A stretch of DNA of 64,000 bases, from contig NZ_CP044543.1 of assembly GCF_008932115.1 (NCBI RefSeq), positions 2,796,501-2,860,500 on the forward strand, read 5' to 3'. Position 1 is the first letter of the stretch. Each line of letters begins with the position of its first letter. This document shows, one piece after another, positions 1 to 64,000 of this stretch. The translations under genes and the position numbers were made by a program. The DNA is from Bradyrhizobium betae. Its GTDB lineage: Bacteria > Pseudomonadota > Alphaproteobacteria > Rhizobiales > Xanthobacteraceae. The notes under the pieces are model-generated. The model was not told the DNA's origin, ran no database searches, and saw nothing but the letters and a program-made list of their open reading frames with translations.

Positions 1-417
1 TTCGCAACCTACGCCGTGCCGGCCGCCGCCGTCGGTTTCCGCAGCGCCGCGCTCACCATGCGCATCACGCGCTCCTCCATGCTGGAGGTGCTGCGGCAGG
101 ACTACATCCGCACCGCGCGCGCCAAGGGCGCCTCCGACGCCGCGGTCAACTACAAGCATGCGCTGAAGAATGCGATCCTTCCCGTCATCACCGTGATCGG
201 CATCGAGGCGGCATTCCTGATCGGCGGGCTCATCGTGACGGAGACCGTGTTCAACATCCCCGGCGTCGCCCGCTTCCTAGTCGAAGCGATCCGCTGGCGC
301 GATTATCCGATCGTGCAGAACCTCGTGATGCTGATTGCGGTGGTGGTGGTGAGTGCGAACTTCATCGTCGACATGCTGTACGCGGTGTTCGATCCGCGCA
401 TCCGGTACACGGATTGA
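1..417 (+). CDS. Peptide/nickel-type ABC transporter permease (DppB/OppB family), 5' truncated by window edge
   Basis: The frame is open from base 1 and stops with TGA at 415-417, so about 138 C-terminal residues of an inner-membrane permease are present. The cytoplasmic EAA loop that docks the ATPase is visible (DYIRTARAKGASDAAV). It is followed by hydrophobic helices (AAFLIGGLIVTETVF, then LVMLIAVVVVSANFIV) and the FDPRIRY tail usual for this family. It is first in an operon with a second permease and two ATPases. The solute-binding protein, normally upstream, is outside the window, so the substrate (peptide, nickel or other) cannot be named. The GTG at 16 is internal and is not a start. 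Confidence 0.9.
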   Translation, partial: FATYAVPAAAVGFRSAALTMRITRSSMLEVLRQDYIRTARAKGASDAAVNYKHALKNAILPVITVIGIEAAFLIGGLIVTETVFNIPGVARFLVEAIRWRDYPIVQNLVMLIAVVVVSANFIVDMLYAVFDPRIRYTD

Positions 418-455
418 TCGCATGATTTTCTCTCACACAGTATGTGCGCTCTCCT

Positions 456-600
456 TCACCTCTCCCCGCCTGCGGGGAGAGGTCGGATTGCATCGCAGAT
501 GCAATCCGGGTGAGGGGGAGTCTCCGCGAATCTTACTGTCACCTCCCCCGTGGAGAGCCCCCCTCACCCCAGCCCTCTCCCCGCCTGCGGGGAGAGGGGG
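456..600. repeat. Dispersed palindromic repeat, family A (copy 1)
   Basis: This gap between the two permease genes holds nested hairpins. One arm pair is CTCTCCCCGC/GCGGGGAGAG at 461-482, an inner stem GATTGCATC/GATGCAATC lies at 485-507, and a second CTCTCCCCGCCTGCGGGGAG unit sits near 575-596. The same architecture recurs at 50946-51090. It interrupts an operon, so it probably folds in the mRNA rather than ending transcription. Confidence 0.85.
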
Positions 601-614
601 AAGATAGAGCTTGC

Positions 615-1508
615 ATGGCCGCGATCGACTACGACGTTGAGCTGAGGCGCGCCGGCGCGTATGCGACCGGCGGCTGGCGGCGCGTGCTGTTTCTGGCGCA
701 GCGACACGTGCTGGGCGCGGCCGGGCTCGTCATCATGACGTTGTTCGTGCTCACGGCGATCTTCGCGGACTTCATCGCGCGCTACGATCCGCTGACGATC
801 GATTCGACCCGCGCGCTGATGCGCCCGAGCCTGGCGCACTGGATGGGCACGGACTCGTTCGGCCGCGACGTCTTCAGTCGCATCATCCACGGTGCGCGGA
901 TTTCGCTCGCTGTCGGCATCGGCTCGACCACGCTCGGCGGCACGATCGGCGTCATCGTCGGGCTGACATCCGGCTACCTCTCCGGTTGGGTCGACCTCGT
1001 CTTCCAGCGCGTCTCCGACGTCCTCCAGGCGCTGCCGCTGCTGGTGCTGGCCCTGATCATGACGGCGGCGCTCGGCCCGTCGCTGCCGAACGTCATCATC
1101 GCGATCGCCATTCCGCTGATCCCGACCGTGTCGCGCGTTGTCCGCGCCAACACGCTGGCGCTGCGCGAACTGCCCTTTGTCGAAGCCGCCAAGTCGATCG
1201 GCATGAGCGAGGTGCGCATCGCGCTCCGCCACGTGTTGCCGAACACGCTGGCGCCGCTGATTGTGCTCGCCACCGCGCAGCTCGGCTCGACCATCCTCAC
1301 CGAAGCTTCACTCTCCTTCCTCGGCCTCGGCATTCCCGAGCCTTATCCATCCTGGGGACGCATGCTGTCGGAATCCGCCGCCGAATATGTCCGCACCGCG
1401 CCGTGGCTGGTGATCTTCCCGGGCATCGCGATCAGCCTCGCCGTGTTCGGCGCGAATCTGTTCGGCGACGCCCTGCGCGACATCCTCGATCCCCGGCAGC
1501 GCGGCTGA
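615..1508 (+). CDS. Peptide/nickel-type ABC transporter permease (DppC/OppC family)
   Basis: Second inner-membrane permease of the importer, 297 residues, usual length for the family. The start is ATG 615 ([14 protein letters not shown]). The frame stays open back to 444 only through the family A repeat, which is not coding. An N-terminal helix (about 38-58, [18 protein letters not shown]) is followed by the conserved [13 protein letters not shown] segment typical of DppC. The EAA loop ([22 protein letters not shown]) comes later, and then the conserved [15 protein letters not shown]. Its TGA overlaps the ATG of the next gene by one base (TGATG), so the two are translationally coupled. It pairs with the permease ending at 417. 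Confidence 0.93.
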
Positions 1509-2515
1509 TGACGAGCAAATCCGATCTCGTGCTCGAGGTGAAGAACCTGAAGACGGTGTTCTTCACCAATTCGGGGCTGTTCAGGGCGGTCGACGACGTC
1601 TCCTTCACCGTGAGTCGGGGCGAGACGCTGGCGATCGTCGGCGAGTCCGGCTGCGGCAAGAGCGTCACCGCGCTGTCGCTGATGCGGCTGGTGCCCGATC
1701 CGCCCGGCCGCATCGTCGGCGGCTCAATGTCGCTCGAGGGCACCGACCTGCTGGCGCTGGATGAAGCGCAAATGCGCGCCGTCCGAGGCAACCGCATCTC
1801 CATGATCTTCCAGGAGCCGATGACCTCGCTCAATCCGGTGATGCGGATCGGCGACCAGATCGCCGAGGCGGTGCGGCTGCACCGGAACATGTCGTCGAAA
1901 GAAGCCCGTGACATCGCGGTCGAGATGCTGCGGCTGGTGCGCATCCCCGAGCCGGCGCGGCGAGCACGGGAATATCCGCATCAGCTCTCCGGCGGCATGC
2001 GCCAGCGCGCGATGATCGCAATGGCCTTGGCGTGCCGGCCGGCTCTGCTGATCGCGGACGAGCCGACCACCGCGCTCGACGTCACCATCCAGGCGCAGAT
2101 CCTGGCGCTGATCCTCGACCTCCAGAAGGAGCTCGGCACCGGGCTCGTGCTGATCACGCACGATCTCGGCGTGGTCGCGCAGACCGCACAGCGTGTCATC
2201 GTGATGTATGCGGGGCGGAAGGTCGAGGAAGCCAGTGTCGAGGCGCTGTTCGCTGATCCAAAGCACCCCTACACGCGCGGGCTGATGGCCTCGATCCCGG
2301 CTGTACCGGCGTCAGGTGTACCTGTGCAGGAGCGGCTCAACGAGATTCCCGGCACCGTGCCCTCGCTGGTGCGGCTACCGCCGGGCTGCGCCTTCGCGCC
2401 GCGCTGCAAGCTCGCGATCAAGCGCTGTCAGGATGAATATCCGCCGCTCGCAGATTGGGGCAGCGGTCATCTCGCCGCGTGCTGGCGCGCGGCAGACGTG
2501 GCGGAGGTGGCATGA
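1508..2515 (+). CDS. Peptide/nickel-type ABC transporter ATP-binding protein (DppD/OppD family)
   Basis: ATPase subunit of 335 residues that powers import together with the next gene. Walker A is GESGCGKS at about residues 45-52, the signature is LSGGMRQR, Walker B is ALLIADEP, and the switch histidine is in LITHDLGVV. The C-terminal extension carries the oligopeptide-transporter domain with conserved cysteines ([15 protein letters not shown]) that mark the OppD/DppD class and may bind a metal cluster. ATG 1508 overlaps the upstream stop by one base. The 3' end overlaps the next start by four bases (ATGA), so the operon is tightly packed. Confidence 0.94.
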
Positions 2516-3498
2516 CCGAGGCCCTGCTCGAAGTCACCGACCTGACAAAGCACTATCCGGTACGTGCCGGCGTGCTGCGCCGGCAGGTCGGCACCGTGCA
2601 CGCGGTCGACGGCGTCTCGTTCTCGGTTGGTGTCGGCGAGACGCTGGGCCTTGTCGGCGAATCCGGTTGCGGCAAATCGACGGTGGCGCGCAGCGTGCTG
2701 CGACTGGTCGAGCCGACCTCGGGCCAGATCCGCCTCGACGGCGAGGACATCACGCATCTGTCCAAGACCGCGCTGCGGCCGCACCGCCGTTCGATGCAGA
2801 TCGTGTTCCAGGACCCGTTTGCCTCGCTCAATCCGCGCATGAGCGCAGGCGACATCGTCGGAGAGCCGCTGGCCGTGCATGGGCTTGCGACCGGCAAGGC
2901 GCTGGAGGCCCGCACCGCAGAACTGTTCGAGCAGGTCGGCTTGCGACCCGACCAGATGCGCAACTTCCCGCATCAATTCTCCGGCGGCCAGCGCCAGCGC
3001 ATCTGCATTGCGCGGGCGCTGGCGCTCGGGCCGCGCCTGATCGTCTGCGACGAGCCGGTGTCAGCGCTCGACGTCTCGATCCAGGCGCAGGTGATCAATC
3101 TGCTGATCGATTTGCAACGCGCGCACGGCTTCTCCTACCTCTTCATTGCGCACGACCTTGCCGTGGTCGCCCATATCAGCCACCGCGTCGCCGTGATGTA
3201 TCTCGGACGCATCGTCGAGATATCAGGCAAGGACGAGCTGTTCCGCAACCCGCGCCATCCCTACACGCAGGCGCTGCTTGCCTCGGTGCCGATTGCCAAC
3301 CCGCTGGCGAAGAAGCTCGCGCCGCTGGTGGATGGCGACGTGCCGAGCCCGGTCAATCCGCCGCCGGGCTGCGCGTTCCACACCCGCTGCCGGTTTGCGA
3401 TGGAGCGGTGCAGGACCGAGCGGCCGGCGCTGATGGACGCGGGCGACGGACACCAGGTGGCGTGCTTGCTCAATGAGGGGACGGGACGGGGAGCGTAA
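2512..3498 (+). CDS. Peptide/nickel-type ABC transporter ATP-binding protein (DppF/OppF family)
   Basis: Second ATPase subunit, 328 residues, last gene of the importer operon. Walker A GESGCGKS is at about residues 49-56. The signature FSGGQRQR, Walker B RLIVCDEP and the His-loop FIAHDLAVV are all present. The C-terminal cysteine-rich OppF/DppF tail reads [15 protein letters not shown]. The ATG overlaps the preceding TGA. A family B palindrome follows 3 bases after the stop and may act as a transcription end or mRNA stabiliser. OppD- and DppD-class ATPases normally work as a heterodimer, as this pair would. Confidence 0.94.
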
Positions 3499-3500
3499 CT

Positions 3501-3590
3501 CTCGTGTCCCCGCGAAAGCGGGGACCCAGAAACATCCTCTCATTCGGAGCCATGGGTCCCGGCTCGCGCTTCGCGCGTCCGGGACACGAG
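3501..3590. repeat. Dispersed palindromic repeat, family B (copy 1)
   Basis: Outer arms CTCGTGTCCC (3501-3510) and GGGACACGAG (3581-3590) are perfect inverted repeats. Inside is a GGGTCCCGGCTCGCGCTTCG core related to the other family B copies. It fills the gap between the convergent importer operon and carboxylase gene, where it could end transcription from both sides. Confidence 0.85.
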
Positions 3591-3591
3591 A

Positions 3592-5565
3592 CTATACCCC
3601 GATCTCCGCCACGATCCTGCCCGTCGTCACCTGCTCGCCCTCGGCAACGCCGATTGCGGCGATCACACCGTCGATGCCGGCCTTGTGGACATGCTCCATT
3701 TTCATCGCTTCCAGCGTCAGCACCGGCTGGCCGGCGGTGACGCGGTCGCCCGGCTTGACCAGAACGGCGACGACACGGCCGTTCATCGCGGCGCGGACTT
3801 TGCCGTCGCCACCGTTGCTAGCGGCGGCCTTTGGCGCGGCGAGGGTGAGATCGGTGACCGCGAGCGGGATGCCGCGGTGCTGGAGGTAGAGCCGGTCGCC
3901 ATCGCGCAGGAACTTTGCGCTGTCCATCACGCCGTCGTGGTGGAAGCGAATGGCGGCGGGATCGAGCTGGTCGATCTCGAACCTGGCCTGGTGTCCGTCG
4001 ATCGCGACGGTGTAGCTGCCATCACGCTCGCGCGTAACCTCGAGCGCGTGCGCGTGGCCTGAAATCTCCACTCTCGCCGGCAACGGGAACGTCGCCGCAA
4101 GGCTCCGTCCACTGCGCCACGCCAGCGCCTGCGGGTTGGTGACGTACAGCAGAAGGCCGGCGAGCGCTGCGCCGAATGCGCCGTTTGCCGGCGGCGCCAA
4201 CAGCTCGTCGCGATGCGCGGCAATGAAGGCCGTCGTCGCCTCGCCCTTGGCGAAGCCCGGGTGCCGCAGGCAGGACAGCAGGAACGCCTGATTGGTCGTC
4301 ACGCCGAGAGCGACGAGCTGCTCCAGACCGACGATCAATCGCCCCCGTGCCTCCTCACGCGTCGCGCCATGGCTGATCACCTTGGCGATCATGGAATCGT
4401 AGAATGGTGCGATCTCCGTGCCCGATTGCAGCGCGTGCTCGACGCGGATGCCATCCGGCACCTGCCAGCACGCCATCCGGCCGGACTGCGGCATGAAATC
4501 CTGCGCGGCATCTTCGGAGCAGAGCCGCACCTCGATGGCGTGGCCGGAGAAGCGGATCTCCTGTTGCTTCAGCGGCAGCGGCTCACCGCGTGCGACGCGC
4601 AGCTGCAGCTCGACGAGATCGAGCCCGGTGATCGCCTCGGTCACGGGATGCTCGACCTGGAGGCGCGTGTTCATCTCCATGAAGTAGAACTCGCCGCTTG
4701 GATCGAGCAGGAACTCCAGCGTACCGGCACCCTCATAGCGCAACGCCTTCACCGCGGCGACCGCGACCTCGCCCATCTTCGCGCGCAGCTCCGGCGTGAC
4801 CGCGGGCGATGGCGCCTCCTCGATCAGCTTCTGGTGCCGCCGCTGCACCGAGCAATCGCGCTCGCCGAGATGGATGGCGTTGCCGTGGCTATCACCGAAC
4901 ACCTGGATCTCGATGTGGCGGGGATTCTGGATCGCCCGTTCGAGGATGACAGCGGGGTCGCCGAACGCGGCCTTCGCCTCCGACCGTGCGCTACGCAGCG
5001 CATCCGGGAAGGAGGTCGCATCGGTGACGAGCCGCATGCCACGGCCACCGCCGCCGGCGACCGCCTTGATCATGACGGGGAAGCCGATCTTCCTGGCCTC
5101 CGCGAGCATGACCTCGTCGCCCTGGTCGGCGCCTTGATAGCCGGGCACGATAGGTACGCCGGCCTTCTTCATGATCTCCTTGGCGCCGGCCTTGTTGCCC
5201 ATCGCCAAAATCGCCTGCGGCGACGGGCCGATGAAGACGAGGCCGGCATCCTTGCAGGCCTGTGCAAAATCCTCGTTCTCGGCGAGGAAGCCGTAGCCCG
5301 GATGCACCGCATCCGCACCGCTGGCTTTGGCGGCGGCAATGATGGCGGGGATGTTGAGATAGGATTGAGCGGGCAAGGCTTCGCCGATGCGCACGGCCTG
5401 GTCGGCCTGCCGCACATGGAGCGCATCGCGATCGGCGTCCGAATAGACCGCGACGACGCCAAGGCCGAGCCGCCGCGCGCTCCGCATCACGCGGAGCGCG
5501 ATCTCGCCGCGATTGGCAATCAGAATCTTTAAGAACGGCCGGTGCTGCACTGATCCGTTCCTCAT
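3592..5565 (-). CDS. Acyl-CoA carboxylase, biotin carboxylase/biotin carrier subunit
   Basis: A 657-residue alpha subunit of a biotin-dependent acyl-CoA carboxylase (methylcrotonyl-, propionyl- or geranyl-CoA type). The order is biotin carboxylase N-domain (KILIANRGEIALRVMR near residue 12), ATP-grasp domain (glycine-rich GGGGRGMR; EFYFMEMNTRLQVEHPVTE active-site stretch), C-domain, then a C-terminal biotinyl domain with the AMKM motif. The biotinylated lysine is about residue 622. The start is ATG 5565, overlapping the stop of the carboxyltransferase gene by ATGA, so the two subunits are coupled. The frame runs further upstream only as a shadow of that gene. The substrate cannot be fixed from sequence alone. 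Confidence 0.93.
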   Translation of the reverse strand: MRNGSVQHRPFLKILIANRGEIALRVMRSARRLGLGVVAVYSDADRDALHVRQADQAVRIGEALPAQSYLNIPAIIAAAKASGADAVHPGYGFLAENEDFAQACKDAGLVFIGPSPQAILAMGNKAGAKEIMKKAGVPIVPGYQGADQGDEVMLAEARKIGFPVMIKAVAGGGGRGMRLVTDATSFPDALRSARSEAKAAFGDPAVILERAIQNPRHIEIQVFGDSHGNAIHLGERDCSVQRRHQKLIEEAPSPAVTPELRAKMGEVAVAAVKALRYEGAGTLEFLLDPSGEFYFMEMNTRLQVEHPVTEAITGLDLVELQLRVARGEPLPLKQQEIRFSGHAIEVRLCSEDAAQDFMPQSGRMACWQVPDGIRVEHALQSGTEIAPFYDSMIAKVISHGATREEARGRLIVGLEQLVALGVTTNQAFLLSCLRHPGFAKGEATTAFIAAHRDELLAPPANGAFGAALAGLLLYVTNPQALAWRSGRSLAATFPLPARVEISGHAHALEVTRERDGSYTVAIDGHQARFEIDQLDPAAIRFHHDGVMDSAKFLRDGDRLYLQHRGIPLAVTDLTLAAPKAAASNGGDGKVRAAMNGRVVAVLVKPGDRVTAGQPVLTLEAMKMEHVHKAGIDGVIAAIGVAEGEQVTTGRIVAEIGV

Positions 5566-7178
5566 GGGCGGGCCACCGAGAACTGCATGCGTTGAGGCGT
5601 GCGTGCATCGCCCTCGCGGCAGATCGCAAGCACTTCGGACAGCACCGCGCGGGTGTCGCGCGGATCGATGACGCCGTCGTCGAGCACGCGCGCGCTGGTC
5701 GAGAACACGTCCATCTGGCCGTCGAACACGCCGATGATCTGCGCCTTCATGGCCTCCAACTGATCCTTCTCCACCGGCTTGCCGCGGCGGGCTGCGGCGG
5801 CCTCGGTCACGATCGCCATGGTCTCGGCGGCCTGCTCGCCGCCCATCACCGCGGTCCTGGCGTTCGGCCATGAGAAGCAGAAGCGCGGATGGAAGCCGCG
5901 GCCGCACATGCCGTAATTGCCGGCGCCGAACGAGGCGCCGCAATAGATCGTGATCTGCGGCACCGTCGCCGACGTCACCGCCTGGATCATCTTCGAGCCG
6001 TGCTTGATCATGCCGGCTTCTTCATAAGCCTTGCCGACCATGTAGCCGGTGGTGTTGTTGAGATAGAGGATCGGCGTGCGGGTCTGGCAGCAAGCCTGGA
6101 TGAAATGCGTCGCCTTGTTGGCGCCGGCAGGATCGAGCGGGCCGTTATTGGTGATGATGCCGATCGCTTGCCCCTCGATGCGGGCATGACCGCAGACGGT
6201 GGCAGGACCGTAATTCGGTGCCATCTCGGTGAAATCGGAATCGTCGATGATACGCGCGATCACCTGCTTCATATCGACGGGGCGCTTGTGGTCCATCGGC
6301 ATGATGCCGAGCAATTCGTCCTGGTCGTAGCGCGGCGGCTTAAACTGCGGATCCGCCCTGCCCGGCCGCTCCCATTCCAGCGCCGCCATGATCTCGCGCG
6401 CGATGCGCAGCGCGTCGCGGTCGTCCTCGGCGAGGTAGTCGCCGAGGCCGGACACCTGCGTGTGCATCTCGGCGCCGCCGAGCTCTTCCTCGGTCGCGAT
6501 TTCACCAGTCGCGGCTTTCAGCAGCGGCGGCCCGGCAAGAAAGGCGCGGGTGCGGCCGCGGACCATGACGATATAGTCCGACAAGCCCGTCTGGTAGGCG
6601 CCGCCTGCGGTGGACGAACCGTGGGTAACTGTGACGACTGGAAGCCCCGCCGCCGAAAGCCGTGCGAGATTGCGAAAGATGTTGCCGCCCCGAACGAAAT
6701 CCTCGACGCGGTAGCGCAACAAATTGGCGCCGGCGCTTTCGACCAGCTGGACGTAGGGCAGCTTGTTCTCGAGCGCGAGCTCCTGCACGCGGATCGTCTT
6801 GTCGAGGCCGTAAGGCTGCAGCGCGCCGGCATCGATGCCGGCATCGTTGGCACTGACCATGCAGCGAATGCCCGAGACGAAGCCGATGCCAGCGATGACG
6901 CCGCCGCCCGGCACGCTCTTGTTCGCATCCGGCACGTCGAACATGTAGCCGGCGAGCGTCGACAGCTCGATGAAGGGCGCGCCGGGATCGAGCACCAGCG
7001 CGACGCGCTCGCGCGGCAGCAATTGCCCGCGCTTGTGGAAACGGTCCTTGGCTGCGGCGGATGCGGCGCGCGTGCGCTCTTCCAGAGCGCGCATGCGGTC
7101 GATCAGGCCGAGCATGCCGTCGTGGTTGGCGCGGTAGGCGGCACTGCCGGGGGAAATGGTGTTTTCGAGAATGGACAT
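5562..7178 (-). CDS. Acyl-CoA carboxylase, carboxyltransferase (beta) subunit
   Basis: Carboxyltransferase partner of the biotin subunit, 538 residues, the usual size. It transfers CO2 from biotin to an acyl-CoA. The N-terminal half holds the acyl-CoA oxyanion region (VESAGANLLRYRVEDF; TVTHGSSTAGGAYQTGLSDY) and the C-terminal half the biotin site (GNYGMCGRGFHPRF). The conserved AGPPLLKAATGE and ELGGAEMH segments place it with methylcrotonyl/geranyl-type beta subunits. ATG 7178 is preferred over the adjacent TTG 7181 because AGGAG lies 5 bases before the TTG and 8 before the ATG. It sits downstream of a beta-keto acid cleavage gene in a leftward run. Confidence 0.92.
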   Translation of the reverse strand: MSILENTISPGSAAYRANHDGMLGLIDRMRALEERTRAASAAAKDRFHKRGQLLPRERVALVLDPGAPFIELSTLAGYMFDVPDANKSVPGGGVIAGIGFVSGIRCMVSANDAGIDAGALQPYGLDKTIRVQELALENKLPYVQLVESAGANLLRYRVEDFVRGGNIFRNLARLSAAGLPVVTVTHGSSTAGGAYQTGLSDYIVMVRGRTRAFLAGPPLLKAATGEIATEEELGGAEMHTQVSGLGDYLAEDDRDALRIAREIMAALEWERPGRADPQFKPPRYDQDELLGIMPMDHKRPVDMKQVIARIIDDSDFTEMAPNYGPATVCGHARIEGQAIGIITNNGPLDPAGANKATHFIQACCQTRTPILYLNNTTGYMVGKAYEEAGMIKHGSKMIQAVTSATVPQITIYCGASFGAGNYGMCGRGFHPRFCFSWPNARTAVMGGEQAAETMAIVTEAAAARRGKPVEKDQLEAMKAQIIGVFDGQMDVFSTSARVLDDGVIDPRDTRAVLSEVLAICREGDARTPQRMQFSVARP

Positions 7179-7190
7179 CAAAACTCCTGC

Positions 7191-7290
7191 CCGTCATTCC
7201 GGGGCGCGCGTAGCGCGAGCCCGGAATCCATAACCACGATCGGGAGTATGGATTCCGGGCCTGGCCCTTCGGGCCATCCCGGAATGACGG
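7191..7290. repeat. Dispersed palindromic repeat, family B (copy 2)
   Basis: CCGTCATTCCGGGG at the left end pairs with CCGGAATGACGG at the right end. The inner arms ggaatccat/atggattcc flank a short loop, and there is a local hairpin GCGCGCGTAGCGCG. It lies between two genes of the same leftward operon. Confidence 0.88.
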
Positions 7291-7299
7291 AGTGTGTGA

Positions 7300-8166
7300 C
7301 TACCTGTTCGTCCCAAAGATCTTCCGTGCCTCGGCGGGGCTCGCGATGTCGCGGCCGGCACGGCGGGCGCAGGCGGCGATGGCCTCGATCAGCTGGCCGT
7401 TCGACGTCACCTTCTTTCCGTCGGCGAGATAGAAGGCGTCCTCGAGCCCGGTGCGCAGATGGCCGCCGAGCTCGGCGCAGCGCTCGTGCAGCGGCCAGAT
7501 CTCTTCGCGCCCGATCGCGGTGACCTGAAAATGCGCCTCGGGGCGCTTCAGCTTGATCAGGATCGGCAGCAGATCGGGATCGGACGGCATGCCGGACGCC
7601 ACGCCCATCACGAAGTTGTATTCGAGCGGGCCCCTGTACATGCCGACCTGATGGTACATGCCGACGCAGCGAACGATGCCGACATCGAAGCATTCGAACT
7701 CCGGGACGGTGCCGACCGCGTTCATGACATCGAGATAGTCCTTCACCTTCTCGACCGCGTTGTCGAACATCATCGGCGGCCAGGCCCAGGTGTTGTCCGC
7801 CTTCACCTTCAGATAATTCAGCGAGCCGGCGTTGCAGGCGGCAATTTCAGGCTTGGTCTCGCGGATACAATCCAGCGCGCCGCTGTAGTTCGGTCCTGAT
7901 ACGCCCGAGGTGTGGTTGATGATCACGCCGGGGCAGGCTTCGCGGATCGCCTGCTGGATCTCCCTGCTGACACTGACCTCCCAGGACGGCAGATGCCCCT
8001 TGCCCGGCGCCTGCTGGCGCAGATGGATGTGCATGACGCTGGCGCCGGCGTCGAACGCAGCCTTTGCCTCGCGCGCCATCTGCTCGGGCGTGACGGGAAC
8101 GTTGTGCTGCTTCGGGTCGGTGAGCACGCCGTTCAGCGCGCAGGTGATGACGGCCTTGTCGCTCAT
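7300..8166 (-). CDS. Beta-keto acid cleavage enzyme (BKACE, DUF849 family; 3-keto-5-aminohexanoate cleavage-like)
   Basis: A 288-residue TIM-barrel metalloenzyme of the BKACE family, which condenses a beta-keto acid with acetyl-CoA and splits off acetoacetate plus a new CoA ester. From ATG 8166 the zinc ligands His46 and His48 (VMHIHLR) are in place, and Glu242 (LRTGLED) fits the third ligand. GTG 8184 would add six residues and neither start has a strong ribosome-binding site. BKACEs act on many keto acids, so the substrate is open. Its place beside an acyl-CoA carboxylase and acyl-CoA dehydrogenases points to a catabolic step. Confidence 0.9.
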   Translation of the reverse strand: MSDKAVITCALNGVLTDPKQHNVPVTPEQMAREAKAAFDAGASVMHIHLRQQAPGKGHLPSWEVSVSREIQQAIREACPGVIINHTSGVSGPNYSGALDCIRETKPEIAACNAGSLNYLKVKADNTWAWPPMMFDNAVEKVKDYLDVMNAVGTVPEFECFDVGIVRCVGMYHQVGMYRGPLEYNFVMGVASGMPSDPDLLPILIKLKRPEAHFQVTAIGREEIWPLHERCAELGGHLRTGLEDAFYLADGKKVTSNGQLIEAIAACARRAGRDIASPAEARKIFGTNR

Positions 8167-8261
8167 GCCACTAATGTCTCGCACGTTGAGAATTCAACGC
8201 TTGCGATCATGTGACGCGCGGCATGCGGCTTCTTGCGCGGAGAAGCTGGAAAAGGGCGAGT

Positions 8262-8353
8262 TGTAGGGTGGGTGAGCCGAAGTCGTAACCCACCGAAGTC
8301 TCTCACCGCGGAAGCAGGCGTGGTGGATTACGCCTTCGGCTAATCCACCCCAC
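8262..8353. repeat. Dispersed palindromic repeat, family C (copy 1)
   Basis: TGTAGGGTGGGT at the left and CCACCCCACA at the right pair over about 90 bases. The inner segments read GTAACCCACC and GGTGGATTACGCCTTCGGC. It belongs to the GTAGGGTGGGTT family seen again at 27440-27518 and 33313-33402. It separates the AraC gene from the BKACE gene. Confidence 0.8.
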
Positions 8354-8363
8354 AAGACCGGCG

Positions 8364-9164
8364 CTAACTCGCCTCTGCCAGCCTCACCGTCTCGGTGCTG
8401 CGATAGATCGCAAGGTCGCGCGAGCCGACGAAGATCGCGCGCGGCTTGAGTCCGTAGAAGCGGCGGATCGAATGGCTGAAGTGGGTCGAGTCGGGATAGC
8501 CGATGTCCTGCGCGAGATGGGCGAGGTTGAGGTCCTGGTTGGCGAAGTGCAGCAGATGCCGCGCGCGCTTCCAGGCGCGGAAGGAACGGAAGGAGATGCC
8601 GGTCTCCTCCTTGAACAGGTGCAGGAAGCGCGAGGCGGAGAGACCCGCGTCCGCGGCACATGTATCCGCGGTCACCGGCTCGCCCGTGAAGCGGCCGATG
8701 CGGGCGACGGCGCGCATCACGCGCGGGTCGAGCACACGGCGCGGCAGCGCCTCACCAAAGCACATCTCGTCGAATTCGGCGGTGGTGATATCGCCATAGC
8801 GGCGCTGGCGCAGCAGCGCGTAGGCGGCGAGGATCTTGCGGGCGTAGAGCGCCCTGTCGGGTCCCGTCAGCCGCTGGGCCAAGGCCTCGATCACGCCATC
8901 GGGCATGCTCTCCGGCTCGAGCGTCACGCTGATTGCAGTGCGGTAGTCGCTGGCAATGGAATGCCGCTGATTCGGCAGGGTGACGAACAGCTCACCGGTA
9001 GCGGGGGCGTCGTCGATCGTCAGATGCAGGTTGCCCTTCACGGCCACATAGACGTGGCAGCAGCCGGGGGTCCGCTTGCGAGGGCGGCCGAGCAGACCGG
9101 CATAGAAGACCCGCTCGGGTGTGATCAGCATCAGATGGTCGGATTCGCGACCGATATCTTCCAT
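8364..9164 (-). CDS. AraC-family transcriptional regulator
   Basis: A 266-residue DNA-binding regulator. The N-terminal half is a cupin-like sensing region (CHVYVAVKGNLHLTIDD). The C-terminal 100 residues hold two helix-turn-helix motifs (DAGLSASRFLHLFKEETG; HLAQDIGYPDSTHFSHSIRRFYG) typical of AraC proteins. ATG 9164 has GAGGAGG seven bases upstream. It lies inside the leftward catabolic run, between the GST-like gene and the BKACE gene, and so is the obvious candidate to regulate the cluster in response to its substrate. No operator could be recognised. Confidence 0.9.
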   Translation of the reverse strand: MEDIGRESDHLMLITPERVFYAGLLGRPRKRTPGCCHVYVAVKGNLHLTIDDAPATGELFVTLPNQRHSIASDYRTAISVTLEPESMPDGVIEALAQRLTGPDRALYARKILAAYALLRQRRYGDITTAEFDEMCFGEALPRRVLDPRVMRAVARIGRFTGEPVTADTCAADAGLSASRFLHLFKEETGISFRSFRAWKRARHLLHFANQDLNLAHLAQDIGYPDSTHFSHSIRRFYGLKPRAIFVGSRDLAIYRSTETVRLAEAS

Positions 9165-9337
9165 TGGGATCCTCCTCGCGCGGCTCTGTGGCCGCTGCGG
9201 ACGGGGGTCACCTTAGCGGAAATTTGGGCGCTGTCACGACGGGATAGCGCTGTCATGGAGCGCAAAACATCATCATTCCGGGACGTCCAGAGGACGAAAC
9301 CGGAACTGGTAAGCGGCAGCTTCATCAACCGACGAAG

Positions 9338-9993
9338 CTACGCCCGCACCCGCGGCGCAACATTCTGTTCGGCGCCGGCCTTTTGCTCCGCAGCAACCGC
9401 GCGCTTGAAGCCATCCCGCTGCTGCAATCGTGCCCAATAGGCTGCGACATTTGGCCCAAAGTCCTTCGCCAGGCCAATGTTATCGGCGAGGCGGAGTGCG
9501 TAGCCGATCACGATGTCGGCGGCGGTGAAGCGGCCGGCGCACAAGGTTTCAGCATTCGCGGTCGCTGCCTCGACGGCGCGCAGCCTCCCCAAGAACCATT
9601 TTGCATAATCGCCGGCGACTTGCGGATTGCGGCGCTCCTCCGGCTCGAGCTGGGTGTACCGGAGCACCAGCGTTTGCGGGAAGGTTAACGTGGCGTCGCT
9701 GAAGTACATCCAGTTCAGGAAGGCGCCATAGGCGGGATCCTCGGGACCGACCATCAGCGGCGTCGGCCCATGCTTGATACCGAGATAGTGGCAGATGCCG
9801 GAGGACTCCGTCATCTTGGTCTCGCCGTCGACCATGAACGGAATCGTGCCCAGCGGATTGAGCGCGAGATACTCCTTGGCGAAAACGCGCGGCGGGAACG
9901 GCAGCATCTTCAATTCGTAAGCAAGCCCCATCTCTTCCAGCATCCAGAGCGGACGGAACGAGCGCGCGGCGTCGCAGTGATAGAGCGTGATCA

Positions 9994-9994
<1 letters not shown>
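9338..9994 (-). CDS. Glutathione S-transferase family protein
   Basis: A 218-residue cytosolic GST-like protein. The thioredoxin-fold N-domain starts MITLYHCDAARSFRP, with the cis-proline segment LGTIPFMVDG and the glutathione-binding TESSGICHYL. An all-helical C-domain follows. ATG 9994 overlaps the TGA of the upstream acyl-CoA dehydrogenase by one base (TGATG), so it is cotranslated with it. Its role in the pathway is unknown; GSTs near acyl-CoA catabolism may act as isomerases or detoxify reactive intermediates, which is inference. Confidence 0.88.
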
Positions 9995-11157
<1,163 letters not shown>

Positions 11158-11168
11158 TCTTTCCCCTT

Positions 11169-11274
11169 TGTCATTCCGGGGCGCGCGAAGCGCGAACCCG
11201 GAATCCATTCCTCTACAGTGCGTGCAGCCCGATGGATTCCGGGCTCGACGCTCCGCGTCGCCCCGGAATGACGG
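11169..11274. repeat. Dispersed palindromic repeat, family B (copy 3)
   Basis: TGTCATTCCGGGGCGCGCG at the left pairs with CCCCGGAATGACGG at the right. Inner arms GGAATCCAT and ATGGATTCC flank the loop. It sits between the two dehydrogenase genes of the leftward run and is the closest relative of the copy at 7191-7290. Confidence 0.88.
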
Positions 11275-11280
11275 CGGCTA

Positions 11281-12417
11281 TCACAACCCCATCTGCCGGC
11301 TGGCCAGATCCTTCATGATCTCCTCGGTGCCGCCGCCGATGGCGTTGACCTTGACCTCGCGGTAGATGCGCTCGGCCTTGATGCCGCGCATGAAGCCGGC
11401 GCCGCCAAAGATCTGCACCGCTTCCGAGGCGCAGAACGCCATGGTCTGCGTCGCCTGGTTCTTCATCATGCAGATTTCCGCGACCGGGCTCTCGCCCTGC
11501 TCCAGCCGCCAGGCCAGCATCTCCAGCATGGCCTGCGACGCGGCAACTTTCTGCGCCATGTCGACGATCTTGTGGCGGATGACCTGATGCTGGGCGAGCG
11601 GCTTGCCGAATGTCTTGCGCTCCTTGGCGTAGCCGATCGCCTCATCGAGGCAGACCCGCGCGAAGGCTGTGCAGCCCGCCGCCATGCCCATGCGCTCGCT
11701 GTTGAAGTTCTGCATGATGATCTTGAAGCCCTGGCCCTCCTCGCCGATCAGATTTTCGGCCGGCACGCGGCATTCGTCGAAATGCAGCGTCGCGGTGTCG
11801 GAAGCCCACCAGCCCATCTTCTTCAGCTTGATGCGCGACAGGCCGGGGGTGTCGCCCTCGATCAGGAGCAGGCTGACGCCGCCGGCGCCCTCGCCGCCGG
11901 TCCGCACCGCGACGGTCAGATAATCGGCGCGCACGCCGGAGGTGATGAAGGTTTTTTCCCCGCTCACGACGTAGTGATTGCCGTCACGCCGGGCCTTGGT
12001 GCGGAGCCCCGCGACATCAGAACCGCCGCCCGGCTCGGTGATCGCGAGCGCGGAGATCTTCTCGCCCGAAAGCACCTGCGGCAGCACGCGTGCCTTCACC
12101 TCCGGGCGCGCCGCCCGCGCGATCGGCGGCGAGCCGATGGTGTGGCTCATCAGGCTGGCGCTGACACCGCCGGCCCCGGCGCGCGCCAATTCCTGGCTCG
12201 CGACGATCTTCATGAACTGGTCGGCGGCGATCCCGCCATATTCCTCCGGAAATCCGAGCCCCAACAGCCCGATCTCGGCCGCCTTGCGATAGAGCACGCG
12301 GGGAAACTCGCCGGCCTCGTCCCACTCATGGGCGAACGGCGTGATCTCCTTGTCGACGAAGCGCCGCATCACGTCGCGGAAGGCGTCGTGCTCGGCGGTA
12401 TAGAACGGGCTCTTCAT
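11281..12417 (-). CDS. Acyl-CoA dehydrogenase
   Basis: Second acyl-CoA dehydrogenase of the cluster, 378 residues. The landmarks are ALAITEPGGGSDVAGL (FAD/substrate loop), KTFITSGVRADY, and the C-terminal QIFGGAGFMRGIKAERIYRE, with NAIGGGTEEIM at the usual catalytic-loop position. ATG 12417 (MKSPFYTAEHDAF) has GAGGCGAG upstream; the longer frame to 12522 lacks family similarity. It is the first gene of the leftward run and diverges from an acyl-CoA ligase across 268 bases, so the promoter for the run is probably there. Two dehydrogenases suggest a substrate needing two different oxidations. Confidence 0.93.
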   Translation of the reverse strand: MKSPFYTAEHDAFRDVMRRFVDKEITPFAHEWDEAGEFPRVLYRKAAEIGLLGLGFPEEYGGIAADQFMKIVASQELARAGAGGVSASLMSHTIGSPPIARAARPEVKARVLPQVLSGEKISALAITEPGGGSDVAGLRTKARRDGNHYVVSGEKTFITSGVRADYLTVAVRTGGEGAGGVSLLLIEGDTPGLSRIKLKKMGWWASDTATLHFDECRVPAENLIGEEGQGFKIIMQNFNSERMGMAAGCTAFARVCLDEAIGYAKERKTFGKPLAQHQVIRHKIVDMAQKVAASQAMLEMLAWRLEQGESPVAEICMMKNQATQTMAFCASEAVQIFGGAGFMRGIKAERIYREVKVNAIGGGTEEIMKDLASRQMGL

Positions 12418-12685
12418 CGCACTCGCCTCGCTGGCGGATTCGTCCCGTCCACCATGGCCGGAACAATTGCGGTTCACTTGCGCCGAGTGGCTGACCCACA
12501 GAGCCGTTTGGAGCCTGGCCATCGCACTAGCAACTCAACGCAAGACGATTTTCGTCCCCCGCAGGCCAACTCCAAATCAAAAGAAGACGTGCTGCACAAA
12601 ACTCCGGCTGGTCCCCCAGGGCCATGCCGGGCATGGTGCATGACAACAAGAATGCAGGCGGCACCAGACCGCCGAGGAGGAATTC
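12418..12685. promoter_or_regulatory. Divergent promoter region of the catabolic cluster
   Basis: These 268 non-coding bases separate the leftward dehydrogenase gene from the rightward acyl-CoA ligase gene and must hold both promoters. I see no confident -35/-10 pair and no clear AraC half-sites. A small inverted repeat (CATGCCGGGCATG near 12622) and the strong GAGGAGG of the ligase near its right end are the only distinct signals. Confidence 0.5.
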
Positions 12686-14236
12686 GTGGCCGTTCGTTAC
12701 TACGACTGGATCGCCCATCATGGCCGCCGCACACCTGACAAGGTCGCGGTCATCGACCTCGCCAGCGAGCGCCGCTTCACCTATTCGCAGCTCGATGCGC
12801 GTGTCGCGCGCCTGGCTGGCTTCCTCCGCGATACGCTCAAGGTCTCGCGCGGCGACCGGGTCGCGGTGCTGGCACTGAACACGACCGATACGCTGGAGGT
12901 GCAGTTCGCCTGCGGGCGTCTCGGCGCGATCTTCGTGCCGCTCAACACCCGCCTCACCGTTCCCGAGCTCCAGTTCATCACCGCCGACTGCGCGCCGAAG
13001 GTGATGATCCACGACACCGATCTCGCCGACACCGCCCTGAGCGTTGCAAAGCTCTGCAACGTCGCGACCAGCCTGCTGCTCGGCCCCGACGGCGCCTATG
13101 AGGCCGGCATCGCAGCCGCCAAACCTCTCGCCCGTGCCGAAGAGGTCACGCTCGATGACGTCTCGACCATCATGTACACGTCGGGCACCACGGGGCATCC
13201 GAAGGGCGCGACCATCACCCATGGCATGACGTTCTGGAACTGCGTCAATCTCGGCGGCCCCGCCTGCATCGGGCCGGCCTCGGTGCTGCTCACCGTGCTG
13301 CCGCTGTTCCACACCGGCGGGCTGAATTGCTACACCAATCCGGTGCTGCATGCTGGCGGCACCGTGCAAATCATGCGTGCCTTCGATCCCGGTGTCGCGC
13401 TCGGCCTGATCAGCGATCCCGCACAGGGCATCAACGTGTTCTTCGGCGTGCCCGCGATCTACCAGTTCATGGCACAGCATCCGGCCTTCGCGACCACCGA
13501 CCTCGGCCGGCTGATCGTCGGCGGTGTCGGCGGCGCGCCGATGCCGGTGCCGCTGCTGAAAGTCTGGGAGGCGCGCGGCGTCGCGCTTCAGCAAGGCTAC
13601 GGCATGACCGAGACGTCGCCTGCCGTGCTGGTGCTCGACCGCGAGGACGCAGCGCGGAAAGCCGGCTCCGCCGGCAAGCCGGTGCTGCACACGGAGGTGC
13701 GGATCGTCCGCCCCGACGGCGGCGACGCCGATGTCGGCGAACTCGGGGAGCTCTGGGTGAAGGGGCCGAACATCACGCCCGGCTACTGGAACAGGCCCGA
13801 AGCGAACAAGACGTCGTTCACCGACGGCTGGCTGCACACCGGCGACGCGACCCGCATCGACGAGGAAGGCTTCTACTACATCGTCGACCGCTGGAAGGAC
13901 ATGTACATCTCCGGCGGCGAAAACGTCTATCCGGCTGAGGTCGAGAACGTCCTGCATCAGCTCAATGCGATCGCGGAAGCCGCCGTGATCGGCATTCCCG
14001 ACCCGCAATGGGGCGAGGTCGGCCTCGCCATCGTCGCGGTCAAGCCCGGTCAGCGGCTGACCGAAGCCGATGTTTTCACGCATTGCGCGGCGAATCTGGC
14101 GCGGTTCAAATGTCCGCGGCAGGTTCGCTTTGTCGATGCGCTGCCGCGCAACGCGACCGGCAAGATCCACAAGCCGACCTTGCGCAAGGACTTTTCGGTC
14201 GCCTCGGAAGTCGACAGGAAAGTCGCCAACGCCTGA
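12686..14236 (+). CDS. Acyl-CoA synthetase (AMP-forming ligase)
   Basis: ATP-dependent acid:CoA ligase of 516 residues, which activates a carboxylic acid for the neighbouring dehydrogenases and carboxylase. The ANL-superfamily motifs are present: the phosphate loop MYTSGTTGHPKG (about residue 160), GYGMTETSP, the hinge motif GWLHTGDATRIDEEGFYYIVDR, and the C-terminal lysine motif PRNATGKIHK. The start is GTG 12686 (MAVRYYDW), with GAGGAGG about 6 bases before it. It is read opposite to the dehydrogenases. A rho-independent terminator follows directly. Confidence 0.93.
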   Translation: MAVRYYDWIAHHGRRTPDKVAVIDLASERRFTYSQLDARVARLAGFLRDTLKVSRGDRVAVLALNTTDTLEVQFACGRLGAIFVPLNTRLTVPELQFITADCAPKVMIHDTDLADTALSVAKLCNVATSLLLGPDGAYEAGIAAAKPLARAEEVTLDDVSTIMYTSGTTGHPKGATITHGMTFWNCVNLGGPACIGPASVLLTVLPLFHTGGLNCYTNPVLHAGGTVQIMRAFDPGVALGLISDPAQGINVFFGVPAIYQFMAQHPAFATTDLGRLIVGGVGGAPMPVPLLKVWEARGVALQQGYGMTETSPAVLVLDREDAARKAGSAGKPVLHTEVRIVRPDGGDADVGELGELWVKGPNITPGYWNRPEANKTSFTDGWLHTGDATRIDEEGFYYIVDRWKDMYISGGENVYPAEVENVLHQLNAIAEAAVIGIPDPQWGEVGLAIVAVKPGQRLTEADVFTHCAANLARFKCPRQVRFVDALPRNATGKIHKPTLRKDFSVASEVDRKVANA

Positions 14237-14238
14237 TC

Positions 14239-14268
14239 AAAGCGCCCCTTTCGGGCGCTTTTCTTTTT
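14239..14268 (+). terminator. Rho-independent terminator after the acyl-CoA ligase
   Basis: Arms AAAGCGCCC (14239-14247) and GGGCGCTTT (14253-14261) form a perfect 9-base-pair stem with a five-base loop. A T-rich tract follows. It begins three bases after the ligase stop. Confidence 0.9.
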
Positions 14269-14311
14269 CGACGTGCCTGCTCCAACCCAGAAGAAACCCC
14301 AAGGAATTTTC

Positions 14312-15532
14312 ATGAACAAGAAACTCTCCCTGCTTGCCGCGGCAGCCGCGCTGACGTTGCTCACGGCCCAGGGCGCTTACGCGCAGAAGAAATACGACAC
14401 CGGCGCCAGCGACACCGAGATCAAGATCGGCAATGTCGAGGCCTATTCCGGCCCCGCTTCCGCCTACGGCATCATCGGCAAGACCGAAGACGCCTATTTC
14501 AAGATGATCAACGACCAAGGCGGCATCAACGGCCGCAAGATCAATTTCATCTCCTACGACGACGGCTACTCGCCGCCGAAGACCGTGGAGCAGGTCCGCA
14601 AGCTGATCGAGAGCGACGAAGTCTTTCTCGTCTTCAACGCGCTGGGCACGCCGACCCAGACCGCCGTGCAGAAATATCACAACGCCAAGAAGGTGCCGCA
14701 GCTCTTCCTCGCCACCGGCGCCAGCAAGTGGAACGATCCGAAAGCCTTCCCGTGGACCATGGGCTTCCAGCCCAGCTACCGGGTCGAGGCGCGGATCTTC
14801 GCGAAATACATCATGAAGGCAAAGCCCGATGCCAAGGTCGCGATCTTCTATGCCAATGATGATTTCGGCAAGGACTACGTCGCCGGCATCAAGGAGATCT
14901 TCGGCGAGAAGGCGTCCTCGCTGATCGTCGCGGAAGAGAGCTATGAGACCACCGAGCCTTCGATCGATTCCCACATCGTCAAGCTGAAGGGCACCGGCGC
15001 GAATGTCTTCGTCAACATCGCGACGCCAAAATTCGCGGCACAGGCGATCAAGAAGATCGCCGAACTCGAATGGAAGCCGATGCAAGTGATGACCGACGTC
15101 TCGATCTCGATCGGCGCGGTGATGCAGCCGGCCGGCCTGCAGGCCTCCGAGGGCGTGCTGTCGGCGGGCTACCTGAAGGACGCCGCCGACCCGCAATGGA
15201 AGGACGACGACGGCATGAAGAAGTTCCTGGCCTTCGTGAACAAATACATGCCGGGCGCCGATATCACCGACACCAACCTGGTCTACGGCTATGCCGCCGC
15301 GCAGACTCTGGTACAGACATTGAAGCAGTGCGGCGACGATCTGACCCGGGAGAACGTGATGAAGCAGGCCGCGAGCCTGAAGGATTTCGCACCCGACACG
15401 CTGATCCCCGGCATCAAGATCAATACCGGCTCCGGCGACTTCGCCCCGATCGAGCAGCTCAAGATGATGCAGTTCAAGGGCGGCAAGTGGGACCTGTTCG
15501 GCGACATCATCAGCGCCGAAACGGGCGGCTGA
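14312..15532 (+). CDS. ABC transporter periplasmic substrate-binding protein (branched-chain amino acid/LivJ type)
   Basis: A 406-residue periplasmic binding protein. The signal peptide is clear (MNKKLSLLAAAAALTLL, cleavage likely after AYA near residue 25). The mature part is a Leu/Ile/Val-type type I fold (DTEIKIGNVEAYSGPASAYG; GINGRKINFISYDDGY; FYANDDFGKDYVAG). Such proteins also bind aromatic and other organic acids. ATG 14312 with AAGGA upstream is chosen over the GTG at 14273. No permease or ATPase of the matching class is nearby. It follows the acyl-CoA ligase behind a terminator and may capture the acid that the cluster degrades. Confidence 0.9.
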   Translation: MNKKLSLLAAAAALTLLTAQGAYAQKKYDTGASDTEIKIGNVEAYSGPASAYGIIGKTEDAYFKMINDQGGINGRKINFISYDDGYSPPKTVEQVRKLIESDEVFLVFNALGTPTQTAVQKYHNAKKVPQLFLATGASKWNDPKAFPWTMGFQPSYRVEARIFAKYIMKAKPDAKVAIFYANDDFGKDYVAGIKEIFGEKASSLIVAEESYETTEPSIDSHIVKLKGTGANVFVNIATPKFAAQAIKKIAELEWKPMQVMTDVSISIGAVMQPAGLQASEGVLSAGYLKDAADPQWKDDDGMKKFLAFVNKYMPGADITDTNLVYGYAAAQTLVQTLKQCGDDLTRENVMKQAASLKDFAPDTLIPGIKINTGSGDFAPIEQLKMMQFKGGKWDLFGDIISAETGG

Positions 15533-15541
15533 CCCGACGCG

Positions 15542-16794
15542 ATGCCCCGCACAGACGATCGGGAGCCGTCCCTGACGGAGACGGCTCCCGCCGCGATCGA
15601 TGCGGCGGGCGCTCCGCCGCTTTTCTTTCTGCACATTCGCAAGACCGCGGGCGTTTCGCTGCGCGGCTTGCTCGCAAACCGCTTTCCCGCCGACCGGGTC
15701 CTGTTTCAGGCCCATTCGCTCAGCGGTCGACAACAGCCGGGCGATGCGCACTTCGTCACCGGTCATGTCGGCTTTGACTATGCCGAACGCTTCAGGGTGC
15801 GGCCGACGATCTTCACGGTTCTGCGCGAGCCGATGGCACGTTGCACCTCGGCCTATGATTTCTTCCAAAGCCACAGCGAGGCGTTCTTTCGTACACTCGC
15901 CATGGAGCTCAGCACCGAGGAATACCAGGCTCGGCGCCGGTTCCAGGATCGCGCGCGCCAGCTCGGCGCAGCACGCTTTCTGGCCGAGGAGGCGACGCTG
16001 GCGCGCTACTGGCTTGCAAATGTGCAGACGAGGCAGCTGGCCGGCGCCACGTGCCAACATCTGCGCGACGATGATCCGCGCCTGCTCAGTGTGGCACAAC
16101 GACATCTCGCCGACATCGATCTGGCGGGCATCCTGGAGCGGCAGGCGGATACGCTGCAGTTGCTCGGACGGATGATGGGCTGGGGCGCGCTCGGTCCGCT
16201 GCAGCACCTCAACCGAACGCCGCGATCAGGCGAGGCGGTAATCGATCCGGATTCGCTCGAGGTCTTGCGGTCGTGGAACGAGCTCGATTTGCAGCTCTAC
16301 GATGGGGCACGCCGATTGTTCGAACAGAAGCTTGGCGCGTCTGCCAGCGAACCGGTTCCGGAACTTGCGGCTTCGATCCCAACCGATGGCTTCACCCCGG
16401 ACCAGCCGCTGCATGGGTCGGGTTGGCATGAGCGGGAGCGTCATGAGGGCGGTGGCTGTGCTGGAATTCCGGGTCGATCGCGACATTGAACCTGCGAAGT
16501 GCGACTGCAAGCCCATCCCGGTTTCAATGCCGACTCTCCCATGTCTTCAACGAGGATGCGCTGAAACAGCTCAGTATCTCGCTCAACAGCCGTAGGCTCA
16601 CATTGCGCCGACGCACAGACAAAGGCGGCTTCCTGCTCGAAAGCGAGGTCCCCGTCGAAGCATGGACAGCAGACACCCATCGCGCATCATTCGCGTACCA
16701 TTGTCCGATCATGGGACGTCCGCAACAGCTTAACCCATCGTCGCCCGACGCCCGACAGCTCGGCTTTGCGCTCGAACGGCTCAACTTGCTTTGA
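15542..16794 (+). pseudogene. Sulfotransferase-like gene with C-terminal beta-sandwich module, broken by a -1 frameshift
   Basis: The first frame (15542-16489) encodes a P-loop sulfotransferase-like domain. LFFLHIRKTAGVS near residue 30 fits the PAPS 5'-phosphosulfate loop and TVLREPMARCTSAYDF the 3'-phosphate site. A linker GFTPDQPLHGSGWHERE follows. The reading then leaves frame near base 16447 and ends in junk (AGIPGRSRH). The missing module continues in the next frame from about 16447 to the TGA at 16794, starting GRWLCWNSGSIATL and ending SPDARQLGFALERLNLL. Restoring one G near 16447-16449 would fuse the parts into about 417 residues. It is either a real inactivating deletion or a sequencing error. 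Confidence 0.75.
15561..15589. other. Perfect 10-bp hairpin near the start of the sulfotransferase-like gene
   Basis: GGGAGCCGTC (15561-15570) and GACGGCTCCC (15580-15589) are exact inverted repeats around a nine-base loop. There is no T tract. It begins 29 bases after the binding-protein stop and could mark the end of that transcript. It could also fold over the beginning of the sulfotransferase-like reading frame. Confidence 0.6.
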
Positions 16795-16832
16795 ACAATC
16801 GCATGCCTGAATGCGGAGCGGCCGGAAGGCTG

Positions 16833-18287
16833 TCAGGCGGCTCGGAGCTCGATTGCTGCCACGGCGAGCCCGAGGCGGCGTGAATCACCGGCACCTCTGA
16901 ATACGGGGCACGCCCATGCAAGAATTGCGACACCTGAGGCCGGCAGATCGAGGCTCAGCGTATAGCTCTCGCGGTCGATTGTGACCGCCGAAGAGGCGAC
17001 GTTCGCGCCGTCGAGGTAGAAATGCACACCGATCTTGTCCAGCGGCGCGCGGAGTCCGGGGCTTTGGATGCGGGCAATATTGCGACCGGGAGCGCCTTTG
17101 ATGCGGACCGCAGCCTCCGGCTCACTCCAGCAAAATCTGTAGCCAGCCCAGGACTCCATTCCGTGGAATCCAAGCTGCCCGAGGACGCTGTCGCCGATCA
17201 ATTTCGCCGGTGACCTTGAATACGAGCGAAGGCGACGGATGCAATCGAGCCTTTGCTGGTGGATCAGCGCTCCGATATAGCACCTCAGCCACCGCGCAAT
17301 GGCTGCGGGGGATCCGAACACCGCAAGCCCGCTCAGAACCGTGCGCGCATGCGAGACAGCTAGCCACGCCGCCATACGCGCGCCGAGGTCGCCGAACAGT
17401 GCCGTCGTGGCCCAGCGCCAGAAGGCACGCAGCTTTTCGTCAGGTCGCTTCCAGCCCCGGCCCGTGAGGCTGTAGCGGACCAGCGCGTTCAGCGCATTGC
17501 GGGCGAGCGCTGCGTCATCTTCGTACCACGCGCTCCATTCGGCCGGGATGTCGAGCAGCTCGCCGCCGGGATCGCGGCGGCCCTCGCTGAGATAGCGGAT
17601 CTCACCTTCAACGAAATCGAGCGTGAATTTCTTCAACTCGCCGATCTCGCCGATGTAGTAGTGATGGAAGCGCGCTTCTTCGAGATAGCCGATCGCATGG
17701 CCTCTGGCGTAATATGCGGCGGCGAGCACCCATTCGGCAAAATGGCCGAGCTCCTCGCGCAGGCCGCCGCATTCCTCATATACGTCGCGCCGCGTCACGA
17801 AACATTGATCCAGGACCTTGCGCCATGGGTGCACCTTCATGCCGAACTCTATGTCGGCCTGGTATATCGCGGCCTCCGCCTCAGACAGACGGTTGTGGCA
17901 GATCGGCACCGATCTGCAGGAGAACCCGACCCAATCGGGATGCTCGTCGATCGCGCGGATGCAGAGCTCGATTACATCCGGCTCCGGCCGACAGTGCGAT
18001 TCCGTGAAGAACAGATAGCTGCCGCGAGCCTTGGTTGCGCCGAATGCGCAGAGCCCGATGTCGTGCTCCGATGCCGTGAATTCCAGGCGCGCCCGGTCGC
18101 CGGCGAGCGCCCTCAGCTCGTCGCGCGCCGTGAAGTCGGGCGGCACGACCAGGATGATTTCGTAGAGAGATTTCTCAGCGGTCTGCGACACCCAGCCGAG
18201 CCAGGATTGCTCCCACTGCCCGCGATGATATTCGAGCGGGATGATGACGGAGAACACGGGCTGGTCGGGACTCACGCCGGATCTCAC
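16833..18287 (-). CDS. Glycosyltransferase family 2 protein with C-terminal beta-sandwich module
   Basis: A 484-residue protein with an N-terminal GT-A fold: FSVIIPLEYHRGQWEQSW near residue 12, then a nucleotide-sugar site whose usual DXD is replaced by FFTESHCRPEPDV. A helical middle region with possible membrane-proximal segments follows. The C-terminal 120 residues (GMESWAGYRFCWSEPEAAV to GDSRRLGLAVAAIEL) are a beta-sandwich-like module shared with two neighbours. The start is uncertain: GTG 18287 abuts GAGGA too closely, and GTG 18275 sits 12 bases from it. It converges with the broken sulfotransferase-like gene, 38 bases apart. A role in surface glycan synthesis is inference. Confidence 0.82.
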   Translation of the reverse strand: MRSGVSPDQPVFSVIIPLEYHRGQWEQSWLGWVSQTAEKSLYEIILVVPPDFTARDELRALAGDRARLEFTASEHDIGLCAFGATKARGSYLFFTESHCRPEPDVIELCIRAIDEHPDWVGFSCRSVPICHNRLSEAEAAIYQADIEFGMKVHPWRKVLDQCFVTRRDVYEECGGLREELGHFAEWVLAAAYYARGHAIGYLEEARFHHYYIGEIGELKKFTLDFVEGEIRYLSEGRRDPGGELLDIPAEWSAWYEDDAALARNALNALVRYSLTGRGWKRPDEKLRAFWRWATTALFGDLGARMAAWLAVSHARTVLSGLAVFGSPAAIARWLRCYIGALIHQQRLDCIRRLRSYSRSPAKLIGDSVLGQLGFHGMESWAGYRFCWSEPEAAVRIKGAPGRNIARIQSPGLRAPLDKIGVHFYLDGANVASSAVTIDRESYTLSLDLPASGVAILAWACPVFRGAGDSRRLGLAVAAIELRAA

Positions 18288-18329
18288 TCCTCAACATGAT
18301 CGCGCACGTCGCCGACTCATGCGCAGGGT

Positions 18330-19100
18330 CTAGGCGGGCAGAAACAGAGCAAACGATTCGTCGACCGTGCGGCGAAGGTGATCCCGATATAATTTGTAGT
18401 TTGCGTGGTCGGATGTGACCCGTCCCACGGACGGATTGGAAATATTTCTTGCGGGCACGTAGGCGATCGGTGCTGCGATCGGCGTCAGTTGCGAACCGGG
18501 GCCGGCCCGGAGAGTCGAGATGATGCCGTACATCTCGCCGGCCACCGTCGGCCGCGACACCGTGATCACGCGATGCTGGCCGTGCTTGATGATGACAAGA
18601 TAGATGAAGCCGGACTGGTGCGGCACAGCGACCTCGCCGGTGTGCTCATAGGCCGCATCGGTCCGCTCGCCCTCGCGGAACACCAGTGCAGAGACCTTCG
18701 GCTCCCAGACGATTTCGGTGCGGTAGGCGAAGATCGCGTCCTTGTCGCCGAACGACGGCCGCAGCGTGATGTAGACGTCCTCGAGCCAGGTCACGGCGCG
18801 ATGCGCATAGGAACCGAGGCTGTCGGGCGCGACATCGCTTGCGGCCGGAGGCGTCACCACGACGGCACTTTTTCGCAAGGACACGCCAAGTGCCTGCTCC
18901 AGCCGCACGGTCGTCGCCAGCGTGAATGGCCGGCGGCCGCCAAGCACCTTCTCCAGCGTCGACAGGCTGAGCTTGGCCTGCTCGGCCAGCGCCTGCCGGG
19001 AGATCCGGCGCCGGGCGAGCTCCTCGCGAATGGTCTCCGCGATCTCGCGGCTCTGCTCGTCCGACAACTGCTTGTCGGTGAATTTATCCTGCGTCTGCAT
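18330..19100 (-). CDS. XRE-family transcriptional regulator
   Basis: A 256-residue regulator. Residues about 10-75 form a Cro/C1-type helix-turn-helix (RISRQALAEQAKLSLSTLEKVLGGRRPFT). The remaining 180 residues are a sensor-like region of unknown family (HRAVTWLEDVYITLRPSF; GFIYLVIIKHGQHRVITVSRP). ATG 19100 is the first start giving a sensible N-terminus; the frame further upstream is not conserved-looking. It diverges from the VIT/vWA sortase-target gene, with 183 bases between them, and may control it. Confidence 0.85.
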   Translation of the reverse strand: MQTQDKFTDKQLSDEQSREIAETIREELARRRISRQALAEQAKLSLSTLEKVLGGRRPFTLATTVRLEQALGVSLRKSAVVVTPPAASDVAPDSLGSYAHRAVTWLEDVYITLRPSFGDKDAIFAYRTEIVWEPKVSALVFREGERTDAAYEHTGEVAVPHQSGFIYLVIIKHGQHRVITVSRPTVAGEMYGIISTLRAGPGSQLTPIAAPIAYVPARNISNPSVGRVTSDHANYKLYRDHLRRTVDESFALFLPA

Positions 19101-19283
19101 CGTGGCCCTGCCTTGGAAGCACCAGTGTAGCAGGGCGGACAGACCGGCACAAAACCGCACATGGCCGCCTCGACGCGGGCCAGCCGGGCCGCCCGCGGCG
19201 GAACATTGCCGATCGTTCTGCTCGCGAAGTCTCCCCTCCCGGCGGAAGCTGACCCCACCACACATCCTTCGGGAGCAGGTCAA

Positions 19284-21548
19284 ATGGACACCTACGACGC
19301 AGCCGACAGCGACGAACACCCCATGCTGGGCCGGCTGATCAAGCTCGGATTGTTTCTTCTCGTGCAGGGCATCGCGGTAATGCTGGTCGCCTTCGTGGCG
19401 CTGCTGGTGAGCTTCGAGCCGGGTTGGTCGGCAACGACGGAGCAGGCCAGCCTGCTGCAGCCCGGCGATGCCAAATCCGGATCCCTGCTGCTGAAGGACG
19501 ACGGCGCCACCATCGAGGCGATCCGGCTCGGCGTCGACGTCGACATCACGGTATCAGGCCCGACCTTGCGTGCCCGGGTCACCCAGATCTTCCGCAACCC
19601 GACCAAGGACTGGGTCGAGGCGACCTATGTCTATCCGCTGGCAGCCAACGGCGCCGTCGATACGCTGAAGATGGTGGTCGGCGACCGCGTCATCGTCGGC
19701 GACATCAAGGAGCGGCAGCAGGCCCGCGTGATCTACGAGCAGGCGCGCCGTGCCGGCCAGAAGGCGACGCTCACCGAGCAGGAGCGTCCGAACATCTTCA
19801 CCAATTCGGTCGCCAATATCGGCCCCGGCGAGACCGTGCTGGTGCAGATCGAGTACCAGGAGCCCGTGCATCAGAGCGGCAACGAATATTCGCTGCGCCT
19901 GCCGCTGGGGGTCGGGCCGCGCTACAATCCGTCACCGATCGTGCAGAGCGTCGACTTCCGCCAGGATGGCTCCGGCTGGGGCGCGACCAATTCGGATCCG
20001 GTGCCGGACCGCGACCGCATCTCGCCGCCCGTGCTGGATCCCGCCAGGAACGCGCCGGTCAATCCGACCAGCATCACGGTCCGTCTGAAGGCCGGCTTTG
20101 CCCTGGGCGAAGTCAGGAGCCACCACCACAACGTCAAGGTCGAGAGCCCGGACAGCACGACGCGAATCGTCACGCTCGCCGATGGCGCCGTGCCCGCCGA
20201 CCGCGATTTCGAGCTGACCTGGAAGCCGGCCGCCGCGAAGGCGCCGTCGGTCGGCCTGTTCCGCGAGCGGGTCGGCGATGCCGACTATTTGCTCGCCTTC
20301 GTGACCCCGCCCAGCGCCGAGCAGGCGACACAGAAGCCGCTGCCGCGCGAGGTCGTGTTCGTGATCGACAATTCCGGCTCGATGGGCGGCACGTCGATCG
20401 TGCAGGCCAAGGCCAGCCTGACTTACGCCCTCTCCCGGCTTCAACCCAATGACCGCTTCAACGTCATCCGCTTCGACGACACGATGGACATGCTGTTCCC
20501 GACCTCCGTGCCGGCCGACGCCGCGCATGTCGACGAAGCCACATCGTTCGTCAGCGCCCTGCAGGCGCGCGGCGGCACCGAGATGGTGCCGGCAATGCGC
20601 GCCGCGCTGACCGACAAGCTCGGCGACACCAGCACCGTTCGCCAGGTCGTGTTCCTGACCGACGGCGCGATCGGCAACGAACAGCAATTGTTCGAAACGA
20701 TCACGGCGATGCGCGGCCGCTCGCGCGTGTTCATGGTCGGCATCGGGTCCGCGCCCAACACCTATCTGATGACGCGCGCTTCCGAGCTCGGCCGTGGCGC
20801 CTTCACTCATATCGGTTCCGTCGAGCAGGTCGAGGAACGCATGCGCGGCCTGTTCGCCAAGCTGGAGAACCCGGCAGTGACCGGCCTCAGCGCGAAATTC
20901 TCCGAAGCCAGGGCCGACGTGACGCCGGGAATCATTCCCGACGTCTATCGCGACGAGCCGCTGGTGCTTGCGGCAAAGCTCGACAAGCTCGCCGGCTCGC
21001 TCGAGATCAAGGGCCGTGTCGGCGACCGTCCGTGGTCGGTGACGCTGCCTCTGCAAAACGCGGCCGAGGGCAAGGGCCTGTCGAAGCTCTGGGCCAAGCG
21101 CAAGATCGGCGATGCCGAAGTGGCGCGCTCCCTGCGCGAGATGACGCCAGACGACTCCGACAAGGCGATCCTGGCGCTCGCGCTCGACCATCAGATCGTC
21201 ACGCGGCTCACCAGCCTGGTCGCAGTCGACAAGACGCCGAGCCGTCCCGAAGGCGCACCGCTCAAGCTCAGCGAATTGCCGATAAACCTGCCGGCCGGCT
21301 GGGATTTCGAGAAGGTCTTTGGCGAACGGCCGCATTTGACGCCGACACAGTTGCGCGAGCGGCATGCCGACGCAGGCAACCAGCCGGCGGCCCGGCGGCC
21401 GGCACCCGCCGCACCCGATGCGATCCGCCTGCCCAAGACCGCAACCTCGGCCGAGCTGAAGATGATCGCAGGCCTGATCCTGATCATGCTCGCCCTGATC
21501 CTGTTCGTGTTCAACCGTCGTCAGTCCTTGCTCACTGACGCCGCTTGA
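19284..21548 (+). CDS. VIT and von Willebrand factor A domain protein, class GN sortase target
   Basis: A 754-residue surface protein matching the family called marine proteobacterial sortase target protein. It has an N-terminal membrane segment (about 18-43) and a VIT domain (about 75-190; THVTQIFRNPT-like region, ANGAVDTLKMVVGDR). A vWA domain starts near residue 360, with the metal site DNSGSMGGTS and a TDGAIGN strand. A proline-rich linker precedes the C-terminal sorting signal: LPKTA at 716-720, a hydrophobic helix, then FNRRQS. ATG 19284 was chosen because it precedes the membrane segment and has GGGAG upstream. The dedicated sortase is the next gene. Confidence 0.9.
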   Translation: MDTYDAADSDEHPMLGRLIKLGLFLLVQGIAVMLVAFVALLVSFEPGWSATTEQASLLQPGDAKSGSLLLKDDGATIEAIRLGVDVDITVSGPTLRARVTQIFRNPTKDWVEATYVYPLAANGAVDTLKMVVGDRVIVGDIKERQQARVIYEQARRAGQKATLTEQERPNIFTNSVANIGPGETVLVQIEYQEPVHQSGNEYSLRLPLGVGPRYNPSPIVQSVDFRQDGSGWGATNSDPVPDRDRISPPVLDPARNAPVNPTSITVRLKAGFALGEVRSHHHNVKVESPDSTTRIVTLADGAVPADRDFELTWKPAAAKAPSVGLFRERVGDADYLLAFVTPPSAEQATQKPLPREVVFVIDNSGSMGGTSIVQAKASLTYALSRLQPNDRFNVIRFDDTMDMLFPTSVPADAAHVDEATSFVSALQARGGTEMVPAMRAALTDKLGDTSTVRQVVFLTDGAIGNEQQLFETITAMRGRSRVFMVGIGSAPNTYLMTRASELGRGAFTHIGSVEQVEERMRGLFAKLENPAVTGLSAKFSEARADVTPGIIPDVYRDEPLVLAAKLDKLAGSLEIKGRVGDRPWSVTLPLQNAAEGKGLSKLWAKRKIGDAEVARSLREMTPDDSDKAILALALDHQIVTRLTSLVAVDKTPSRPEGAPLKLSELPINLPAGWDFEKVFGERPHLTPTQLRERHADAGNQPAARRPAPAAPDAIRLPKTATSAELKMIAGLILIMLALILFVFNRRQSLLTDAA

Positions 21549-21576
21549 GAGAGGAGCCCCCCGAACTCCTCTGCTT

Positions 21577-21626
21577 GGCGCGCGCGGCTGCCCGTCCCGC
21601 AACAACGGCCGCGCGCGCCCTTTTAT
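21577..21626 (+). terminator. Strong hairpin with T tract between sortase target and sortase
   Basis: GGCGCGCGCGGC (21577-21588) and GCCGCGCGCGCC (21608-21619) form a perfect 12-base-pair GC stem around a 19-base loop, followed by CTTTTATCT. This looks like a rho-independent terminator, yet it stands between two genes that belong together. It may set the ratio of target to sortase by partial readthrough. Confidence 0.75.
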
Positions 21627-21647
21627 CTCGCTGTCACTGAGCCCAAA

Positions 21648-22217
21648 ATGTTTCGCTTCATCTCTCCCCTGGCTCTCGCACTGACCGGCACCCTCCTGTT
21701 CGGCGACGGCGCCTATATTCATGCCAAGGCATGGCTCGCTCAGGTGCTACTCGAGCGCGCGTTCGACCGGAGCGTTGCGACCGGCGAGGCCGTCAAGCCA
21801 TGGTCGTGGGCCGACACCTGGCCGGTCGCGCGGATCGAGGTGAAGCGGATCGGCGCCAGCGCCATCGTGCTGGAAGGCACCAGCGGCCAGGCGCTCGCCT
21901 TCGGGCCCGGCCATCTCCACCGAACGGTTGATGCCGGAGAGCGCGGCATTGCTGTATACGCTGCGCATCGCGACACGCATTTCCGTTTCTTGCGGAATGT
22001 TGCCATTGGTGACGTGATCGATGTCACACGCGGTGACGGCAAGCACTTTCGCTATCGGGCGGATTCCTCCGCCGTGGTTCGCTTCGATGAGTCTGTCATC
22101 GATCCTGTAACGCAGGATGTGGAACTCGTGCTCGCGACCTGCTGGCCGTTCGACGCGGTCACGCCCGGCCCCGAGCGCTACATCCTTCACGCGACCTTGA
22201 TCGGAACCGGTGAATAG
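21648..22217 (+). CDS. Class GN sortase
   Basis: A 189-residue membrane-anchored transpeptidase that cleaves the LPxTA-type signal of the gene before it. The N-terminal hydrophobic segment (residues about 5-19) is an uncleaved anchor or signal. The catalytic residues are His107 (YAAHRDTHF), Cys165 (VLATCWPFDA) and Arg177 (GPERYIL), in the right order and spacing for a sortase. Class GN enzymes are the Gram-negative branch and typically occur with a single adjacent target, as here. ATG 21648 follows the terminator-like hairpin. The acceptor for the sorted protein in a Gram-negative envelope is unclear. Confidence 0.92.
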   Translation: MFRFISPLALALTGTLLFGDGAYIHAKAWLAQVLLERAFDRSVATGEAVKPWSWADTWPVARIEVKRIGASAIVLEGTSGQALAFGPGHLHRTVDAGERGIAVYAAHRDTHFRFLRNVAIGDVIDVTRGDGKHFRYRADSSAVVRFDESVIDPVTQDVELVLATCWPFDAVTPGPERYILHATLIGTGE

Positions 22218-22375
22218 CCATTCCCAATCGACCCGCCGGGATCGAAGATCGACGGAAGCAGCGCCAAATAGCCAGCGAACCGCGCCGATGGCACCGCTGA
22301 CTGGCGTCATCGTCCGTAGCCCTGTATGGATGGGCGATTGACGTTTTGACGCTACAATTTTCAGGACCACCAGTA

Positions 22376-23356
22376 ATGGACGACGAGTGCAGGCAGCGTC
22401 TGGAACAACTCGAAAACCGCGTCGCGCTGCTGGAAAGAAATCTGGACCTCATGTCCGCCGGGCAAAGACGCTCGAGTCTACGCAGCCTGTGGCGGCGCCC
22501 GCCGTTATGGACCTTCGAGCAGTATCCGCCCCGCCTCCTCAACCTGAATACCTTGGGACCCGCGCCTGCAATCCCCGCCGATGCGCCGCGGATTGCGATG
22601 GTCACGCCGAGCTACAATCATGCGCAATATCTCGGCGCCACGATCGCGAGCGTCACGGGCCAGGGCTATCCGAACCTGCATTATCACGTTCAGGACGGCG
22701 CCTCGATCGACGGTACGCTCGATCTCCTGAAGAGCTTCGGCGAGGGCTTCAGCTGGAAGAGCGAGCCGGACGCGGGGCAGTCGAGCGCCATCAATCTCGG
22801 ATTCGCCGGTGTCGACTGCGAGATCATGGCTTACCTCAACAGCGACGACATGCTCCTGCCAGGAACACTCGCCTATGTCGCCAATTACTTCACGTCGCAC
22901 CCCGACGTCGACGTCGTCTACGGCCATCGCGTCTTCGTCGATCGCGATGGGCTTGAAGTCGGGCGCGCCGTGCTGCCGCCGCACGACGGCAACGCGTTGC
23001 AATATGCCGACTACATTCCGCAGGAGACGATGTTCTGGCGCAAGCGCGTGTGGGACAGGATCGGGCCGATCGACGAGAGCTTCCACTACGCCATGGACTG
23101 GGACTTCATCCTGCGGGCGCAAGCGGCGGGATTCAAATTCGCGCGCCTGCCGCGATTTATCGCCTGCTTCCGCATCCACGATGCACAGAAGACAGCGGCA
23201 ACCTATGCAGTCGGCGTCAGGGAGATGGGTATCCTGCGTCGGCGCGTTCTCGGCTTCGATCCGTCGCAGATGCAGATCCGACGCGCCATCGCTCCCTATC
23301 TCACGAAGCAACTGGCCTACCACTACGCGTACAAGCTGAGCCTGCTGCGCTACTGA
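22376..23356 (+). CDS. Glycosyltransferase family 2 protein
   Basis: A 326-residue GT-A glycosyltransferase. Residues about 3-25 form a short coiled coil (RLEQLENRVALLERNLDLM). The catalytic domain follows: IAMVTPSYNHAQYLGATI, then HVQDGASIDGT, and LNSDDMLLPG, whose SDD is the metal/nucleotide-sugar DXD site. YAMDWDFILR carries a likely general base. ATG 22376 has AGGA about 8 bases upstream; the frame further upstream starts with an unlikely TTG. It converges with the next glycosyltransferase and overlaps it by seven bases. Its acceptor is unknown. Confidence 0.9.
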   Translation: MDDECRQRLEQLENRVALLERNLDLMSAGQRRSSLRSLWRRPPLWTFEQYPPRLLNLNTLGPAPAIPADAPRIAMVTPSYNHAQYLGATIASVTGQGYPNLHYHVQDGASIDGTLDLLKSFGEGFSWKSEPDAGQSSAINLGFAGVDCEIMAYLNSDDMLLPGTLAYVANYFTSHPDVDVVYGHRVFVDRDGLEVGRAVLPPHDGNALQYADYIPQETMFWRKRVWDRIGPIDESFHYAMDWDFILRAQAAGFKFARLPRFIACFRIHDAQKTAATYAVGVREMGILRRRVLGFDPSQMQIRRAIAPYLTKQLAYHYAYKLSLLRY

Positions 23357-25014
23357 TCGGGCGCAGATCGGCGAAGTCGTGAGGCAGGGACGCCATCGTC
23401 GAGCCAGATCCGCTCAAGGCCGATGCCGAGCGGGCGCACGTCGGAGCTCAAAGCCAGATCGGCAGGCGAGCGAGGATCGGAGAGCGCCAGACTGATGGTC
23501 AGCGTCCCGTCGGCGCCGATGGCAGCCGGATCGAGCCTCAACCTGCGCAATCCGGCGAACGCGGCTGTCGAGAATGTCAGCGGCTGCGGCACTCCGCCGC
23601 CGACGCGGCAGTCGACCCGCAATTGCGGATTCTTCTCGGACACGAACGCCCGACACGCCAGGACAATCTCGATCGGACGTGACGGGACGGAACGGACCTC
23701 GAAGCGGAGCACGCAATTCCTGGCGATTGACCAGGTGCCCCATTGCTCCGGCTCGCTCCAACCCTCGATCAGCGCGGCGACGCCGGTCCCGTCACGCGTG
23801 AATTCGAGCTCTCTCGCGCCCAGGATCGGCGTGGATTCGGAAGCCTCGAGAGCGGCCGGATCGAACGGCTCCTGATCCGGAACGAACTGCGCGATCACGC
23901 GCACCGCATCCGCGATCGAAGCCAGCCCAAGCACAGACCCGTCCAGCTCATAAGCCACACGGTTCGGCCCGGTTACGCGGACGCCCCGGCCAGGCGGCGG
24001 GCGCTCCGCGCCGCGCGCAGGGATGATGATATCGGCGACGTCGAAGCCATGCGCACGAGCGAGCTCGCCGATCGTGCGCGCGGTTCGATCATAGAGCTGC
24101 GGCCGATCGTTGATGCCGATCGCAAGCGCCTGTGCCAGCCCCCTGTAATCGAGCCGCACGCCATCGTCATCCGCCAGCAGCAGACGTTTGAGGGTGAGCA
24201 TGTCCCTGGCGATGAAGAGCTGGAGCGCGTTGAGATCGGGAAGCCGGGGATCGCCGTCGATGGCTCCGAAATCGCGTTCACCGCGCGCGGTCTCGAGCAG
24301 ATCCATCGTCTCGAAGAACAATGCATGGCCGGTGCTGTGCCTCGAAATACCGGACATGCCTAGCGGGCGCGACAGGCGGACAAAGCTGTCGGTCAGCGCT
24401 GCGTTGGCGATGCCCGAGGCGACGTCCGGCGACAGACCGATGAAATACCGGCCACCGATCGCGCGCATTCGCTCGATGACGCTGCGGCGGACGAACGAAT
24501 TGTAGATCATCGGCAGATACGCATAGTGCGCCTGAAAGGCGAAGATGCGCGCCAGTTCGCGGCGTGACGAGACACGTTTGGCAGACGAGGTGAGGTCGAT
24601 CTCCGCCAACAGCCGGTTGCGGAAAGCCGGATGGTAATAATTCGGCCAGTGATAGCTATAGGCACGCCAGCTCAACAGATCGATTGCGCCGCCCGCGAGA
24701 ATGTCCGTCGCGGTGGTGCAGGCGTAGGGCATCAGCCCGTCATCGTCGCCGATGAAGGTGACGTATTCGCCCGCGGCATGGCCGAGCGCGCGCTCCCAAT
24801 TGTCTGTCATCGTGAGTACGGTGTCGCTGGCGAAGTGCTTGAAGCGCGCGTCCCTCAGGCCCGCGACCATCTCCGCAATCTCGGGATTTCCGCCGTTGTT
24901 CTGGACGATGAACTCACAATCCGCGTCGATGGGCTGGCACGCCATGGTCGCCAGCGCGTGACGAAGCGTGTCGGGACGATCGAGAGTCGGCACCACGACG
25001 GAGAGCAGCGGCAT
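23350..25014 (-). CDS. Glycosyltransferase family 2 protein with C-terminal beta-sandwich module
   Basis: A 554-residue protein. The N-terminal GT-A domain begins LLSVVVPTLDRPDTLRHAL, with FIVQNNGG and FIGDDDGLMPYA (DDD as the DXD site). A long middle region follows. The C-terminal 130 residues (IEGWSEPEQWGTWS to SSDVRPLGIGLERIWLDDG) resemble the tails of the protein at 16833-18287 and the frameshifted protein at 15542-16794. ATG 25014 is preferred; GTG 25020 or 25041 would lengthen it slightly. The 3' end overlaps the convergent glycosyltransferase by seven bases. It probably acts in surface polysaccharide or glycoconjugate synthesis. Confidence 0.85.
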   Translation of the reverse strand: MPLLSVVVPTLDRPDTLRHALATMACQPIDADCEFIVQNNGGNPEIAEMVAGLRDARFKHFASDTVLTMTDNWERALGHAAGEYVTFIGDDDGLMPYACTTATDILAGGAIDLLSWRAYSYHWPNYYHPAFRNRLLAEIDLTSSAKRVSSRRELARIFAFQAHYAYLPMIYNSFVRRSVIERMRAIGGRYFIGLSPDVASGIANAALTDSFVRLSRPLGMSGISRHSTGHALFFETMDLLETARGERDFGAIDGDPRLPDLNALQLFIARDMLTLKRLLLADDDGVRLDYRGLAQALAIGINDRPQLYDRTARTIGELARAHGFDVADIIIPARGAERPPPGRGVRVTGPNRVAYELDGSVLGLASIADAVRVIAQFVPDQEPFDPAALEASESTPILGARELEFTRDGTGVAALIEGWSEPEQWGTWSIARNCVLRFEVRSVPSRPIEIVLACRAFVSEKNPQLRVDCRVGGGVPQPLTFSTAAFAGLRRLRLDPAAIGADGTLTISLALSDPRSPADLALSSDVRPLGIGLERIWLDDGVPASRLRRSAPDQ

Positions 25015-25216
25015 GATCACCAATGAGAGAATGAGCGTCACGAAGTCGTAGCACGTCGTCCCGCCGTTCGCACTTTCGCCAGAAGTCTGGTGATGCTAGC
25101 CTTTCTCGCGAAGCCCGACCATTCCGCCACGCGGCATGGGGTTCGTCACGATCAATCCCGCCAGATGCCGGCGCATGGCAGCGCGCTGCAACAAGAACAA
25201 TAGGTGAGGAAGCGCC

Positions 25217-27433
25217 ATGGAAGCCCAAGCGCCTGCGTCCGTCTCTCCCCGTCCATGGTCTCCCTCGCCAAACGCCAGCGACATCGTCAAAGGCATCCAC
25301 GCCATGCTGCACCCGCACAACATCGTGCTGGTGGGGGCGACCGACAAGCCCGGCAACTACGCCGAGCGCATCTGGAACAATCTGGTCAAGTACGGCTACG
25401 AGGGCGGGCTCTATCCGGTCAACGCCAAGCGGGAGACCATCTGGGGGGTGCCCTGCTTCAAGGACTTTGCGAGCCTCCCGGAAAAGCCCGACCACGTGCT
25501 GGTGCTGGTGCCGGCGCGCTTTGCGGTGCAGGTGATCCGGGATGCTGCGGCGGCCGGCGCGCGTTCGGCCACCATCGTCACCTCGGGCTTCAGCGAGCTG
25601 CAGGATGAGGAGAGCCAGAAGCTCGCTGCCGAACTGCAAGCCGCGGTGCGCGAGACGGGCCTCGCGGTTACCGGCCCGAACTGCCTCGGCAATCTGAGCG
25701 CGGGCGAAAAGCTCTTCACAAATATCGACGACCGCATCGTCACCATGGCGCAGGGCGCGGTGGCGATCGCCGGGCAGTCCGGCGCGATCGTCATGGCGAT
25801 CCGCCAGGCGCTGGAGGATCGCGGCGTCGGCGTCGGCTACATGGTGACGACCGGCAACGAGGCCGGGCTCGAGACGCCGGACCTGATGCGCTATTTCGCC
25901 GAAGACCCGAGCATCAGGGTGATCGTGGTCTATCTCGAAGGCGTGCGCAATACCAAGGCCTTTCGCGACGCCTGCAAGGCGGCCCGCGCCGCGAGCAAAC
26001 CCGTGATCGCGCTCAAGCTCGGATCGTCGGAAGGCGGCCGTGCCGCCGCAATGGCCCATACCGGCGCGCTTGCGGGCTCGATCGAGACATTCGACGCCAT
26101 CGCAACGAGGGAAGGTGTGATCCGCGTGAGCGGACTCGACGAGTTGATCGAGACCACCGAATGCTTCGTCCACGCAACGGTGCCCAAGGGCGGCCGGCTT
26201 GCCGCGGTCACGCTGTCCGGCGGCAAGCGCGGCATGCTGATCGACGCTTTCCATGCAGAGGGCTTGAACTTTGCGCCGCTGAGCCCGCATGTCAGCTCGG
26301 AACTGGCAAAGATGCTCGGGCCGGGCTCCATCGTCGGCAACCCGCTCGACGCCGGTTTCGCCGCGGTGGTGGATCCCTCCGTCTACATGAAATCGATCGA
26401 GCTGATGATCGACGATCCCGAGATCGACATCGTCATCATCGACGCGGAGCTGCCGAAGGCGCCGCACGAGCTGCGTGAGCGCAATCTGCGCATCGTCGAC
26501 GGGATGGCCAGCCGGGCCTCGAAACCCGTGATCTACATCAGCGCGATGTCGATCGGTTTCACTGAATTCACCAAGGGTCTACGCAAATCCCTGCCTCATC
26601 TCGCCGTCATGCAGGGCATGGACCGCGCCGTGAAAGCGATCAAGTCACTGCTCGACTATGCGAAGCTGCGCAAGGAGGTGCCCGACATCGTCTCGAGTTC
26701 CAGGCCTGCCGCACGGGCCGTGCTGGAGAGGGCGCTGAAATCGGCCAGCGGCGCAGCGCTCGACGAGGTCGCCTCGAAGAAGCTGCTGAAGGCCTATGGC
26801 ATTCCGATCTCGAAGGAAGCGATCGCGCAGACGGCGGCGGAGGCCGTGAAGATCGCCAAGCAGATCGGCTTTCCGGTCGTGGCAAAGCTCGTCAGCGCCG
26901 AGATCCTGCACAAATCCGATATCGGCGGCGTGGTGCTGAACCTCAACAGCGCGGCCGAGGTGAAGAGGGCATTCACCGACATCACCGCGCGGGTGAACCG
27001 ATTGAAGGGCAAGCCGAAGCTCGACGGCATCCTGATCGCGCAGCAGGTCAAGGCCGATCTCGAACTGGTGGTCGGCGCCTCGCTCGACGCCGAGATGGGA
27101 CCGGTGGTGCTGTTCGGCACCGGCGGCATCGACATCGAGCTGATGAAGGACGTCGCGCTCGCCGGCGCACCGCTGGACGAGGCCGAGGCACGACTCCTGA
27201 TCGGCCGCACCAAGGCCGGCATCAAGATGCGTGGCTATCGGGGCAAGCCGGCCTTGCACGAGGCCTCGGCGGTCAAGGCGCTGGTCGGCCTGTCCAACCT
27301 GATTGCCGATGCCGGCGACCGGATCGCCTCGATCGACATCAACCCGTTCCTGATCAATGCCAGAACGGGCGTCGCGGTCGATGCCCTGATCGTGCTGAAC
27401 AACGCTGCAGCAACACGCGCGGTTGAGCACTGA
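25217..27433 (+). CDS. NDP-forming acyl-CoA synthetase (acetate--CoA ligase family, fused alpha-beta)
   Basis: A 738-residue protein with the alpha part first: the CoA-binding Rossmann domain (NIVLVGATDKPGNYAERIW near residue 36) and succinyl-CoA-synthetase-like domains. The phosphohistidine His281 lies in AAMAHTGALAGS. The beta part is an ATP-grasp domain from about residue 510 (KKLLKAYGIPISKE; FPVVAKLVSAEILHKSDIGGV). The family interconverts acyl-CoA, ADP/GDP and phosphate with acid, CoA and NTP, but some members act in other acid metabolism. ATG 25217 has AGGAAG upstream. It appears to be transcribed alone. The substrate is not evident from sequence. Confidence 0.9.
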   Translation: MEAQAPASVSPRPWSPSPNASDIVKGIHAMLHPHNIVLVGATDKPGNYAERIWNNLVKYGYEGGLYPVNAKRETIWGVPCFKDFASLPEKPDHVLVLVPARFAVQVIRDAAAAGARSATIVTSGFSELQDEESQKLAAELQAAVRETGLAVTGPNCLGNLSAGEKLFTNIDDRIVTMAQGAVAIAGQSGAIVMAIRQALEDRGVGVGYMVTTGNEAGLETPDLMRYFAEDPSIRVIVVYLEGVRNTKAFRDACKAARAASKPVIALKLGSSEGGRAAAMAHTGALAGSIETFDAIATREGVIRVSGLDELIETTECFVHATVPKGGRLAAVTLSGGKRGMLIDAFHAEGLNFAPLSPHVSSELAKMLGPGSIVGNPLDAGFAAVVDPSVYMKSIELMIDDPEIDIVIIDAELPKAPHELRERNLRIVDGMASRASKPVIYISAMSIGFTEFTKGLRKSLPHLAVMQGMDRAVKAIKSLLDYAKLRKEVPDIVSSSRPAARAVLERALKSASGAALDEVASKKLLKAYGIPISKEAIAQTAAEAVKIAKQIGFPVVAKLVSAEILHKSDIGGVVLNLNSAAEVKRAFTDITARVNRLKGKPKLDGILIAQQVKADLELVVGASLDAEMGPVVLFGTGGIDIELMKDVALAGAPLDEAEARLLIGRTKAGIKMRGYRGKPALHEASAVKALVGLSNLIADAGDRIASIDINPFLINARTGVAVDALIVLNNAAATRAVEH

Positions 27434-27439
27434 TGTATC

Positions 27440-27518
27440 GCAGGGTGGATTAGCTCAGCGTATTCCACCAATTGTACGGCGGAAGAAGTGGCGGGTTACG
27501 CTTCGCTAACCCGCCCTC
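27440..27518. repeat. Dispersed palindromic repeat, family C (copy 2)
   Basis: CGCAGGGTGGATTAGC at the left pairs with GCTAACCCGCCCT at the right. The inner part includes GCGGGTTACGCTTCGCTAACC, itself a hairpin. It is more diverged than the other two family C copies. Confidence 0.75.
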
Positions 27519-27572
27519 TTTAACATTGCGGCTTCTTCCAACTTCCCGGCTTTGGCCGTAGAATCGCACCTG

Positions 27573-28403
27573 ATGGCACGCGCGAGCAATCTTGTGATCG
27601 GAACGGCGACGCTGACGGTGATTGCCGTGGCGTTCGGCGGCCTGCTCGGCGTGCAGAAATGGCGTGCCGCCCAGAGCCGCAGCCAGTTGCGCGTGGTGTT
27701 CGAAGGCGGTTCCGCCAGCGGCCTGCGCCGCGGCGGTCCGGTCAATTTCGACGGCGTGCTTGCGGGCCAGATCCTGTCGATCAAGCTGGACAATCCCCGC
27801 AAGGTCGTGGCGCTGGTGATGCTCGACAACTCCGCGCCGATCCGCAAGGACACCGTGGCCGGCATCGAGTTCCAGGGGCTCACCGGCGTCGCCGCGGTCT
27901 CCTTGATCGGCGGAGCGCCTTCCGCGCCGCCGGTGCCGCTGGATTCGGACGGCATTCCCGTGCTCACCGCCGATCTCAGCGACGTCGAATCCATCGTCGA
28001 CACCCTGCACAGTGTCGACCGTACCATCGTCAGCAACGCACCTGCGATCAAGGACGGCTTGCGCACGTTCGAGGGCTACACCGCCGATCTCAGGAGCAAG
28101 GGCGGCGAGATCGATTCCGTCATGGCCAAGGTCGACAGCGCTTTCGCGGGATTCGACAAGGCGGTCACCAAGATCGAGAGCGTGATGCCCGGCTTCGCCG
28201 ACGGCAAGGCCGACGAGCTGTTCGAGAAGATCAAGGGGCTGCACGAGCTTGCCGACACCATGAAGAAGAAATCGGCGAGCTTCCTCGAGGACACCCGCCG
28301 CTCGCTGCTCGATGTCAGCGAGGCCGCCAACAAGATGAGCGGGACGCCCTCGCCCGCCGCCGCTCCGCGGCCACCGCGCAAGCCTCCGCAAAAGAAGCAG
28401 TAA
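27573..28403 (+). CDS. MCE-domain protein (MlaD-like lipid-transport component)
   Basis: A 276-residue protein with one N-terminal membrane helix (about 7-26, LVIGTATLTVIAVAFGGLLG). An MCE domain follows at about 35-115 (LRVVFEGGSASGLRRGGPVNFDGVLAG; GIEFQGLTGVAAVSLIGG). A long helical region comes next, and the basic, proline-rich tail reads PRPPRKPPQKKQ. MCE proteins form hexameric rings in the periplasm and usually work with an ABC permease and ATPase (MlaE, MlaF). None is adjacent here, so partners must be encoded elsewhere. The stop is four bases from the end of the convergent autotransporter remnant. Confidence 0.88.
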   Translation: MARASNLVIGTATLTVIAVAFGGLLGVQKWRAAQSRSQLRVVFEGGSASGLRRGGPVNFDGVLAGQILSIKLDNPRKVVALVMLDNSAPIRKDTVAGIEFQGLTGVAAVSLIGGAPSAPPVPLDSDGIPVLTADLSDVESIVDTLHSVDRTIVSNAPAIKDGLRTFEGYTADLRSKGGEIDSVMAKVDSAFAGFDKAVTKIESVMPGFADGKADELFEKIKGLHELADTMKKKSASFLEDTRRSLLDVSEAANKMSGTPSPAAAPRPPRKPPQKKQ

Positions 28404-28407
28404 GGCC

Positions 28408-29795
28408 TCACCACGCGTAGCGGACGACGCCCTTGCCGGCGTAGGAGCGGGTGACGTTCGAGAACTCGCCCTCGAAGGTCGCCGCAGCAGACCAGCCGTT
28501 CATCCAGCTCATCTGCACCGATGCCGTGGTCAGCGCGGAATCGCGCGCCTGCGCGGCACCGTTCACGACGAAGGCCGAGCCCGGCAAAGTCTGGAACACT
28601 GCGCCGACGGTACGATCGGGATTGTAGTCATGCGCCCAGGCGAGGCGGCCTCGCAGGGTCATCAGGCCGCCGGCCGCGGCAAACGACCTGTCCGCGCGCA
28701 GGCCGAGCTCGGTGCGGGTGCTGGTGACATCCTTGGCAGCGTAGTTGAGCGCGAAGGTGTTGCTGCCGACCACCGCGAACTCCGAATAGCTCGGCAGGCT
28801 GAACAAGGTGGCCTGCGCCGCGGCATAGGGCGTCAGGCCGATCCACTGCGTGGCATAGCGATAACCGCCTTCGACACGGCCCGAGAGGGCGTTGGCGTTG
28901 AACTGCGCGCGCAGCTGATCGGTGCCGGCCGCCGTGACAATGCGGTTGGTCGTGACGTCCTGCCAGCCATAGGCGAGTGCGGCCGAGATATAGGCCGGTC
29001 CCGCCGTATGGCGCACGAAGGCCCCGGCCTGGAACAGGTCGGAGCGGCCCCAGCCGAGCCCGTTGACGTTGAAGCCGGTGCCGCCGCCGGCCAGCGCGAA
29101 GCCGGCGATCGTCGACGGCGAGAAGCGGTAGTCGAGGCCGACGGCCGTGCCATAGACGTTGCTGCTGGTGCTGTTCGAACCGAGCACGGCACTGCCGTCG
29201 GTGGTCTGCGAGCCGCCATAGCTGGCCGCCCACACATCCCAGCGTTGCTCGAACGTCGCAGCCGGTGCCTTGCGGTAGATCGAGGCAAAGGCATCGCGCG
29301 CATCCTTGCCGCGCGCGCTCTTGCCGGTCGCGGCATAGGCACTCGCGCTGGTGTCGTCGGCGTAAGGCGTCGCACCGGGCGTGCCGCTGCGCCCGGAGCC
29401 GAACACGTCGGTCAACAGGCTCATGAACAGGTTCATTGCGTTGAACGTCGTCTGCTGCGAACCGGTGCCGGACTCGCCGGAGGCTTGAGTCAGGCCGTTG
29501 GGCCCGAGGCCTGCAAATCCGGCCTGCAGGACGCCATTGGCGTTGAAGAAATTCTGAAGCGTCGCGGCAACGTTCTTCTGATTGACGTTGAGGGCGTATT
29601 TCGTCCCGTAGTCGAGTGTGAAATCGAGGAAGACCTCGTTCGATCCGACGGTGGTCGTGCCGATGAGGCCGCCTGGCGCGGCGACGCCGGCAAAATTGCC
29701 GGTGGCAGTCCCGAAAAATTCCATGATCGAGTAGTGCCGCATCACCGTGCTGCCAGGATACAGCGAGACACCGACCGTGCCGTCCAGCGTGACAA
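28408..29795 (-). pseudogene. Autotransporter C-terminal remnant (beta-barrel plus partial passenger), 5' end lost
   Basis: The right-to-left frame encodes a stretch of passenger-like sequence (GTVGVSLYPGSTVM; FLDFTLDYGTKYALNVNQKN). A full autotransporter beta-domain of about 280 residues starts near base 29250 (WDVWAASYGGSQTTDG) and ends in an aromatic residue (VVRYAW), as outer-membrane barrels do. There is no start codon with a signal peptide. Beyond about 29795 the frame runs through the antisense of a LuxR gene fragment and an intergenic repeat. A whole autotransporter usually exceeds 800 residues, so the 5' part is missing. The right boundary is approximate (about 15 bases). Confidence 0.75.
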
Positions 29796-29934
29796 CCGCG
29801 ACATCGCGCAGATTCTGGGCCTCAGCCCGCGCACGGTCGACAAGCATCTGGAGCAGATCTACGCCAAGCTCGGAGTGGAGAACCGGACCGCGGCGGCAGC
29901 GATCGCGACGAATGCGACGCGGCGGAATTCGTAA
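29791..29934 (+). pseudogene. LuxR-family regulator, C-terminal helix-turn-helix fragment
   Basis: From base 29791 the plus strand reads DNRDIAQILGLSPRTVDKHL, then EQIYAKLGVENRTAAAAI, and stops at 29932-29934. This is the second half of a LuxR-type DNA-binding domain, with the recognition helix around SPRTVDKHLEQIYAKLGV. Everything 5' of it (the sensor or receiver part and the first turn of the motif) is absent. Upstream bases belong to the oppositely read autotransporter remnant. No start codon or ribosome-binding site can serve it, so it is a relic. Confidence 0.8.
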
Positions 29935-29978
29935 GCGGTACTGCGAATGAGCTGAGACGCCACCTGCCCAACAAACAG

Positions 29979-30130
29979 TGTCGTCCCGGACAAGCGCAGC
30001 GAAGCGGAGCGCAGATCCGGGATCCATAGCCACAGGGAAACATTTGGCGAAGACTCGGAGTTGCCCGCTCGCCCTATAACCACTCCCTGGGAGTATGGGT
30101 CCCGGGTTCGCTTCGCGCCCCGGGACGACA
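29979..30130. repeat. Dispersed palindromic repeat, family B (copy 4, long form)
   Basis: TGTCGTCCCGGA at the left and CCCCGGGACGACA at the right are inverted. Between them lies a core containing GCGAAGACTCGGAGT, which also occurs, with one change, in the copy at 59224-59377. It lies just beyond the LuxR fragment. Confidence 0.85.
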
Positions 30131-30176
30131 GCGGAAGGTGTCGCGACCGCTATCGCCCCTTACACGAACAACCTCC

Positions 30177-31679
30177 TCACCCGTACACGAACGCCTTGTC
30201 ATCCAGATCCGTCTTCGGGATCTCGTCCTTTTCGGTCCAGTAATCCTGGCTGTGCTGCCATTCCGGCTTGTCGCCGCGCTTGGGCAGCAGGTTCATGTCG
30301 CGCATGATGTAGCCCGGGTTGAAGTTCTCCGGATCGATCCAGGGCAGGATCGGCATGTTGTGGTCTTCGGCGCGGAGCTTGACCTCGACCTTCTTCGCGC
30401 CTTTGGCCTTCATGTGACCGAGCAGACGGCAGACGAAATCCGCGACGAGATCGACACGCAGCGTCCAGCTGGCACGAAAATATCCGAACACCCAGACCAG
30501 GTTCGGCACGCCCGTGAACATCATGCCGCGATAGGTGACGGTGTCGCCGAAGGCGAGCGGCTTGCCGTCGATCTCGAAGGCGATGTCGCCGAGGGCCGAG
30601 AGATTGAAGCCGGTCGCGGTGACGATGACATCGGCCTCGAGCAGCTTGCCGGACTTCAGCTCGATACCGTTTTCGACGAAGCATTCGATTTCGTCGGTGA
30701 CGACGGAAGCCTTGCCGCTGGCGATGCCCTTGAACAGATCGGCATCCGGCACGAAGGCGATGCGCTGCCGCCACGGCCGGTAGGTCGGCGTGAAATGCGT
30801 CTCGACGTCGTAGTCCGGGCCGAGCACCGCGCTGATCTGGCCGATCAGCTCTTTCTTCACTTGCTCTGGCTTGGAGATGCAGAGCTTCGTGAACGCATCC
30901 TGCTCGAACAATATCTTGCGACGGACGATCTCGTGGATCCAGGCCTCGTCGACCTGGAGCCTGCGCAGCTCCTCCGCGATCTCGATGGCGTTACGGCCGA
31001 GACGGAAATAGGTCGGCGAACGCTGCAGCATGGTGACATGCTCGCATTTGTCCGCGATGTTCGGCACCAGCGTCGCCGCCGTCGCGCCCGAGCCGATCAC
31101 GACCACCTTCTTGCCGGCGAGATCGATATCGTCAGGCCAGGTCTGCGGATGGACGATGCGGCCCTTGAAGCGATCGGCGCCCTTCCACTCGGGCGTATAG
31201 CCTTCGGAATGGCGATAATAGCCCTGGCACATCCAGAGGAAATTCGCGGTGAAGGTCTTTGCTTCACCGGTATCGGTCGTTACCGCCTCGATGGTCCAGA
31301 GATTCTGCTCGGTCGACCAGCTCGCGGAATTGATCTTGTGCTTGTAGCGGATGTGCCGGCCGATATCGTTGTCGTCGATCACCTCGTTCATGTAGGCGAG
31401 GATTTCCTCGGCGGTTGCGATCGGCGGCCCCACCCAGGGCTTGAAGCTGTAGCCGAAGGTGTGGAGGTCGCTGTCCGAGCGGATGCCGGGATAGCGATGC
31501 GTGCTCCAGGTGCCGCCGAACGTCGCCTGCGTTTCCAGGATGACGTAACTCGTGCCCGGAAGCTGCTTTTCGATGTGATAGGCACTGCCTATTCCGGAGA
31601 TGCCGGCACCGACGATCAGCACATCGAAATGTTCAGAAGCCTGCTTGGCCGTGGCGTGACTGCGAACAGCGACATTCAT
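30177..31679 (-). CDS. FAD-dependent monooxygenase, Baeyer-Villiger type (EthA-like)
   Basis: A 500-residue flavoprotein that should use NADPH and O2 to oxidise ketones or thioether-like compounds. The FAD dinucleotide fold is LIVGAGISGIG (G24, G26, G29). The fingerprint FKGRIVHPQTWP fits the Baeyer-Villiger pattern FxGxxxHxxxWP, and an NADPH-binding fold follows (VVVIGSGATAATLVPNIA). ATG 31679 (MNVAVRSHA) is the first ATG in frame; the region to 31772 has no ATG. It is transcribed alone, toward a palindromic repeat. The substrate is unknown. Confidence 0.9.
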   Translation of the reverse strand: MNVAVRSHATAKQASEHFDVLIVGAGISGIGSAYHIEKQLPGTSYVILETQATFGGTWSTHRYPGIRSDSDLHTFGYSFKPWVGPPIATAEEILAYMNEVIDDNDIGRHIRYKHKINSASWSTEQNLWTIEAVTTDTGEAKTFTANFLWMCQGYYRHSEGYTPEWKGADRFKGRIVHPQTWPDDIDLAGKKVVVIGSGATAATLVPNIADKCEHVTMLQRSPTYFRLGRNAIEIAEELRRLQVDEAWIHEIVRRKILFEQDAFTKLCISKPEQVKKELIGQISAVLGPDYDVETHFTPTYRPWRQRIAFVPDADLFKGIASGKASVVTDEIECFVENGIELKSGKLLEADVIVTATGFNLSALGDIAFEIDGKPLAFGDTVTYRGMMFTGVPNLVWVFGYFRASWTLRVDLVADFVCRLLGHMKAKGAKKVEVKLRAEDHNMPILPWIDPENFNPGYIMRDMNLLPKRGDKPEWQHSQDYWTEKDEIPKTDLDDKAFVYG

Positions 31680-31804
31680 TGTTGCTTCTATGCCTTGCTT
31701 GTTTTTGTGGCCGTCCTTGATTGGACGACGCGTTTCCTCCGCGACAGGCATCGTCACCCATCGCGCGTCCACTACAAAATGACATAGATCAATTCGCGGT
31801 CAAA

Positions 31805-32563
31805 TCACAGCGCCGCACCCCAGCCCCGCGCGGTCTGCAAGATCCAGTCGCGATAGAGCGTGAGAGGCGTGACACCGGTCAATCCGCCGCAGCCGGCGGC
31901 ACCGTTCGGTCCCGTGGACCAGCTGATGACGCCGACGAGCACGGGGCCGTTCGCCTTGTCCTCGAACACGGGGCCGCCGGAATCGCCGGTACAGGCGCCA
32001 ATTCCGTCGCGAACACCGCTGGTTACGGGATCGACCAGGCGAATTTGCAGCGTGCCCGGCTGCCCCGTGGCAACAAGGCCGGCAACGCGCGTCGTGCCGC
32101 CGCTCTTGCCGTCGCCGCGCACAGTGACGCCAATACCGGCGATGACGAAACGGCTACCGACCTGGATTGGAATATTCGGCGCACCGACCGCGACCGTCGA
32201 TTTTCCCTTGAGTGGAATATCGAGCTGCAGCAGTGCCACATCGGCAGTGGCGCGATGGGCCTGCATCGCCTGCATGTTGAAGCTCGGATGGATCGCGACA
32301 GTGCGAACGTTCAGCAATTGCGGCACACCGTCGGCGCCACGATCGACGATCTTGTAGTCCGCGCCAGGCTGCACGCAGTGAGCGACCGTGAGCACCAGCT
32401 TCGGTGCGATCAGGCTGCCGGTGCAGAAATTACCGCGCGAGCCGACGATGGTGACGATAGCGCGCGCGACGCCATCGGTCTGCGGCGTACCGCCACCGAC
32501 AATGGCGAAAGCGGGCGTGGCGAGCAGCAACGCAGCAATGACGAGAGTTGCAGGCTTCTTCAT
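31805..32563 (-). CDS. Secreted trypsin-like serine protease
   Basis: A 252-residue chymotrypsin-fold protease (family S1). The signal peptide is residues 1-20 (MKKPATLVIAALLLATPAFA). The catalytic triad is His62 (LTVAHC), Asp108 (ADVALLQ) and Ser195 (CTGDSGGP). The mature protein would begin directly at IVGGG, the sequence that in trypsins becomes the activating N-terminus, so no pro-peptide is visible. ATG 32563 gives the cleanest signal peptide; ATG 32587 or 32581 would add a few residues. Neither start has a good ribosome-binding site. It stands alone between the monooxygenase and a divergent HAD gene. Confidence 0.88.
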   Translation of the reverse strand: MKKPATLVIAALLLATPAFAIVGGGTPQTDGVARAIVTIVGSRGNFCTGSLIAPKLVLTVAHCVQPGADYKIVDRGADGVPQLLNVRTVAIHPSFNMQAMQAHRATADVALLQLDIPLKGKSTVAVGAPNIPIQVGSRFVIAGIGVTVRGDGKSGGTTRVAGLVATGQPGTLQIRLVDPVTSGVRDGIGACTGDSGGPVFEDKANGPVLVGVISWSTGPNGAAGCGGLTGVTPLTLYRDWILQTARGWGAAL

Positions 32564-32672
32564 GGGAACACGCTTTGGCATCGGCATCGGTAAGGCGGGT
32601 GATTGCTTCGGACTGGTCCTTGCCGATAGCGCATGCTAGCCCTCTTGGAAAGGAATTGACGAGGGCAGGATA

Positions 32673-33308
32673 GTGGCGATCGAGGCTGTGATCTTTGATT
32701 TTGGCGGCGTGCTGACGAGCTCGCCGTTCGAGGCATTTGCGCGATTCGAAGCGGAGCGCGGCCTGCCCATCGACATCATCCGGCGCACCAATGCCGCCAA
32801 TCATCTGGAAAACGCCTGGGCGAAATTCGAGCGGGCCGAGGTCGATATCGACACCTTCGATCATTTGTTCGCGGAGGAGTCACGCGCACTCGGCGCAGAG
32901 GTGCGCGGCCGCGACGTGCTGCCGCTGCTCCAGGGCGATCTGCGCCCCGCGATGGTCGAAGCGCTGAAGCGCATAAAGGCGCAATTCAGGACCGGCTGCA
33001 TCACCAACAATCTGCCGGCCAACGCGATCGGCAGCATGACAGGTCGCTCGCTCTACGTCGCCGAGGTGATGGTGCTGTTCGACCACGTCATCGAATCCGC
33101 CAAGATCGGCCTGCGCAAGCCTGATCCGCGCATTTACCAGCTGATGGTCGAGACGCTGAAGGTCGATCCGAAGGCTTGCGTCTATCTCGACGACCTCGGC
33201 GTCAACCTGAAGCCCGCGCGCGAGATGGGCATGACTACGATCAAGGTCACGAGCGGCGCCCAGGCCATCGCCGAGCTCGAGGCGGCGACAGGGCTGAAAC
33301 TGGGGTAA
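32673..33308 (+). CDS. HAD-superfamily hydrolase
   Basis: A 211-residue HAD-like protein. Motif I is FDFGGVLTSSP, in which the second aspartate of the usual DxD is replaced by Gly, as in the epoxide-hydrolase N-domain-like branch. Motif II is in GCITNNL, motif III is GLRKPDPRIYQ, and motif IV is VYLDDLGVNL. The start is GTG 32673, with GGCAGGA upstream. The GGVL variant suggests weak or unusual phosphatase chemistry. It diverges from the protease and ends at a family C repeat. Confidence 0.87.
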   Translation: MAIEAVIFDFGGVLTSSPFEAFARFEAERGLPIDIIRRTNAANHLENAWAKFERAEVDIDTFDHLFAEESRALGAEVRGRDVLPLLQGDLRPAMVEALKRIKAQFRTGCITNNLPANAIGSMTGRSLYVAEVMVLFDHVIESAKIGLRKPDPRIYQLMVETLKVDPKACVYLDDLGVNLKPAREMGMTTIKVTSGAQAIAELEAATGLKLG

Positions 33309-33312
33309 CGGC

Positions 33313-33402
33313 AGTAGGGTGGGTTAGCGCAGCGTAACCCACCACGTCTCGTCGATCGCCGAACGTTCTTGGTAGGTTACGGCTTCGCCTAACCCACCCT
33401 AC
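33313..33402. repeat. Dispersed palindromic repeat, family C (copy 3)
   Basis: GTAGGGTGGGTTAGCGCAGC at the left matches the inverted CTAACCCACCCTAC at the right. The right part runs into the last codons of mtnA. It lies between the converging HAD and mtnA genes, where a bidirectional terminator would be expected. Confidence 0.85.
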
Positions 33403-34505
33403 GCTTCTTTCACCGCGATCCGCTCCGGAAAGGCGGCCGCCAGCGAAGCACGATCCGGCTTCAGCACGCCGCGTTCGGTGATGAGGCCGGTAACGAGCCG
33501 CGCCGGGGTCACGTCGAAGGCGTAGTTCGCGACCGGCGAACCTTCCGGCACGATCCTGACCGTCTCGAGCCGTCCATCGGCGGCACGGCCGGTCATGTCG
33601 GTCACTTCCACTCCGCTGCGCTGCTCGATCGGAATGTCGCGAATGCCGTCATCGACGGCGAAGTCGATCGTCGGCGACGGCAGCGCGACGTAGAACGGAA
33701 CGCCATTGTCGTACGCGGCAAGCGCCTTCAAATAGGTGCCGATCTTGTTGCAGACGTCGCCATTGGCCGCGACACGGTCGGTGCCGACGATGGCAAGATC
33801 GACCATACCGTGCTGCATCAAGTGCCCGCCGGTGTTGTCGGGGATCACGGTATGCGGCACGCCGTGATGGCCGAGCTCCCAGGCAGTGAGCGAGGCGCCC
33901 TGGTTGCGCGGGCGGGTCTCGTCGACCCAGACATGGACCTTGATACCGCGCTCATGCGCCAGATAGATCGGCGCCGTCGCGGTGCCCCAGTCGACGGTGG
34001 CGAGCCAGCCGGCGTTGCAATGGGTCAGCAAATTGACGGCCTCGCCCGGCTTCTTCGCTGCGATCGCCTCGATCAGCTTCAGGCCATTGTCGGCGATGCC
34101 GCGGTTGATCGCCACATCCTGTTCCGCGATCTCGTCGGCGCGCACATAGGCGGCCTCTGCCCTTTCCAGAGGGTCAATCGGCGTGAGCGTCGCACGCATT
34201 TCGTCGAGCGCCCATTTCAGATTGATCGCGGTCGGTCGCGCCACGACAAGCGCGTCGTAGGCGCGCTTCAAACCCGCATCCGAGGCATCCTCACGCATCG
34301 CGAGGGCCATGCCGTAAGCGGCGGTGGCGCCGATCAGCGGCGCACCGCGCACCAGCATGTCGCGGATCGCGACCGCTGCGTCCTCGCAGGAGGTCAGGCG
34401 CGCGACGACGAACTCGTGAGGCAGCTTGCGCTGGTCGATCGCGCCGATCGACCAGCCGTCACGCTCGCGCCAGATGCTGCGGAAATGCTTGCCGTCGACC
34501 TTCAT
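33399..34505 (-). CDS. mtnA: S-methyl-5-thioribose-1-phosphate isomerase
   Basis: A 368-residue cytosolic isomerase converting methylthioribose-1-phosphate to methylthioribulose-1-phosphate in methionine salvage. The eIF2B-like fold is recognisable by [47 protein letters not shown] and the catalytic stretch [19 protein letters not shown], holding the conserved Asp. ATG 34505. It lies 18 bases after mtnP in the same direction, so the first two salvage steps are one operon. The later genes of the universal pathway (mtnB, mtnC, mtnD, mtnK) are not in the window. Confidence 0.95.
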
Positions 34506-34523
34506 GGCATTCTGCCTTTCGTC

Positions 34524-35399
34524 TCAACCGCGCAGGATGCGCCCCGCCACCGCATCGAGCTTCTTCAGAAGCTCGGGATCACGCGCCTCGGGCGCCGTGA
34601 TCAGTGCGGTGTCGAGCGCGCGGTCCGAGCCAATCGGGCACGGCTCGTGCTCGCGCGGGAACTCCTTTGCCAGCCGCGCCACCAACGCCTTCGCCTTGTC
34701 GGCGTTTGTGGTCAGCACACGGATGATGTCCTGCACGGTGACGGCGTCGTGATCGGGATGCCAGCAATCGAAATCCGTCACCATCGCGACGGTCGCGTAG
34801 CAAATCTCTGCTTCGCGGGCGAGTTTGGCCTCGGGCATGTTGGTCATGCCGACCACGGAATAGCCCAGCGTTTTGTAGGTCATGCTCTCCGCGTAGGTGG
34901 AGAATTGCGGCCCCTCCATGCAGACATAGGTGCCGCCGCGCGCGATCGCGATGCCTTCGGCTTCGGCGGCCGCCGCGAGATGGATGCGCAGCCGCGGCGA
35001 GACGGGATGCGCCATGGACACATGCGCGACGCAGCCCCGGCCGAAGAACGAGCTTTCGCGCTTGTGGGTGCGGTCGACGAACTGATCGACGAGAACGAAA
35101 GTGCCCGGCGGCATCTCCTCCTTGAACGAACCACAGGCCGACAGCGAGATCAGGTCGGTCACGCCGGCACGCTTCAGGACATCGATATTGGCGCGATAGT
35201 TGATGTCGGAGGGCGACAGCCGGTGGCCCTTGTCATGCCGCGGCAGGAACACGATCGGCAGGCCGGCGATGGATCCGCGGCGCAGGGGCGCCGACGGCTC
35301 ACCCCAGGGGCTTTTGATCACCTCTTCGTGCGCGTCCTCGAGACCCGGCAGATCATAGATGCCGGAGCCGCCGATGATGCCCAATACCGCCTGCGTCAT
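34524..35399 (-). CDS. mtnP: S-methyl-5'-thioadenosine phosphorylase
   Basis: A 291-residue nucleoside phosphorylase that splits methylthioadenosine, a by-product of polyamine and quorum-signal synthesis, into adenine and methylthioribose-1-phosphate. The family signatures are IGGSGIYDLPGLE at the N-terminus, PRHDKGHRLSPSDINYRAN (phosphate binding), and SACGSFKEEMPPG. The base/ribose pocket GGTYVCMEGPQFST and GMTNMPEAKLAREAEICY complete the set. ATG 35399. It is the first gene of the mtnP-mtnA operon. The product feeds directly into MtnA. Confidence 0.95.
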   Translation of the reverse strand: MTQAVLGIIGGSGIYDLPGLEDAHEEVIKSPWGEPSAPLRRGSIAGLPIVFLPRHDKGHRLSPSDINYRANIDVLKRAGVTDLISLSACGSFKEEMPPGTFVLVDQFVDRTHKRESSFFGRGCVAHVSMAHPVSPRLRIHLAAAAEAEGIAIARGGTYVCMEGPQFSTYAESMTYKTLGYSVVGMTNMPEAKLAREAEICYATVAMVTDFDCWHPDHDAVTVQDIIRVLTTNADKAKALVARLAKEFPREHEPCPIGSDRALDTALITAPEARDPELLKKLDAVAGRILRG

Positions 35400-35525
35400 G
35401 CCTGCTCCACCCTGTTCGCCATGTGCGACATGGTTAAGCTATGCCAGCTTTGGGACGGCTTTCCAACGGGGGATGCAGTGGACGGCGTCTCGTGCGCTGC
35501 GGTGAGCGCTCGCTACAAACTCGCT

Positions 35526-35550
35526 GTCGTCCCGGCAAACGCCGGGGACG
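35526..35550. repeat. Short fragment of a family B-type palindrome
   Basis: GTCGTCCCGGC and GCCGGGGACG form a small hairpin resembling one end of the family B repeats. No second end is present, so it appears truncated. It lies between mtnP and the carrier-protein gene. Confidence 0.5.
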
Positions 35551-35565
35551 GAACGGCATCCTTGA

Positions 35566-35838
35566 CTAGGCCGCGGTCGCCGGCTGCAGCTGGGTGGCGA
35601 CCATGCGCTCCAGCGTCTCCACGGATTGGAAATTCTCCGGCGTGATCTCGGACTGCGGAATGGTGAAGTCGAACTCGGCTTCGACGCCCAGCATCAGATT
35701 GACCATGTCCATCGAGGTCAGGCCCGCGTCGACGAGCTTTGCCGAAGGCGTGACATCTGCGGTGAGCGAATTCTGCTCGAGGATGCCCTTCACCAGCTTG
35801 ATGATGCGATTACGCACGTCGGTATCGAAGGCCTGCAT
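35566..35838 (-). CDS. Stand-alone acyl/aminoacyl carrier protein
   Basis: A 90-residue four-helix carrier protein. Ser42 in DAGLTSMDMV is the phosphopantetheine attachment site. The motif is LTSMDM instead of the DSLD(M/L) of the housekeeping AcpP, so this is a specialised carrier. ATG 35838 (MQAFDTDVRN) gives a normal length; the frame upstream is not carrier-like. It diverges from the acyl-CoA dehydrogenase, aa:CP ligase and GNAT genes across 354 bases. Small carriers beside such ligases are their aminoacylation substrate in B. japonicum (family knowledge). That this one is the substrate here is inference. Confidence 0.9.
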   Translation of the reverse strand: MQAFDTDVRNRIIKLVKGILEQNSLTADVTPSAKLVDAGLTSMDMVNLMLGVEAEFDFTIPQSEITPENFQSVETLERMVATQLQPATAA

Positions 35839-36192
35839 CGGCAATTCCCATCTGTCTGTCAAAGGTCGGACCGGTTGTCGGGTACGATGAGCACGACGGG
35901 CCGATCCCGCAATGGGCCGCACCATTACTTCGCGTTTCTTAGTAAACAATGACTCAGATTGTCCGGAATTCGAGCTTCTTCCAGATCCCTAACGCGACAC
36001 CCTGATCTTCGGCGATTCAAACAACCGGGCCTTAACTGTTCATTCGGAATTGCAGATCGTTTACCCTCTATTTCATCGACGAATTTGAATTAAATCCGTA
36101 GCCTCCAATCACAAGCAAGATAGTCGGATGATCGCGAACGGCATCGCAAATGATGCCTGCGGTTTCGAACGACGAAATGGAGGCGGACGAGC
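35839..36192. promoter_or_regulatory. A+T-rich divergent regulatory region of the carrier-protein cluster
   Basis: These 354 non-coding bases separate the leftward carrier gene from the rightward dehydrogenase gene. The stretch from about 35930 to 36130 is clearly richer in A and T than its surroundings. It contains GTTTCTTAGTAAAC and TTGAATTAAAT elements that could serve as promoters or operators. I see no reading frame or RNA gene and no confident -35/-10 assignment. The two sides are probably coregulated. Confidence 0.6.
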
Positions 36193-37407
36193 ATGAACGT
36201 GCGTGAAGCAGTCTTGACTGTCGACGAGGCGCAAGCGAGCCTTCTCGAAGGCCCCTCCTTGATCGAGCGCACCGCGCGCACCGCCACTGTGGCAGCCGCC
36301 GACGCCGACGCGGTCGATCGCGATGCCCGGTTCCCCCACAAGGCTTTCGACGCTGCGCGTGAGCAGAAGCTGCTCGGCGTCATGATCCCCGTCGAGTATG
36401 GCGGCTTCGGCGCTTCGATCCACGACGTCACGGACATCTGCTACACGCTCGGACGCGCCTGCGCCTCCACGGCGATGATCTACGCAATGCACCAGACCAA
36501 GGTCGCCTGTGTCATCAGGCACGGTCATGGCATCCCCTGGATGGAGACCATGATGCGCCGGGTCGCCCGCGACCAGTGGCTGCTGGCCTCCTCGACCACC
36601 GAGGGCCAGAACGGCGGCAACATCCGCGCCAGCGCCGCCGCCGTCGACCACGCCGGCGACACCGTCTCGCTGGTGCGCGACGCCACCGTGATCTCCTACG
36701 GCGCCGAGGCCGACGGCCTCGTCACCATCGCCCGACGCGCCACCGATGCGTCCGCGTCCGATCAGGTGCTGCTGGCGCTCGCCAAGGACGATTATTCGCT
36801 GAAACGGACGCTGGGCTGGGAGACGCTCGGCATGCGCGGCACCTGCTCGACCGGTTTCGAGCTGAAGGTCGACTGCCCCGCCGATCGCGTCTTTCCCGAA
36901 TCCTATGACAAGATCCACGCCCAGACCATGACGCCGTTCGCGCATCTGTGCTGGTCATCCGCCTGGGCCGGCATCGCCGCGGCCGCGGTGACGCGTGCGC
37001 AGGCCTTCATCCGCAAGGCGGCGCGCAGCTCCGGCGGCCAGATGCCGCCGGCCGCGGCGCATTTCACCGCCGCCAAAATGTCGCTGGCCAAGCTGCGCGC
37101 GTTGATTTCGGCCAATCTCGATGCCTTCGCCCGTGCCGAGCATGACGAGCGAGCGCTGAGCTCGCTCGACTTCCAGTCCTCGATCACGCTGTTGAAGGTG
37201 CAGGCCTCCGAGCTCGCGGTCGAAACCGTGATGCACGCGATGCGCACCGCCGGTCTTTCCGGTTACCGCAACGACGGCGAGTTCACCATGGGCCGCCACC
37301 TGCGCGACGTGCTGTCGTCGCCGATCATGATCAACAACGACCGCATCCTGGCCAACGCCGCGACATCGACGCTGATGAGCGGCGTGCCGACGAGCCTTCG
37401 AGACTAG
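36193..37407 (+). CDS. Acyl-CoA dehydrogenase-like flavoprotein of the carrier-protein cluster
   Basis: A 404-residue protein with the acyl-CoA dehydrogenase fold (LGVMIPVEYGGFGASIHDV; LASSTTEGQNGGNIRAS in place of the usual FAD-loop ALTEP motif). In the catalytic loop, where many dehydrogenases read EGT, this one has PIMINNDRI, so the classical glutamate is not there. The usual GGxGY segment is replaced by AGLSGYRNDGEF. ATG 36193 has GGAGG upstream. It is 66 bases before the aa:CP ligase. Related flavoproteins oxidise amino acids held on carrier proteins in some pathways, so an aminoacyl-carrier substrate is plausible but unproven. Confidence 0.85.
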   Translation: MNVREAVLTVDEAQASLLEGPSLIERTARTATVAAADADAVDRDARFPHKAFDAAREQKLLGVMIPVEYGGFGASIHDVTDICYTLGRACASTAMIYAMHQTKVACVIRHGHGIPWMETMMRRVARDQWLLASSTTEGQNGGNIRASAAAVDHAGDTVSLVRDATVISYGAEADGLVTIARRATDASASDQVLLALAKDDYSLKRTLGWETLGMRGTCSTGFELKVDCPADRVFPESYDKIHAQTMTPFAHLCWSSAWAGIAAAAVTRAQAFIRKAARSSGGQMPPAAAHFTAAKMSLAKLRALISANLDAFARAEHDERALSSLDFQSSITLLKVQASELAVETVMHAMRTAGLSGYRNDGEFTMGRHLRDVLSSPIMINNDRILANAATSTLMSGVPTSLRD

Positions 37408-37473
37408 AAAGCCTTCGTGACTGACGTGCCTTTGAGGCCAACAAGAATAATTTCAGATAGCAGGAAGTCGAAC

Positions 37474-38454
37474 ATGAACATTGCTGTTCTCCCCGATTCG
37501 CCCGAGACCGCGCCGCAAATCGTCGACCCGCTCGATCATCTCACCGACAAGCTGTTCCACGGCATGGGTGCCGACGGCGTCTATGCCCGCACCGCGCTTT
37601 ATGAAGGCGTCGTCGAGAAGCTTGCCGCGCTGATCACGAACCATCGCGAGGCCAGCACCGAGGTGATGCGCTTCCCGCCGGTGATGAGCCGCACCCAGTT
37701 GGAGAAGTCCGGCTATCTCAAGAGCTTTCCGAACCTGCTCGGCTGCGTCTGCGGCCTGCACGGCACCGAACGCGAGATCAACGCCGCGGTGAGCCGCTTC
37801 GATGCCGGTGGCGATTGGACCAGCTCGCTGTCACCGGCCGATCTCGTGCTGTCGCCGGCCGCCTGCTATCCTGTCTACCCGATCGCCGCGAGCCGCGGAC
37901 AGCTGCCGAAGGGCGGCCTGCGCTTCGACGTCGCCGCCGACTGCTTCCGCCGCGAGCCGTCAAAACATCTCGACCGGCTGCAGTCGTTCCGGATGCGCGA
38001 ATATGTCTGCATCGGAACGCCCGACGACGTCGCCGATTTCCGCGAGCGCTGGATGGTTCGCGCGCAGGCGATTGCGCGCGACCTCGGCCTCACCTTCCGC
38101 GTCGACTATGCCAGCGACCCCTTCTTCGGCCGCGTCGGCCAGATGAAGGCGGTGAGCCAGAAGCAGCAGCAGCTCAAGTTCGAGCTGCTGATCCCGCTGC
38201 GCTCGGAAGAGCAGCCGACGGCCTGCATGAGCTTCAACTATCACCGCGAACATTTCGGCACGACCTGGGGCATCCAGGACGCCAACGGTGAACCGGCCCA
38301 CACCGGCTGCGTCGCCTTCGGCATGGACCGGCTCGCCGTCGCCATGTTCCACACCCACGGCACCGACCTTTCCGCCTGGCCCGCCAAGGTGCGGGACATC
38401 ATGGGCCTGCAGCCGCAAGTCGCGGCCGATGCCCATGGCGAAGGCTGGCGCTGA
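37474..38454 (+). CDS. Amino acid:[carrier-protein] ligase (class II aminoacyl-tRNA synthetase homologue)
   Basis: A 326-residue protein resembling the catalytic core of a seryl-tRNA synthetase without a tRNA-binding arm. It should activate an amino acid with ATP and load it on the phosphopantetheine of a carrier protein. The putative zinc ligands are Cys131 (AACYPVYP), Glu176 (RMREYVCIG) and Cys279 (HTGCVAFG). These are the same residue numbers I recall for B. japonicum Gly:CP ligase 1. Class II motif 2 (FDVAADCFRREP) and motif 3 (GMDRLAVAMF) are visible. ATG 37474 has AGGAAG upstream. Likely amino acids are glycine or alanine by analogy. Confidence 0.93.
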   Translation: MNIAVLPDSPETAPQIVDPLDHLTDKLFHGMGADGVYARTALYEGVVEKLAALITNHREASTEVMRFPPVMSRTQLEKSGYLKSFPNLLGCVCGLHGTEREINAAVSRFDAGGDWTSSLSPADLVLSPAACYPVYPIAASRGQLPKGGLRFDVAADCFRREPSKHLDRLQSFRMREYVCIGTPDDVADFRERWMVRAQAIARDLGLTFRVDYASDPFFGRVGQMKAVSQKQQQLKFELLIPLRSEEQPTACMSFNYHREHFGTTWGIQDANGEPAHTGCVAFGMDRLAVAMFHTHGTDLSAWPAKVRDIMGLQPQVAADAHGEGWR

Positions 38455-38491
38455 GAGAACGAGGCCCTCCATTTCCACGGGTAAGACGAGC

Positions 38492-39367
38492 GTGATTCAC
38501 ACCAAGGTCCGATGCCGCGAGATCACCGAAGCCGACGTCGACGCAGTCGCGGACCTGCTGACGCGCGGCTTCGTCGGCCGCTCGCGCAACTACTGGATCC
38601 AGGGCCTGCGCCGGCAGGCCTTCCGGCCCGTGCCGGAGGGCTATCCGCGCTTCGGCTACATGATCGACAATGACGGCACGCCCGTCGGCGTGCTGCTGCT
38701 GATCTACACGGCGCGGAAAGACGGCGAACAGACCGCGATCCAGTGCAATCTGTCGAGCTGGTATGTCGACCCGGCCTACCGCAACTACGCCCCGCTGCTG
38801 ACCAAGATCGCGCAGCGGCACAAGGACGTGACCTATCTCAACATCAGCCCGGCGCCGTGGACCTGGCCGATCATCGAGACGCAGGGTTTTCGTGCCTATT
38901 GCCGTGGAATCTTCTTCTCGGTGCCTGCGCTGGCGCGCGCGCCGCGCTGGAGCAAGATCGAGGTCATTTCGCAGCACGCCAAGACGATCGAGGGGCTGAC
39001 CGACGAGGAGAGCGAGCTACTGACGCGGCATGCACGCTACAATTGCCTCAGCCTGGTCTGCCGCACGCCGAAAGGGACGTTCCCCTTCATCCTGCAACCG
39101 GTGCGCATCCGCCGCGGCTTCATCGCGCCGCCAGCGATGAAGCTGATCTACTGCCGCAGCGCCGCCGAATACACCGCCTGCGCGGGCCGCATTGGCCGGC
39201 TGCTGCTGCGGCTCGGCAAGATCGCGGTGGCCGTCGATTCCGACGGCCCGATTCCCGGCCTCGTCGGCATCTATACCGAGCGGCGCGGCAGGAAATATTT
39301 CAAGGGCCCGCACCGGCCGCAGCTTGCCGACCTCACCGACACCGAGCTCGTGCTGTACGGACCGTAG
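38492..39367 (+). CDS. GNAT-fold acyltransferase-like protein of the carrier-protein cluster
   Basis: A 291-residue protein following the aa:CP ligase by 37 bases. Its first half resembles GNAT N-acyltransferases (REITEADVDAVADLLTRGF; WYVDPAYRNYAPLL; LNISPAPWTWPIIETQGFRAYCRG). The second half is a further domain with GFIAPPAMKLIYCRSAAEY. GTG 38492 is the preferred start; an ATG at about 38430 lies inside the ligase gene. It could take the aminoacyl group from the carrier and pass it to an amine or sugar, which is inference from position. It could also be a diverged GNAT with another role. Confidence 0.75.
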   Translation: MIHTKVRCREITEADVDAVADLLTRGFVGRSRNYWIQGLRRQAFRPVPEGYPRFGYMIDNDGTPVGVLLLIYTARKDGEQTAIQCNLSSWYVDPAYRNYAPLLTKIAQRHKDVTYLNISPAPWTWPIIETQGFRAYCRGIFFSVPALARAPRWSKIEVISQHAKTIEGLTDEESELLTRHARYNCLSLVCRTPKGTFPFILQPVRIRRGFIAPPAMKLIYCRSAAEYTACAGRIGRLLLRLGKIAVAVDSDGPIPGLVGIYTERRGRKYFKGPHRPQLADLTDTELVLYGP

Positions 39368-39565
39368 GGGCCCCCCGAGCCTCGACGTCTGCTGTCGTCC
39401 CCAAGCTCGCAGAGACGAGGCATCCTGCCGTCACGCCACATCTTCGCCTCTCCGGTCATCCTCCGTAAACTACTGCGCTTAAGGGAATTTTCCGGCCTCT
39501 TCGCTACGCTCGGCGGTTGAATTACGTTGCGTTAAGCCTATTGCCCGCCGAGGCCCGCCGATCCC

Positions 39566-42433
39566 ATGACGTCGACCCGCGACAACAAGCCTGATGCACG
39601 CCGCGATGAGGGCCCGCAGGCCCTGGTCGGGCTGAGCCAGCTTGCGCTCGATCACATGGAGCAGGGCGTCTGCGTCTACGACGCCGACAACCGGATCGTG
39701 CTGGTCAACCAGCGCTACCTCACGCTGTTCAACATGTCGGCCGAGATCGTGCGGATCGGCACGAGCTATCGGGACGTGCTCGGTCACAGCGTTGCGCTCG
39801 GCAACATCCCGGCAGCGGAAGTCGACGCACTCTATGCGTCCCGGATTGCATTGATCGCGGCTGGAAAGCCGTTCCGGACCCGGCAAACGCTGGCAAGCGG
39901 CGTTGTCATAACGCTCGAGCTGAAGCCGCTTCCCGGCGGCGGCTGGATGACGATCTGCGACGACGTCAGCCGCCTCGCCCGTCTCGAGGCGGAGCTGCGC
40001 CTCCAGACCGAGCGCAGCCAGCACGCGCTCGCCAACATGTCGCACGGCCTCATCATGTATGACGCCGACAGCCGTATCGTCGTCTGCAACGAGCGCTTCC
40101 TGAACCTCTACAATCTCGACCCCGACATCGTGAAACCGGGCGTCTCGCATTGGACAGCCATCGACCACTGGCTCTCGCGCGGCAACAGAGCGGACGTGTC
40201 CGGAGACGAGTTCCGCGATGCCCGGCTCGACGACGTCCGAACCAGGAGCTCGAAAACCGTTCACGTGACGCGCCACGATGGGCGCAGGATACAGACCGTG
40301 TCACGGTTCATGCCTGACGGCGGCTGGGTGACGGTGCATGAAGACGTCACCGAGCGGCTGCAATATGAAGAGACGCTGAAGCAGCAAAACATCATGCTGG
40401 ACGCGGCGCTCGAAAACATGGCGCACGGGCTCGCCTTCTACGACGGCGACATGCGACTTCGGGTCTGCAACAGCACCTACCGGCAGATCTACCGATTGTC
40501 GCCGGAGCAGACGCGGCCGGGCACGCATCTGTCCGAGCTGATCAGGCAGTCGATGGCGAATGGTGCCTTTGCTTCCGAATACAGCCCGCAGCAGATCCTG
40601 GAAGCCGCCCGCGAACGGCTCGCGCGCCGCGACTCCTCGCCGATGCGCCGGCGCATGGTCAACGATACCGTGATCTCGGTACGCTACTGCGCGCTCGCCG
40701 AGGGCGGCTTCGTCGCCACCTATGAGGACATCACCGAGCACGAGCACGCGGTCGAGGAGCTGAGCGAGCAATATCGCCGCTTCGATGCGGCGCTGAACAA
40801 CATGAGTCAGGGCTTGTGCATGCTCGATTCGAGCCTGCACGTCATCGTCTGCAATCGCCGCTATATCGAGATGTACGGTCTGTCGCCCGAGATCGTGAAG
40901 CCTGGCGTCTCGATGCGCGAGATCATGGAACACAGCTGCCAGCTCGGCATCCACCCGAACATGACGGGTGCCAGGCTCTACGCCGACTACGTCGAGCGGC
41001 TACGCGAGGGCGAGCACACGCTGCATCGCCATCTGAGCGACGGCCGCATCATCAAGCTCAATCACAAGCGGATGGAACACGGCGGCTGGGTCGTCACCTA
41101 TGAGGACGTCACCGAGCGCCACAAGGCCCAGGCCCGCGTGGCGCACATGGCGCGGCACGATTCGCTCACCGACCTGCCCAATCGCACGCTGTTTCGCGAG
41201 AAGATGGGCGAGGGGTTGAACCACGTGGCGATCGCCGGCGGCGCCATGGCCGTGCTTTGCTTCGACCTCGACAAGTTCAAGACCGTCAACGACCGGCTTG
41301 GCCATGCAGCAGGTGACCGGCTGCTGCGCTGGGTCGCAGCGCGGCTGAAAGAGAATGTCGGCGAGCATGATACCGTCGCGCGCCTCGGCGGCGACGAATT
41401 CGCAATTCTTCAGCGCGGACCGCAGCCGCAATCGGCCGAGACTCTCGCACGCCGTCTGGTCGACATCATCGCTCACCCGCCGCAGCTGCAAAGCCAATCG
41501 GTCCATGTCGGCGTCTCCGTCGGCATCGCGGTCGCGCCCGATCACGGGCTCGATGCCGACGAACTGATGAAATGCGCCGACCTCGCTTTGTACCAGGCCA
41601 AGGCCAAAGGCCGTGGCGCCTATCAGCTGTTCGAGCCCGAGATGGAGGAAGAGGCGCGCAGCCGGCACGCGCTGGAGCACGATCTGCGCGGCGCGCTCGA
41701 GGCCAACGAATTCCACCTGGTGTTCCAGCCGCAGGTGCGACTCGACACCACCGAGCTGACCGGCTTCGAGGCGCTGCTGCGCTGGAGACATCCGTCGCGC
41801 GGCCTGGTTTCGCCTGCCGAATTTATTCCGCTCGCGGAGGAGAACGGGCTGATAGTTCCGATCGGCGAATGGGTGCTGCGCACGGCCTGTGCCACGGCCG
41901 CCTCATGGCCTGATGTCACGGTCGCTGTGAACCTGTCGCCGGTGCAGTTCCGCTCGCGCGGGCTGGTGGCGATGGTCACGAGCGCGCTTGCCGAGGCCGG
42001 CCTGCCGCCGCGGCGGCTCGAGCTCGAGGTCACCGAAACGGCGCTGCTCGACGACAGCAAGGCGACGATCGAGATCCTGCACCAGCTCCGCGCCCTCGGC
42101 GTGCGCGTCAGCCTCGACGACTTCGGGGTTGGCTATTCCTCGCTGAGCTATTTGCGCAAATTTCCGTTCGATCGCATCAAGATCGACCGCTCCTTCGTCG
42201 GCACGCTCGGCGAAAGCCCGGAGAGCGTTGCCATCGTCCGCACCATTGCGAGCCTCGGCTCCGTGCTCGGCGTCGAGACCACGGCGGAAGGGGTCGAGAC
42301 GATCGAGCAGCTCGATTTCGTCCGCGAATGCGGCTGTACCGCAGTGCAAGGATATTATTTCGGCAAGCCCTGCCCCGCAGCCGAGGTCGGACGCGCCATC
42401 GAAACGCTGAACGCGGTTCGCCGCGTGGCGTAA
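39566..42433 (+). CDS. Four-PAS GGDEF-EAL cyclic-di-GMP signalling protein
   Basis: A 955-residue cytosolic protein; no membrane segment is seen. Four similar PAS repeats (about 22-140, 148-265, 275-392, 400-517) each start with a line such as ALDHMEQGVCVYDADNRI or ALNNMSQGLCMLDSSLHV. A GGDEF domain (about 525-690; RLGGDEFAIL intact) and an EAL domain (about 700-945; GFEALLRW, VNLSPVQF, DDFGVGYSS, TTAEGVET) follow. Both enzymatic motifs are complete, so it could make and break c-di-GMP, with the PAS tandem sensing a ligand or redox state. ATG 39566. It is transcribed alone. Confidence 0.92.
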   Translation: MTSTRDNKPDARRDEGPQALVGLSQLALDHMEQGVCVYDADNRIVLVNQRYLTLFNMSAEIVRIGTSYRDVLGHSVALGNIPAAEVDALYASRIALIAAGKPFRTRQTLASGVVITLELKPLPGGGWMTICDDVSRLARLEAELRLQTERSQHALANMSHGLIMYDADSRIVVCNERFLNLYNLDPDIVKPGVSHWTAIDHWLSRGNRADVSGDEFRDARLDDVRTRSSKTVHVTRHDGRRIQTVSRFMPDGGWVTVHEDVTERLQYEETLKQQNIMLDAALENMAHGLAFYDGDMRLRVCNSTYRQIYRLSPEQTRPGTHLSELIRQSMANGAFASEYSPQQILEAARERLARRDSSPMRRRMVNDTVISVRYCALAEGGFVATYEDITEHEHAVEELSEQYRRFDAALNNMSQGLCMLDSSLHVIVCNRRYIEMYGLSPEIVKPGVSMREIMEHSCQLGIHPNMTGARLYADYVERLREGEHTLHRHLSDGRIIKLNHKRMEHGGWVVTYEDVTERHKAQARVAHMARHDSLTDLPNRTLFREKMGEGLNHVAIAGGAMAVLCFDLDKFKTVNDRLGHAAGDRLLRWVAARLKENVGEHDTVARLGGDEFAILQRGPQPQSAETLARRLVDIIAHPPQLQSQSVHVGVSVGIAVAPDHGLDADELMKCADLALYQAKAKGRGAYQLFEPEMEEEARSRHALEHDLRGALEANEFHLVFQPQVRLDTTELTGFEALLRWRHPSRGLVSPAEFIPLAEENGLIVPIGEWVLRTACATAASWPDVTVAVNLSPVQFRSRGLVAMVTSALAEAGLPPRRLELEVTETALLDDSKATIEILHQLRALGVRVSLDDFGVGYSSLSYLRKFPFDRIKIDRSFVGTLGESPESVAIVRTIASLGSVLGVETTAEGVETIEQLDFVRECGCTAVQGYYFGKPCPAAEVGRAIETLNAVRRVA

Positions 42434-42637
42434 GGGCTCAGGGGCCCTCAAATTCCGCCTCTCGGCACACCGCCACACGACCAATTGTCGCACGTGCCTT
42501 TTCCGGCGGGATTGCTCTCGCGTCCGCTGCAGTCTCTCCGCGCAACGCGCTTTTCTTCTCCGGTGATTTCGGGGACAATCCCGTCATAACAATGAGAAAC
42601 GGCGGTCCAACGAGGCCGCCGCGAGGGAGGAGTTTCG

Positions 42638-43612
42638 ATGTCGAGATTCGGGCTGAAGACGATTGCCTTTGCTGCCATGCATGCTGTGGGCGCGTTGCTC
42701 GCGACCGCTGCCGGTGCGCAGGATTATCCTATCAAGCCGATCACGCTGATCGTGCCATGGCCGGCGGGCGGCTCGACCGACATCTCGATGCGCGCGATCG
42801 CCGACAGCGCCTCGAAGGTGCTGGGGCAGCCGATCGTCATCGACAACAAGGCCGGCGGCGGCGGCACCGTCGGGCCGGCGACCATGGCAGCGGCTGCGAA
42901 GCCGGACGGCTACACCATCGCGCAGATCCCGATCACCGTCTTACGCCTGCCCCTGATGCAGGAAGTCTCATGGGATCCGGCCAAGGACTTTACTTATATC
43001 ATTCACCTCACCGGCTACACGTTCGGCGTGACCACCAGCGCGGAGTCGCAGTTCAAGTCCTGGAAGGACGTGGTAGAATTCGCCAAGGCGAATCCTGGAA
43101 AAGTGACCTATGCCACGCCGGGCACTGGCACCTCGCTGCATATCGGCATGGAGCAGATCGCGGCCATGTCGGGCATCAAGCTCACGCAGGTGCCGTTCAA
43201 GGGCGGCGCGGAGACCAATGCCGCGGTGCTCGGCCAGCACACCATGCTGCAGGCCGATTCCACGGGATGGCGACCGCTGGTCGACGCAGGCAAGCTGAAG
43301 CTCCTGATGGTGTGGACCGGCGCGCGGTCGCCGAACTACCCTGATGTGCCGACACTGAAGGAGCTCGGCTATCCCATGGTCTACGATTCCCCGTTCGGCG
43401 TCGCCGGCCCGAAGGGCCTGGATCCCAAGATCGTCGCCAAGCTGCACGATGCCTTCAAGAAGGCGGTCGAGGATCCCGCGGTGATCGCGACGCTCGCCAA
43501 ATACGACATGGTGCCGAACTACAGGAACACCGAGGACTACAAGAAGTTCGTCGTCGAGCTCACGGAGTCCGAGCGCAAGGTGATCGATAGCCTCGGGCTG
43601 GCGAAGAAGTAG
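42638..43612 (+). CDS. tctC: Tripartite tricarboxylate transporter periplasmic binding protein (TctC/Bug family)
   Basis: A 324-residue extracytoplasmic binding receptor. The signal peptide ends near AGA at residue 28. The mature protein begins DYPIKPITLIVPWPAGGSTD, the hallmark of Bug receptors, and continues with VIDNKAGGGGTVGP and YATPGTGTSLHIG. ATG 42638 has GGGAGGAG upstream. The two membrane subunits follow, separated by a palindromic repeat. Bug receptors bind citrate, other carboxylates or amino acids; the ligand cannot be read from sequence. Confidence 0.93.
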   Translation: MSRFGLKTIAFAAMHAVGALLATAAGAQDYPIKPITLIVPWPAGGSTDISMRAIADSASKVLGQPIVIDNKAGGGGTVGPATMAAAAKPDGYTIAQIPITVLRLPLMQEVSWDPAKDFTYIIHLTGYTFGVTTSAESQFKSWKDVVEFAKANPGKVTYATPGTGTSLHIGMEQIAAMSGIKLTQVPFKGGAETNAAVLGQHTMLQADSTGWRPLVDAGKLKLLMVWTGARSPNYPDVPTLKELGYPMVYDSPFGVAGPKGLDPKIVAKLHDAFKKAVEDPAVIATLAKYDMVPNYRNTEDYKKFVVELTESERKVIDSLGLAKK

Positions 43613-43625
43613 GACCGAGTCCGTT

Positions 43626-43756
43626 TCGTGTCCCGGACGCGGTGCAGCGCTTCTTCAGCGCTGCGCCGCAGAGCCGGGACCCACTCTTCCGTCCCACACT
43701 CATGGCCCCGGCTCTGCAGCACATCACTTCGTGCTGCGCTGCGTCCGGGGCACGAG
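43626..43756. repeat. Dispersed palindromic repeat, family B (copy 5)
   Basis: TCGTGTCCCGGACGC at the left pairs with GCGTCCGGGGCACGA at the right. Inside are a GCAGCGCTTCTTCAGCGCTGC hairpin-like segment and a matching GTGCTGCGCTGC part. It is inserted between tctC and tctB. Confidence 0.85.
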
Positions 43757-43765
43757 AGAGCATCA

Positions 43766-44251
43766 ATGAACGACCAGACCAACGTCAAACTCCGCCTCAA
43801 CAACTCCGAACTCTGGGGCGGGCTGATCGGGCTCGGGCTCGGCGGCTTCGTGATCTGGCAGGGCCTGAAGCTGAAGCTCGGCACCATCAACGACCCCGGC
43901 TCCGGCTACGTGCTGTTCTATACGGGCATCCTGATGTGCGTGTTCGCGGGCTCCATCATCGTCTCGGCGGTGACCGAGGGCGGCCCGACGCTGGCTTCGC
44001 GGTGGGAGAATGTGAGCTGGAGCAAGCCGCTTCTCGTCATCGTCTGCCTCATCGCGTTTTCGTTCGCCCTGGAGCCATTGGGATTCCTGCTGTCGTCGAT
44101 CCCGTTGATGCTGCTGCTGTTGCGATTGATCGATCCCGTGCGCTGGACACTGGCAATCCCGGTCGCCGTGCTGGTGCCATCAGGCATGTGGTGGGTGCTC
44201 AAGCGCCTGCTCTTGATCCAGTTGCCCTCGGGCCTGTTCGGGATCGGTTGA
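43766..44251 (+). CDS. tctB: Tripartite tricarboxylate transporter small membrane subunit (TctB)
   Basis: A 161-residue inner-membrane protein with about four transmembrane helices (around 15-32, 50-68, 88-105, 110-150). The typical TctB lines LWGGLIGLGLGGFVIWQG and IVCLIAFSFALEPLGFLLSS are present. ATG 43766 sits just after the family B repeat; the frame to the left runs through the repeat and is not coding. It ends five bases before tctA and forms the membrane complex with it. Confidence 0.9.
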   Translation: MNDQTNVKLRLNNSELWGGLIGLGLGGFVIWQGLKLKLGTINDPGSGYVLFYTGILMCVFAGSIIVSAVTEGGPTLASRWENVSWSKPLLVIVCLIAFSFALEPLGFLLSSIPLMLLLLRLIDPVRWTLAIPVAVLVPSGMWWVLKRLLLIQLPSGLFGIG

Positions 44252-44255
44252 CCTC

Positions 44256-45764
44256 ATGGATACGCTTCTCAACGTCGCGCATGGGTTCGGGGTCGCACTG
44301 CTTCCGATCAACCTGCTCTATTGCTTCATCGGCGTCTTCATCGGAACGCTGGTCGGCGTGCTGCCGGGCATCGGGCCTATCTCGGCGATGTCGCTGCTGC
44401 TGCCCGTAACGCTGTCGGGTACGCCGGAATCCGGCATCATCATGATGGCCGGCATCTATTACGGCTCGATGTATGGCGGCTCGACCACCTCGATCCTGGT
44501 CAATATCCCCGGCGAGGCGGCTTCCGTCGTCACCTGCATCGACGGCCACCAGATGGCGAAACAAGGCCGTGCGGGCCCAGCGCTCGGCATCTCCGCCTTC
44601 GGCTCCTTCATCGCCGGCACGTTTGCGCTGATCGCGCTGATGCTGGTGGCACCGAGGCTTGCCAGCATCGCGATCGCGTTCGGTCCGGCCGAGTATTTCA
44701 GCCTGATGGTGCTCGGCCTCGTGGTGCTCACCTTCCTCACCCAGGGCTCGATGCCGAAGGCACTGCTGATGGCGTGCATCGGCGTCGTGCTCGGGCTGAT
44801 CGGGCTCGACAGCATCACGGCGCAGCCGCGCCTGACATTCGGCCGCATGGAGCTGATCGACGGCATCGGCCTCGTGCCGGTGGTGATGGGCCTGTTCGGC
44901 GTCGCCGAGGTGCTGCTCAACACCGAGCAGGCGATCAAGCGCGACATCATCAACGCCAAGATCACGCAGCTCCTGCCCAACAAGGCCGACTGGCAGGCGA
45001 GCGCCGGTCCCGTCGCGCGCGGCACGCTGCTCGGATTCCTGCTCGGCATTCTGCCGGGCGGCGGCGCGGTGGTGGCTTCGTTTGCGTCCTACGCGCTCGA
45101 GAAGCGACTATCGAAAACGCCCGAGCGCTTCGGCCATGGCGCGATCGAAGGCGTTGCGGGCCCGGAATCCGCCAACAATGCGGCAGCCGGCGGCGCGTTC
45201 ATTCCACTGATGACACTTGGCATCCCGCCGAACGTGGTGATGGCACTGCTGCTCGGCGCCTTCGTCATCCACGGCCTGCAGCCGGGGCCGCTGCTGATCA
45301 CGCAAAACCCCGGCCTGTTCTGGGGCATCGTCGCCAGCATGTATATCGGCAACGTCATGCTGCTGATCCTGAACCTTCCGATGATCGGCATGTGGGTGCA
45401 GCTCCTGAAGCTGCCCTACAACATCCTTTTCCCCCTGATCATCCTGTTCACGATCCTCGGCGTCTATTGCTCGAGCAACAACGTGTTCGACGTCTATGTG
45501 ATGATCGCGTTCGGCATCGTCGGCTATTTCATGCGCAAGCTCGGCTACGAGCCGGCACCTCTGGTGCTCGCCTTCGTGCTCGGGCCGATGCTGGAGAACA
45601 ATCTGCGCAAGTCGCTGATCCTGTCGCAGGGCGATCTCTGGACCTTCGTGCAGCGGCCGATCTCGGCCGCCTGCCTTGCGCTCGCGCTGGTGCTGCTGAT
45701 CGCACCGCTGTTGCCGTCGCTGCGCAAGAAACGCGAGCTGGTGGCGCTGGATGAAGGCGCGTGA
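44256..45764 (+). CDS. tctA: Tripartite tricarboxylate transporter large membrane subunit (TctA)
   Basis: A 502-residue inner-membrane permease with roughly twelve helices. It carries the conserved TctA stretches LVGVLPGIGPISAMSLLLPVT near residue 30, YYGSMYGGSTTSILVNIPGE near residue 68, and GILPGGGAVVASFASYALEK near residue 265. Import through this family is driven by ion gradients. ATG 44256 follows the tctB stop by four bases. It ends at a weak hairpin, convergent with the next gene. Confidence 0.95.
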   Translation: MDTLLNVAHGFGVALLPINLLYCFIGVFIGTLVGVLPGIGPISAMSLLLPVTLSGTPESGIIMMAGIYYGSMYGGSTTSILVNIPGEAASVVTCIDGHQMAKQGRAGPALGISAFGSFIAGTFALIALMLVAPRLASIAIAFGPAEYFSLMVLGLVVLTFLTQGSMPKALLMACIGVVLGLIGLDSITAQPRLTFGRMELIDGIGLVPVVMGLFGVAEVLLNTEQAIKRDIINAKITQLLPNKADWQASAGPVARGTLLGFLLGILPGGGAVVASFASYALEKRLSKTPERFGHGAIEGVAGPESANNAAAGGAFIPLMTLGIPPNVVMALLLGAFVIHGLQPGPLLITQNPGLFWGIVASMYIGNVMLLILNLPMIGMWVQLLKLPYNILFPLIILFTILGVYCSSNNVFDVYVMIAFGIVGYFMRKLGYEPAPLVLAFVLGPMLENNLRKSLILSQGDLWTFVQRPISAACLALALVLLIAPLLPSLRKKRELVALDEGA

Positions 45765-45792
45765 ATGTCTTCCTTGGAAACGTTCGTCAAAA

Positions 45793-45820
45793 CAACCCCA
45801 TGCACAGTAGAAAGGGGTTG
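45793..45820. other. Weak hairpin between convergent tctA and c-di-GMP-type gene
   Basis: CAACCCC (45793-45799) and GGGGTTG (45814-45820) are inverted over a 14-base loop. No long T tract follows in either direction. It could be a modest bidirectional terminator. Confidence 0.35.
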
Positions 45821-45850
45821 ATTCCAAAGAGGAAATTTTGACGCGAACCG

Positions 45851-47587
45851 CTACCCCGCCGCAGGCAGCGCGCTGTCCGGCGGTGCGCTCCACGGGCGCT
45901 CGGCCGAGGCGAGTCCGATCAGGCGGCCCTGGATGTAGTCGCAGCCCCAGTCGCGCAGCATGTGTGCGGCATCCTCGTCCTGGACCCATTCGGCCACTGT
46001 CTTGATGTCGAGGCGGCGGGCGAGGTCGATCAGGGTCTGCACGAAGGCGCGGTCGTCGGCGGAATGGGTGATGTTCTGCACGAAGGCGCCGTCGATCTTG
46101 ACGATGTCCACGCCGAGCTTGCGCAGGTTTCGGAACGAGGTGTAGCCGGCGCCGAAATCGTCGATGGCGATGCGGCTGCCGAAGTTCTTCAGCCGCGTGA
46201 CGAAGCCGCGGACGTCCTCGATGTCCTGGATCGCGACCGTTTCGGTGATCTCGACGATCAGCCGGTCGGCAACGCCGGGATGCGCGTGCATGAGCGATTC
46301 GATGCTGGCCCACCAGTCCGGATCCATCGTCGTATCCGGCGAGATGTTGAGGCTGAGGCAGATGTCTGGCGCGGCCGCGAGCTCGGCGACCACGAGCTCG
46401 AGCACGCGGTGATCGACGAGGCGGATCAGGCCGAGCCGTTCGGCGACCGGCACGATGTCGGGCGCGAGCAGCACCTGGCCGCCGCCCTGGTCCATCCGCA
46501 CCAGGCATTCGTGGAACGCGCGTTCGCGCGAGGCGGCCGACACGACCGGCTCGTAGGCGAGCTTGATGCGGCGCTCGTTCAGCGCCGTGACGATCTCGTC
46601 GGTGACGCGGATGTTGACGCGGCGCTGTGCGTCGCGCGCGGCATCCGGGCGCCATGCCGCGAACGAGCCGGCACGGCGGCGCTTGGCGGCGTCCAGCGTC
46701 TCATGGGCGCGATTGACGGCCTCGTCGGTGTTGCGGGCATAGCGCGGCACGCTGACCGCACCGATCGAAGCGGTGACCGAGACCGGTCCGGATTTGGTCG
46801 GCACCACCTCGTCGCGAATGCCGGCAAGGAAACGCTCGGCGGCGACGTTCATGTCGTCGACGGTGCAGTTCTTCAGGATCAGGCCGAATTTGTTGCCGGA
46901 GAAGCGTCCGAGCACGTCGCCGCCGCGCAGCCGTGCGCGAATGCGCTTGGCAACGTCGAGGATGACGGCGTCGGCAACGTCAAAGCCGAAGGCGTCGTTG
47001 ACTCGGGCGAGATGATCGATGCCGACCAGCATGAAAGACGCGGTCGAGCGGAAGCGGGTTGTCTCCTCGATCGCTTCGGCCAGAGCCGCGATCAGGTGCG
47101 AGCGGTTGAGCTCGCCGGTCAGCGGATCGAGCCGGGCGAGCTTGGTCAATTCCTCGTCGCGGGCATGGCGCTCGTTGTTGATGCGGACGGAGCCGATCGC
47201 GCGGACCGGGCGGCCGTCGGGGCCGGCAAACCAGCGTCCGGTCTCCTCGATCCAGACCACGGGATCGGAGGCGCTCATGCGCACGCCGTACTCGACCCGG
47301 TAGGGCGTGCCATCGGCACCATGCACCGCCGAGGTCTGCGCCAGCGCCGCGGTCCGCAGCGACTGCGCGGGCTCGATCAGCTTGGCGAATTCGGCGCCGG
47401 TCGCCAGGCGCTCGGCCGGGATGCCGGGGAAGATGGCACGGGCCTGCTCGCCCCAGACGATGACGTCGCTGGTGATGTCCCAGGCGAACACGGCCTGACC
47501 GAGGGCGGCCAGGATGTCGGAGGCTTGCGGCAATGCAGGGGTCAAAATCGCCTCGTTTCGGGACAGCGGGGAGTCCTGAGTCGGCAC
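45851..47587 (-). CDS. PAS-GGDEF-EAL-like protein with degenerate catalytic motifs
   Basis: A 578-residue protein. A PAS-like domain (about 25-130) precedes a GGDEF domain whose signature reads RFSGNKFGLIL, so three of the five signature positions are changed and cyclase activity is unlikely. The EAL domain (about 325-565) has ECLVRM in place of EALLRW. It keeps SLNISPDT, ITETVAI and IDDFGAGY, while the EGVET stretch is AEWVQDE. It may bind c-di-GMP or GTP as an effector, or keep weak phosphodiesterase activity. The start is GTG 47587. It converges with tctA and stands alone. Confidence 0.87.
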   Translation of the reverse strand: MPTQDSPLSRNEAILTPALPQASDILAALGQAVFAWDITSDVIVWGEQARAIFPGIPAERLATGAEFAKLIEPAQSLRTAALAQTSAVHGADGTPYRVEYGVRMSASDPVVWIEETGRWFAGPDGRPVRAIGSVRINNERHARDEELTKLARLDPLTGELNRSHLIAALAEAIEETTRFRSTASFMLVGIDHLARVNDAFGFDVADAVILDVAKRIRARLRGGDVLGRFSGNKFGLILKNCTVDDMNVAAERFLAGIRDEVVPTKSGPVSVTASIGAVSVPRYARNTDEAVNRAHETLDAAKRRRAGSFAAWRPDAARDAQRRVNIRVTDEIVTALNERRIKLAYEPVVSAASRERAFHECLVRMDQGGGQVLLAPDIVPVAERLGLIRLVDHRVLELVVAELAAAPDICLSLNISPDTTMDPDWWASIESLMHAHPGVADRLIVEITETVAIQDIEDVRGFVTRLKNFGSRIAIDDFGAGYTSFRNLRKLGVDIVKIDGAFVQNITHSADDRAFVQTLIDLARRLDIKTVAEWVQDEDAAHMLRDWGCDYIQGRLIGLASAERPWSAPPDSALPAAG

Positions 47588-47764
47588 AGATTACGGCCAG
47601 ATTCGACTCCAACCCTAGGCAAAGTTCATAAACAATTTGGAAACCACGTTGCGCAGCCTTCCGGAACCAACCCGGCCCGGCCGGCATAGGCCTTGCGAGT
47701 ACATGACACGCAGCGGCGCCAACGTCTCGCAACGGGACAGGCCGCCGAATCAACGGTGATTGCG

Positions 47765-48025
47765 ATGTTGAGTACCAATCAATCGGACGGGATGGACAAC
47801 GGCCCGGGCACGACCCTGGTGCCGATGATGCCGACGCTTGCATGGATCCAGAAGGCGCCCCTGCCGCGCCCCGATCCGAGCTTCCTCGCCCAGCTGATTG
47901 CCAACGCCGAGCATCTGCCCCAGACCAGCCGGCTGCGCCGCGCCTCGTCCGAAGACGCACAGATGGCCTATGGCAGCAAGCGCCCGCTTCCGAGCGTCAC
48001 TGCGCGCACGCGGCAGGTGGCTTAG
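47765..48025 (+). CDS. Small conserved-looking hypothetical protein
   Basis: An 86-residue protein of unknown function. ATG 47765 has a weak GGTGA upstream. The sequence is low in hydrophobic residues, with PRPDPSFLAQLIANAEHLPQ as the most structured part and a basic tail (SVTARTRQVA). No membrane segment or motif is recognised. It converges with the membrane protein ending at 48032, six bases away. It may be genuine because the frame is clean and fills the gap exactly, but comparison with relatives is needed. Confidence 0.55.
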   Translation: MLSTNQSDGMDNGPGTTLVPMMPTLAWIQKAPLPRPDPSFLAQLIANAEHLPQTSRLRRASSEDAQMAYGSKRPLPSVTARTRQVA

Positions 48026-48031
48026 AGCAGA

Positions 48032-48682
48032 TCAGCGCGGCGGCGCGTCGGAAGACGGCTGCGTGCCGTTGCCCGGCTGCAGATGCGGCGAGGGAATTTC
48101 CGGCGAAGGAGCGCTCACCGGCTTCGGCGCGGGGTGATCCATCAGCACGGATTCGGCAACAGACTGCGCCGAGGGCGCGGGCGTCTCGACCACTGGCGGC
48201 TGCGGCACGTTGACCGGCTCGAAGCTGGGCTCCGCGACGGCTTCATCGGCCGGCAGCTGGGTCTGGCGCCTGGACTTGCGCGGTGCCGGCACCGTCGTCT
48301 CGGCGACATAGGTGACGCGGCGGCGCGTCCGCTGGGCGATGCCGCCGAGGAAATCGGCCATCGCAAGCAGCACCAGCAGGAAATAGGTGGAGTTGCCGAA
48401 TTTGGGCCACATCACGAATTCGGCCGCGGCGGCACCGAACACGATCAGCGACAGCAGATGATCCATCAGGAATTTGGAGCCGGGCCGCGCGCCTTTGACC
48501 ACTTCCAGCAGCAGCAGCACGACACCGAGCGCGAGCATCACGTCGGCGAGCGTGACCGGCCAGACTTCGCCCGTGATCATCGGCACCTTGAACAGCACGT
48601 CCGTAAAGGACACGCTCGGCATCAGGAAGGCGATGATGTTGTAGACCGCGAGCGGAATCAGGAGCAGCGGGAAACCGACCAT
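48032..48682 (-). CDS. Hypothetical membrane protein with proline-rich C-terminal tail
   Basis: A 216-residue protein. The N-terminal 125 residues hold about four transmembrane helices (FPLLLIPLAVYNIIAFLMP near residue 4, VTLADVMLALGVVLLLLEVV, LSLIVFGAAAAEFVMW, STYFLLVLLAMADFLGG). The rest is a disordered cytosolic or periplasmic tail rich in Pro, Ala and Glu (VNVPQPPVVETPAPSAQ). ATG 48682 is chosen because it starts the first helix; the longer frame adds no clear domain. No function can be assigned. Confidence 0.75.
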   Translation of the reverse strand: MVGFPLLLIPLAVYNIIAFLMPSVSFTDVLFKVPMITGEVWPVTLADVMLALGVVLLLLEVVKGARPGSKFLMDHLLSLIVFGAAAAEFVMWPKFGNSTYFLLVLLAMADFLGGIAQRTRRRVTYVAETTVPAPRKSRRQTQLPADEAVAEPSFEPVNVPQPPVVETPAPSAQSVAESVLMDHPAPKPVSAPSPEIPSPHLQPGNGTQPSSDAPPR

Positions 48683-48810
48683 CGGCGAAATGCCTTCTCG
48701 ATCAAGATATCCAGACAGGACAATGCGGCGGCGGAGCATTGGCTCCGCCGCCGTCACTGGCATATCTCAAGGGTTGGCCGAAATCAGGCAGGCGAAATCA
48801 TCCTGCCCGA

Positions 48811-48833
48811 GAAAAAAGTCCTGCTTCAGGACT
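48811..48833 (-). terminator. Rho-independent terminator of rpmF, overlapping the stop codon
   Basis: On the minus strand AGTCCTG (48833-48827) and CAGGACT (48823-48817) form a seven-base-pair stem with a three-base loop, followed by at least six T. The rpmF TGA (48828-48826) lies in the stem and loop, so the ribosome reaching the stop codon and the hairpin share the same bases. Confidence 0.85.
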
Positions 48834-49008
48834 CTTTTTTCTTCAGGACCTGACGGCCCTTGTACATGCCGGTCTTGAGGTCGAGATGGTGCGGACGACG
48901 GAGCTCGCCGGAGTCCTTGTCTTCCACATAGGTCGGCTTCTTGATGGCGTCTGCCGAGCGGCGCATGCCACGACGCGACGGCGAGGTTTTTCTTCTCGGA
49001 ACGGCCAT
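48826..49008 (-). CDS. rpmF: 50S ribosomal protein L32
   Basis: A 60-residue basic ribosomal protein of the large subunit. The sequence [20 protein letters not shown] at the start and [16 protein letters not shown] near the end are characteristic. It is of the zinc-free alphaproteobacterial type, without cysteines. ATG 49008 has AGAGGAT upstream. The gene appears alone here, with its own terminator overlapping the stop codon. It follows mtgA in the same direction, 162 bases away. Confidence 0.96.
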
Positions 49009-49170
49009 TTCAATATCCTCTAGGGATTGGTGTTGTCAGGGCATCGTCCGAGGGACGGCTCAGCACCCCAACGGGGCGAGCAAATGCCGATCAAGGCCGG
49101 GCTTATAGAGGAAGGCTGGTCGTAAAGCTAGGGTTCTGGGCCGGAAATTGCGGCCGAAAGGGGCTCAAAA

Positions 49171-49845
49171 TCAGCGATTATCCCGCCAGCAGGTCAAAAG
49201 TGAGCTGGCCTGCGCCCTTGCCACGTAGGTCCCCGCCAGCCGTCGGACCCCCGGCCCCGGGGTCCTGGCGCTGCGTTTGACCGGATTCGGCAGAATCGAG
49301 GCCAGAAGAGCCGCCTCCCGGGGTGAAAGGTCCTCGGCCGACTTGCCGAAGGCATAGGCGCTGGCCGCCTCGACGCCAAACTGGCCCTGTGGCCCGAGCT
49401 CGGCGATGTTGAGGTAAATTTCCAGGATCCGCGCCTTGGGCAGGACGAAGTCGATCCACAGCGCCAGCGGGAATTCCAGCGCCTTGCGGACGAAATCCCG
49501 CCCCTGCCACAGGAACAGGTTCTTGGCCACCTGCTGGGTGATGGTGGAGGCGCCGCGGAAGGCGGTGCCGTCCTCCTGCGCGTCGTCGATCGCCTCCCGC
49601 AGCGCGCCCCAGTCGATGCCATGATGCTTGCAGAAATGGGCGTCCTCGGCCGCCACCACCGCGCGCGGCAGGGAGGGCGACATTGCCGCCAGATCGATCC
49701 ACTCCCGCTGCATCGGCGCGCTCCGGAGCGAACGCCAGGCCATCAGCGTCGAAACCGGATGGCCGGCGCGGTAGAACGGGGCGATCACATAGGGCGCGAG
49801 GACTACGAGCGCGACCAGCAGGAGGAGGATTTTAACGATGCGCAA
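49171..49845 (-). CDS. mtgA: Monofunctional biosynthetic peptidoglycan transglycosylase
   Basis: A 224-residue inner-membrane glycosyltransferase (GT51) that polymerises lipid II into glycan strands. An N-terminal membrane anchor (about 4-22) is followed by the catalytic motifs [17 protein letters not shown] (catalytic Glu), [39 protein letters not shown] and [29 protein letters not shown]. The start appears to be TTG 49845, with GGAAAGG five bases upstream and no ATG or GTG nearby. It stands before rpmF in the same direction. Confidence 0.93.
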
Positions 49846-50005
49846 ATCGACCTTTCCGGCGCGAAATAAACGCGGCCACGGATCCCGGCATTAAGTCTGT
49901 GATAATTCGGGCCTTTTCCAGCACTTTTTAGGCCTTCCAAACGATTGACTGAGGCCGGCTCATAAAGGATTGTCCCGCCGAATTTTAGTTCTGGAGCCCT
50001 TCTTG

Positions 50006-50929
50006 ATGACCGGCACGTCCCCGTCCGATTTCGCCAAACGTCTGGACAAGACCGCTGATGATACCGAGGCCCTGCTCGGGCGCCTGTTGTCGGACGACAT
50101 CCTGCACGATGAGATCGCCCGGCCCAAGCGACTGATGGACGCAATGCGCTATTCGAGCCTGAATGGCGGCAAGCGTCTGCGGCCGTTCCTGGTGGTCGAG
50201 AGCGCCGCCGTGTTCGGTGTTCCCCGCGAGGCCGCGCTGCTCGTCGGCGCCGCGCTCGAATGCATCCACTGCTACTCGCTGATCCATGACGACCTGCCGG
50301 CGATGGACAATTCGGACCTGCGCCGCGGCCGCCCCACCCTGCACAAGAAGACCGATGACGCCACCGCGATCCTCGCCGGCGACGGTCTCCTGACGCTTGC
50401 CTTCGACATCGTCACCCGCGACGAGATCCACCGCGACGCCAATGTGCGGCTGCTGCTGACGCGCGCGCTTGCGCGCTGCGCCGGCATCGGCGGCATGGTC
50501 GGTGGCCAGATCCTCGATCTCGCCGGCGAAGGCCGCTTCGGCGGCAACGAGCCGATCGATGTCGCCCGCATTCAGCAGATGAAGACCGGGGCGCTGCTGC
50601 GTTACGGCTGTATCGCCGGCGCGATCCTCGGCCAGGCCTCGCAAAAGGAATATCAGGCGCTCGACGATTACGGCCGCGCCCTCGGTGAAGCCTTCCAGAT
50701 CGCCGACGACCTGCTCGACGTCGAGGGCGACGCGGCCGCGCTCGGCAAGCCCGCCGGTGCCGATGCCGCGCTCGGCAAGACCACCTTCGTCACCCAGCTT
50801 GGCATCGAAGGCGCCAAGCAGCGCGTGCGCGACCTGCTCGCGCGTGCCGACAGCGCGGTGTCGATCTTCGGCGACCGCGCCGCCGTGTTGCAAGCCGCCG
50901 CACGGTTCGTGGCCGAGCGGAAGAACTGA
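50006..50929 (+). CDS. Short-chain polyprenyl diphosphate synthase (farnesyl/geranylgeranyl type)
   Basis: A 307-residue isoprenyl diphosphate synthase that condenses IPP with allylic diphosphates. The first aspartate-rich motif is DDLPAMD (HDDLPAMDNSDLRRG) and the second is DDLLD (IADDLLDVEGD). The substrate-binding GGKRLRPFL is present. ATG 50006 has GGAG nine bases upstream; a start at 49970 is less likely. The length fits IspA (farnesyl), and the CLD region does not distinguish it from geranylgeranyl synthases. ispG, at 59406, is in the same pathway but not linked. Confidence 0.92.
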   Translation: MTGTSPSDFAKRLDKTADDTEALLGRLLSDDILHDEIARPKRLMDAMRYSSLNGGKRLRPFLVVESAAVFGVPREAALLVGAALECIHCYSLIHDDLPAMDNSDLRRGRPTLHKKTDDATAILAGDGLLTLAFDIVTRDEIHRDANVRLLLTRALARCAGIGGMVGGQILDLAGEGRFGGNEPIDVARIQQMKTGALLRYGCIAGAILGQASQKEYQALDDYGRALGEAFQIADDLLDVEGDAAALGKPAGADAALGKTTFVTQLGIEGAKQRVRDLLARADSAVSIFGDRAAVLQAAARFVAERKN

Positions 50930-50945
50930 CGTAGCGGACGATCTT

Positions 50946-51090
50946 CACCTCGCCCCGCTTGCGGGGAGAGGTCGATATTCAAGCGCAGCTTGAATATCGG
51001 GTGAGGGGGATTTTCCACGAGTCCAACTCTCACCGTCCTCGCGGAGGCTCCCCCTCACCCCGACCCTCTCCCCGCAAGCGGGGCGAGGGA
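50946..51090. repeat. Dispersed palindromic repeat, family A (copy 2)
   Basis: CACCTCGCCCCGCTTGCGGG and a later CTCTCCCCGCAAGCGGGGCG unit flank an inner stem GATATTCAAGC/GCTTGAATATC. It matches the copy at 456-600 in plan and length but differs in detail (the inner stem is a different sequence). It follows the polyprenyl synthase gene. Confidence 0.88.
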
Positions 51091-51142
51091 GCAGATCACC
51101 ACTGCGGCAGCAACGAGAGCCAGCGAGAGAGCCGTAGTCATC

Positions 51143-51829
51143 ATGGCCACTGACAAAAAAGAAGATCCCGTCCTCGTCCGCTTCCGCCAGATGTCGCGGC
51201 CGATGCGGCTGATTTATGCGCGGCCACGAACCTTTATCTCGCTTGGTATCGGTATCCTCGCCTGCCTGCTCTTGCCCGGCTCGATGCGGCTGACGACGCG
51301 GCTCGTGCTCGGCTGGGACGCGCTGATCGCGGTCTATCTGGTGCTGGTCTATGTGATGATGTTGTGCAACGACCACGAGCACATCCGCCGCAGCGCCGCG
51401 ATGCAGGACGACGGCCGCTTCGTGATCCTTCTGATGGCGGCGATCGGTGCGTTTGCGAGCATCGCGGCGATCGTCGCCGAGCTCGGCGCCCACCGGGGCG
51501 CCGCGGAACTGACGATCGCGATCACGACCATCGCGTTGTCATGGGCCGCCGTGCACACCACCTTCGCGCTGCACTATGCGCATGAATATTACCTTCACCC
51601 GCCGGGCGGACTGCAATTCCCCAGCGGCGACAAGGAAGACCACGCCGACTATTGGGACTTCGTCTATTTCTCGTTCGTGATCGGCATGACCGCGCAGGTC
51701 TCCGACGTCGGCATCACCGACAAGACCATCCGCCGCACCGCCACCGCGCACGGCATCGTGTCGTTCATCTACAACACGGCCTTGCTGGCGCTGACGGTGA
51801 ACATCGCGGCGAGCGCGATCTCGAACTGA
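51143..51829 (+). CDS. DUF1345 family membrane protein
   Basis: A 228-residue inner-membrane protein of unknown function with about five helices (TFISLGIGILACLLLPG, ALIAVYLVLVYVMMLC, ILLMAAIGAFASIAAIVAEL, TIAITTIALSWAAVHTTFAL, YNTALLALTVNIAASA). The family signature LHYAHEYY is followed by YWDFVYFSFVIGMTAQVSDV. ATG 51143 follows the family A repeat. It converges with the caspase-like gene (47 bases between the ends). Confidence 0.87.
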   Translation: MATDKKEDPVLVRFRQMSRPMRLIYARPRTFISLGIGILACLLLPGSMRLTTRLVLGWDALIAVYLVLVYVMMLCNDHEHIRRSAAMQDDGRFVILLMAAIGAFASIAAIVAELGAHRGAAELTIAITTIALSWAAVHTTFALHYAHEYYLHPPGGLQFPSGDKEDHADYWDFVYFSFVIGMTAQVSDVGITDKTIRRTATAHGIVSFIYNTALLALTVNIAASAISN

Positions 51830-51875
51830 CGTCGCCCCCGGTTGTCCGGGACGACGTCGTGAATAGTGCGAAATC

Positions 51876-53705
51876 CTAGTTGCACACCTCGGCATTGGCG
51901 TCGTTGCCGGGGCCGCCGCCGCCGCGATATTCGAGATGGCAGCCGCGGTTGACCGGGCGGCAGCCGCCGCCATTGCAGAACACCTGCCCACCACCCGCAG
52001 CACGGCCTGCGCCGGCTGCGGCACCGGCCGCGGCGCCGATTCCGCCCATGCCGCCGTAACCGCCCGCAGTGCCGACCTGCCGACGCTGCCGTGCCGGACG
52101 GTCTTCGCTGTCGTCGCGCCGCGAGGTCGCGGGCTTGGATGCCGACGGCTTGGCGGCGCGCTGCTTCACGCAGTCATTGTCGTCGTCGAGCACATAGCCG
52201 TCGCCACAGACGATCTTGGTGCACTTGTCGCTGTCGGCCTTGAAGCCGTGCTCGCACACCAGCGGACAGACGCGCGACGGCTTTGACTTGACCGTGTCGA
52301 GGGCATCGGTGCTCGCCACCTTCACGTCCAGCTTGGTGCCGGCATAGCGGTTGAACTGCGACAGCGACCGCTGCGCGGACGTGTTCCAGTTGCCGTCGGC
52401 CTGGCCAGAGAAGCAGCCGACGCGGCCGAGCTCGGTCTGCATCGACCGGTTGAGGTCGACCGGTGCCGTTGCAGGCGTCAACGAGGCGACGTTGGTGCCG
52501 GCGGGGCTTGCCGTGCCGGCCGGCGCAGCGCTCGGCGCCGCGGCGGCAAGACTGACGCGCTGCTGCTCGGCGGCGGCGGCCTGCTGCTGCGCCTGCTCCT
52601 TGACCTTCTGCGCAGCCAGCTGCGCCTGCTCGGCGGCTTTCGCATCGGCCGCGGCCTTGGCCTGCGCATCCTTCTGCGCGCCAAGCGCGGCGAGACGATT
52701 TCGCTCCGCTTCGGCCTGCTTCGCCTTCTCGGTGGCAGCCGCATGGGCCTGCTCGGCACCGATCTTTTCAAGCTGCAGCTTGGCGAGGCTCGAATAGAAG
52801 CCGTCGGGATGCTGGGCGAGGAACGCATCCCACGCCGGCCTGTTGCCGACCTGGAGCGCGAGCTCGTAGTCGCGGCGGATATCGGCCTGCGGATTCGCCA
52901 CTGGCGCCGCCGGGGCTGCAGCCAACACCTTGACCGGCACCAGCGGCACGTCTTCGCCGCCGAGCGAGCCGTACACGAACGGCTCCTGCTTGTTGCCGGT
53001 CGACTTGAGCACCTCGTCGCGCACGAAGCCGAAGGCGCGGCGGACATCGAGGCCCGGCGTCGTCAGATGCTTCGACAGCGCGACAGTAAAGGGACTGTTG
53101 GCGCCGTCGCCGTCCTGCGCGGTGAAGCCGGCCTTGGCCGAATAGGCAATCAGCGTGTTCGGGCTGGTCGGCTCGACCTGGGCGAGGCCGCGGCCGATGC
53201 CGCGCGAGGCGATCGTGCGCCGCATGGTCTTGCCGAACGGATTGTCGCGGCAGGCATCCAGGATCACCAGGCGAAGCTGCTTGGCGGGCTCGACCGCGAC
53301 CAGGACGCGGTCGAGGGAGAGCGCTTCGTCGTAAACGTCGGTGTCGCGCTCGAGCTTGGCATCAACCGGGATCAGATAGTTCGAGCCTTCGACCTCGATG
53401 CCGTGGCCGGCATAATAGACCACGGCGATGTCGGCACCGCGGGTTGCGTCGGCGAATTCGCGCAGCACACGCCGCGTGTCCAACGCCGACAGATCGTGCC
53501 GGGAATCGACGATGTCGAAGCCGGCCTCCTTCAGGGTCCTCGCCATCACCGAACCGTCGTTGACGGGATTGGTGAGCGACGGCGCGTGCTGATAGGCCGA
53601 ATTGGCGATCACCAGCGCGACGCGCTTTCCGGCGAACGCGGGCCCGGCGCCGAACAGCAGCGCGGCAGCGAGGAGGAGCGGGCAGAATCTGAGAAAATTG
53701 CGCAT
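51876..53705 (-). CDS. Secreted caspase-like (peptidase C14) protein with cysteine- and glycine-rich C-terminus
   Basis: A 609-residue protein. The signal peptide ends near AFA at residue 25. The caspase-fold catalytic domain spans about 28-240, with dyad His101 (YYAGHGIE) and Cys152 (LDACRDNPF). From about residue 280 a long coiled, Ala/Gln/Lys-rich region (TEKAKQAEAERN, AAEQAQLAAQKVKEQAQQ) leads to a region with RVGCFSGQADGNWNTSAQRSL, like a peptidoglycan-binding fold. The cysteine-rich tail PLVCEHGFKADSDKC follows, and a glycine-rich C-terminus ends it. ATG 53705. It stands alone; its targets are unknown. Confidence 0.87.
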   Translation of the reverse strand: MRNFLRFCPLLLAAALLFGAGPAFAGKRVALVIANSAYQHAPSLTNPVNDGSVMARTLKEAGFDIVDSRHDLSALDTRRVLREFADATRGADIAVVYYAGHGIEVEGSNYLIPVDAKLERDTDVYDEALSLDRVLVAVEPAKQLRLVILDACRDNPFGKTMRRTIASRGIGRGLAQVEPTSPNTLIAYSAKAGFTAQDGDGANSPFTVALSKHLTTPGLDVRRAFGFVRDEVLKSTGNKQEPFVYGSLGGEDVPLVPVKVLAAAPAAPVANPQADIRRDYELALQVGNRPAWDAFLAQHPDGFYSSLAKLQLEKIGAEQAHAAATEKAKQAEAERNRLAALGAQKDAQAKAAADAKAAEQAQLAAQKVKEQAQQQAAAAEQQRVSLAAAAPSAAPAGTASPAGTNVASLTPATAPVDLNRSMQTELGRVGCFSGQADGNWNTSAQRSLSQFNRYAGTKLDVKVASTDALDTVKSKPSRVCPLVCEHGFKADSDKCTKIVCGDGYVLDDDNDCVKQRAAKPSASKPATSRRDDSEDRPARQRRQVGTAGGYGGMGGIGAAAGAAAGAGRAAGGGQVFCNGGGCRPVNRGCHLEYRGGGGPGNDANAEVCN

Positions 53706-53890
53706 GACACGACTTCCACGAGTTCAGGGCAGTTCAAGCCCCTTTGGGACCGCTTTAGCAAGATCCGCCGCTGGCGCTTGTGATGGAGGTCACGAACCCC
53801 GCGCCGGCGACCGGCCGAAAGACCCCTTTTGTTTGTCGCGCCAGTCCGGTCGGGGTTCGCCCGGAAATGCGCGTGCGGGCCGGGTTCCCG

Positions 53891-54319
53891 TCAAACCTGC
53901 CCGATGTGCCCCCGATATTGCGGCAGACCGTCCGTGATCTCATGCCAGGGCGCTTTCGAGCCCACGAAAATATGGGCGCTCGGCCGGATCGAGGGGGCAT
54001 CGACCAGGGTTCCCATGGCGACATGGACCCATTTGCCGTCGCGCACCCGGGAATAAAGCAGCGAGCCGCAGCGGGCACAGTGCGCGTCATGGGTGGTGGC
54101 GTCGCCGTAGATGAGGCGCCGGTCCTCACCCCGGACGAGACGGAGCTGGTCCTGCACGATTCCGGCGAATGGCTTGAAAGCGGAGCCGGTGGTGCGGCGG
54201 CAGTTCGAACAGTGGCAGTTCATCGCGTAGGAAAACGCATCCGCCACCTCGTAGCGCACGGCGCGGCAATAGCATTCGCCGGTGAGGATGCGAGCGTTCG
54301 AGTTTTCTGATCCGGTCAT
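53891..54319 (-). CDS. GFA/CENP-V family zinc protein (glutathione-dependent formaldehyde-activating-like)
   Basis: A 142-residue zinc-binding protein. The cysteine sets GECYCRAVRYEV, NCHCSNCRRTTG and HCARCGS are in the order of the GFA fold. The true function of most members is unknown; one activates formaldehyde with glutathione. ATG 54319 (MTGSENSN) is chosen; a start at 54361 would add an N-terminal piece without family features. It diverges from the small NTF2-like gene. Confidence 0.88.
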   Translation of the reverse strand: MTGSENSNARILTGECYCRAVRYEVADAFSYAMNCHCSNCRRTTGSAFKPFAGIVQDQLRLVRGEDRRLIYGDATTHDAHCARCGSLLYSRVRDGKWVHVAMGTLVDAPSIRPSAHIFVGSKAPWHEITDGLPQYRGHIGQV

Positions 54320-54413
54320 GGCGAGGCCTTCGCGCAAATGGCTGACACACCCATAGCGCATTCCAATGTCTACGACTAAGTTCGCCCCAAACCATCAGCC
54401 AAAAGGATGACCC

Positions 54414-54788
54414 ATGAGCCAGAACCGTTCGAGCGTCGAAGCCGTCGTGCAATCCTATTTCGACGGACTTTACGAGGGCGACGCCGAAAAGCTCGGCGCC
54501 ATCTTCCATCCCTCCGCCGATCTGCGCTGGGTCGAAAAGGGCGAGCTGCAGGTGCTGACCGTGCCCGACTGGCTCGACCGCGTGCGCAAGCGCCCCTCCG
54601 GTAAGGCCGAAGGCAAGCCGCGCGAAGATTTCATCGTCACCATCGACCGCTCCGACGACAAGACCGCCTTCATCAAGGTCCGCTGCCAGCTGCCGCCGCG
54701 TTTCTTCACCGACTATCTGGTGGCGATGAAGCTCGCCGACGGCTGGCAGATCGTGTCGAAGTCGTATCGGTATGACCTGAAGGAGTGA
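54414..54788 (+). CDS. NTF2-like small protein
   Basis: A 124-residue protein of the SnoaL/NTF2-like cone fold, recognised by VEAVVQSYFDGLYEGDAEKLGAIF near the N-terminus and VAMKLADGWQIVSKSYRY near the C-terminus. Such proteins bind small molecules or act as hydrolases or isomerases; no catalytic residue can be assigned. ATG 54414 has AAGGA eight bases upstream. It precedes the beta-lactamase in the same direction, 79 bases away, and diverges from the GFA gene. Confidence 0.85.
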   Translation: MSQNRSSVEAVVQSYFDGLYEGDAEKLGAIFHPSADLRWVEKGELQVLTVPDWLDRVRKRPSGKAEGKPREDFIVTIDRSDDKTAFIKVRCQLPPRFFTDYLVAMKLADGWQIVSKSYRYDLKE

Positions 54789-54867
54789 GGGCGCGCCTCT
54801 TCGCTCTGCCCGCAGTTTCGGACGCTCTGTCCATATCCTCCGTCATTGCGATGTCTGAAAGCTCCCC

Positions 54868-55773
54868 ATGCCTCTCGACCGCCGTTCTCTGCTCGCTTCG
54901 CTGTGCTCGATGGCCGCCTCTTCCGCGTTCGCCGCGGACGCGCCGCCCGAACTCGAATCCTACGAGCGCGAGACCGGCGGCCGGATCGGGGTCTACGCCG
55001 AGAACCTTGCGACCGGCGCAAAGCTCGCCTGGCGCGCTGATGAGCGCTTCGTCATGTGCTCGACCTTCAAGGCCTCGCTCGCGGCTTGCGTGCTGGCGCG
55101 GGTCGATCGCGGCGAGGAGCAGCTTGCCGCCATGATCCCCTACGGCAAGGCCGATTTGCTCGACTACGCACCGGTCGCCAAGCAAAATCTCGCGACCGGC
55201 AGGATGTCGGTCGCCGAGATGTGCAAGGCGATCGTCGAGCTCAGCGACAATAGTTGCGCCAATCTGCTGCTGGCGCGGATCGGCGGGCCGGCCGCGCTCA
55301 CGGCGTTCTGGCGATCACTCGGCGACACCACCTCGCGGCTCGACCACAATGAGCCCGAGCTCAACCGCTCACAGCCCGGCGATCCCCGGGACACCACGAC
55401 GCCGGCGGCGATGGCCGGCAATCTGCGGAGGCTGGTGACGGGCGAGGCATTGTCGCCGTCATCGCGCGCGCAGCTCACCGAATGGATGGTGGGCTGCAAG
55501 ACCGGCGCGAACCGGCTGCGCGGCGGCCTGCCGGCGAGTTGGACCATCGGCGACAAGACCGGCAACAACGGCAAGGATGCATCGGTTGACATCGCGGTCG
55601 CCTGGCCCAAGATCGATACAAAGACAGATACGAAGACCGGCACGAAGGCCGACATCAAGCCCGCTGCGCCGATCCTGATCGCGGCCTATACCCAGGGCGG
55701 CACGCCGACCGCGGCGCAGATCGAGGCGGTGTTCGCACGGATCGGACGCATGGTGGCCGAGCGGCTGGCGTGA
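54868..55773 (+). CDS. Class A beta-lactamase
   Basis: A 301-residue periplasmic serine beta-lactamase. The signal peptide MPLDRRSLLASLCSMAASSA has a twin-arginine pair. The motifs are Ser65-xx-Lys68 (CSTFKAS, with Cys64 before it), Ser126-Asp127-Asn128, Glu162 in NEPELN, and GDKTG. After AVAWPK the protein has an insert of about 20 residues rich in Lys, Thr and Asp (TDTKTGTKAD) before PILIAAYTQG, absent from typical class A enzymes. ATG 54868. Whether it gives resistance cannot be told from sequence. Confidence 0.93.
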   Translation: MPLDRRSLLASLCSMAASSAFAADAPPELESYERETGGRIGVYAENLATGAKLAWRADERFVMCSTFKASLAACVLARVDRGEEQLAAMIPYGKADLLDYAPVAKQNLATGRMSVAEMCKAIVELSDNSCANLLLARIGGPAALTAFWRSLGDTTSRLDHNEPELNRSQPGDPRDTTTPAAMAGNLRRLVTGEALSPSSRAQLTEWMVGCKTGANRLRGGLPASWTIGDKTGNNGKDASVDIAVAWPKIDTKTDTKTGTKADIKPAAPILIAAYTQGGTPTAAQIEAVFARIGRMVAERLA

Positions 55774-55821
55774 GCCGGCCGCATTGACCTTGCGGGCGCT
55801 TCCGGGTCAAGACAGACCATC

Positions 55822-57426
55822 ATGGAAGTGAAGTTTCAGATCTTTCTCATCCTGCTCGCCGTGCTGGCCGGCACGGCGCTCGCCGCACGCCGCTTCAACG
55901 TCGCGCCCGCCATCCTCCTGATGCTCGTGGGCGTCGGACTCGCCTTCGTGCCGGGCATGCCGCCGGTGGAGCTGCCGCCGGCATTGGTGCTGCTGTTGGT
56001 GCTGCCGCCGCTGATCTACTCGGCGAGCGTCGCGATGAGCTGGCGCGAGTTCAGGAACAACCTTCGCCCGATCGTGCTGCTCGCGGTCGGCGCGGTGATC
56101 TTCACCGCGGCGATGGTCGCGGCCGCCACGCATTATCTGATCGGCCTGCCCTGGACCATCGGCTTCCTGCTCGGGGCCATCGTCGCACCGCCCGACGTGG
56201 TGGCGCCGCTCGCGATCGCGCGCCGGCTGAACATGCCGCGCCGGCTCCTGGTCATCCTCGAAGGCGAAGGGCTCGCCAACGACGCCACCGCGCTGATCCT
56301 CTACCGTTTTGCGGTCGCGGCCATCATGGTCGGACATTTTTCGCTGCCGCTCGCGGCCGGCCAGTTCGTGCTGATCGTCGCCGGCGAGATCGCCTTTGGC
56401 ATCGGCGTCGGCTGGCTCTCCTTGCGCTTCCGCAAATGGGCGAGGGATCAGCAGATCGAGCTGACGCTGTCGCTGATCACGCCCTACGTCTCCTACTGGC
56501 TGCCCGAGCATGTCGGCGGCTCCGGCGTGATCGCGACCGTGGCCTGCGGCCTCTATGTGAGCTGGAACGGGCCGCTCCTGATCTCGTCCGCGACGCGCCT
56601 GCAAGGCGTCTTCTTCTGGGACCTCGTGATCTATCTGATCGAGGGCCTGCTGTTCCTGCTCACCGGCTTCCAGATGCGCGCGCTCTACGAGAGATCGAAG
56701 GCATTCCCGCTCGACGACATCATGATCGCGACCGCCTTGGTCATGACCATCATCGTCCTCGCGCGCTTCGCATGGCTCTATCCCGCGACCTATCTGCCGC
56801 GGATACTCAGCAAGTCGCTGCGCGCGCGCGATCCGTCACCGCCATGGCAATGGCCGTTCGTGCTCGCGTTCACCGGCGTGCGCGGCGCCGTGTCGCTCGC
56901 AGCAGCCCTGGCGCTGCCGTTCACTCTGCCTGATGGCGATGCCTTTCCCTATCGCGACCTGATCCTGTTCGTCGCCTTCGGCGTCATCTTCATCACGCTG
57001 ATCGGCGTCGGCCTGACACTGCCGCCGGTGGTGCGCTGGCTCGGCATCGCCGAAGCCGGCCGCAACGAACATGTCGCCGAGCACGAAGCCGAGATCGCGG
57101 CGCGACGCCAGGCCCTCGACGCCGCGCTGAAGTCGCTCCACGCGCTGACCGCGAAGAAGGACATCTCCGACGAAGTGATGCGGCTCCTGCGCGCGCGCCA
57201 CGAGATTCGCTTCAGCCAGCTTCCCGATTCGCTCGATCCCGCCCATCACGACGTCTCCGCCGCCGGCACCGCACTGACTCGCGAGCTGATCGCCGCCGAA
57301 CGCAAATTCATCCATGACCTGCTGCGCGACGGCCAGATCACCGACGAGACACGGCGCCGGATCGAGCGGGATCTCGATCTGGAGGAGGCGAGCCTGGCGA
57401 ACCGGGAGTATCGGAGCGTGCTATAG
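55822..57426 (+). CDS. Na+/H+ antiporter, CPA1 family (NhaP-like)
   Basis: A 534-residue inner-membrane antiporter with about twelve helices in residues 1-410 and a cytosolic tail. The ion site APPDVVAP and GEGLANDATALI (Glu, Asn-Asp) are the CPA1 hallmarks. GVRGAVSLAAALALP fits the later membrane helix. The C-terminal tail (HVAEHEAEIAARRQ onward) is helical and likely regulatory. ATG 55822 lies 48 bases after the beta-lactamase stop in the same direction. The exported ion (Na+, K+ or both) is not determined. Confidence 0.92.
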   Translation: MEVKFQIFLILLAVLAGTALAARRFNVAPAILLMLVGVGLAFVPGMPPVELPPALVLLLVLPPLIYSASVAMSWREFRNNLRPIVLLAVGAVIFTAAMVAAATHYLIGLPWTIGFLLGAIVAPPDVVAPLAIARRLNMPRRLLVILEGEGLANDATALILYRFAVAAIMVGHFSLPLAAGQFVLIVAGEIAFGIGVGWLSLRFRKWARDQQIELTLSLITPYVSYWLPEHVGGSGVIATVACGLYVSWNGPLLISSATRLQGVFFWDLVIYLIEGLLFLLTGFQMRALYERSKAFPLDDIMIATALVMTIIVLARFAWLYPATYLPRILSKSLRARDPSPPWQWPFVLAFTGVRGAVSLAAALALPFTLPDGDAFPYRDLILFVAFGVIFITLIGVGLTLPPVVRWLGIAEAGRNEHVAEHEAEIAARRQALDAALKSLHALTAKKDISDEVMRLLRARHEIRFSQLPDSLDPAHHDVSAAGTALTRELIAAERKFIHDLLRDGQITDETRRRIERDLDLEEASLANREYRSVL

Positions 57427-57435
57427 CAGAGCGAT

Positions 57436-58251
57436 CTACCGCCTTCCGCAAAACTCCCCCACCGCCGCGGCCACCGCTCCTGCGATCAGCTCGTGCCGCT
57501 CCGATGAGTTGAGCGCCATTTCCTCGTCGCGGTTGATGATGGAGCCGGCTTCGAGCAGCACCGCGGCGCTGCGCGTTTGCGACAGCACGACGAGGCCATC
57601 ATAGCGGTAGACGCCGACATCCTTGTCGAGCAACTGGCGCCGGTAGCGGCCCATCAGCGGCAAGGTGTATTGGCTGGCATAGCGCAGGCCCTGCTCCTTC
57701 AACTGCCGTCCGATGATCCGGGCCAGCTTCAGGCTGGTGGTGAAGTGCGGATTGCGCTCGGATACGAACAGCGAGTGTCCCGAAAAGCGGTCGCTGAAAT
57801 AGCTCTTTGCCCCGTCGAATTCCCAAGTCTCGAGCAGCGTGTCCGGCACCGAGTCGTGATGGATCGACAGGAACAGATCGGGCCGGCCGTCATTGGCAGC
57901 ACTGACGCGCTTGACGAGGCTCGCCTTGGCCTTGCCGTCCGTGACGAGCAGGCGGGTCGCAGCAAAACCCTCGGACTTGAGCTTCGCCGCGACGAGCCTT
58001 GCAAGACGGAAGTTGAAGCCGAATTCCGGATCGTTGCGCGCGCTGAGCGCGCCGTAGGATTCCGGAGTGTGCCCGACATCGACGACGATCCGGAATTTGG
58101 GCGGCTCGCATCTGGCCTGCGCTTCCGGCGGCCTCGGTCTCGCCTTTGCAGCCTTGCGCAACTCGACCCCGTGGCTATCGTCGACGGAGCAAAACAAGAG
58201 CGGGACCAGCGAGACAGCGACAGCGGCAATGGTGCGCCACGGCTTTCTCAC
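57436..58251 (-). CDS. N-acetylmuramoyl-L-alanine amidase (AmiC-like, amidase_3 family)
   Basis: A 271-residue cell-wall hydrolase that cleaves the bond between N-acetylmuramic acid and the stem peptide. The N-terminal region has a hydrophobic segment (IAAVAVSLVPLLFC). The zinc-binding motifs of amidase_3 are VVDVGHTPES (His), DPEFGFNFRLA (Glu), and LFLSIHHDSV (His), and the catalytic Glu is in LLEAGSIIN. The start is GTG 58251, overlapping the stop of the TauD-type gene by GTGA, so the two are cotranslated. The pairing with a dioxygenase is unusual. It converges with the antiporter. Confidence 0.88.
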   Translation of the reverse strand: MRKPWRTIAAVAVSLVPLLFCSVDDSHGVELRKAAKARPRPPEAQARCEPPKFRIVVDVGHTPESYGALSARNDPEFGFNFRLARLVAAKLKSEGFAATRLLVTDGKAKASLVKRVSAANDGRPDLFLSIHHDSVPDTLLETWEFDGAKSYFSDRFSGHSLFVSERNPHFTTSLKLARIIGRQLKEQGLRYASQYTLPLMGRYRRQLLDKDVGVYRYDGLVVLSQTRSAAVLLEAGSIINRDEEMALNSSERHELIAGAVAAAVGEFCGRR

Positions 58252-59144
58252 ACCGGCCGCTCCCCCTTCACCGTCACGCGCGTGCCCGAGCGTGTGTGCG
58301 GCCAGTAGTCCCACATCGCGCGGTGCTGGGTGCAGCGGTTGTCCCAGAAGGCGATGGCGTTCTCGGTCCAGCGGAAGCGGCACTGGAACAGCGGGTTCTC
58401 GGCGTGCTGGTAAAGGTAGGCGAGCATTGCGTCGCTCTCGTCGCGGGGGATGCCGTTGATGTGACGGGTGAAGCCGCGGTTGACGTAGAGCGCCTTCCTG
58501 CCCGTGACCGGATGCGTGCGCACCACGGGATGCTCGGCGTTCGGATAGGAGGGACGGTCGGCGACGCCGTAGTTCGCATACAAACCGCGATAGATCGGCT
58601 CGCCGTCATGCAGCGCGGTGAGCCCGTCGAGATAGGCCTTCATGCGATCCGACAGCGCTTCATAGGCCGCATACATGTTGGCGAACAGCGTGTCGCCGCC
58701 GCGCGGCGGGCACTGCTTGATGTAGAGGATCGAACCCATCGGCGGCTCGAGATCGCAGGACACATCCGAATGCCAGCCCTCGCCATTGGCACGTGGCGAG
58801 TTCTTGTCGGCGTAGATCTTCATCAGCGCCGGGTCTTCGTCCTCATGCGGCGCGGCAGGATGAAAATGCAGCTCGCCGAACTTGCGGCCGAAGGCCAGAT
58901 GCTGCTGCGGCGTGATCTGCTGGTCGCGAAAGAAGATGACGAGGTTTTCGGCGAGCGCGCGGTGGATCTCGTCCATCTGCCGGTTCGAGCGCGAATCGTC
59001 GGAGACGAGCCTGCCGATATCGACACCGGTGATTTCCGCGCCGATGATGGGGGTGAGCTTTTCAACGGCGATGGTCTCGTAAGGCGCACCGTCTTCGGCC
59101 GTGTGGCGATAGCGCGGGCCCTGCTTGCCGGCGAGTGAGCTCAT
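58248..59144 (-). CDS. TauD/TfdA-family Fe(II)/2-oxoglutarate dioxygenase
   Basis: A 298-residue dioxygenase. The iron ligands are His125 and Asp127 (GWHSDVS) and His274 (CTQHRAMWDY); RSGTRVTV supplies the 2-oxoglutarate-binding arginine. The substrate class (taurine, alkylsulfate, phenoxyacetate) cannot be assigned. The start is ATG 59144 (MSSLAGKQG), with GGGAGA nine bases upstream; the longer frame adds an unrelated piece. It is the first gene of an operon with the amidase, overlapping it by four bases. Confidence 0.92.
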   Translation of the reverse strand: MSSLAGKQGPRYRHTAEDGAPYETIAVEKLTPIIGAEITGVDIGRLVSDDSRSNRQMDEIHRALAENLVIFFRDQQITPQQHLAFGRKFGELHFHPAAPHEDEDPALMKIYADKNSPRANGEGWHSDVSCDLEPPMGSILYIKQCPPRGGDTLFANMYAAYEALSDRMKAYLDGLTALHDGEPIYRGLYANYGVADRPSYPNAEHPVVRTHPVTGRKALYVNRGFTRHINGIPRDESDAMLAYLYQHAENPLFQCRFRWTENAIAFWDNRCTQHRAMWDYWPHTRSGTRVTVKGERPV

Positions 59145-59223
59145 GGCATGTCTCCCGATCATTGTTGATTGGAGACATCGTAGCGCGCGGTGATGGATGT
59201 GCAATCTGCATCGCGAACGCAGC

Positions 59224-59377
59224 CGTCGTCCCGGGGCGCGCAAAGCGCGAGCCCGGGACCCATAACCACAGGATTGAATTTAGCGAAGATTCGGAGTGAC
59301 AGCTCACCAAAACCACAAAGGCCTGTGGTTATGGGCCCCCGCCCCCGTGCGCAGTTGCGCACTAGGCGGGGCGACGA
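59224..59377. repeat. Dispersed palindromic repeat, family B (copy 6, long form)
   Basis: CGTCGTCCCGGGGCGCGC at the left faces an inverted GCGGGGCGACG at the right. Between them are AACCACAGG and its inverted CCTGTGGTT, and GCGAAGATTCGGAGTG, a near copy of the core in 29979-30130. It lies between the dioxygenase and ispG. Confidence 0.85.
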
Positions 59378-59405
59378 GCAGGGCGCGGGCTACAGCCGAG
59401 CTAGC

Positions 59406-60689
59406 TCACTCCGCCGCGGTCACCGGCGCCTTGGCGCCCTGGCCGTAGCGCTGGTCGATGTAGTCGATCACCAGCGCCTTGAAGTCGGCGGAGATCGTGG
59501 GCCCGCGCAGCGTACGGAACTTCTTGCCGTCGACGAAGACGGGCGCGGCCGGGGCTTCGCCGGTGCCGGGCAAGGAGATGCCGATATTGGCGTGCTTGGA
59601 TTCGCCGGGGCCGTTGACGATGCAGCCCATCACCGCGACGTTGAGCTCTTCGACGCCGGGATATTTCGTCTTCCAGCCCGGCATCTCGTCGCGAATGAAT
59701 GCCTGGATCGAGCTGGCCAGTTCCTGGAACGTGGTCGAGGTGGTGCGGCCGCAGCCCGGGCAGGCCGCAACCAGCGGCACGAAGGTGCGGAAGCCCATCG
59801 TCTGCAGCAGTTCCTGGCCGACCTGGACCTCGCGGGTGCGGTCGCCGCCGGGCTCCGGCGTCAGCGAGATGCGGATGGTGTCGCCGATACCCTGCTGCAA
59901 CAGGATGCCAAGCGCGGCCGAGGAGGCCACGATGCCCTTGGTGCCCATACCGGCCTCGGTGAGGCCGAGATGGATGGCGTAGTCCGAGCGGGACGCGAGA
60001 TCCTGATACACCGCGATGAGATCCTGTACCGCCGAGACCTTGGCTGAGAGGATGATGCGATTCTTCGGCATGCCGAGCTCTTCGGCGCGCGCCGCCGAGA
60101 GCAGCGCGGACTGCACCATGGCCTCGCGCGTCACCGCGCGGACGTCGCGCGGATTGGCGGATGCGGCGTTCTCGTCCATCAGCTTGGTCAGCAGCTCCTG
60201 GTCGAGCGAGCCCCAATTGGCGCCGATGCGCACCGGCTTGTTGTTCTTGTTGGCGATCTCGATGATGTCGCCGAACTGGGTGTCGCGCTTGTCCTTGAAG
60301 CCGACATTGCCGGGATTGATGCGGTACTTGGCCAGCGCCTCGGCGCAGGCCGGATAGGCCGCAAGCAGCTTGTGGCCGATATAGTGGAAGTCGCCGATCA
60401 GCGGCGTGGTGATGCCGCGCTTGAGCAGGCCGTCACGGATGTGCGGGACGGCGGCGGCGGCCTCCTCGCGGTCCACGGTGATGCGGACCATTTCGGAGCC
60501 GGCGCGCGCGAGCGCTGCGACCTGGGCGATGGTGCCGTCGATATCGGCGGTGTCGGTGTTGGTCATCGACTGCACGACGATCGGCGCACCGCCGCCGACG
60601 GCGACGTCGCCGACCTTGACCTGGGTGGTCTGGTGCCGGGGCGCCGGGCCCGCGATATCGGAATCGATGGGGTTTTCGAGCTTGTTCAT
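59406..60689 (-). CDS. ispG: 4-hydroxy-3-methylbut-2-en-1-yl diphosphate synthase (GcpE)
   Basis: A 427-residue [4Fe-4S] enzyme of the non-mevalonate (MEP) isoprenoid pathway, converting MEcPP to HMBPP. The cluster cysteines are in [11 protein letters not shown] and [12 protein letters not shown]. The TIM-barrel N-terminal domain is recognised by [20 protein letters not shown] and [16 protein letters not shown], and the insert characteristic of long bacterial IspG is present. ATG 60689 is preferred over TTG 60698. Upstream the EamA transporter gene ends 13 bases before this start, so they may be cotranscribed. Confidence 0.96.
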
Positions 60690-60701
60690 GGGGTCCAAAT
60701 A

Positions 60702-61655
60702 TCAGGTTTTGGTGACGTTCAGCAATGCATCGCGAGGCGCCGCGGCCGTTTGGCTCGGACGGTTAACCAGAAAAAGCCCAGCAATTACAAGGACGGCTGC
60801 CGCCCCGAAGGCCAGGCTCAGGTGATCGTGCATGATGAAATAGCTACCCACCACGCCAAACAAAGGGGTGATGAAGGTAAAAGCCGACAATTTGCTGGCG
60901 GAATAGGCCTTCACCAGCGCGAACCAAAGCGTGAACGTGGTTCCAACCACCCAGATCGCCTGGAACGCCATCAGGCCGATCGACAGCGGCGAGGGGGTGT
61001 GGGTGATGGTCTCGCCGAACAGATACGCCGCGGCGCCCAGGATCGGGATCGAGGTCGCAACCTGGTAGCCCAGCGCCTTCTCCGGCGCGGCGAAGCGAAG
61101 GCTCGTGCCCTTGGCTACCAGCGTGGTCGCCGCCCACAGCCCGGCGCCGGCGACGATCATGAGGTCGCCGAGCAGGACGTGTGAATCGACATTGGCCTGC
61201 GGCACGCCGATCGCCAGCGCGACGCCGGCAAAGCTGATCGCCAGTCCCAGCCATTGCGTGCTGCCAAGGCGCTCGCCGAGCACCTGGTAGGAGCCGAGCG
61301 CGACGAAGAACGGCGCGGTGTAGAGAAACACCACCGCGCGCGAGGCGGAGGTCAGGCGCAGGCCTTGAAAGATCAGCACGAACTCGATGCCGAACATCAG
61401 TCCCGCGATGAGGCCCGGCTTCCACGTGCCGTCGCGCTCGAAGAATTTGACGCCGCGCAGGCTGCCGATGATGAACAACACGGGCAGCGCGCCCATCGAT
61501 CGGAACATCGCCTGCAGCATCGGCGGGATATCCGGCAGCACCAGCTTCACCGCGATCTGGTTGAAGGCCCAGGTCAGGCACAGCATGAGCATCAGGGCAA
61601 TGGCGCCGGCACTGAGGGGGCGACCGGCGGACGGCATGGCTTGAGGTGAGGACAT
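60702..61655 (-). CDS. EamA/DMT-superfamily transporter
   Basis: A 317-residue inner-membrane protein with ten helices arranged in two EamA repeats (LMLMLCLTWAFNQIAVKLVL near residue 21; QVATSIPILGAAAYLFGE near residue 190). It is probably an exporter of metabolites or amino acids. The start is ATG 61655 (MSSPQAMPS), with GGTGAGGAC upstream; the longer frame to 61709 is not needed. It lies directly before ispG in the same direction, 35 bases after the Fur-family gene. Confidence 0.9.
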   Translation of the reverse strand: MSSPQAMPSAGRPLSAGAIALMLMLCLTWAFNQIAVKLVLPDIPPMLQAMFRSMGALPVLFIIGSLRGVKFFERDGTWKPGLIAGLMFGIEFVLIFQGLRLTSASRAVVFLYTAPFFVALGSYQVLGERLGSTQWLGLAISFAGVALAIGVPQANVDSHVLLGDLMIVAGAGLWAATTLVAKGTSLRFAAPEKALGYQVATSIPILGAAAYLFGETITHTPSPLSIGLMAFQAIWVVGTTFTLWFALVKAYSASKLSAFTFITPLFGVVGSYFIMHDHLSLAFGAAAVLVIAGLFLVNRPSQTAAAPRDALLNVTKT

Positions 61656-61690
61656 TTCTACCCGAAATCCGGCTTCACGCCGTTGTTGCT

Positions 61691-62185
61691 TCAAGACGTT
61701 TGCTGACAATGGGTGCAGACGCCCGTGATCTCGACCACGGACAATTTTGGCGCAAACCCGGAGCTGCGCGCGGCGGCGTTGAGGTCCTTCGCGAACGAGG
61801 CTGATGGAATCTCGCCGACCAGGCCGCAGCGCTCGCAGATCAGGAACGCAACCGCCGAGGTCGAATCATGGTCGTGGGCGGCGCAGGCGAGATAGGCGTT
61901 GCGGCTCTCGATGCGATGCACGAGGCCGTTGGCCATCAAAAAATCGAGAGCACGGTAGACCGTGATCGGCGCCGGCCGCGCCATCGACTTGGCGAGCTCG
62001 TCGATCACCTCATAGGCGCCGAGCGGGCGATGGCTCGACAGCAGCGCCCCCAGCACATGGCGGCGAATCGGCGTGAATTTCTGCGCACGCTGCTCGCAAA
62101 CCGCCACGGCATGCGACAGCGCGTCCGCAGTGCAGCGGCCGTGATCGTGGTCGGGCGCGGGAAAGGCCGGCTTTGCGAGGGTCAT
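61691..62185 (-). CDS. Fur-family transcriptional regulator (Zur-like)
   Basis: A 164-residue metal-responsive repressor. The DNA-binding domain is VCEQRAQKFTPIRRHVLGAL with PITVYRALDFLMANGLVHRI. The metal-binding part has HDHDS, the CERCG pair and CTHCQ, giving a zinc Cys4 site and a histidine-rich regulatory site, as in Zur. The histidine-rich N-terminal DHDHG is a further possible metal site. ATG 62185. It stands upstream of the EamA transporter and diverges from the MarR-EmrA operon, separated by 155 bases. Its targets cannot be told from here. Confidence 0.9.
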   Translation of the reverse strand: MTLAKPAFPAPDHDHGRCTADALSHAVAVCEQRAQKFTPIRRHVLGALLSSHRPLGAYEVIDELAKSMARPAPITVYRALDFLMANGLVHRIESRNAYLACAAHDHDSTSAVAFLICERCGLVGEIPSASFAKDLNAAARSSGFAPKLSVVEITGVCTHCQQTS

Positions 62186-62297
62186 GGGATCGGCGTTCTA
62201 GCATTTCAGCCGGGGAACCCAAAGCGCGACCGGCGAGCGGCTGCCAGCCATGCTTTTGCTGCGGGACAGCACCGCGTTAACCTGCCGTGAAATAATC

Positions 62298-62326
62298 ATA
62301 AGCTTGCTTATCATATGCGAGCTTAT
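62298..62326. promoter_or_regulatory. Probable MarR operator
   Basis: ATAAGCTTGC (62298-62307) and GCGAGCTTAT (62317-62326) are inverted repeats with one mismatch around nine bases. The palindrome ends 14 bases before the MarR start and covers the space where the promoter would be, as expected for an autoregulated MarR gene. Confidence 0.7.
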
Positions 62327-62340
62327 TGGAGACAAAGCTT

Positions 62341-62823
62341 ATGACCCGCGGGTCCGTCGACCAGAACTTCCTGTTCACGCTCGGTGAGCTCTACCGGCTG
62401 CTGCGCGTCTACGCCGACAAGGAGGCCTCGCGCTTCGGCATTACCCGCGCCCAGTGGGCGGTGCTGGCCAAGGTCGAGCGCAGCGAGGGCATGAAGCAGT
62501 CGGAACTCGCCGAGCTCATGGAGATGCAGCCGATCACGCTGACGCGGCTGATCGACAAGCTCTGCGACAGCGACTGGATCGAGCGCCGCAACGACGCTTC
62601 GGACCGCCGTGTCAAACGGCTCTACCTGAAGAAGGCCGGCCGTACCTTGCTCGGCAAGATGAGCGGCCTGAAGTCCGAGCTGACCGCAAACGCGCTCGAC
62701 GGCATCAGTCCGGCGGACGCCCACCGCCTCCTCACCCAACTCGAAACCATCAAGGAAAACATGCGTCACGCGATCCAGGCATCCGGAGCGGAACAGGCAC
62801 GGAAGGAGCAGCGCTATGGCTGA
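62341..62823 (+). CDS. MarR-family transcriptional regulator
   Basis: A 160-residue winged-helix repressor (KQSELAELMEMQPITLTRLIDKL recognition helix region; NDASDRRVKRLYLKKAG wing). Such repressors respond to phenolic or other toxic compounds and control efflux operons. ATG 62341 has GGAG nine bases upstream; the frame-extended TTG 62326 is unlikely. It overlaps the next gene by 8 bases, so efflux and regulator are coupled, and a palindromic operator lies directly upstream. Confidence 0.92.
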   Translation: MTRGSVDQNFLFTLGELYRLLRVYADKEASRFGITRAQWAVLAKVERSEGMKQSELAELMEMQPITLTRLIDKLCDSDWIERRNDASDRRVKRLYLKKAGRTLLGKMSGLKSELTANALDGISPADAHRLLTQLETIKENMRHAIQASGAEQARKEQRYG

Positions 62824-63991
62824 TCAGGTCCTCAAGTTCCAGCCCGAGCAGAAGAGCGACAGCGGCAAGCCCACCAAGAAGGCCGGCACCAACCCGCGCC
62901 GCCGCCTGCTGGCCGGCCTGCGCCGCTATCGCCGGTTCCTGCTGATGGTCGTGCTGCCTGTCATCGTCGCCATCGGCGGCATCACCTTCTATCTCAATGG
63001 CGGCCGCTATGTCGGCACCGACGACGCCTATGTCGGCGCGCAGAAGGTGCTGGTGACGCCCGACATCTCCGGCAAGATCGAGAAGGTCGTCGTGAGGGAA
63101 GGCCAGATCGTCAAGCAGGGCGACGAGCTGTTCGAGATCGATCCCGTCCCGTTCCGCCTCGCGGTGGACGAGGCCAGGGCGCAGGTCATGCAGGCGCAAT
63201 CGACCTATGACAACCTTCGCGCCAACATCAAGATCTACGGCGACATGCTCAACCTCGCCCAGCAGGGCGTCGATCTGAAGCAGCGCGACGTCGAGCGCAA
63301 GCAGGCGCTGGTAAAGAACAGCTTTGGCTCGCAGCTCGACCTCGACAATTCCGCGAACGCGCTGGTGACGTCGGGTTCAATCGCGCAATACGTCAAGCAG
63401 CAGATCTCGGCGGCCAAGACGCAGCTGCTCGGCGACACCGACCTGCCGCTGGAGAAATTCCCGCCTTACGCGCAGGCCAAGTCCAAGCTGGACAATGCCG
63501 AGCGCAACCTCGACCACGCCGTGGTGCGCGCGCCCATGGGCGGCGTGGCGACGCAGGTCGAACAGATCCAGCTCGGCCGCTACGTCTCGGCCGGCACGCC
63601 GGTGTTCTCCATCATCGACGTCGCCCATCCCTGGGTCGATGCCAATCCGAAGGAGAGCGACCTCACCTACGTCACCGAAGGCCAGCCCGTCACGCTCGAG
63701 GTCGACGCGTTCCCGAACCACCTCTTCAAGGGCAAGATCGGCTCGCTCTCGCCCGGCACCGGCGCGCAGTTCGCGATCCTGCCGCCGCAGAACGCCACCG
63801 GCAATTTCGTCAAGGTGGTGCAGCGCGTGCCGATCCGCATCTATTTCGACGAGACCGACAAATACGTGCGGAAGCTGAAGGCCGGCATGAGCGTCTACGC
63901 CACCATCGACACCGGCCACAAGCGCTCGCTCGCCGGCCTGTTCGGCCTGTCGGCGACGGCAAGCCAGGACAAAGATCAGGACAAGGACTGA
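62816..63991 (+). CDS. HlyD-family efflux adaptor (EmrA-like)
   Basis: A 391-residue membrane-fusion protein. One N-terminal membrane helix (about 41-62, RFLLMVVLPVIVAIGGITFYL) is followed by the biotinyl-lipoyl half-motif DDAYVGAQKVLVTPDISGKI. A long coiled-coil hairpin (about 115-215) and a second half-motif (VVRAPMGGVATQVEQIQLGRYVS) lead into the beta-barrel domain. ATG 62816 lies inside the end of marR. It pairs with an EmrB-type exporter, which probably starts at 63996. The operon exports toxic compounds across both membranes. Confidence 0.92.
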   Translation: MADQVLKFQPEQKSDSGKPTKKAGTNPRRRLLAGLRRYRRFLLMVVLPVIVAIGGITFYLNGGRYVGTDDAYVGAQKVLVTPDISGKIEKVVVREGQIVKQGDELFEIDPVPFRLAVDEARAQVMQAQSTYDNLRANIKIYGDMLNLAQQGVDLKQRDVERKQALVKNSFGSQLDLDNSANALVTSGSIAQYVKQQISAAKTQLLGDTDLPLEKFPPYAQAKSKLDNAERNLDHAVVRAPMGGVATQVEQIQLGRYVSAGTPVFSIIDVAHPWVDANPKESDLTYVTEGQPVTLEVDAFPNHLFKGKIGSLSPGTGAQFAILPPQNATGNFVKVVQRVPIRIYFDETDKYVRKLKAGMSVYATIDTGHKRSLAGLFGLSATASQDKDQDKD

Positions 63992-63995
63992 TCCG

Positions 63996-64000
63996 ATGGC
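63996..64000 (+). CDS. Start of next gene (probable EmrB-type MFS exporter), cut by window edge
   Basis: ATG at 63996-63998 follows the adaptor stop by four bases, and only five bases lie inside the window. EmrA adaptors are normally followed by an EmrB-type major-facilitator exporter, so that is the expected product. Nothing in the visible bases supports this directly. Confidence 0.4.

Follow-up and report, generated by a model that had tools for sequence, protein, structure and literature searches.

What becomes of an amino acid that a relative of the tRNA synthetases has loaded onto a small carrier protein? A 2022 review still calls the biological role of these aminoacyl carrier proteins unknown (PMC9437257, section 12). 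The window studied here, a stretch of 64,000 nucleotides from Bradyrhizobium betae, contains four neighbouring genes that correspond to the Bll0957 locus of this genus: a carrier protein (CP), a flavoprotein, a ligase, and a tandem GNAT protein. The first-pass annotation described a carrier with Ser42 in LTSMDM diverging from the other three genes, and this gene set was borne out, positions included. From the gene spacing we presume that CP and the divergent flavoprotein-ligase-GNAT unit both have their promoters in the region between CP and the flavoprotein gene (35839..36192, 354 bp); within the three-gene unit, 66 bp separate the flavoprotein from the ligase and 37 bp the ligase from the GNAT. 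Compared with one B. diazoefficiens locus (L001), dN/dS is 0.076 for CP, 0.096 for the flavoprotein, 0.085 for the ligase, and 0.097 for the GNAT; this range of 0.076-0.097, although from one locus pair, indicates purifying selection on all four genes.

The ligase (37474..38454, plus strand, 326 aa) scores 485.9 bits against NCBIfam NF005479 (cut-off 357) and is near-identical to the solved Bll0957 (full-length phmmer match to 3mey/4h2s, 720.8 bits). CP (35566..35838, minus strand, 90 aa, ATG start) matches 4h2s_C, "Aminoacyl carrier protein 1", over its full length (phmmer, 167.6 bits, E 2.3e-49). With a PP-binding domain (PF00550), a serine for phosphopantetheine attachment (Ser42), and this match to a solved carrier, it has the features of an aminoacyl carrier protein; its type-B motif is GLTSMDMVNLML. 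The two are orthologous to the Bll0957 ligase and aminoacyl carrier protein (PDB 3mey, 4h2s) with no difference of substance in either protein, and this near-identity suggests that the window ligase loads an amino acid on CP. Its alignment to the type-2 SerRS 3w3s covers only residues 306-506 of that protein, which leaves the ligase without the long N-terminal portion, in agreement with the earlier description of a synthetase homologue without a tRNA-binding arm. The zinc ligands C131, E176, and C279 are all present. Published work on Bll0957 reportedly shows carrier loading and is said not to cover the flavoprotein, the GNAT, or the distant operon described below.

The flavoprotein (36193..37407, plus strand, 404 aa) scores above the cut-off for both acyl-CoA dehydrogenase Pfam domains, PF02771 and PF00441. 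It shares these domains with the acyl-CoA dehydrogenase superfamily, which includes KijD3-type N-oxygenases, and it has a weak sequence match to the KijD3-like oxygenases 3m9v and 4kcf. The catalytic Glu that acyl-CoA dehydrogenases carry near the C-terminus is missing from its canonical position throughout the alignment (47/47 homologues). Conserved residues are H251, a candidate for a base in place of the lost Glu, and N382-D383-R384, with the N-D-R motif lying just past the canonical Glu position; the alternative, isovaleryl-type Glu position was judged by eye. The label "dehydrogenase" given earlier therefore stands for the fold and the Pfam domains, but from its sequence the protein is doubtful as a true dehydrogenase.

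The fourth protein (38492..39367, plus strand, 291 aa, GTG start) matches nothing in Pfam or NCBIfam at E <= 0.001 (Pfam gives a single row at chance level, E 0.26) and no PDB sequence at E <= 1. An alternative frame of 359 aa, starting at 38288, overlaps the ligase; the 291-aa start was chosen because most homologues are ~291 aa. Structure comparison identifies its AlphaFold2 model (pLDDT 87.4) as a tandem GNAT, and the GNAT-like protein of the first-pass annotation is thus confirmed at the level of fold. Like the tandem GNATs Eis, MAB_4324 (7q3a), and the clavulanic-acid protein 2wpw, it has two GNAT domains in one chain; unlike them (9-15% identity), it belongs to a family without the pyrophosphate-loop glycines. 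The acetyl-CoA pyrophosphate-loop motif of GNATs is Q/RxxGxG/A. Here the loop reads R97-N-Y-A-P-L, and a Gly is missing from positions 100 and 102 in 113/113 homologues, so the protein lacks the mark of an acetyl-CoA-dependent GNAT. Methionine genes lie nearby (MTAP and MtnA in the window, MetA and MetY in other loci), and from these came the idea of a LuxI-like synthase using S-adenosylmethionine; no LuxI-type structure is among the 50 Foldseek and VIA-align matches listed, and the idea was dropped for lack of support.

The order and strands of the four genes are identical in 80/80 fetched loci, and a GNAT match (E <= 1e-20), in some cases to a broken gene, is present in 81 of the 82 ligase-bearing Bradyrhizobium genomes, the remaining one (G553) having a DUF1839-type locus. 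Synteny alone proves little within the genus, because the neighbours MtnA and MTAP are retained in 77/80 loci as well. Co-occurrence across families is stronger evidence: the four genes recur jointly in other families with different flanks. The ORF maps of the compared loci came from a crude GC3-based caller, in which a missing label does not mean that a gene is absent, and genes that were missed or mis-started (the ligase in L242 and L250, carriers, ACP2) were recovered by tblastn. Taken across genomes, the four genes are conserved together, and within the genus they are gained and lost together. This conservation and co-inheritance favours the earlier idea that they form one route; that they form the whole of it did not hold, as a distant carrier module has to be added.

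A member of the AMP-ligase subfamily is found in the window's genome at G000:C1:2322196-2323551, ~0.5 Mb from the ligase. The distant operon (L255) comprises the AMP-ligase, a second carrier (ACP2), an SDR, and a second AMP-ligase (AMP2), all of which are present in 8/8 Bradyrhizobium stretches read. In a 126-genome sample of the genus, ligase and AMP-ligase are concordant in 121 genomes (both in 80, neither in 41), counts that, like the others given here, are not independent, since the Bradyrhizobium genomes have a common ancestry and the split between GNAT and DUF1839 is a single event. Of the five discordant genomes, two have the ligase without the AMP-ligase (G553, of type A, and G565, where it is decayed) and three the AMP-ligase without the ligase (G544, broken; G590; G632, partial). 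With thresholds of E <= 1e-40 for GNAT and E <= 1e-60 for AMP-ligase, the two occur in the identical 27 of 71 genomes, a chosen set rather than a random draw. In nine genomes of one genus (f178/g245), scored GNAT-negative under the E <= 1e-40 threshold, the GNAT match is divergent (E 1e-19 to 1e-35) and this AMP-ligase subfamily is lacking; in four of them a different ACP and AMP-ligase stand beside the divergent GNAT (L195, L196, L223, L226), as in others.

A second Bradyrhizobium locus unites both halves, with CP, flavoprotein, ligase, GNAT, ACP2, and AMP-ligase in 8/8 genomes read and the SDR in seven of them, the eighth stretch ending there. MetA and MetY are also in this locus, and a rhizobitoxine-like product was considered on account of the O-acetylhomoserine-sulfhydrylase domain associated with rhizobitoxine; we do not claim it. 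Outside Bradyrhizobium, GNAT adjoins AMP-ligase, SDR, and ACP2 in several families, and four genomes (G187, G246, G473, G590) carry GNAT and AMP-ligase without the ligase, so the CP half is not needed there. The tightest partner of the GNAT is the AMP-ligase/ACP2/SDR module rather than the ligase, and a transfer of the loaded amino acid by the GNAT, as put forward in the first-pass annotation, is hypothetical.

In the ligase tree, the ligases fall into two clades, GNAT-type and DUF1839-type, with support of 100/100, and this one split makes them two sister types; repeated replacement of DUF1839 by GNAT was rejected, as the tree shows no repeated swaps. Within a 259-genome sample of the order, DUF1839 lies within 0.5 kb of the ligase in 38 of 52 ligase genomes, and the other 14, without adjacent DUF1839, all carry this GNAT. 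The type-B motif is present in 10/10 GNAT-type carriers, whereas 24 of 25 others (the exception is G131) have SF[AG]S[VI]Q[LFV]M instead. AMP-ligase subfamily A4 was found in 10/10 non-Bradyrhizobium GNAT-type genomes versus 1/41 DUF1839-type genomes tested, and this one (G540) has a DUF1839-type ligase locus together with an unlinked GNAT/AMP-ligase. PF08893 (DUF1839), the mark of the DUF1839 type, was not found in the window's genome.

The predicted model of DUF1839 matches the AziU3/U2 complex, CtaG, and CcbD (Foldseek), and by this model DUF1839 resembles carrier-protein-dependent amide synthetases such as CcbD and CtaG; the window GNAT is not similar to these proteins or to LmbD. CtaG and AziU3 turn carrier-bound acyl groups into amides outside an NRPS condensation domain. 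The same holds for CcbD/LmbD, and CcbD takes an amino acid from a carrier protein and passes it on to an amino sugar (PMC12945683). As in the window, carrier, flavoenzyme, and ligase share a locus in the DUF1839-type system (Atu2571-Atu2574-like); its adjacent transferase, with a papain-like, CcbD/CtaG-like fold, stands where the window has a tandem GNAT, and the ligases are in separate clades. An amide-forming role was predicted for this system and its transferase in 2010, in a note added in proof (PMC2922099). In the open-licence PMC papers we found no direct description of the present pathway or its product, in keeping with the word "undescribed" in the first-pass annotation; part of the idea, for the sister DUF1839 type, has been in print since that prediction.

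We give about an even chance to the reading that the genes of the window locus make up half of a biosynthetic pathway that uses two carriers, with the halves joined by the GNAT and with a reaction and product as proposed here. Its best-supported part, that all the genes of both halves serve one pathway, is highly probable. The ligase would activate a small amino acid (glycine for the Bll0957 orthologue) and load it on CP. The flavoenzyme would then oxidise the CP-bound aminoacyl group, oxygenation at N or C-alpha being likelier than alpha,beta-dehydrogenation because the catalytic Glu is absent and glycine has no beta carbon. Judging from the protein families, the distant operon would load and tailor another acid on ACP2, and the tandem GNAT would form an amide bond between the two carrier-bound units, with a carrier protein and not CoA as the acyl donor. 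The exact GNAT reaction is the weakest step. It is possible, and we suggest it tentatively, that the free-standing tandem GNAT is a condensation enzyme joining the ACP2-borne acid to the oxidised CP-borne amino acid, in an assembly line that is dissociated and has no condensation domain. Its genes would lie in a pair of unlinked loci in most Bradyrhizobium genomes and in one MetA/MetY cluster in others, and it would yield a symbiont metabolite. In keeping with the two-carrier reading, PMC10888616 puts bll0957 (ligase) and bll0958 (flavoprotein) side by side among the genes with raised expression in a B. diazoefficiens phaR mutant.

As partners of the ligase, DUF1839 and GNAT complement each other, the CP recognition motif differs between the two types, and DUF1839 folds like proteins of which one, CcbD, serves an amino sugar. 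The GNAT could therefore be the functional counterpart of DUF1839, taking the oxidised aminoacyl group off CP and attaching it to an amino group, either of a sugar or of another small amine, which is what the 2010 note proposed for the DUF1839-type system; the distant ACP2 module would separately make an acyl group that decorates this product. Sugar-related neighbours agree with this (a polysaccharide deacetylase by the GNAT locus L099, a Wzx-like flippase adjoining CP in L179-L181, a GH2 protein in type A), but no glycan gene was found adjoining the window locus, the split is a single tree event, and the GNAT is bound more strictly to AMP-ligase and ACP2 than to the ligase, and we regard this alternative as doubtful. 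A sugar acceptor encoded at the window locus itself was rejected, and a sugar survives solely within this alternative.

A different possibility is that the GNAT draws on acyl-ACP2 for the N-acylation of an amine, be it one made from the released CP product or another, and that CP-bound intermediates are never its substrate. The four genomes with GNAT and AMP-ligase but no ligase fit this, as do several loci in which ACP2 directly adjoins the GNAT. It is nevertheless unlikely, given that a GNAT-type ligase never occurs without a GNAT match in the 259-genome sample of the order and the 126-genome sample of the genus, and that the GNAT is the gene immediately 3' of the ligase in the window. Very improbable is the simplest explanation, that the four genes are mere neighbours by common descent with unrelated functions: the retention of MtnA and MTAP in 77/80 loci fits it, but the same set is found together in further families next to different genes, and members that are not linked are present or missing in the same genomes.

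On the function of this system, the accessible part of PMC10817482 yielded nothing, and that of PMC11941606 has Atu2573 in a hub-gene list without functional information. The two-carrier reading gives the solved Bradyrhizobium pair new partners in the same genome, namely the GNAT and a distant carrier/AMP-ligase/SDR operon, as well as a sister DUF1839-type system with a transferase of known mechanism class. The old question about its role can now be put to a direct test in a soybean-type symbiont for which mutants already exist. The answer would reveal either that nodulating bacteria make a new metabolite or that there is a new route to amide bonds between carrier proteins.

The first-pass annotation proposed that the carrier (CP), the acyl-CoA-dehydrogenase-like flavoprotein, the ligase and the GNAT protein form one route, and the four genes are indeed conserved together, with identical order and strands in 80/80 loci (the best 80 of 155 ligase relatives in the genome collection). 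All are labelled Bradyrhizobium except L004 (Frankia sp. RB7) and L051 (a Bradyrhizobiaceae MAG). Because the upstream genes at window positions 33399–35399, presumably MtnA and MTAP of methionine salvage, are also retained in 77/80 loci (exceptions L039, L043, L047), common descent largely explains this synteny, and comparison across families is the test that counts. MtnA/MTAP adjoin CP in those 77, and MetY/MetA adjoin the ligase or GNAT gene in other loci. L004 holds a Bradyrhizobium locus (95% identical), and its assembly is probably mislabelled or mixed. The locus occurs twice on NZ_JAFCKS010000003.1, in opposite orientation with the same identities (L006 and L009; G554:C16:536641 and 922623); this reflects either recent duplication, with inversion, of a large segment or a fault in the assembly.

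Across the order (259 genomes), the ligase was above cut-off in 52. DUF1839 (PF08893) was found in 38 of these, within 0.5 kb of the ligase every time, and the GNAT profile A1 matched all of the other 14 (E 1e-42 to 1e-171), at ~6 kb or less from the ligase in ten and elsewhere in four (G070, G432, G481, G503). GNAT matches were also present in 10/38 DUF1839 genomes: nine belong to a single genus (f178/g245; E 1e-19 to 1e-35), and the tenth is G540 (E 5e-66). Of 28 GNAT-positive genomes, 24 have the ligase, the others being G473 (strong match) and G324, G365 and G399 (weak matches). In the class sample (n = 289), the ligase was above cut-off in seven genomes, GNAT in six and DUF1839 in three; ligase and DUF1839 occur together in G186, G280 and G283, ligase and GNAT in G000 (the genome of the window), G070 and G140, and GNAT without ligase in G071 (weak), G187 and G246. 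In a tree of 59 ligases, all 22 of GNAT type group together (support 100/100), with 36 DUF1839-type ligases and that of G131, the remaining 37, on the opposite side, a split that amounts to a single evolutionary event. The GNAT-type carrier motif S[MLV]D[ML][VM][NG]LM occurs in 10/10, and SF[AG]S[VI]Q[LFV]M in 24/25 carriers outside that type, the exception being G131. The G131 ligase (L097) is above cut-off, its carrier has the odd motif GLTSHGSVDLM, and its genome has no match to DUF1839, A1 or the AMP-ligase profile A4. Stretches L101–L105 contain distant ligases (28–33% identity) from genomes of other families; tblastn found no flavoprotein in them, and these ligases probably serve other pathways.

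Outside Bradyrhizobium, genes for an AMP-ligase, an SDR and a second carrier of small size (ACP2) recur around the GNAT, joined in some stretches by one for a TPP enzyme. Profile A4, built from 11 AMP-ligases of these neighbourhoods, finds one strong member in G000 (G000:C1:2322196-2323551, E 1.2e-202), ~0.5 Mb from the window, where SDR, AMP-ligase, ACP2 and a second AMP-ligase lie on one strand (L255); all four were found in 8/8 Bradyrhizobium stretches examined. Among 71 chosen genomes (13 + 58), strong GNAT (E <= 1e-40) and AMP-ligase (E <= 1e-60) occur in exactly the same 27, in a tally that scores the nine f178 genomes, whose GNAT is divergent, as negative. Among 41 DUF1839-type genomes, the AMP-ligase occurs only in G540, which has GNAT as well. 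In most of the nine f178/g245 stretches (L193, L195, L196, L219, L223, L226, L228, L229, L230), a different small carrier and/or a different AMP-ligase adjoins the divergent GNAT; the trio of GNAT, carrier and AMP-ligase recurs. The genus sample (n = 126) has ligase in 82, GNAT (E <= 1e-20) in 83 and AMP-ligase in 83, presence/absence counts that, here as elsewhere, are not independent, as genomes share ancestry. Ligase and GNAT coincide in 81, with one ligase lacking GNAT (G553, a DUF1839-type locus) and two genomes having GNAT alone of the pair (G544, broken, and G590); ligase and AMP-ligase coincide in 80, with two lacking the AMP-ligase (G553, G565) and three the ligase (G544, G590, G632). 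Broken GNAT matches among ligase-bearing genomes include G565 and G663. Decaying copies with broken GNAT (L248 in G544, L253 in G565, and G663) look as if the whole pathway were being lost jointly; in G544 an internal stop also interrupts the AMP-ligase, and the ligase gives no match.

Some Bradyrhizobium carry a second ligase locus (ligase 77–83% identical), examined in eight genomes (L237, L238, L239, L240, L242, L250, L251, L252). CP, flavoprotein, ligase, GNAT, ACP2 and AMP-ligase are present in 8/8, SDR in 7/8, MetY and/or MetA in 8/8, and a labelled class-IV aminotransferase or TPP enzyme in 7/8. Genes split over two places in G000 are thus one cluster there. Its two-carrier genes sit next to MetY/MetA, an aminotransferase and a TPP enzyme, in the style of a natural-product cluster.

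That the window locus and the distant operon belong to one pathway is supported. CP loading has reportedly been demonstrated by others for the orthologue; the aminoacyl group would then be oxidised on CP, ACP2 would be loaded, and GNAT would form an amide between the two units. Possible rival readings have CP hand its group to an amine on a sugar, or acylation draw on ACP2 only. The GNAT lacks the CoA-pyrophosphate-binding glycines (column tallies, 113 sequences), a loss that fits a carrier-bound donor without proving one. In the flavoprotein, Glu is absent from the canonical catalytic position in 47/47 aligned sequences (46 from the fetched loci and that of the window); N-D-R is invariant instead, as is His251. 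If the substrate is glycine, as for Bll0957, alpha,beta-dehydrogenation would be impossible in any case; we therefore lean towards oxygenation or oxidation, at either N or C-alpha. Among the flavoprotein's four best solved-structure matches at E <= 1e-9 is KijD3, an N-oxidising relative.

For the sister type, a DUF1839 model (65 sequences, pLDDT 92.2) resembles the AziU3/U2 complex, CtaG and CcbD (probability 1.00, best E 6.5e-7, TM ~0.5 to 0.65), and every sequence in the DUF1839 alignment has Cys33 and His149. CcbD uses a catalytic Cys to couple a carrier-bound amino acid with an amino sugar (PMC12945683). DUF1839 was earlier termed papain-like, with a guessed glycan role (PMC10318531), and it was predicted in 2010 that Atu2574, a DUF1839 protein, forms an amide on a sugar of the cell surface and that the redox enzyme oxygenates the amino acid (PMC2922099). 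The modelled fold supports the amide-forming part of that prediction for the sister type, and bears on the window by analogy only.

When phaR is mutated in B. diazoefficiens, bll0957 and bll0958 are raised at transcript and protein level at low oxygen, with a fold change of 3.0 for each (PMC10888616), and the system is therefore made in cells. The ligase/carrier pair was already known, as was, for the DUF1839 type, the notion of a pathway that forms an amide. As far as the open papers searched go, what is new is the GNAT/DUF1839 partition of ligase loci, the bearing on this system of DUF1839's resemblance in fold to CcbD/CtaG, and an obligatory second carrier module at another locus.
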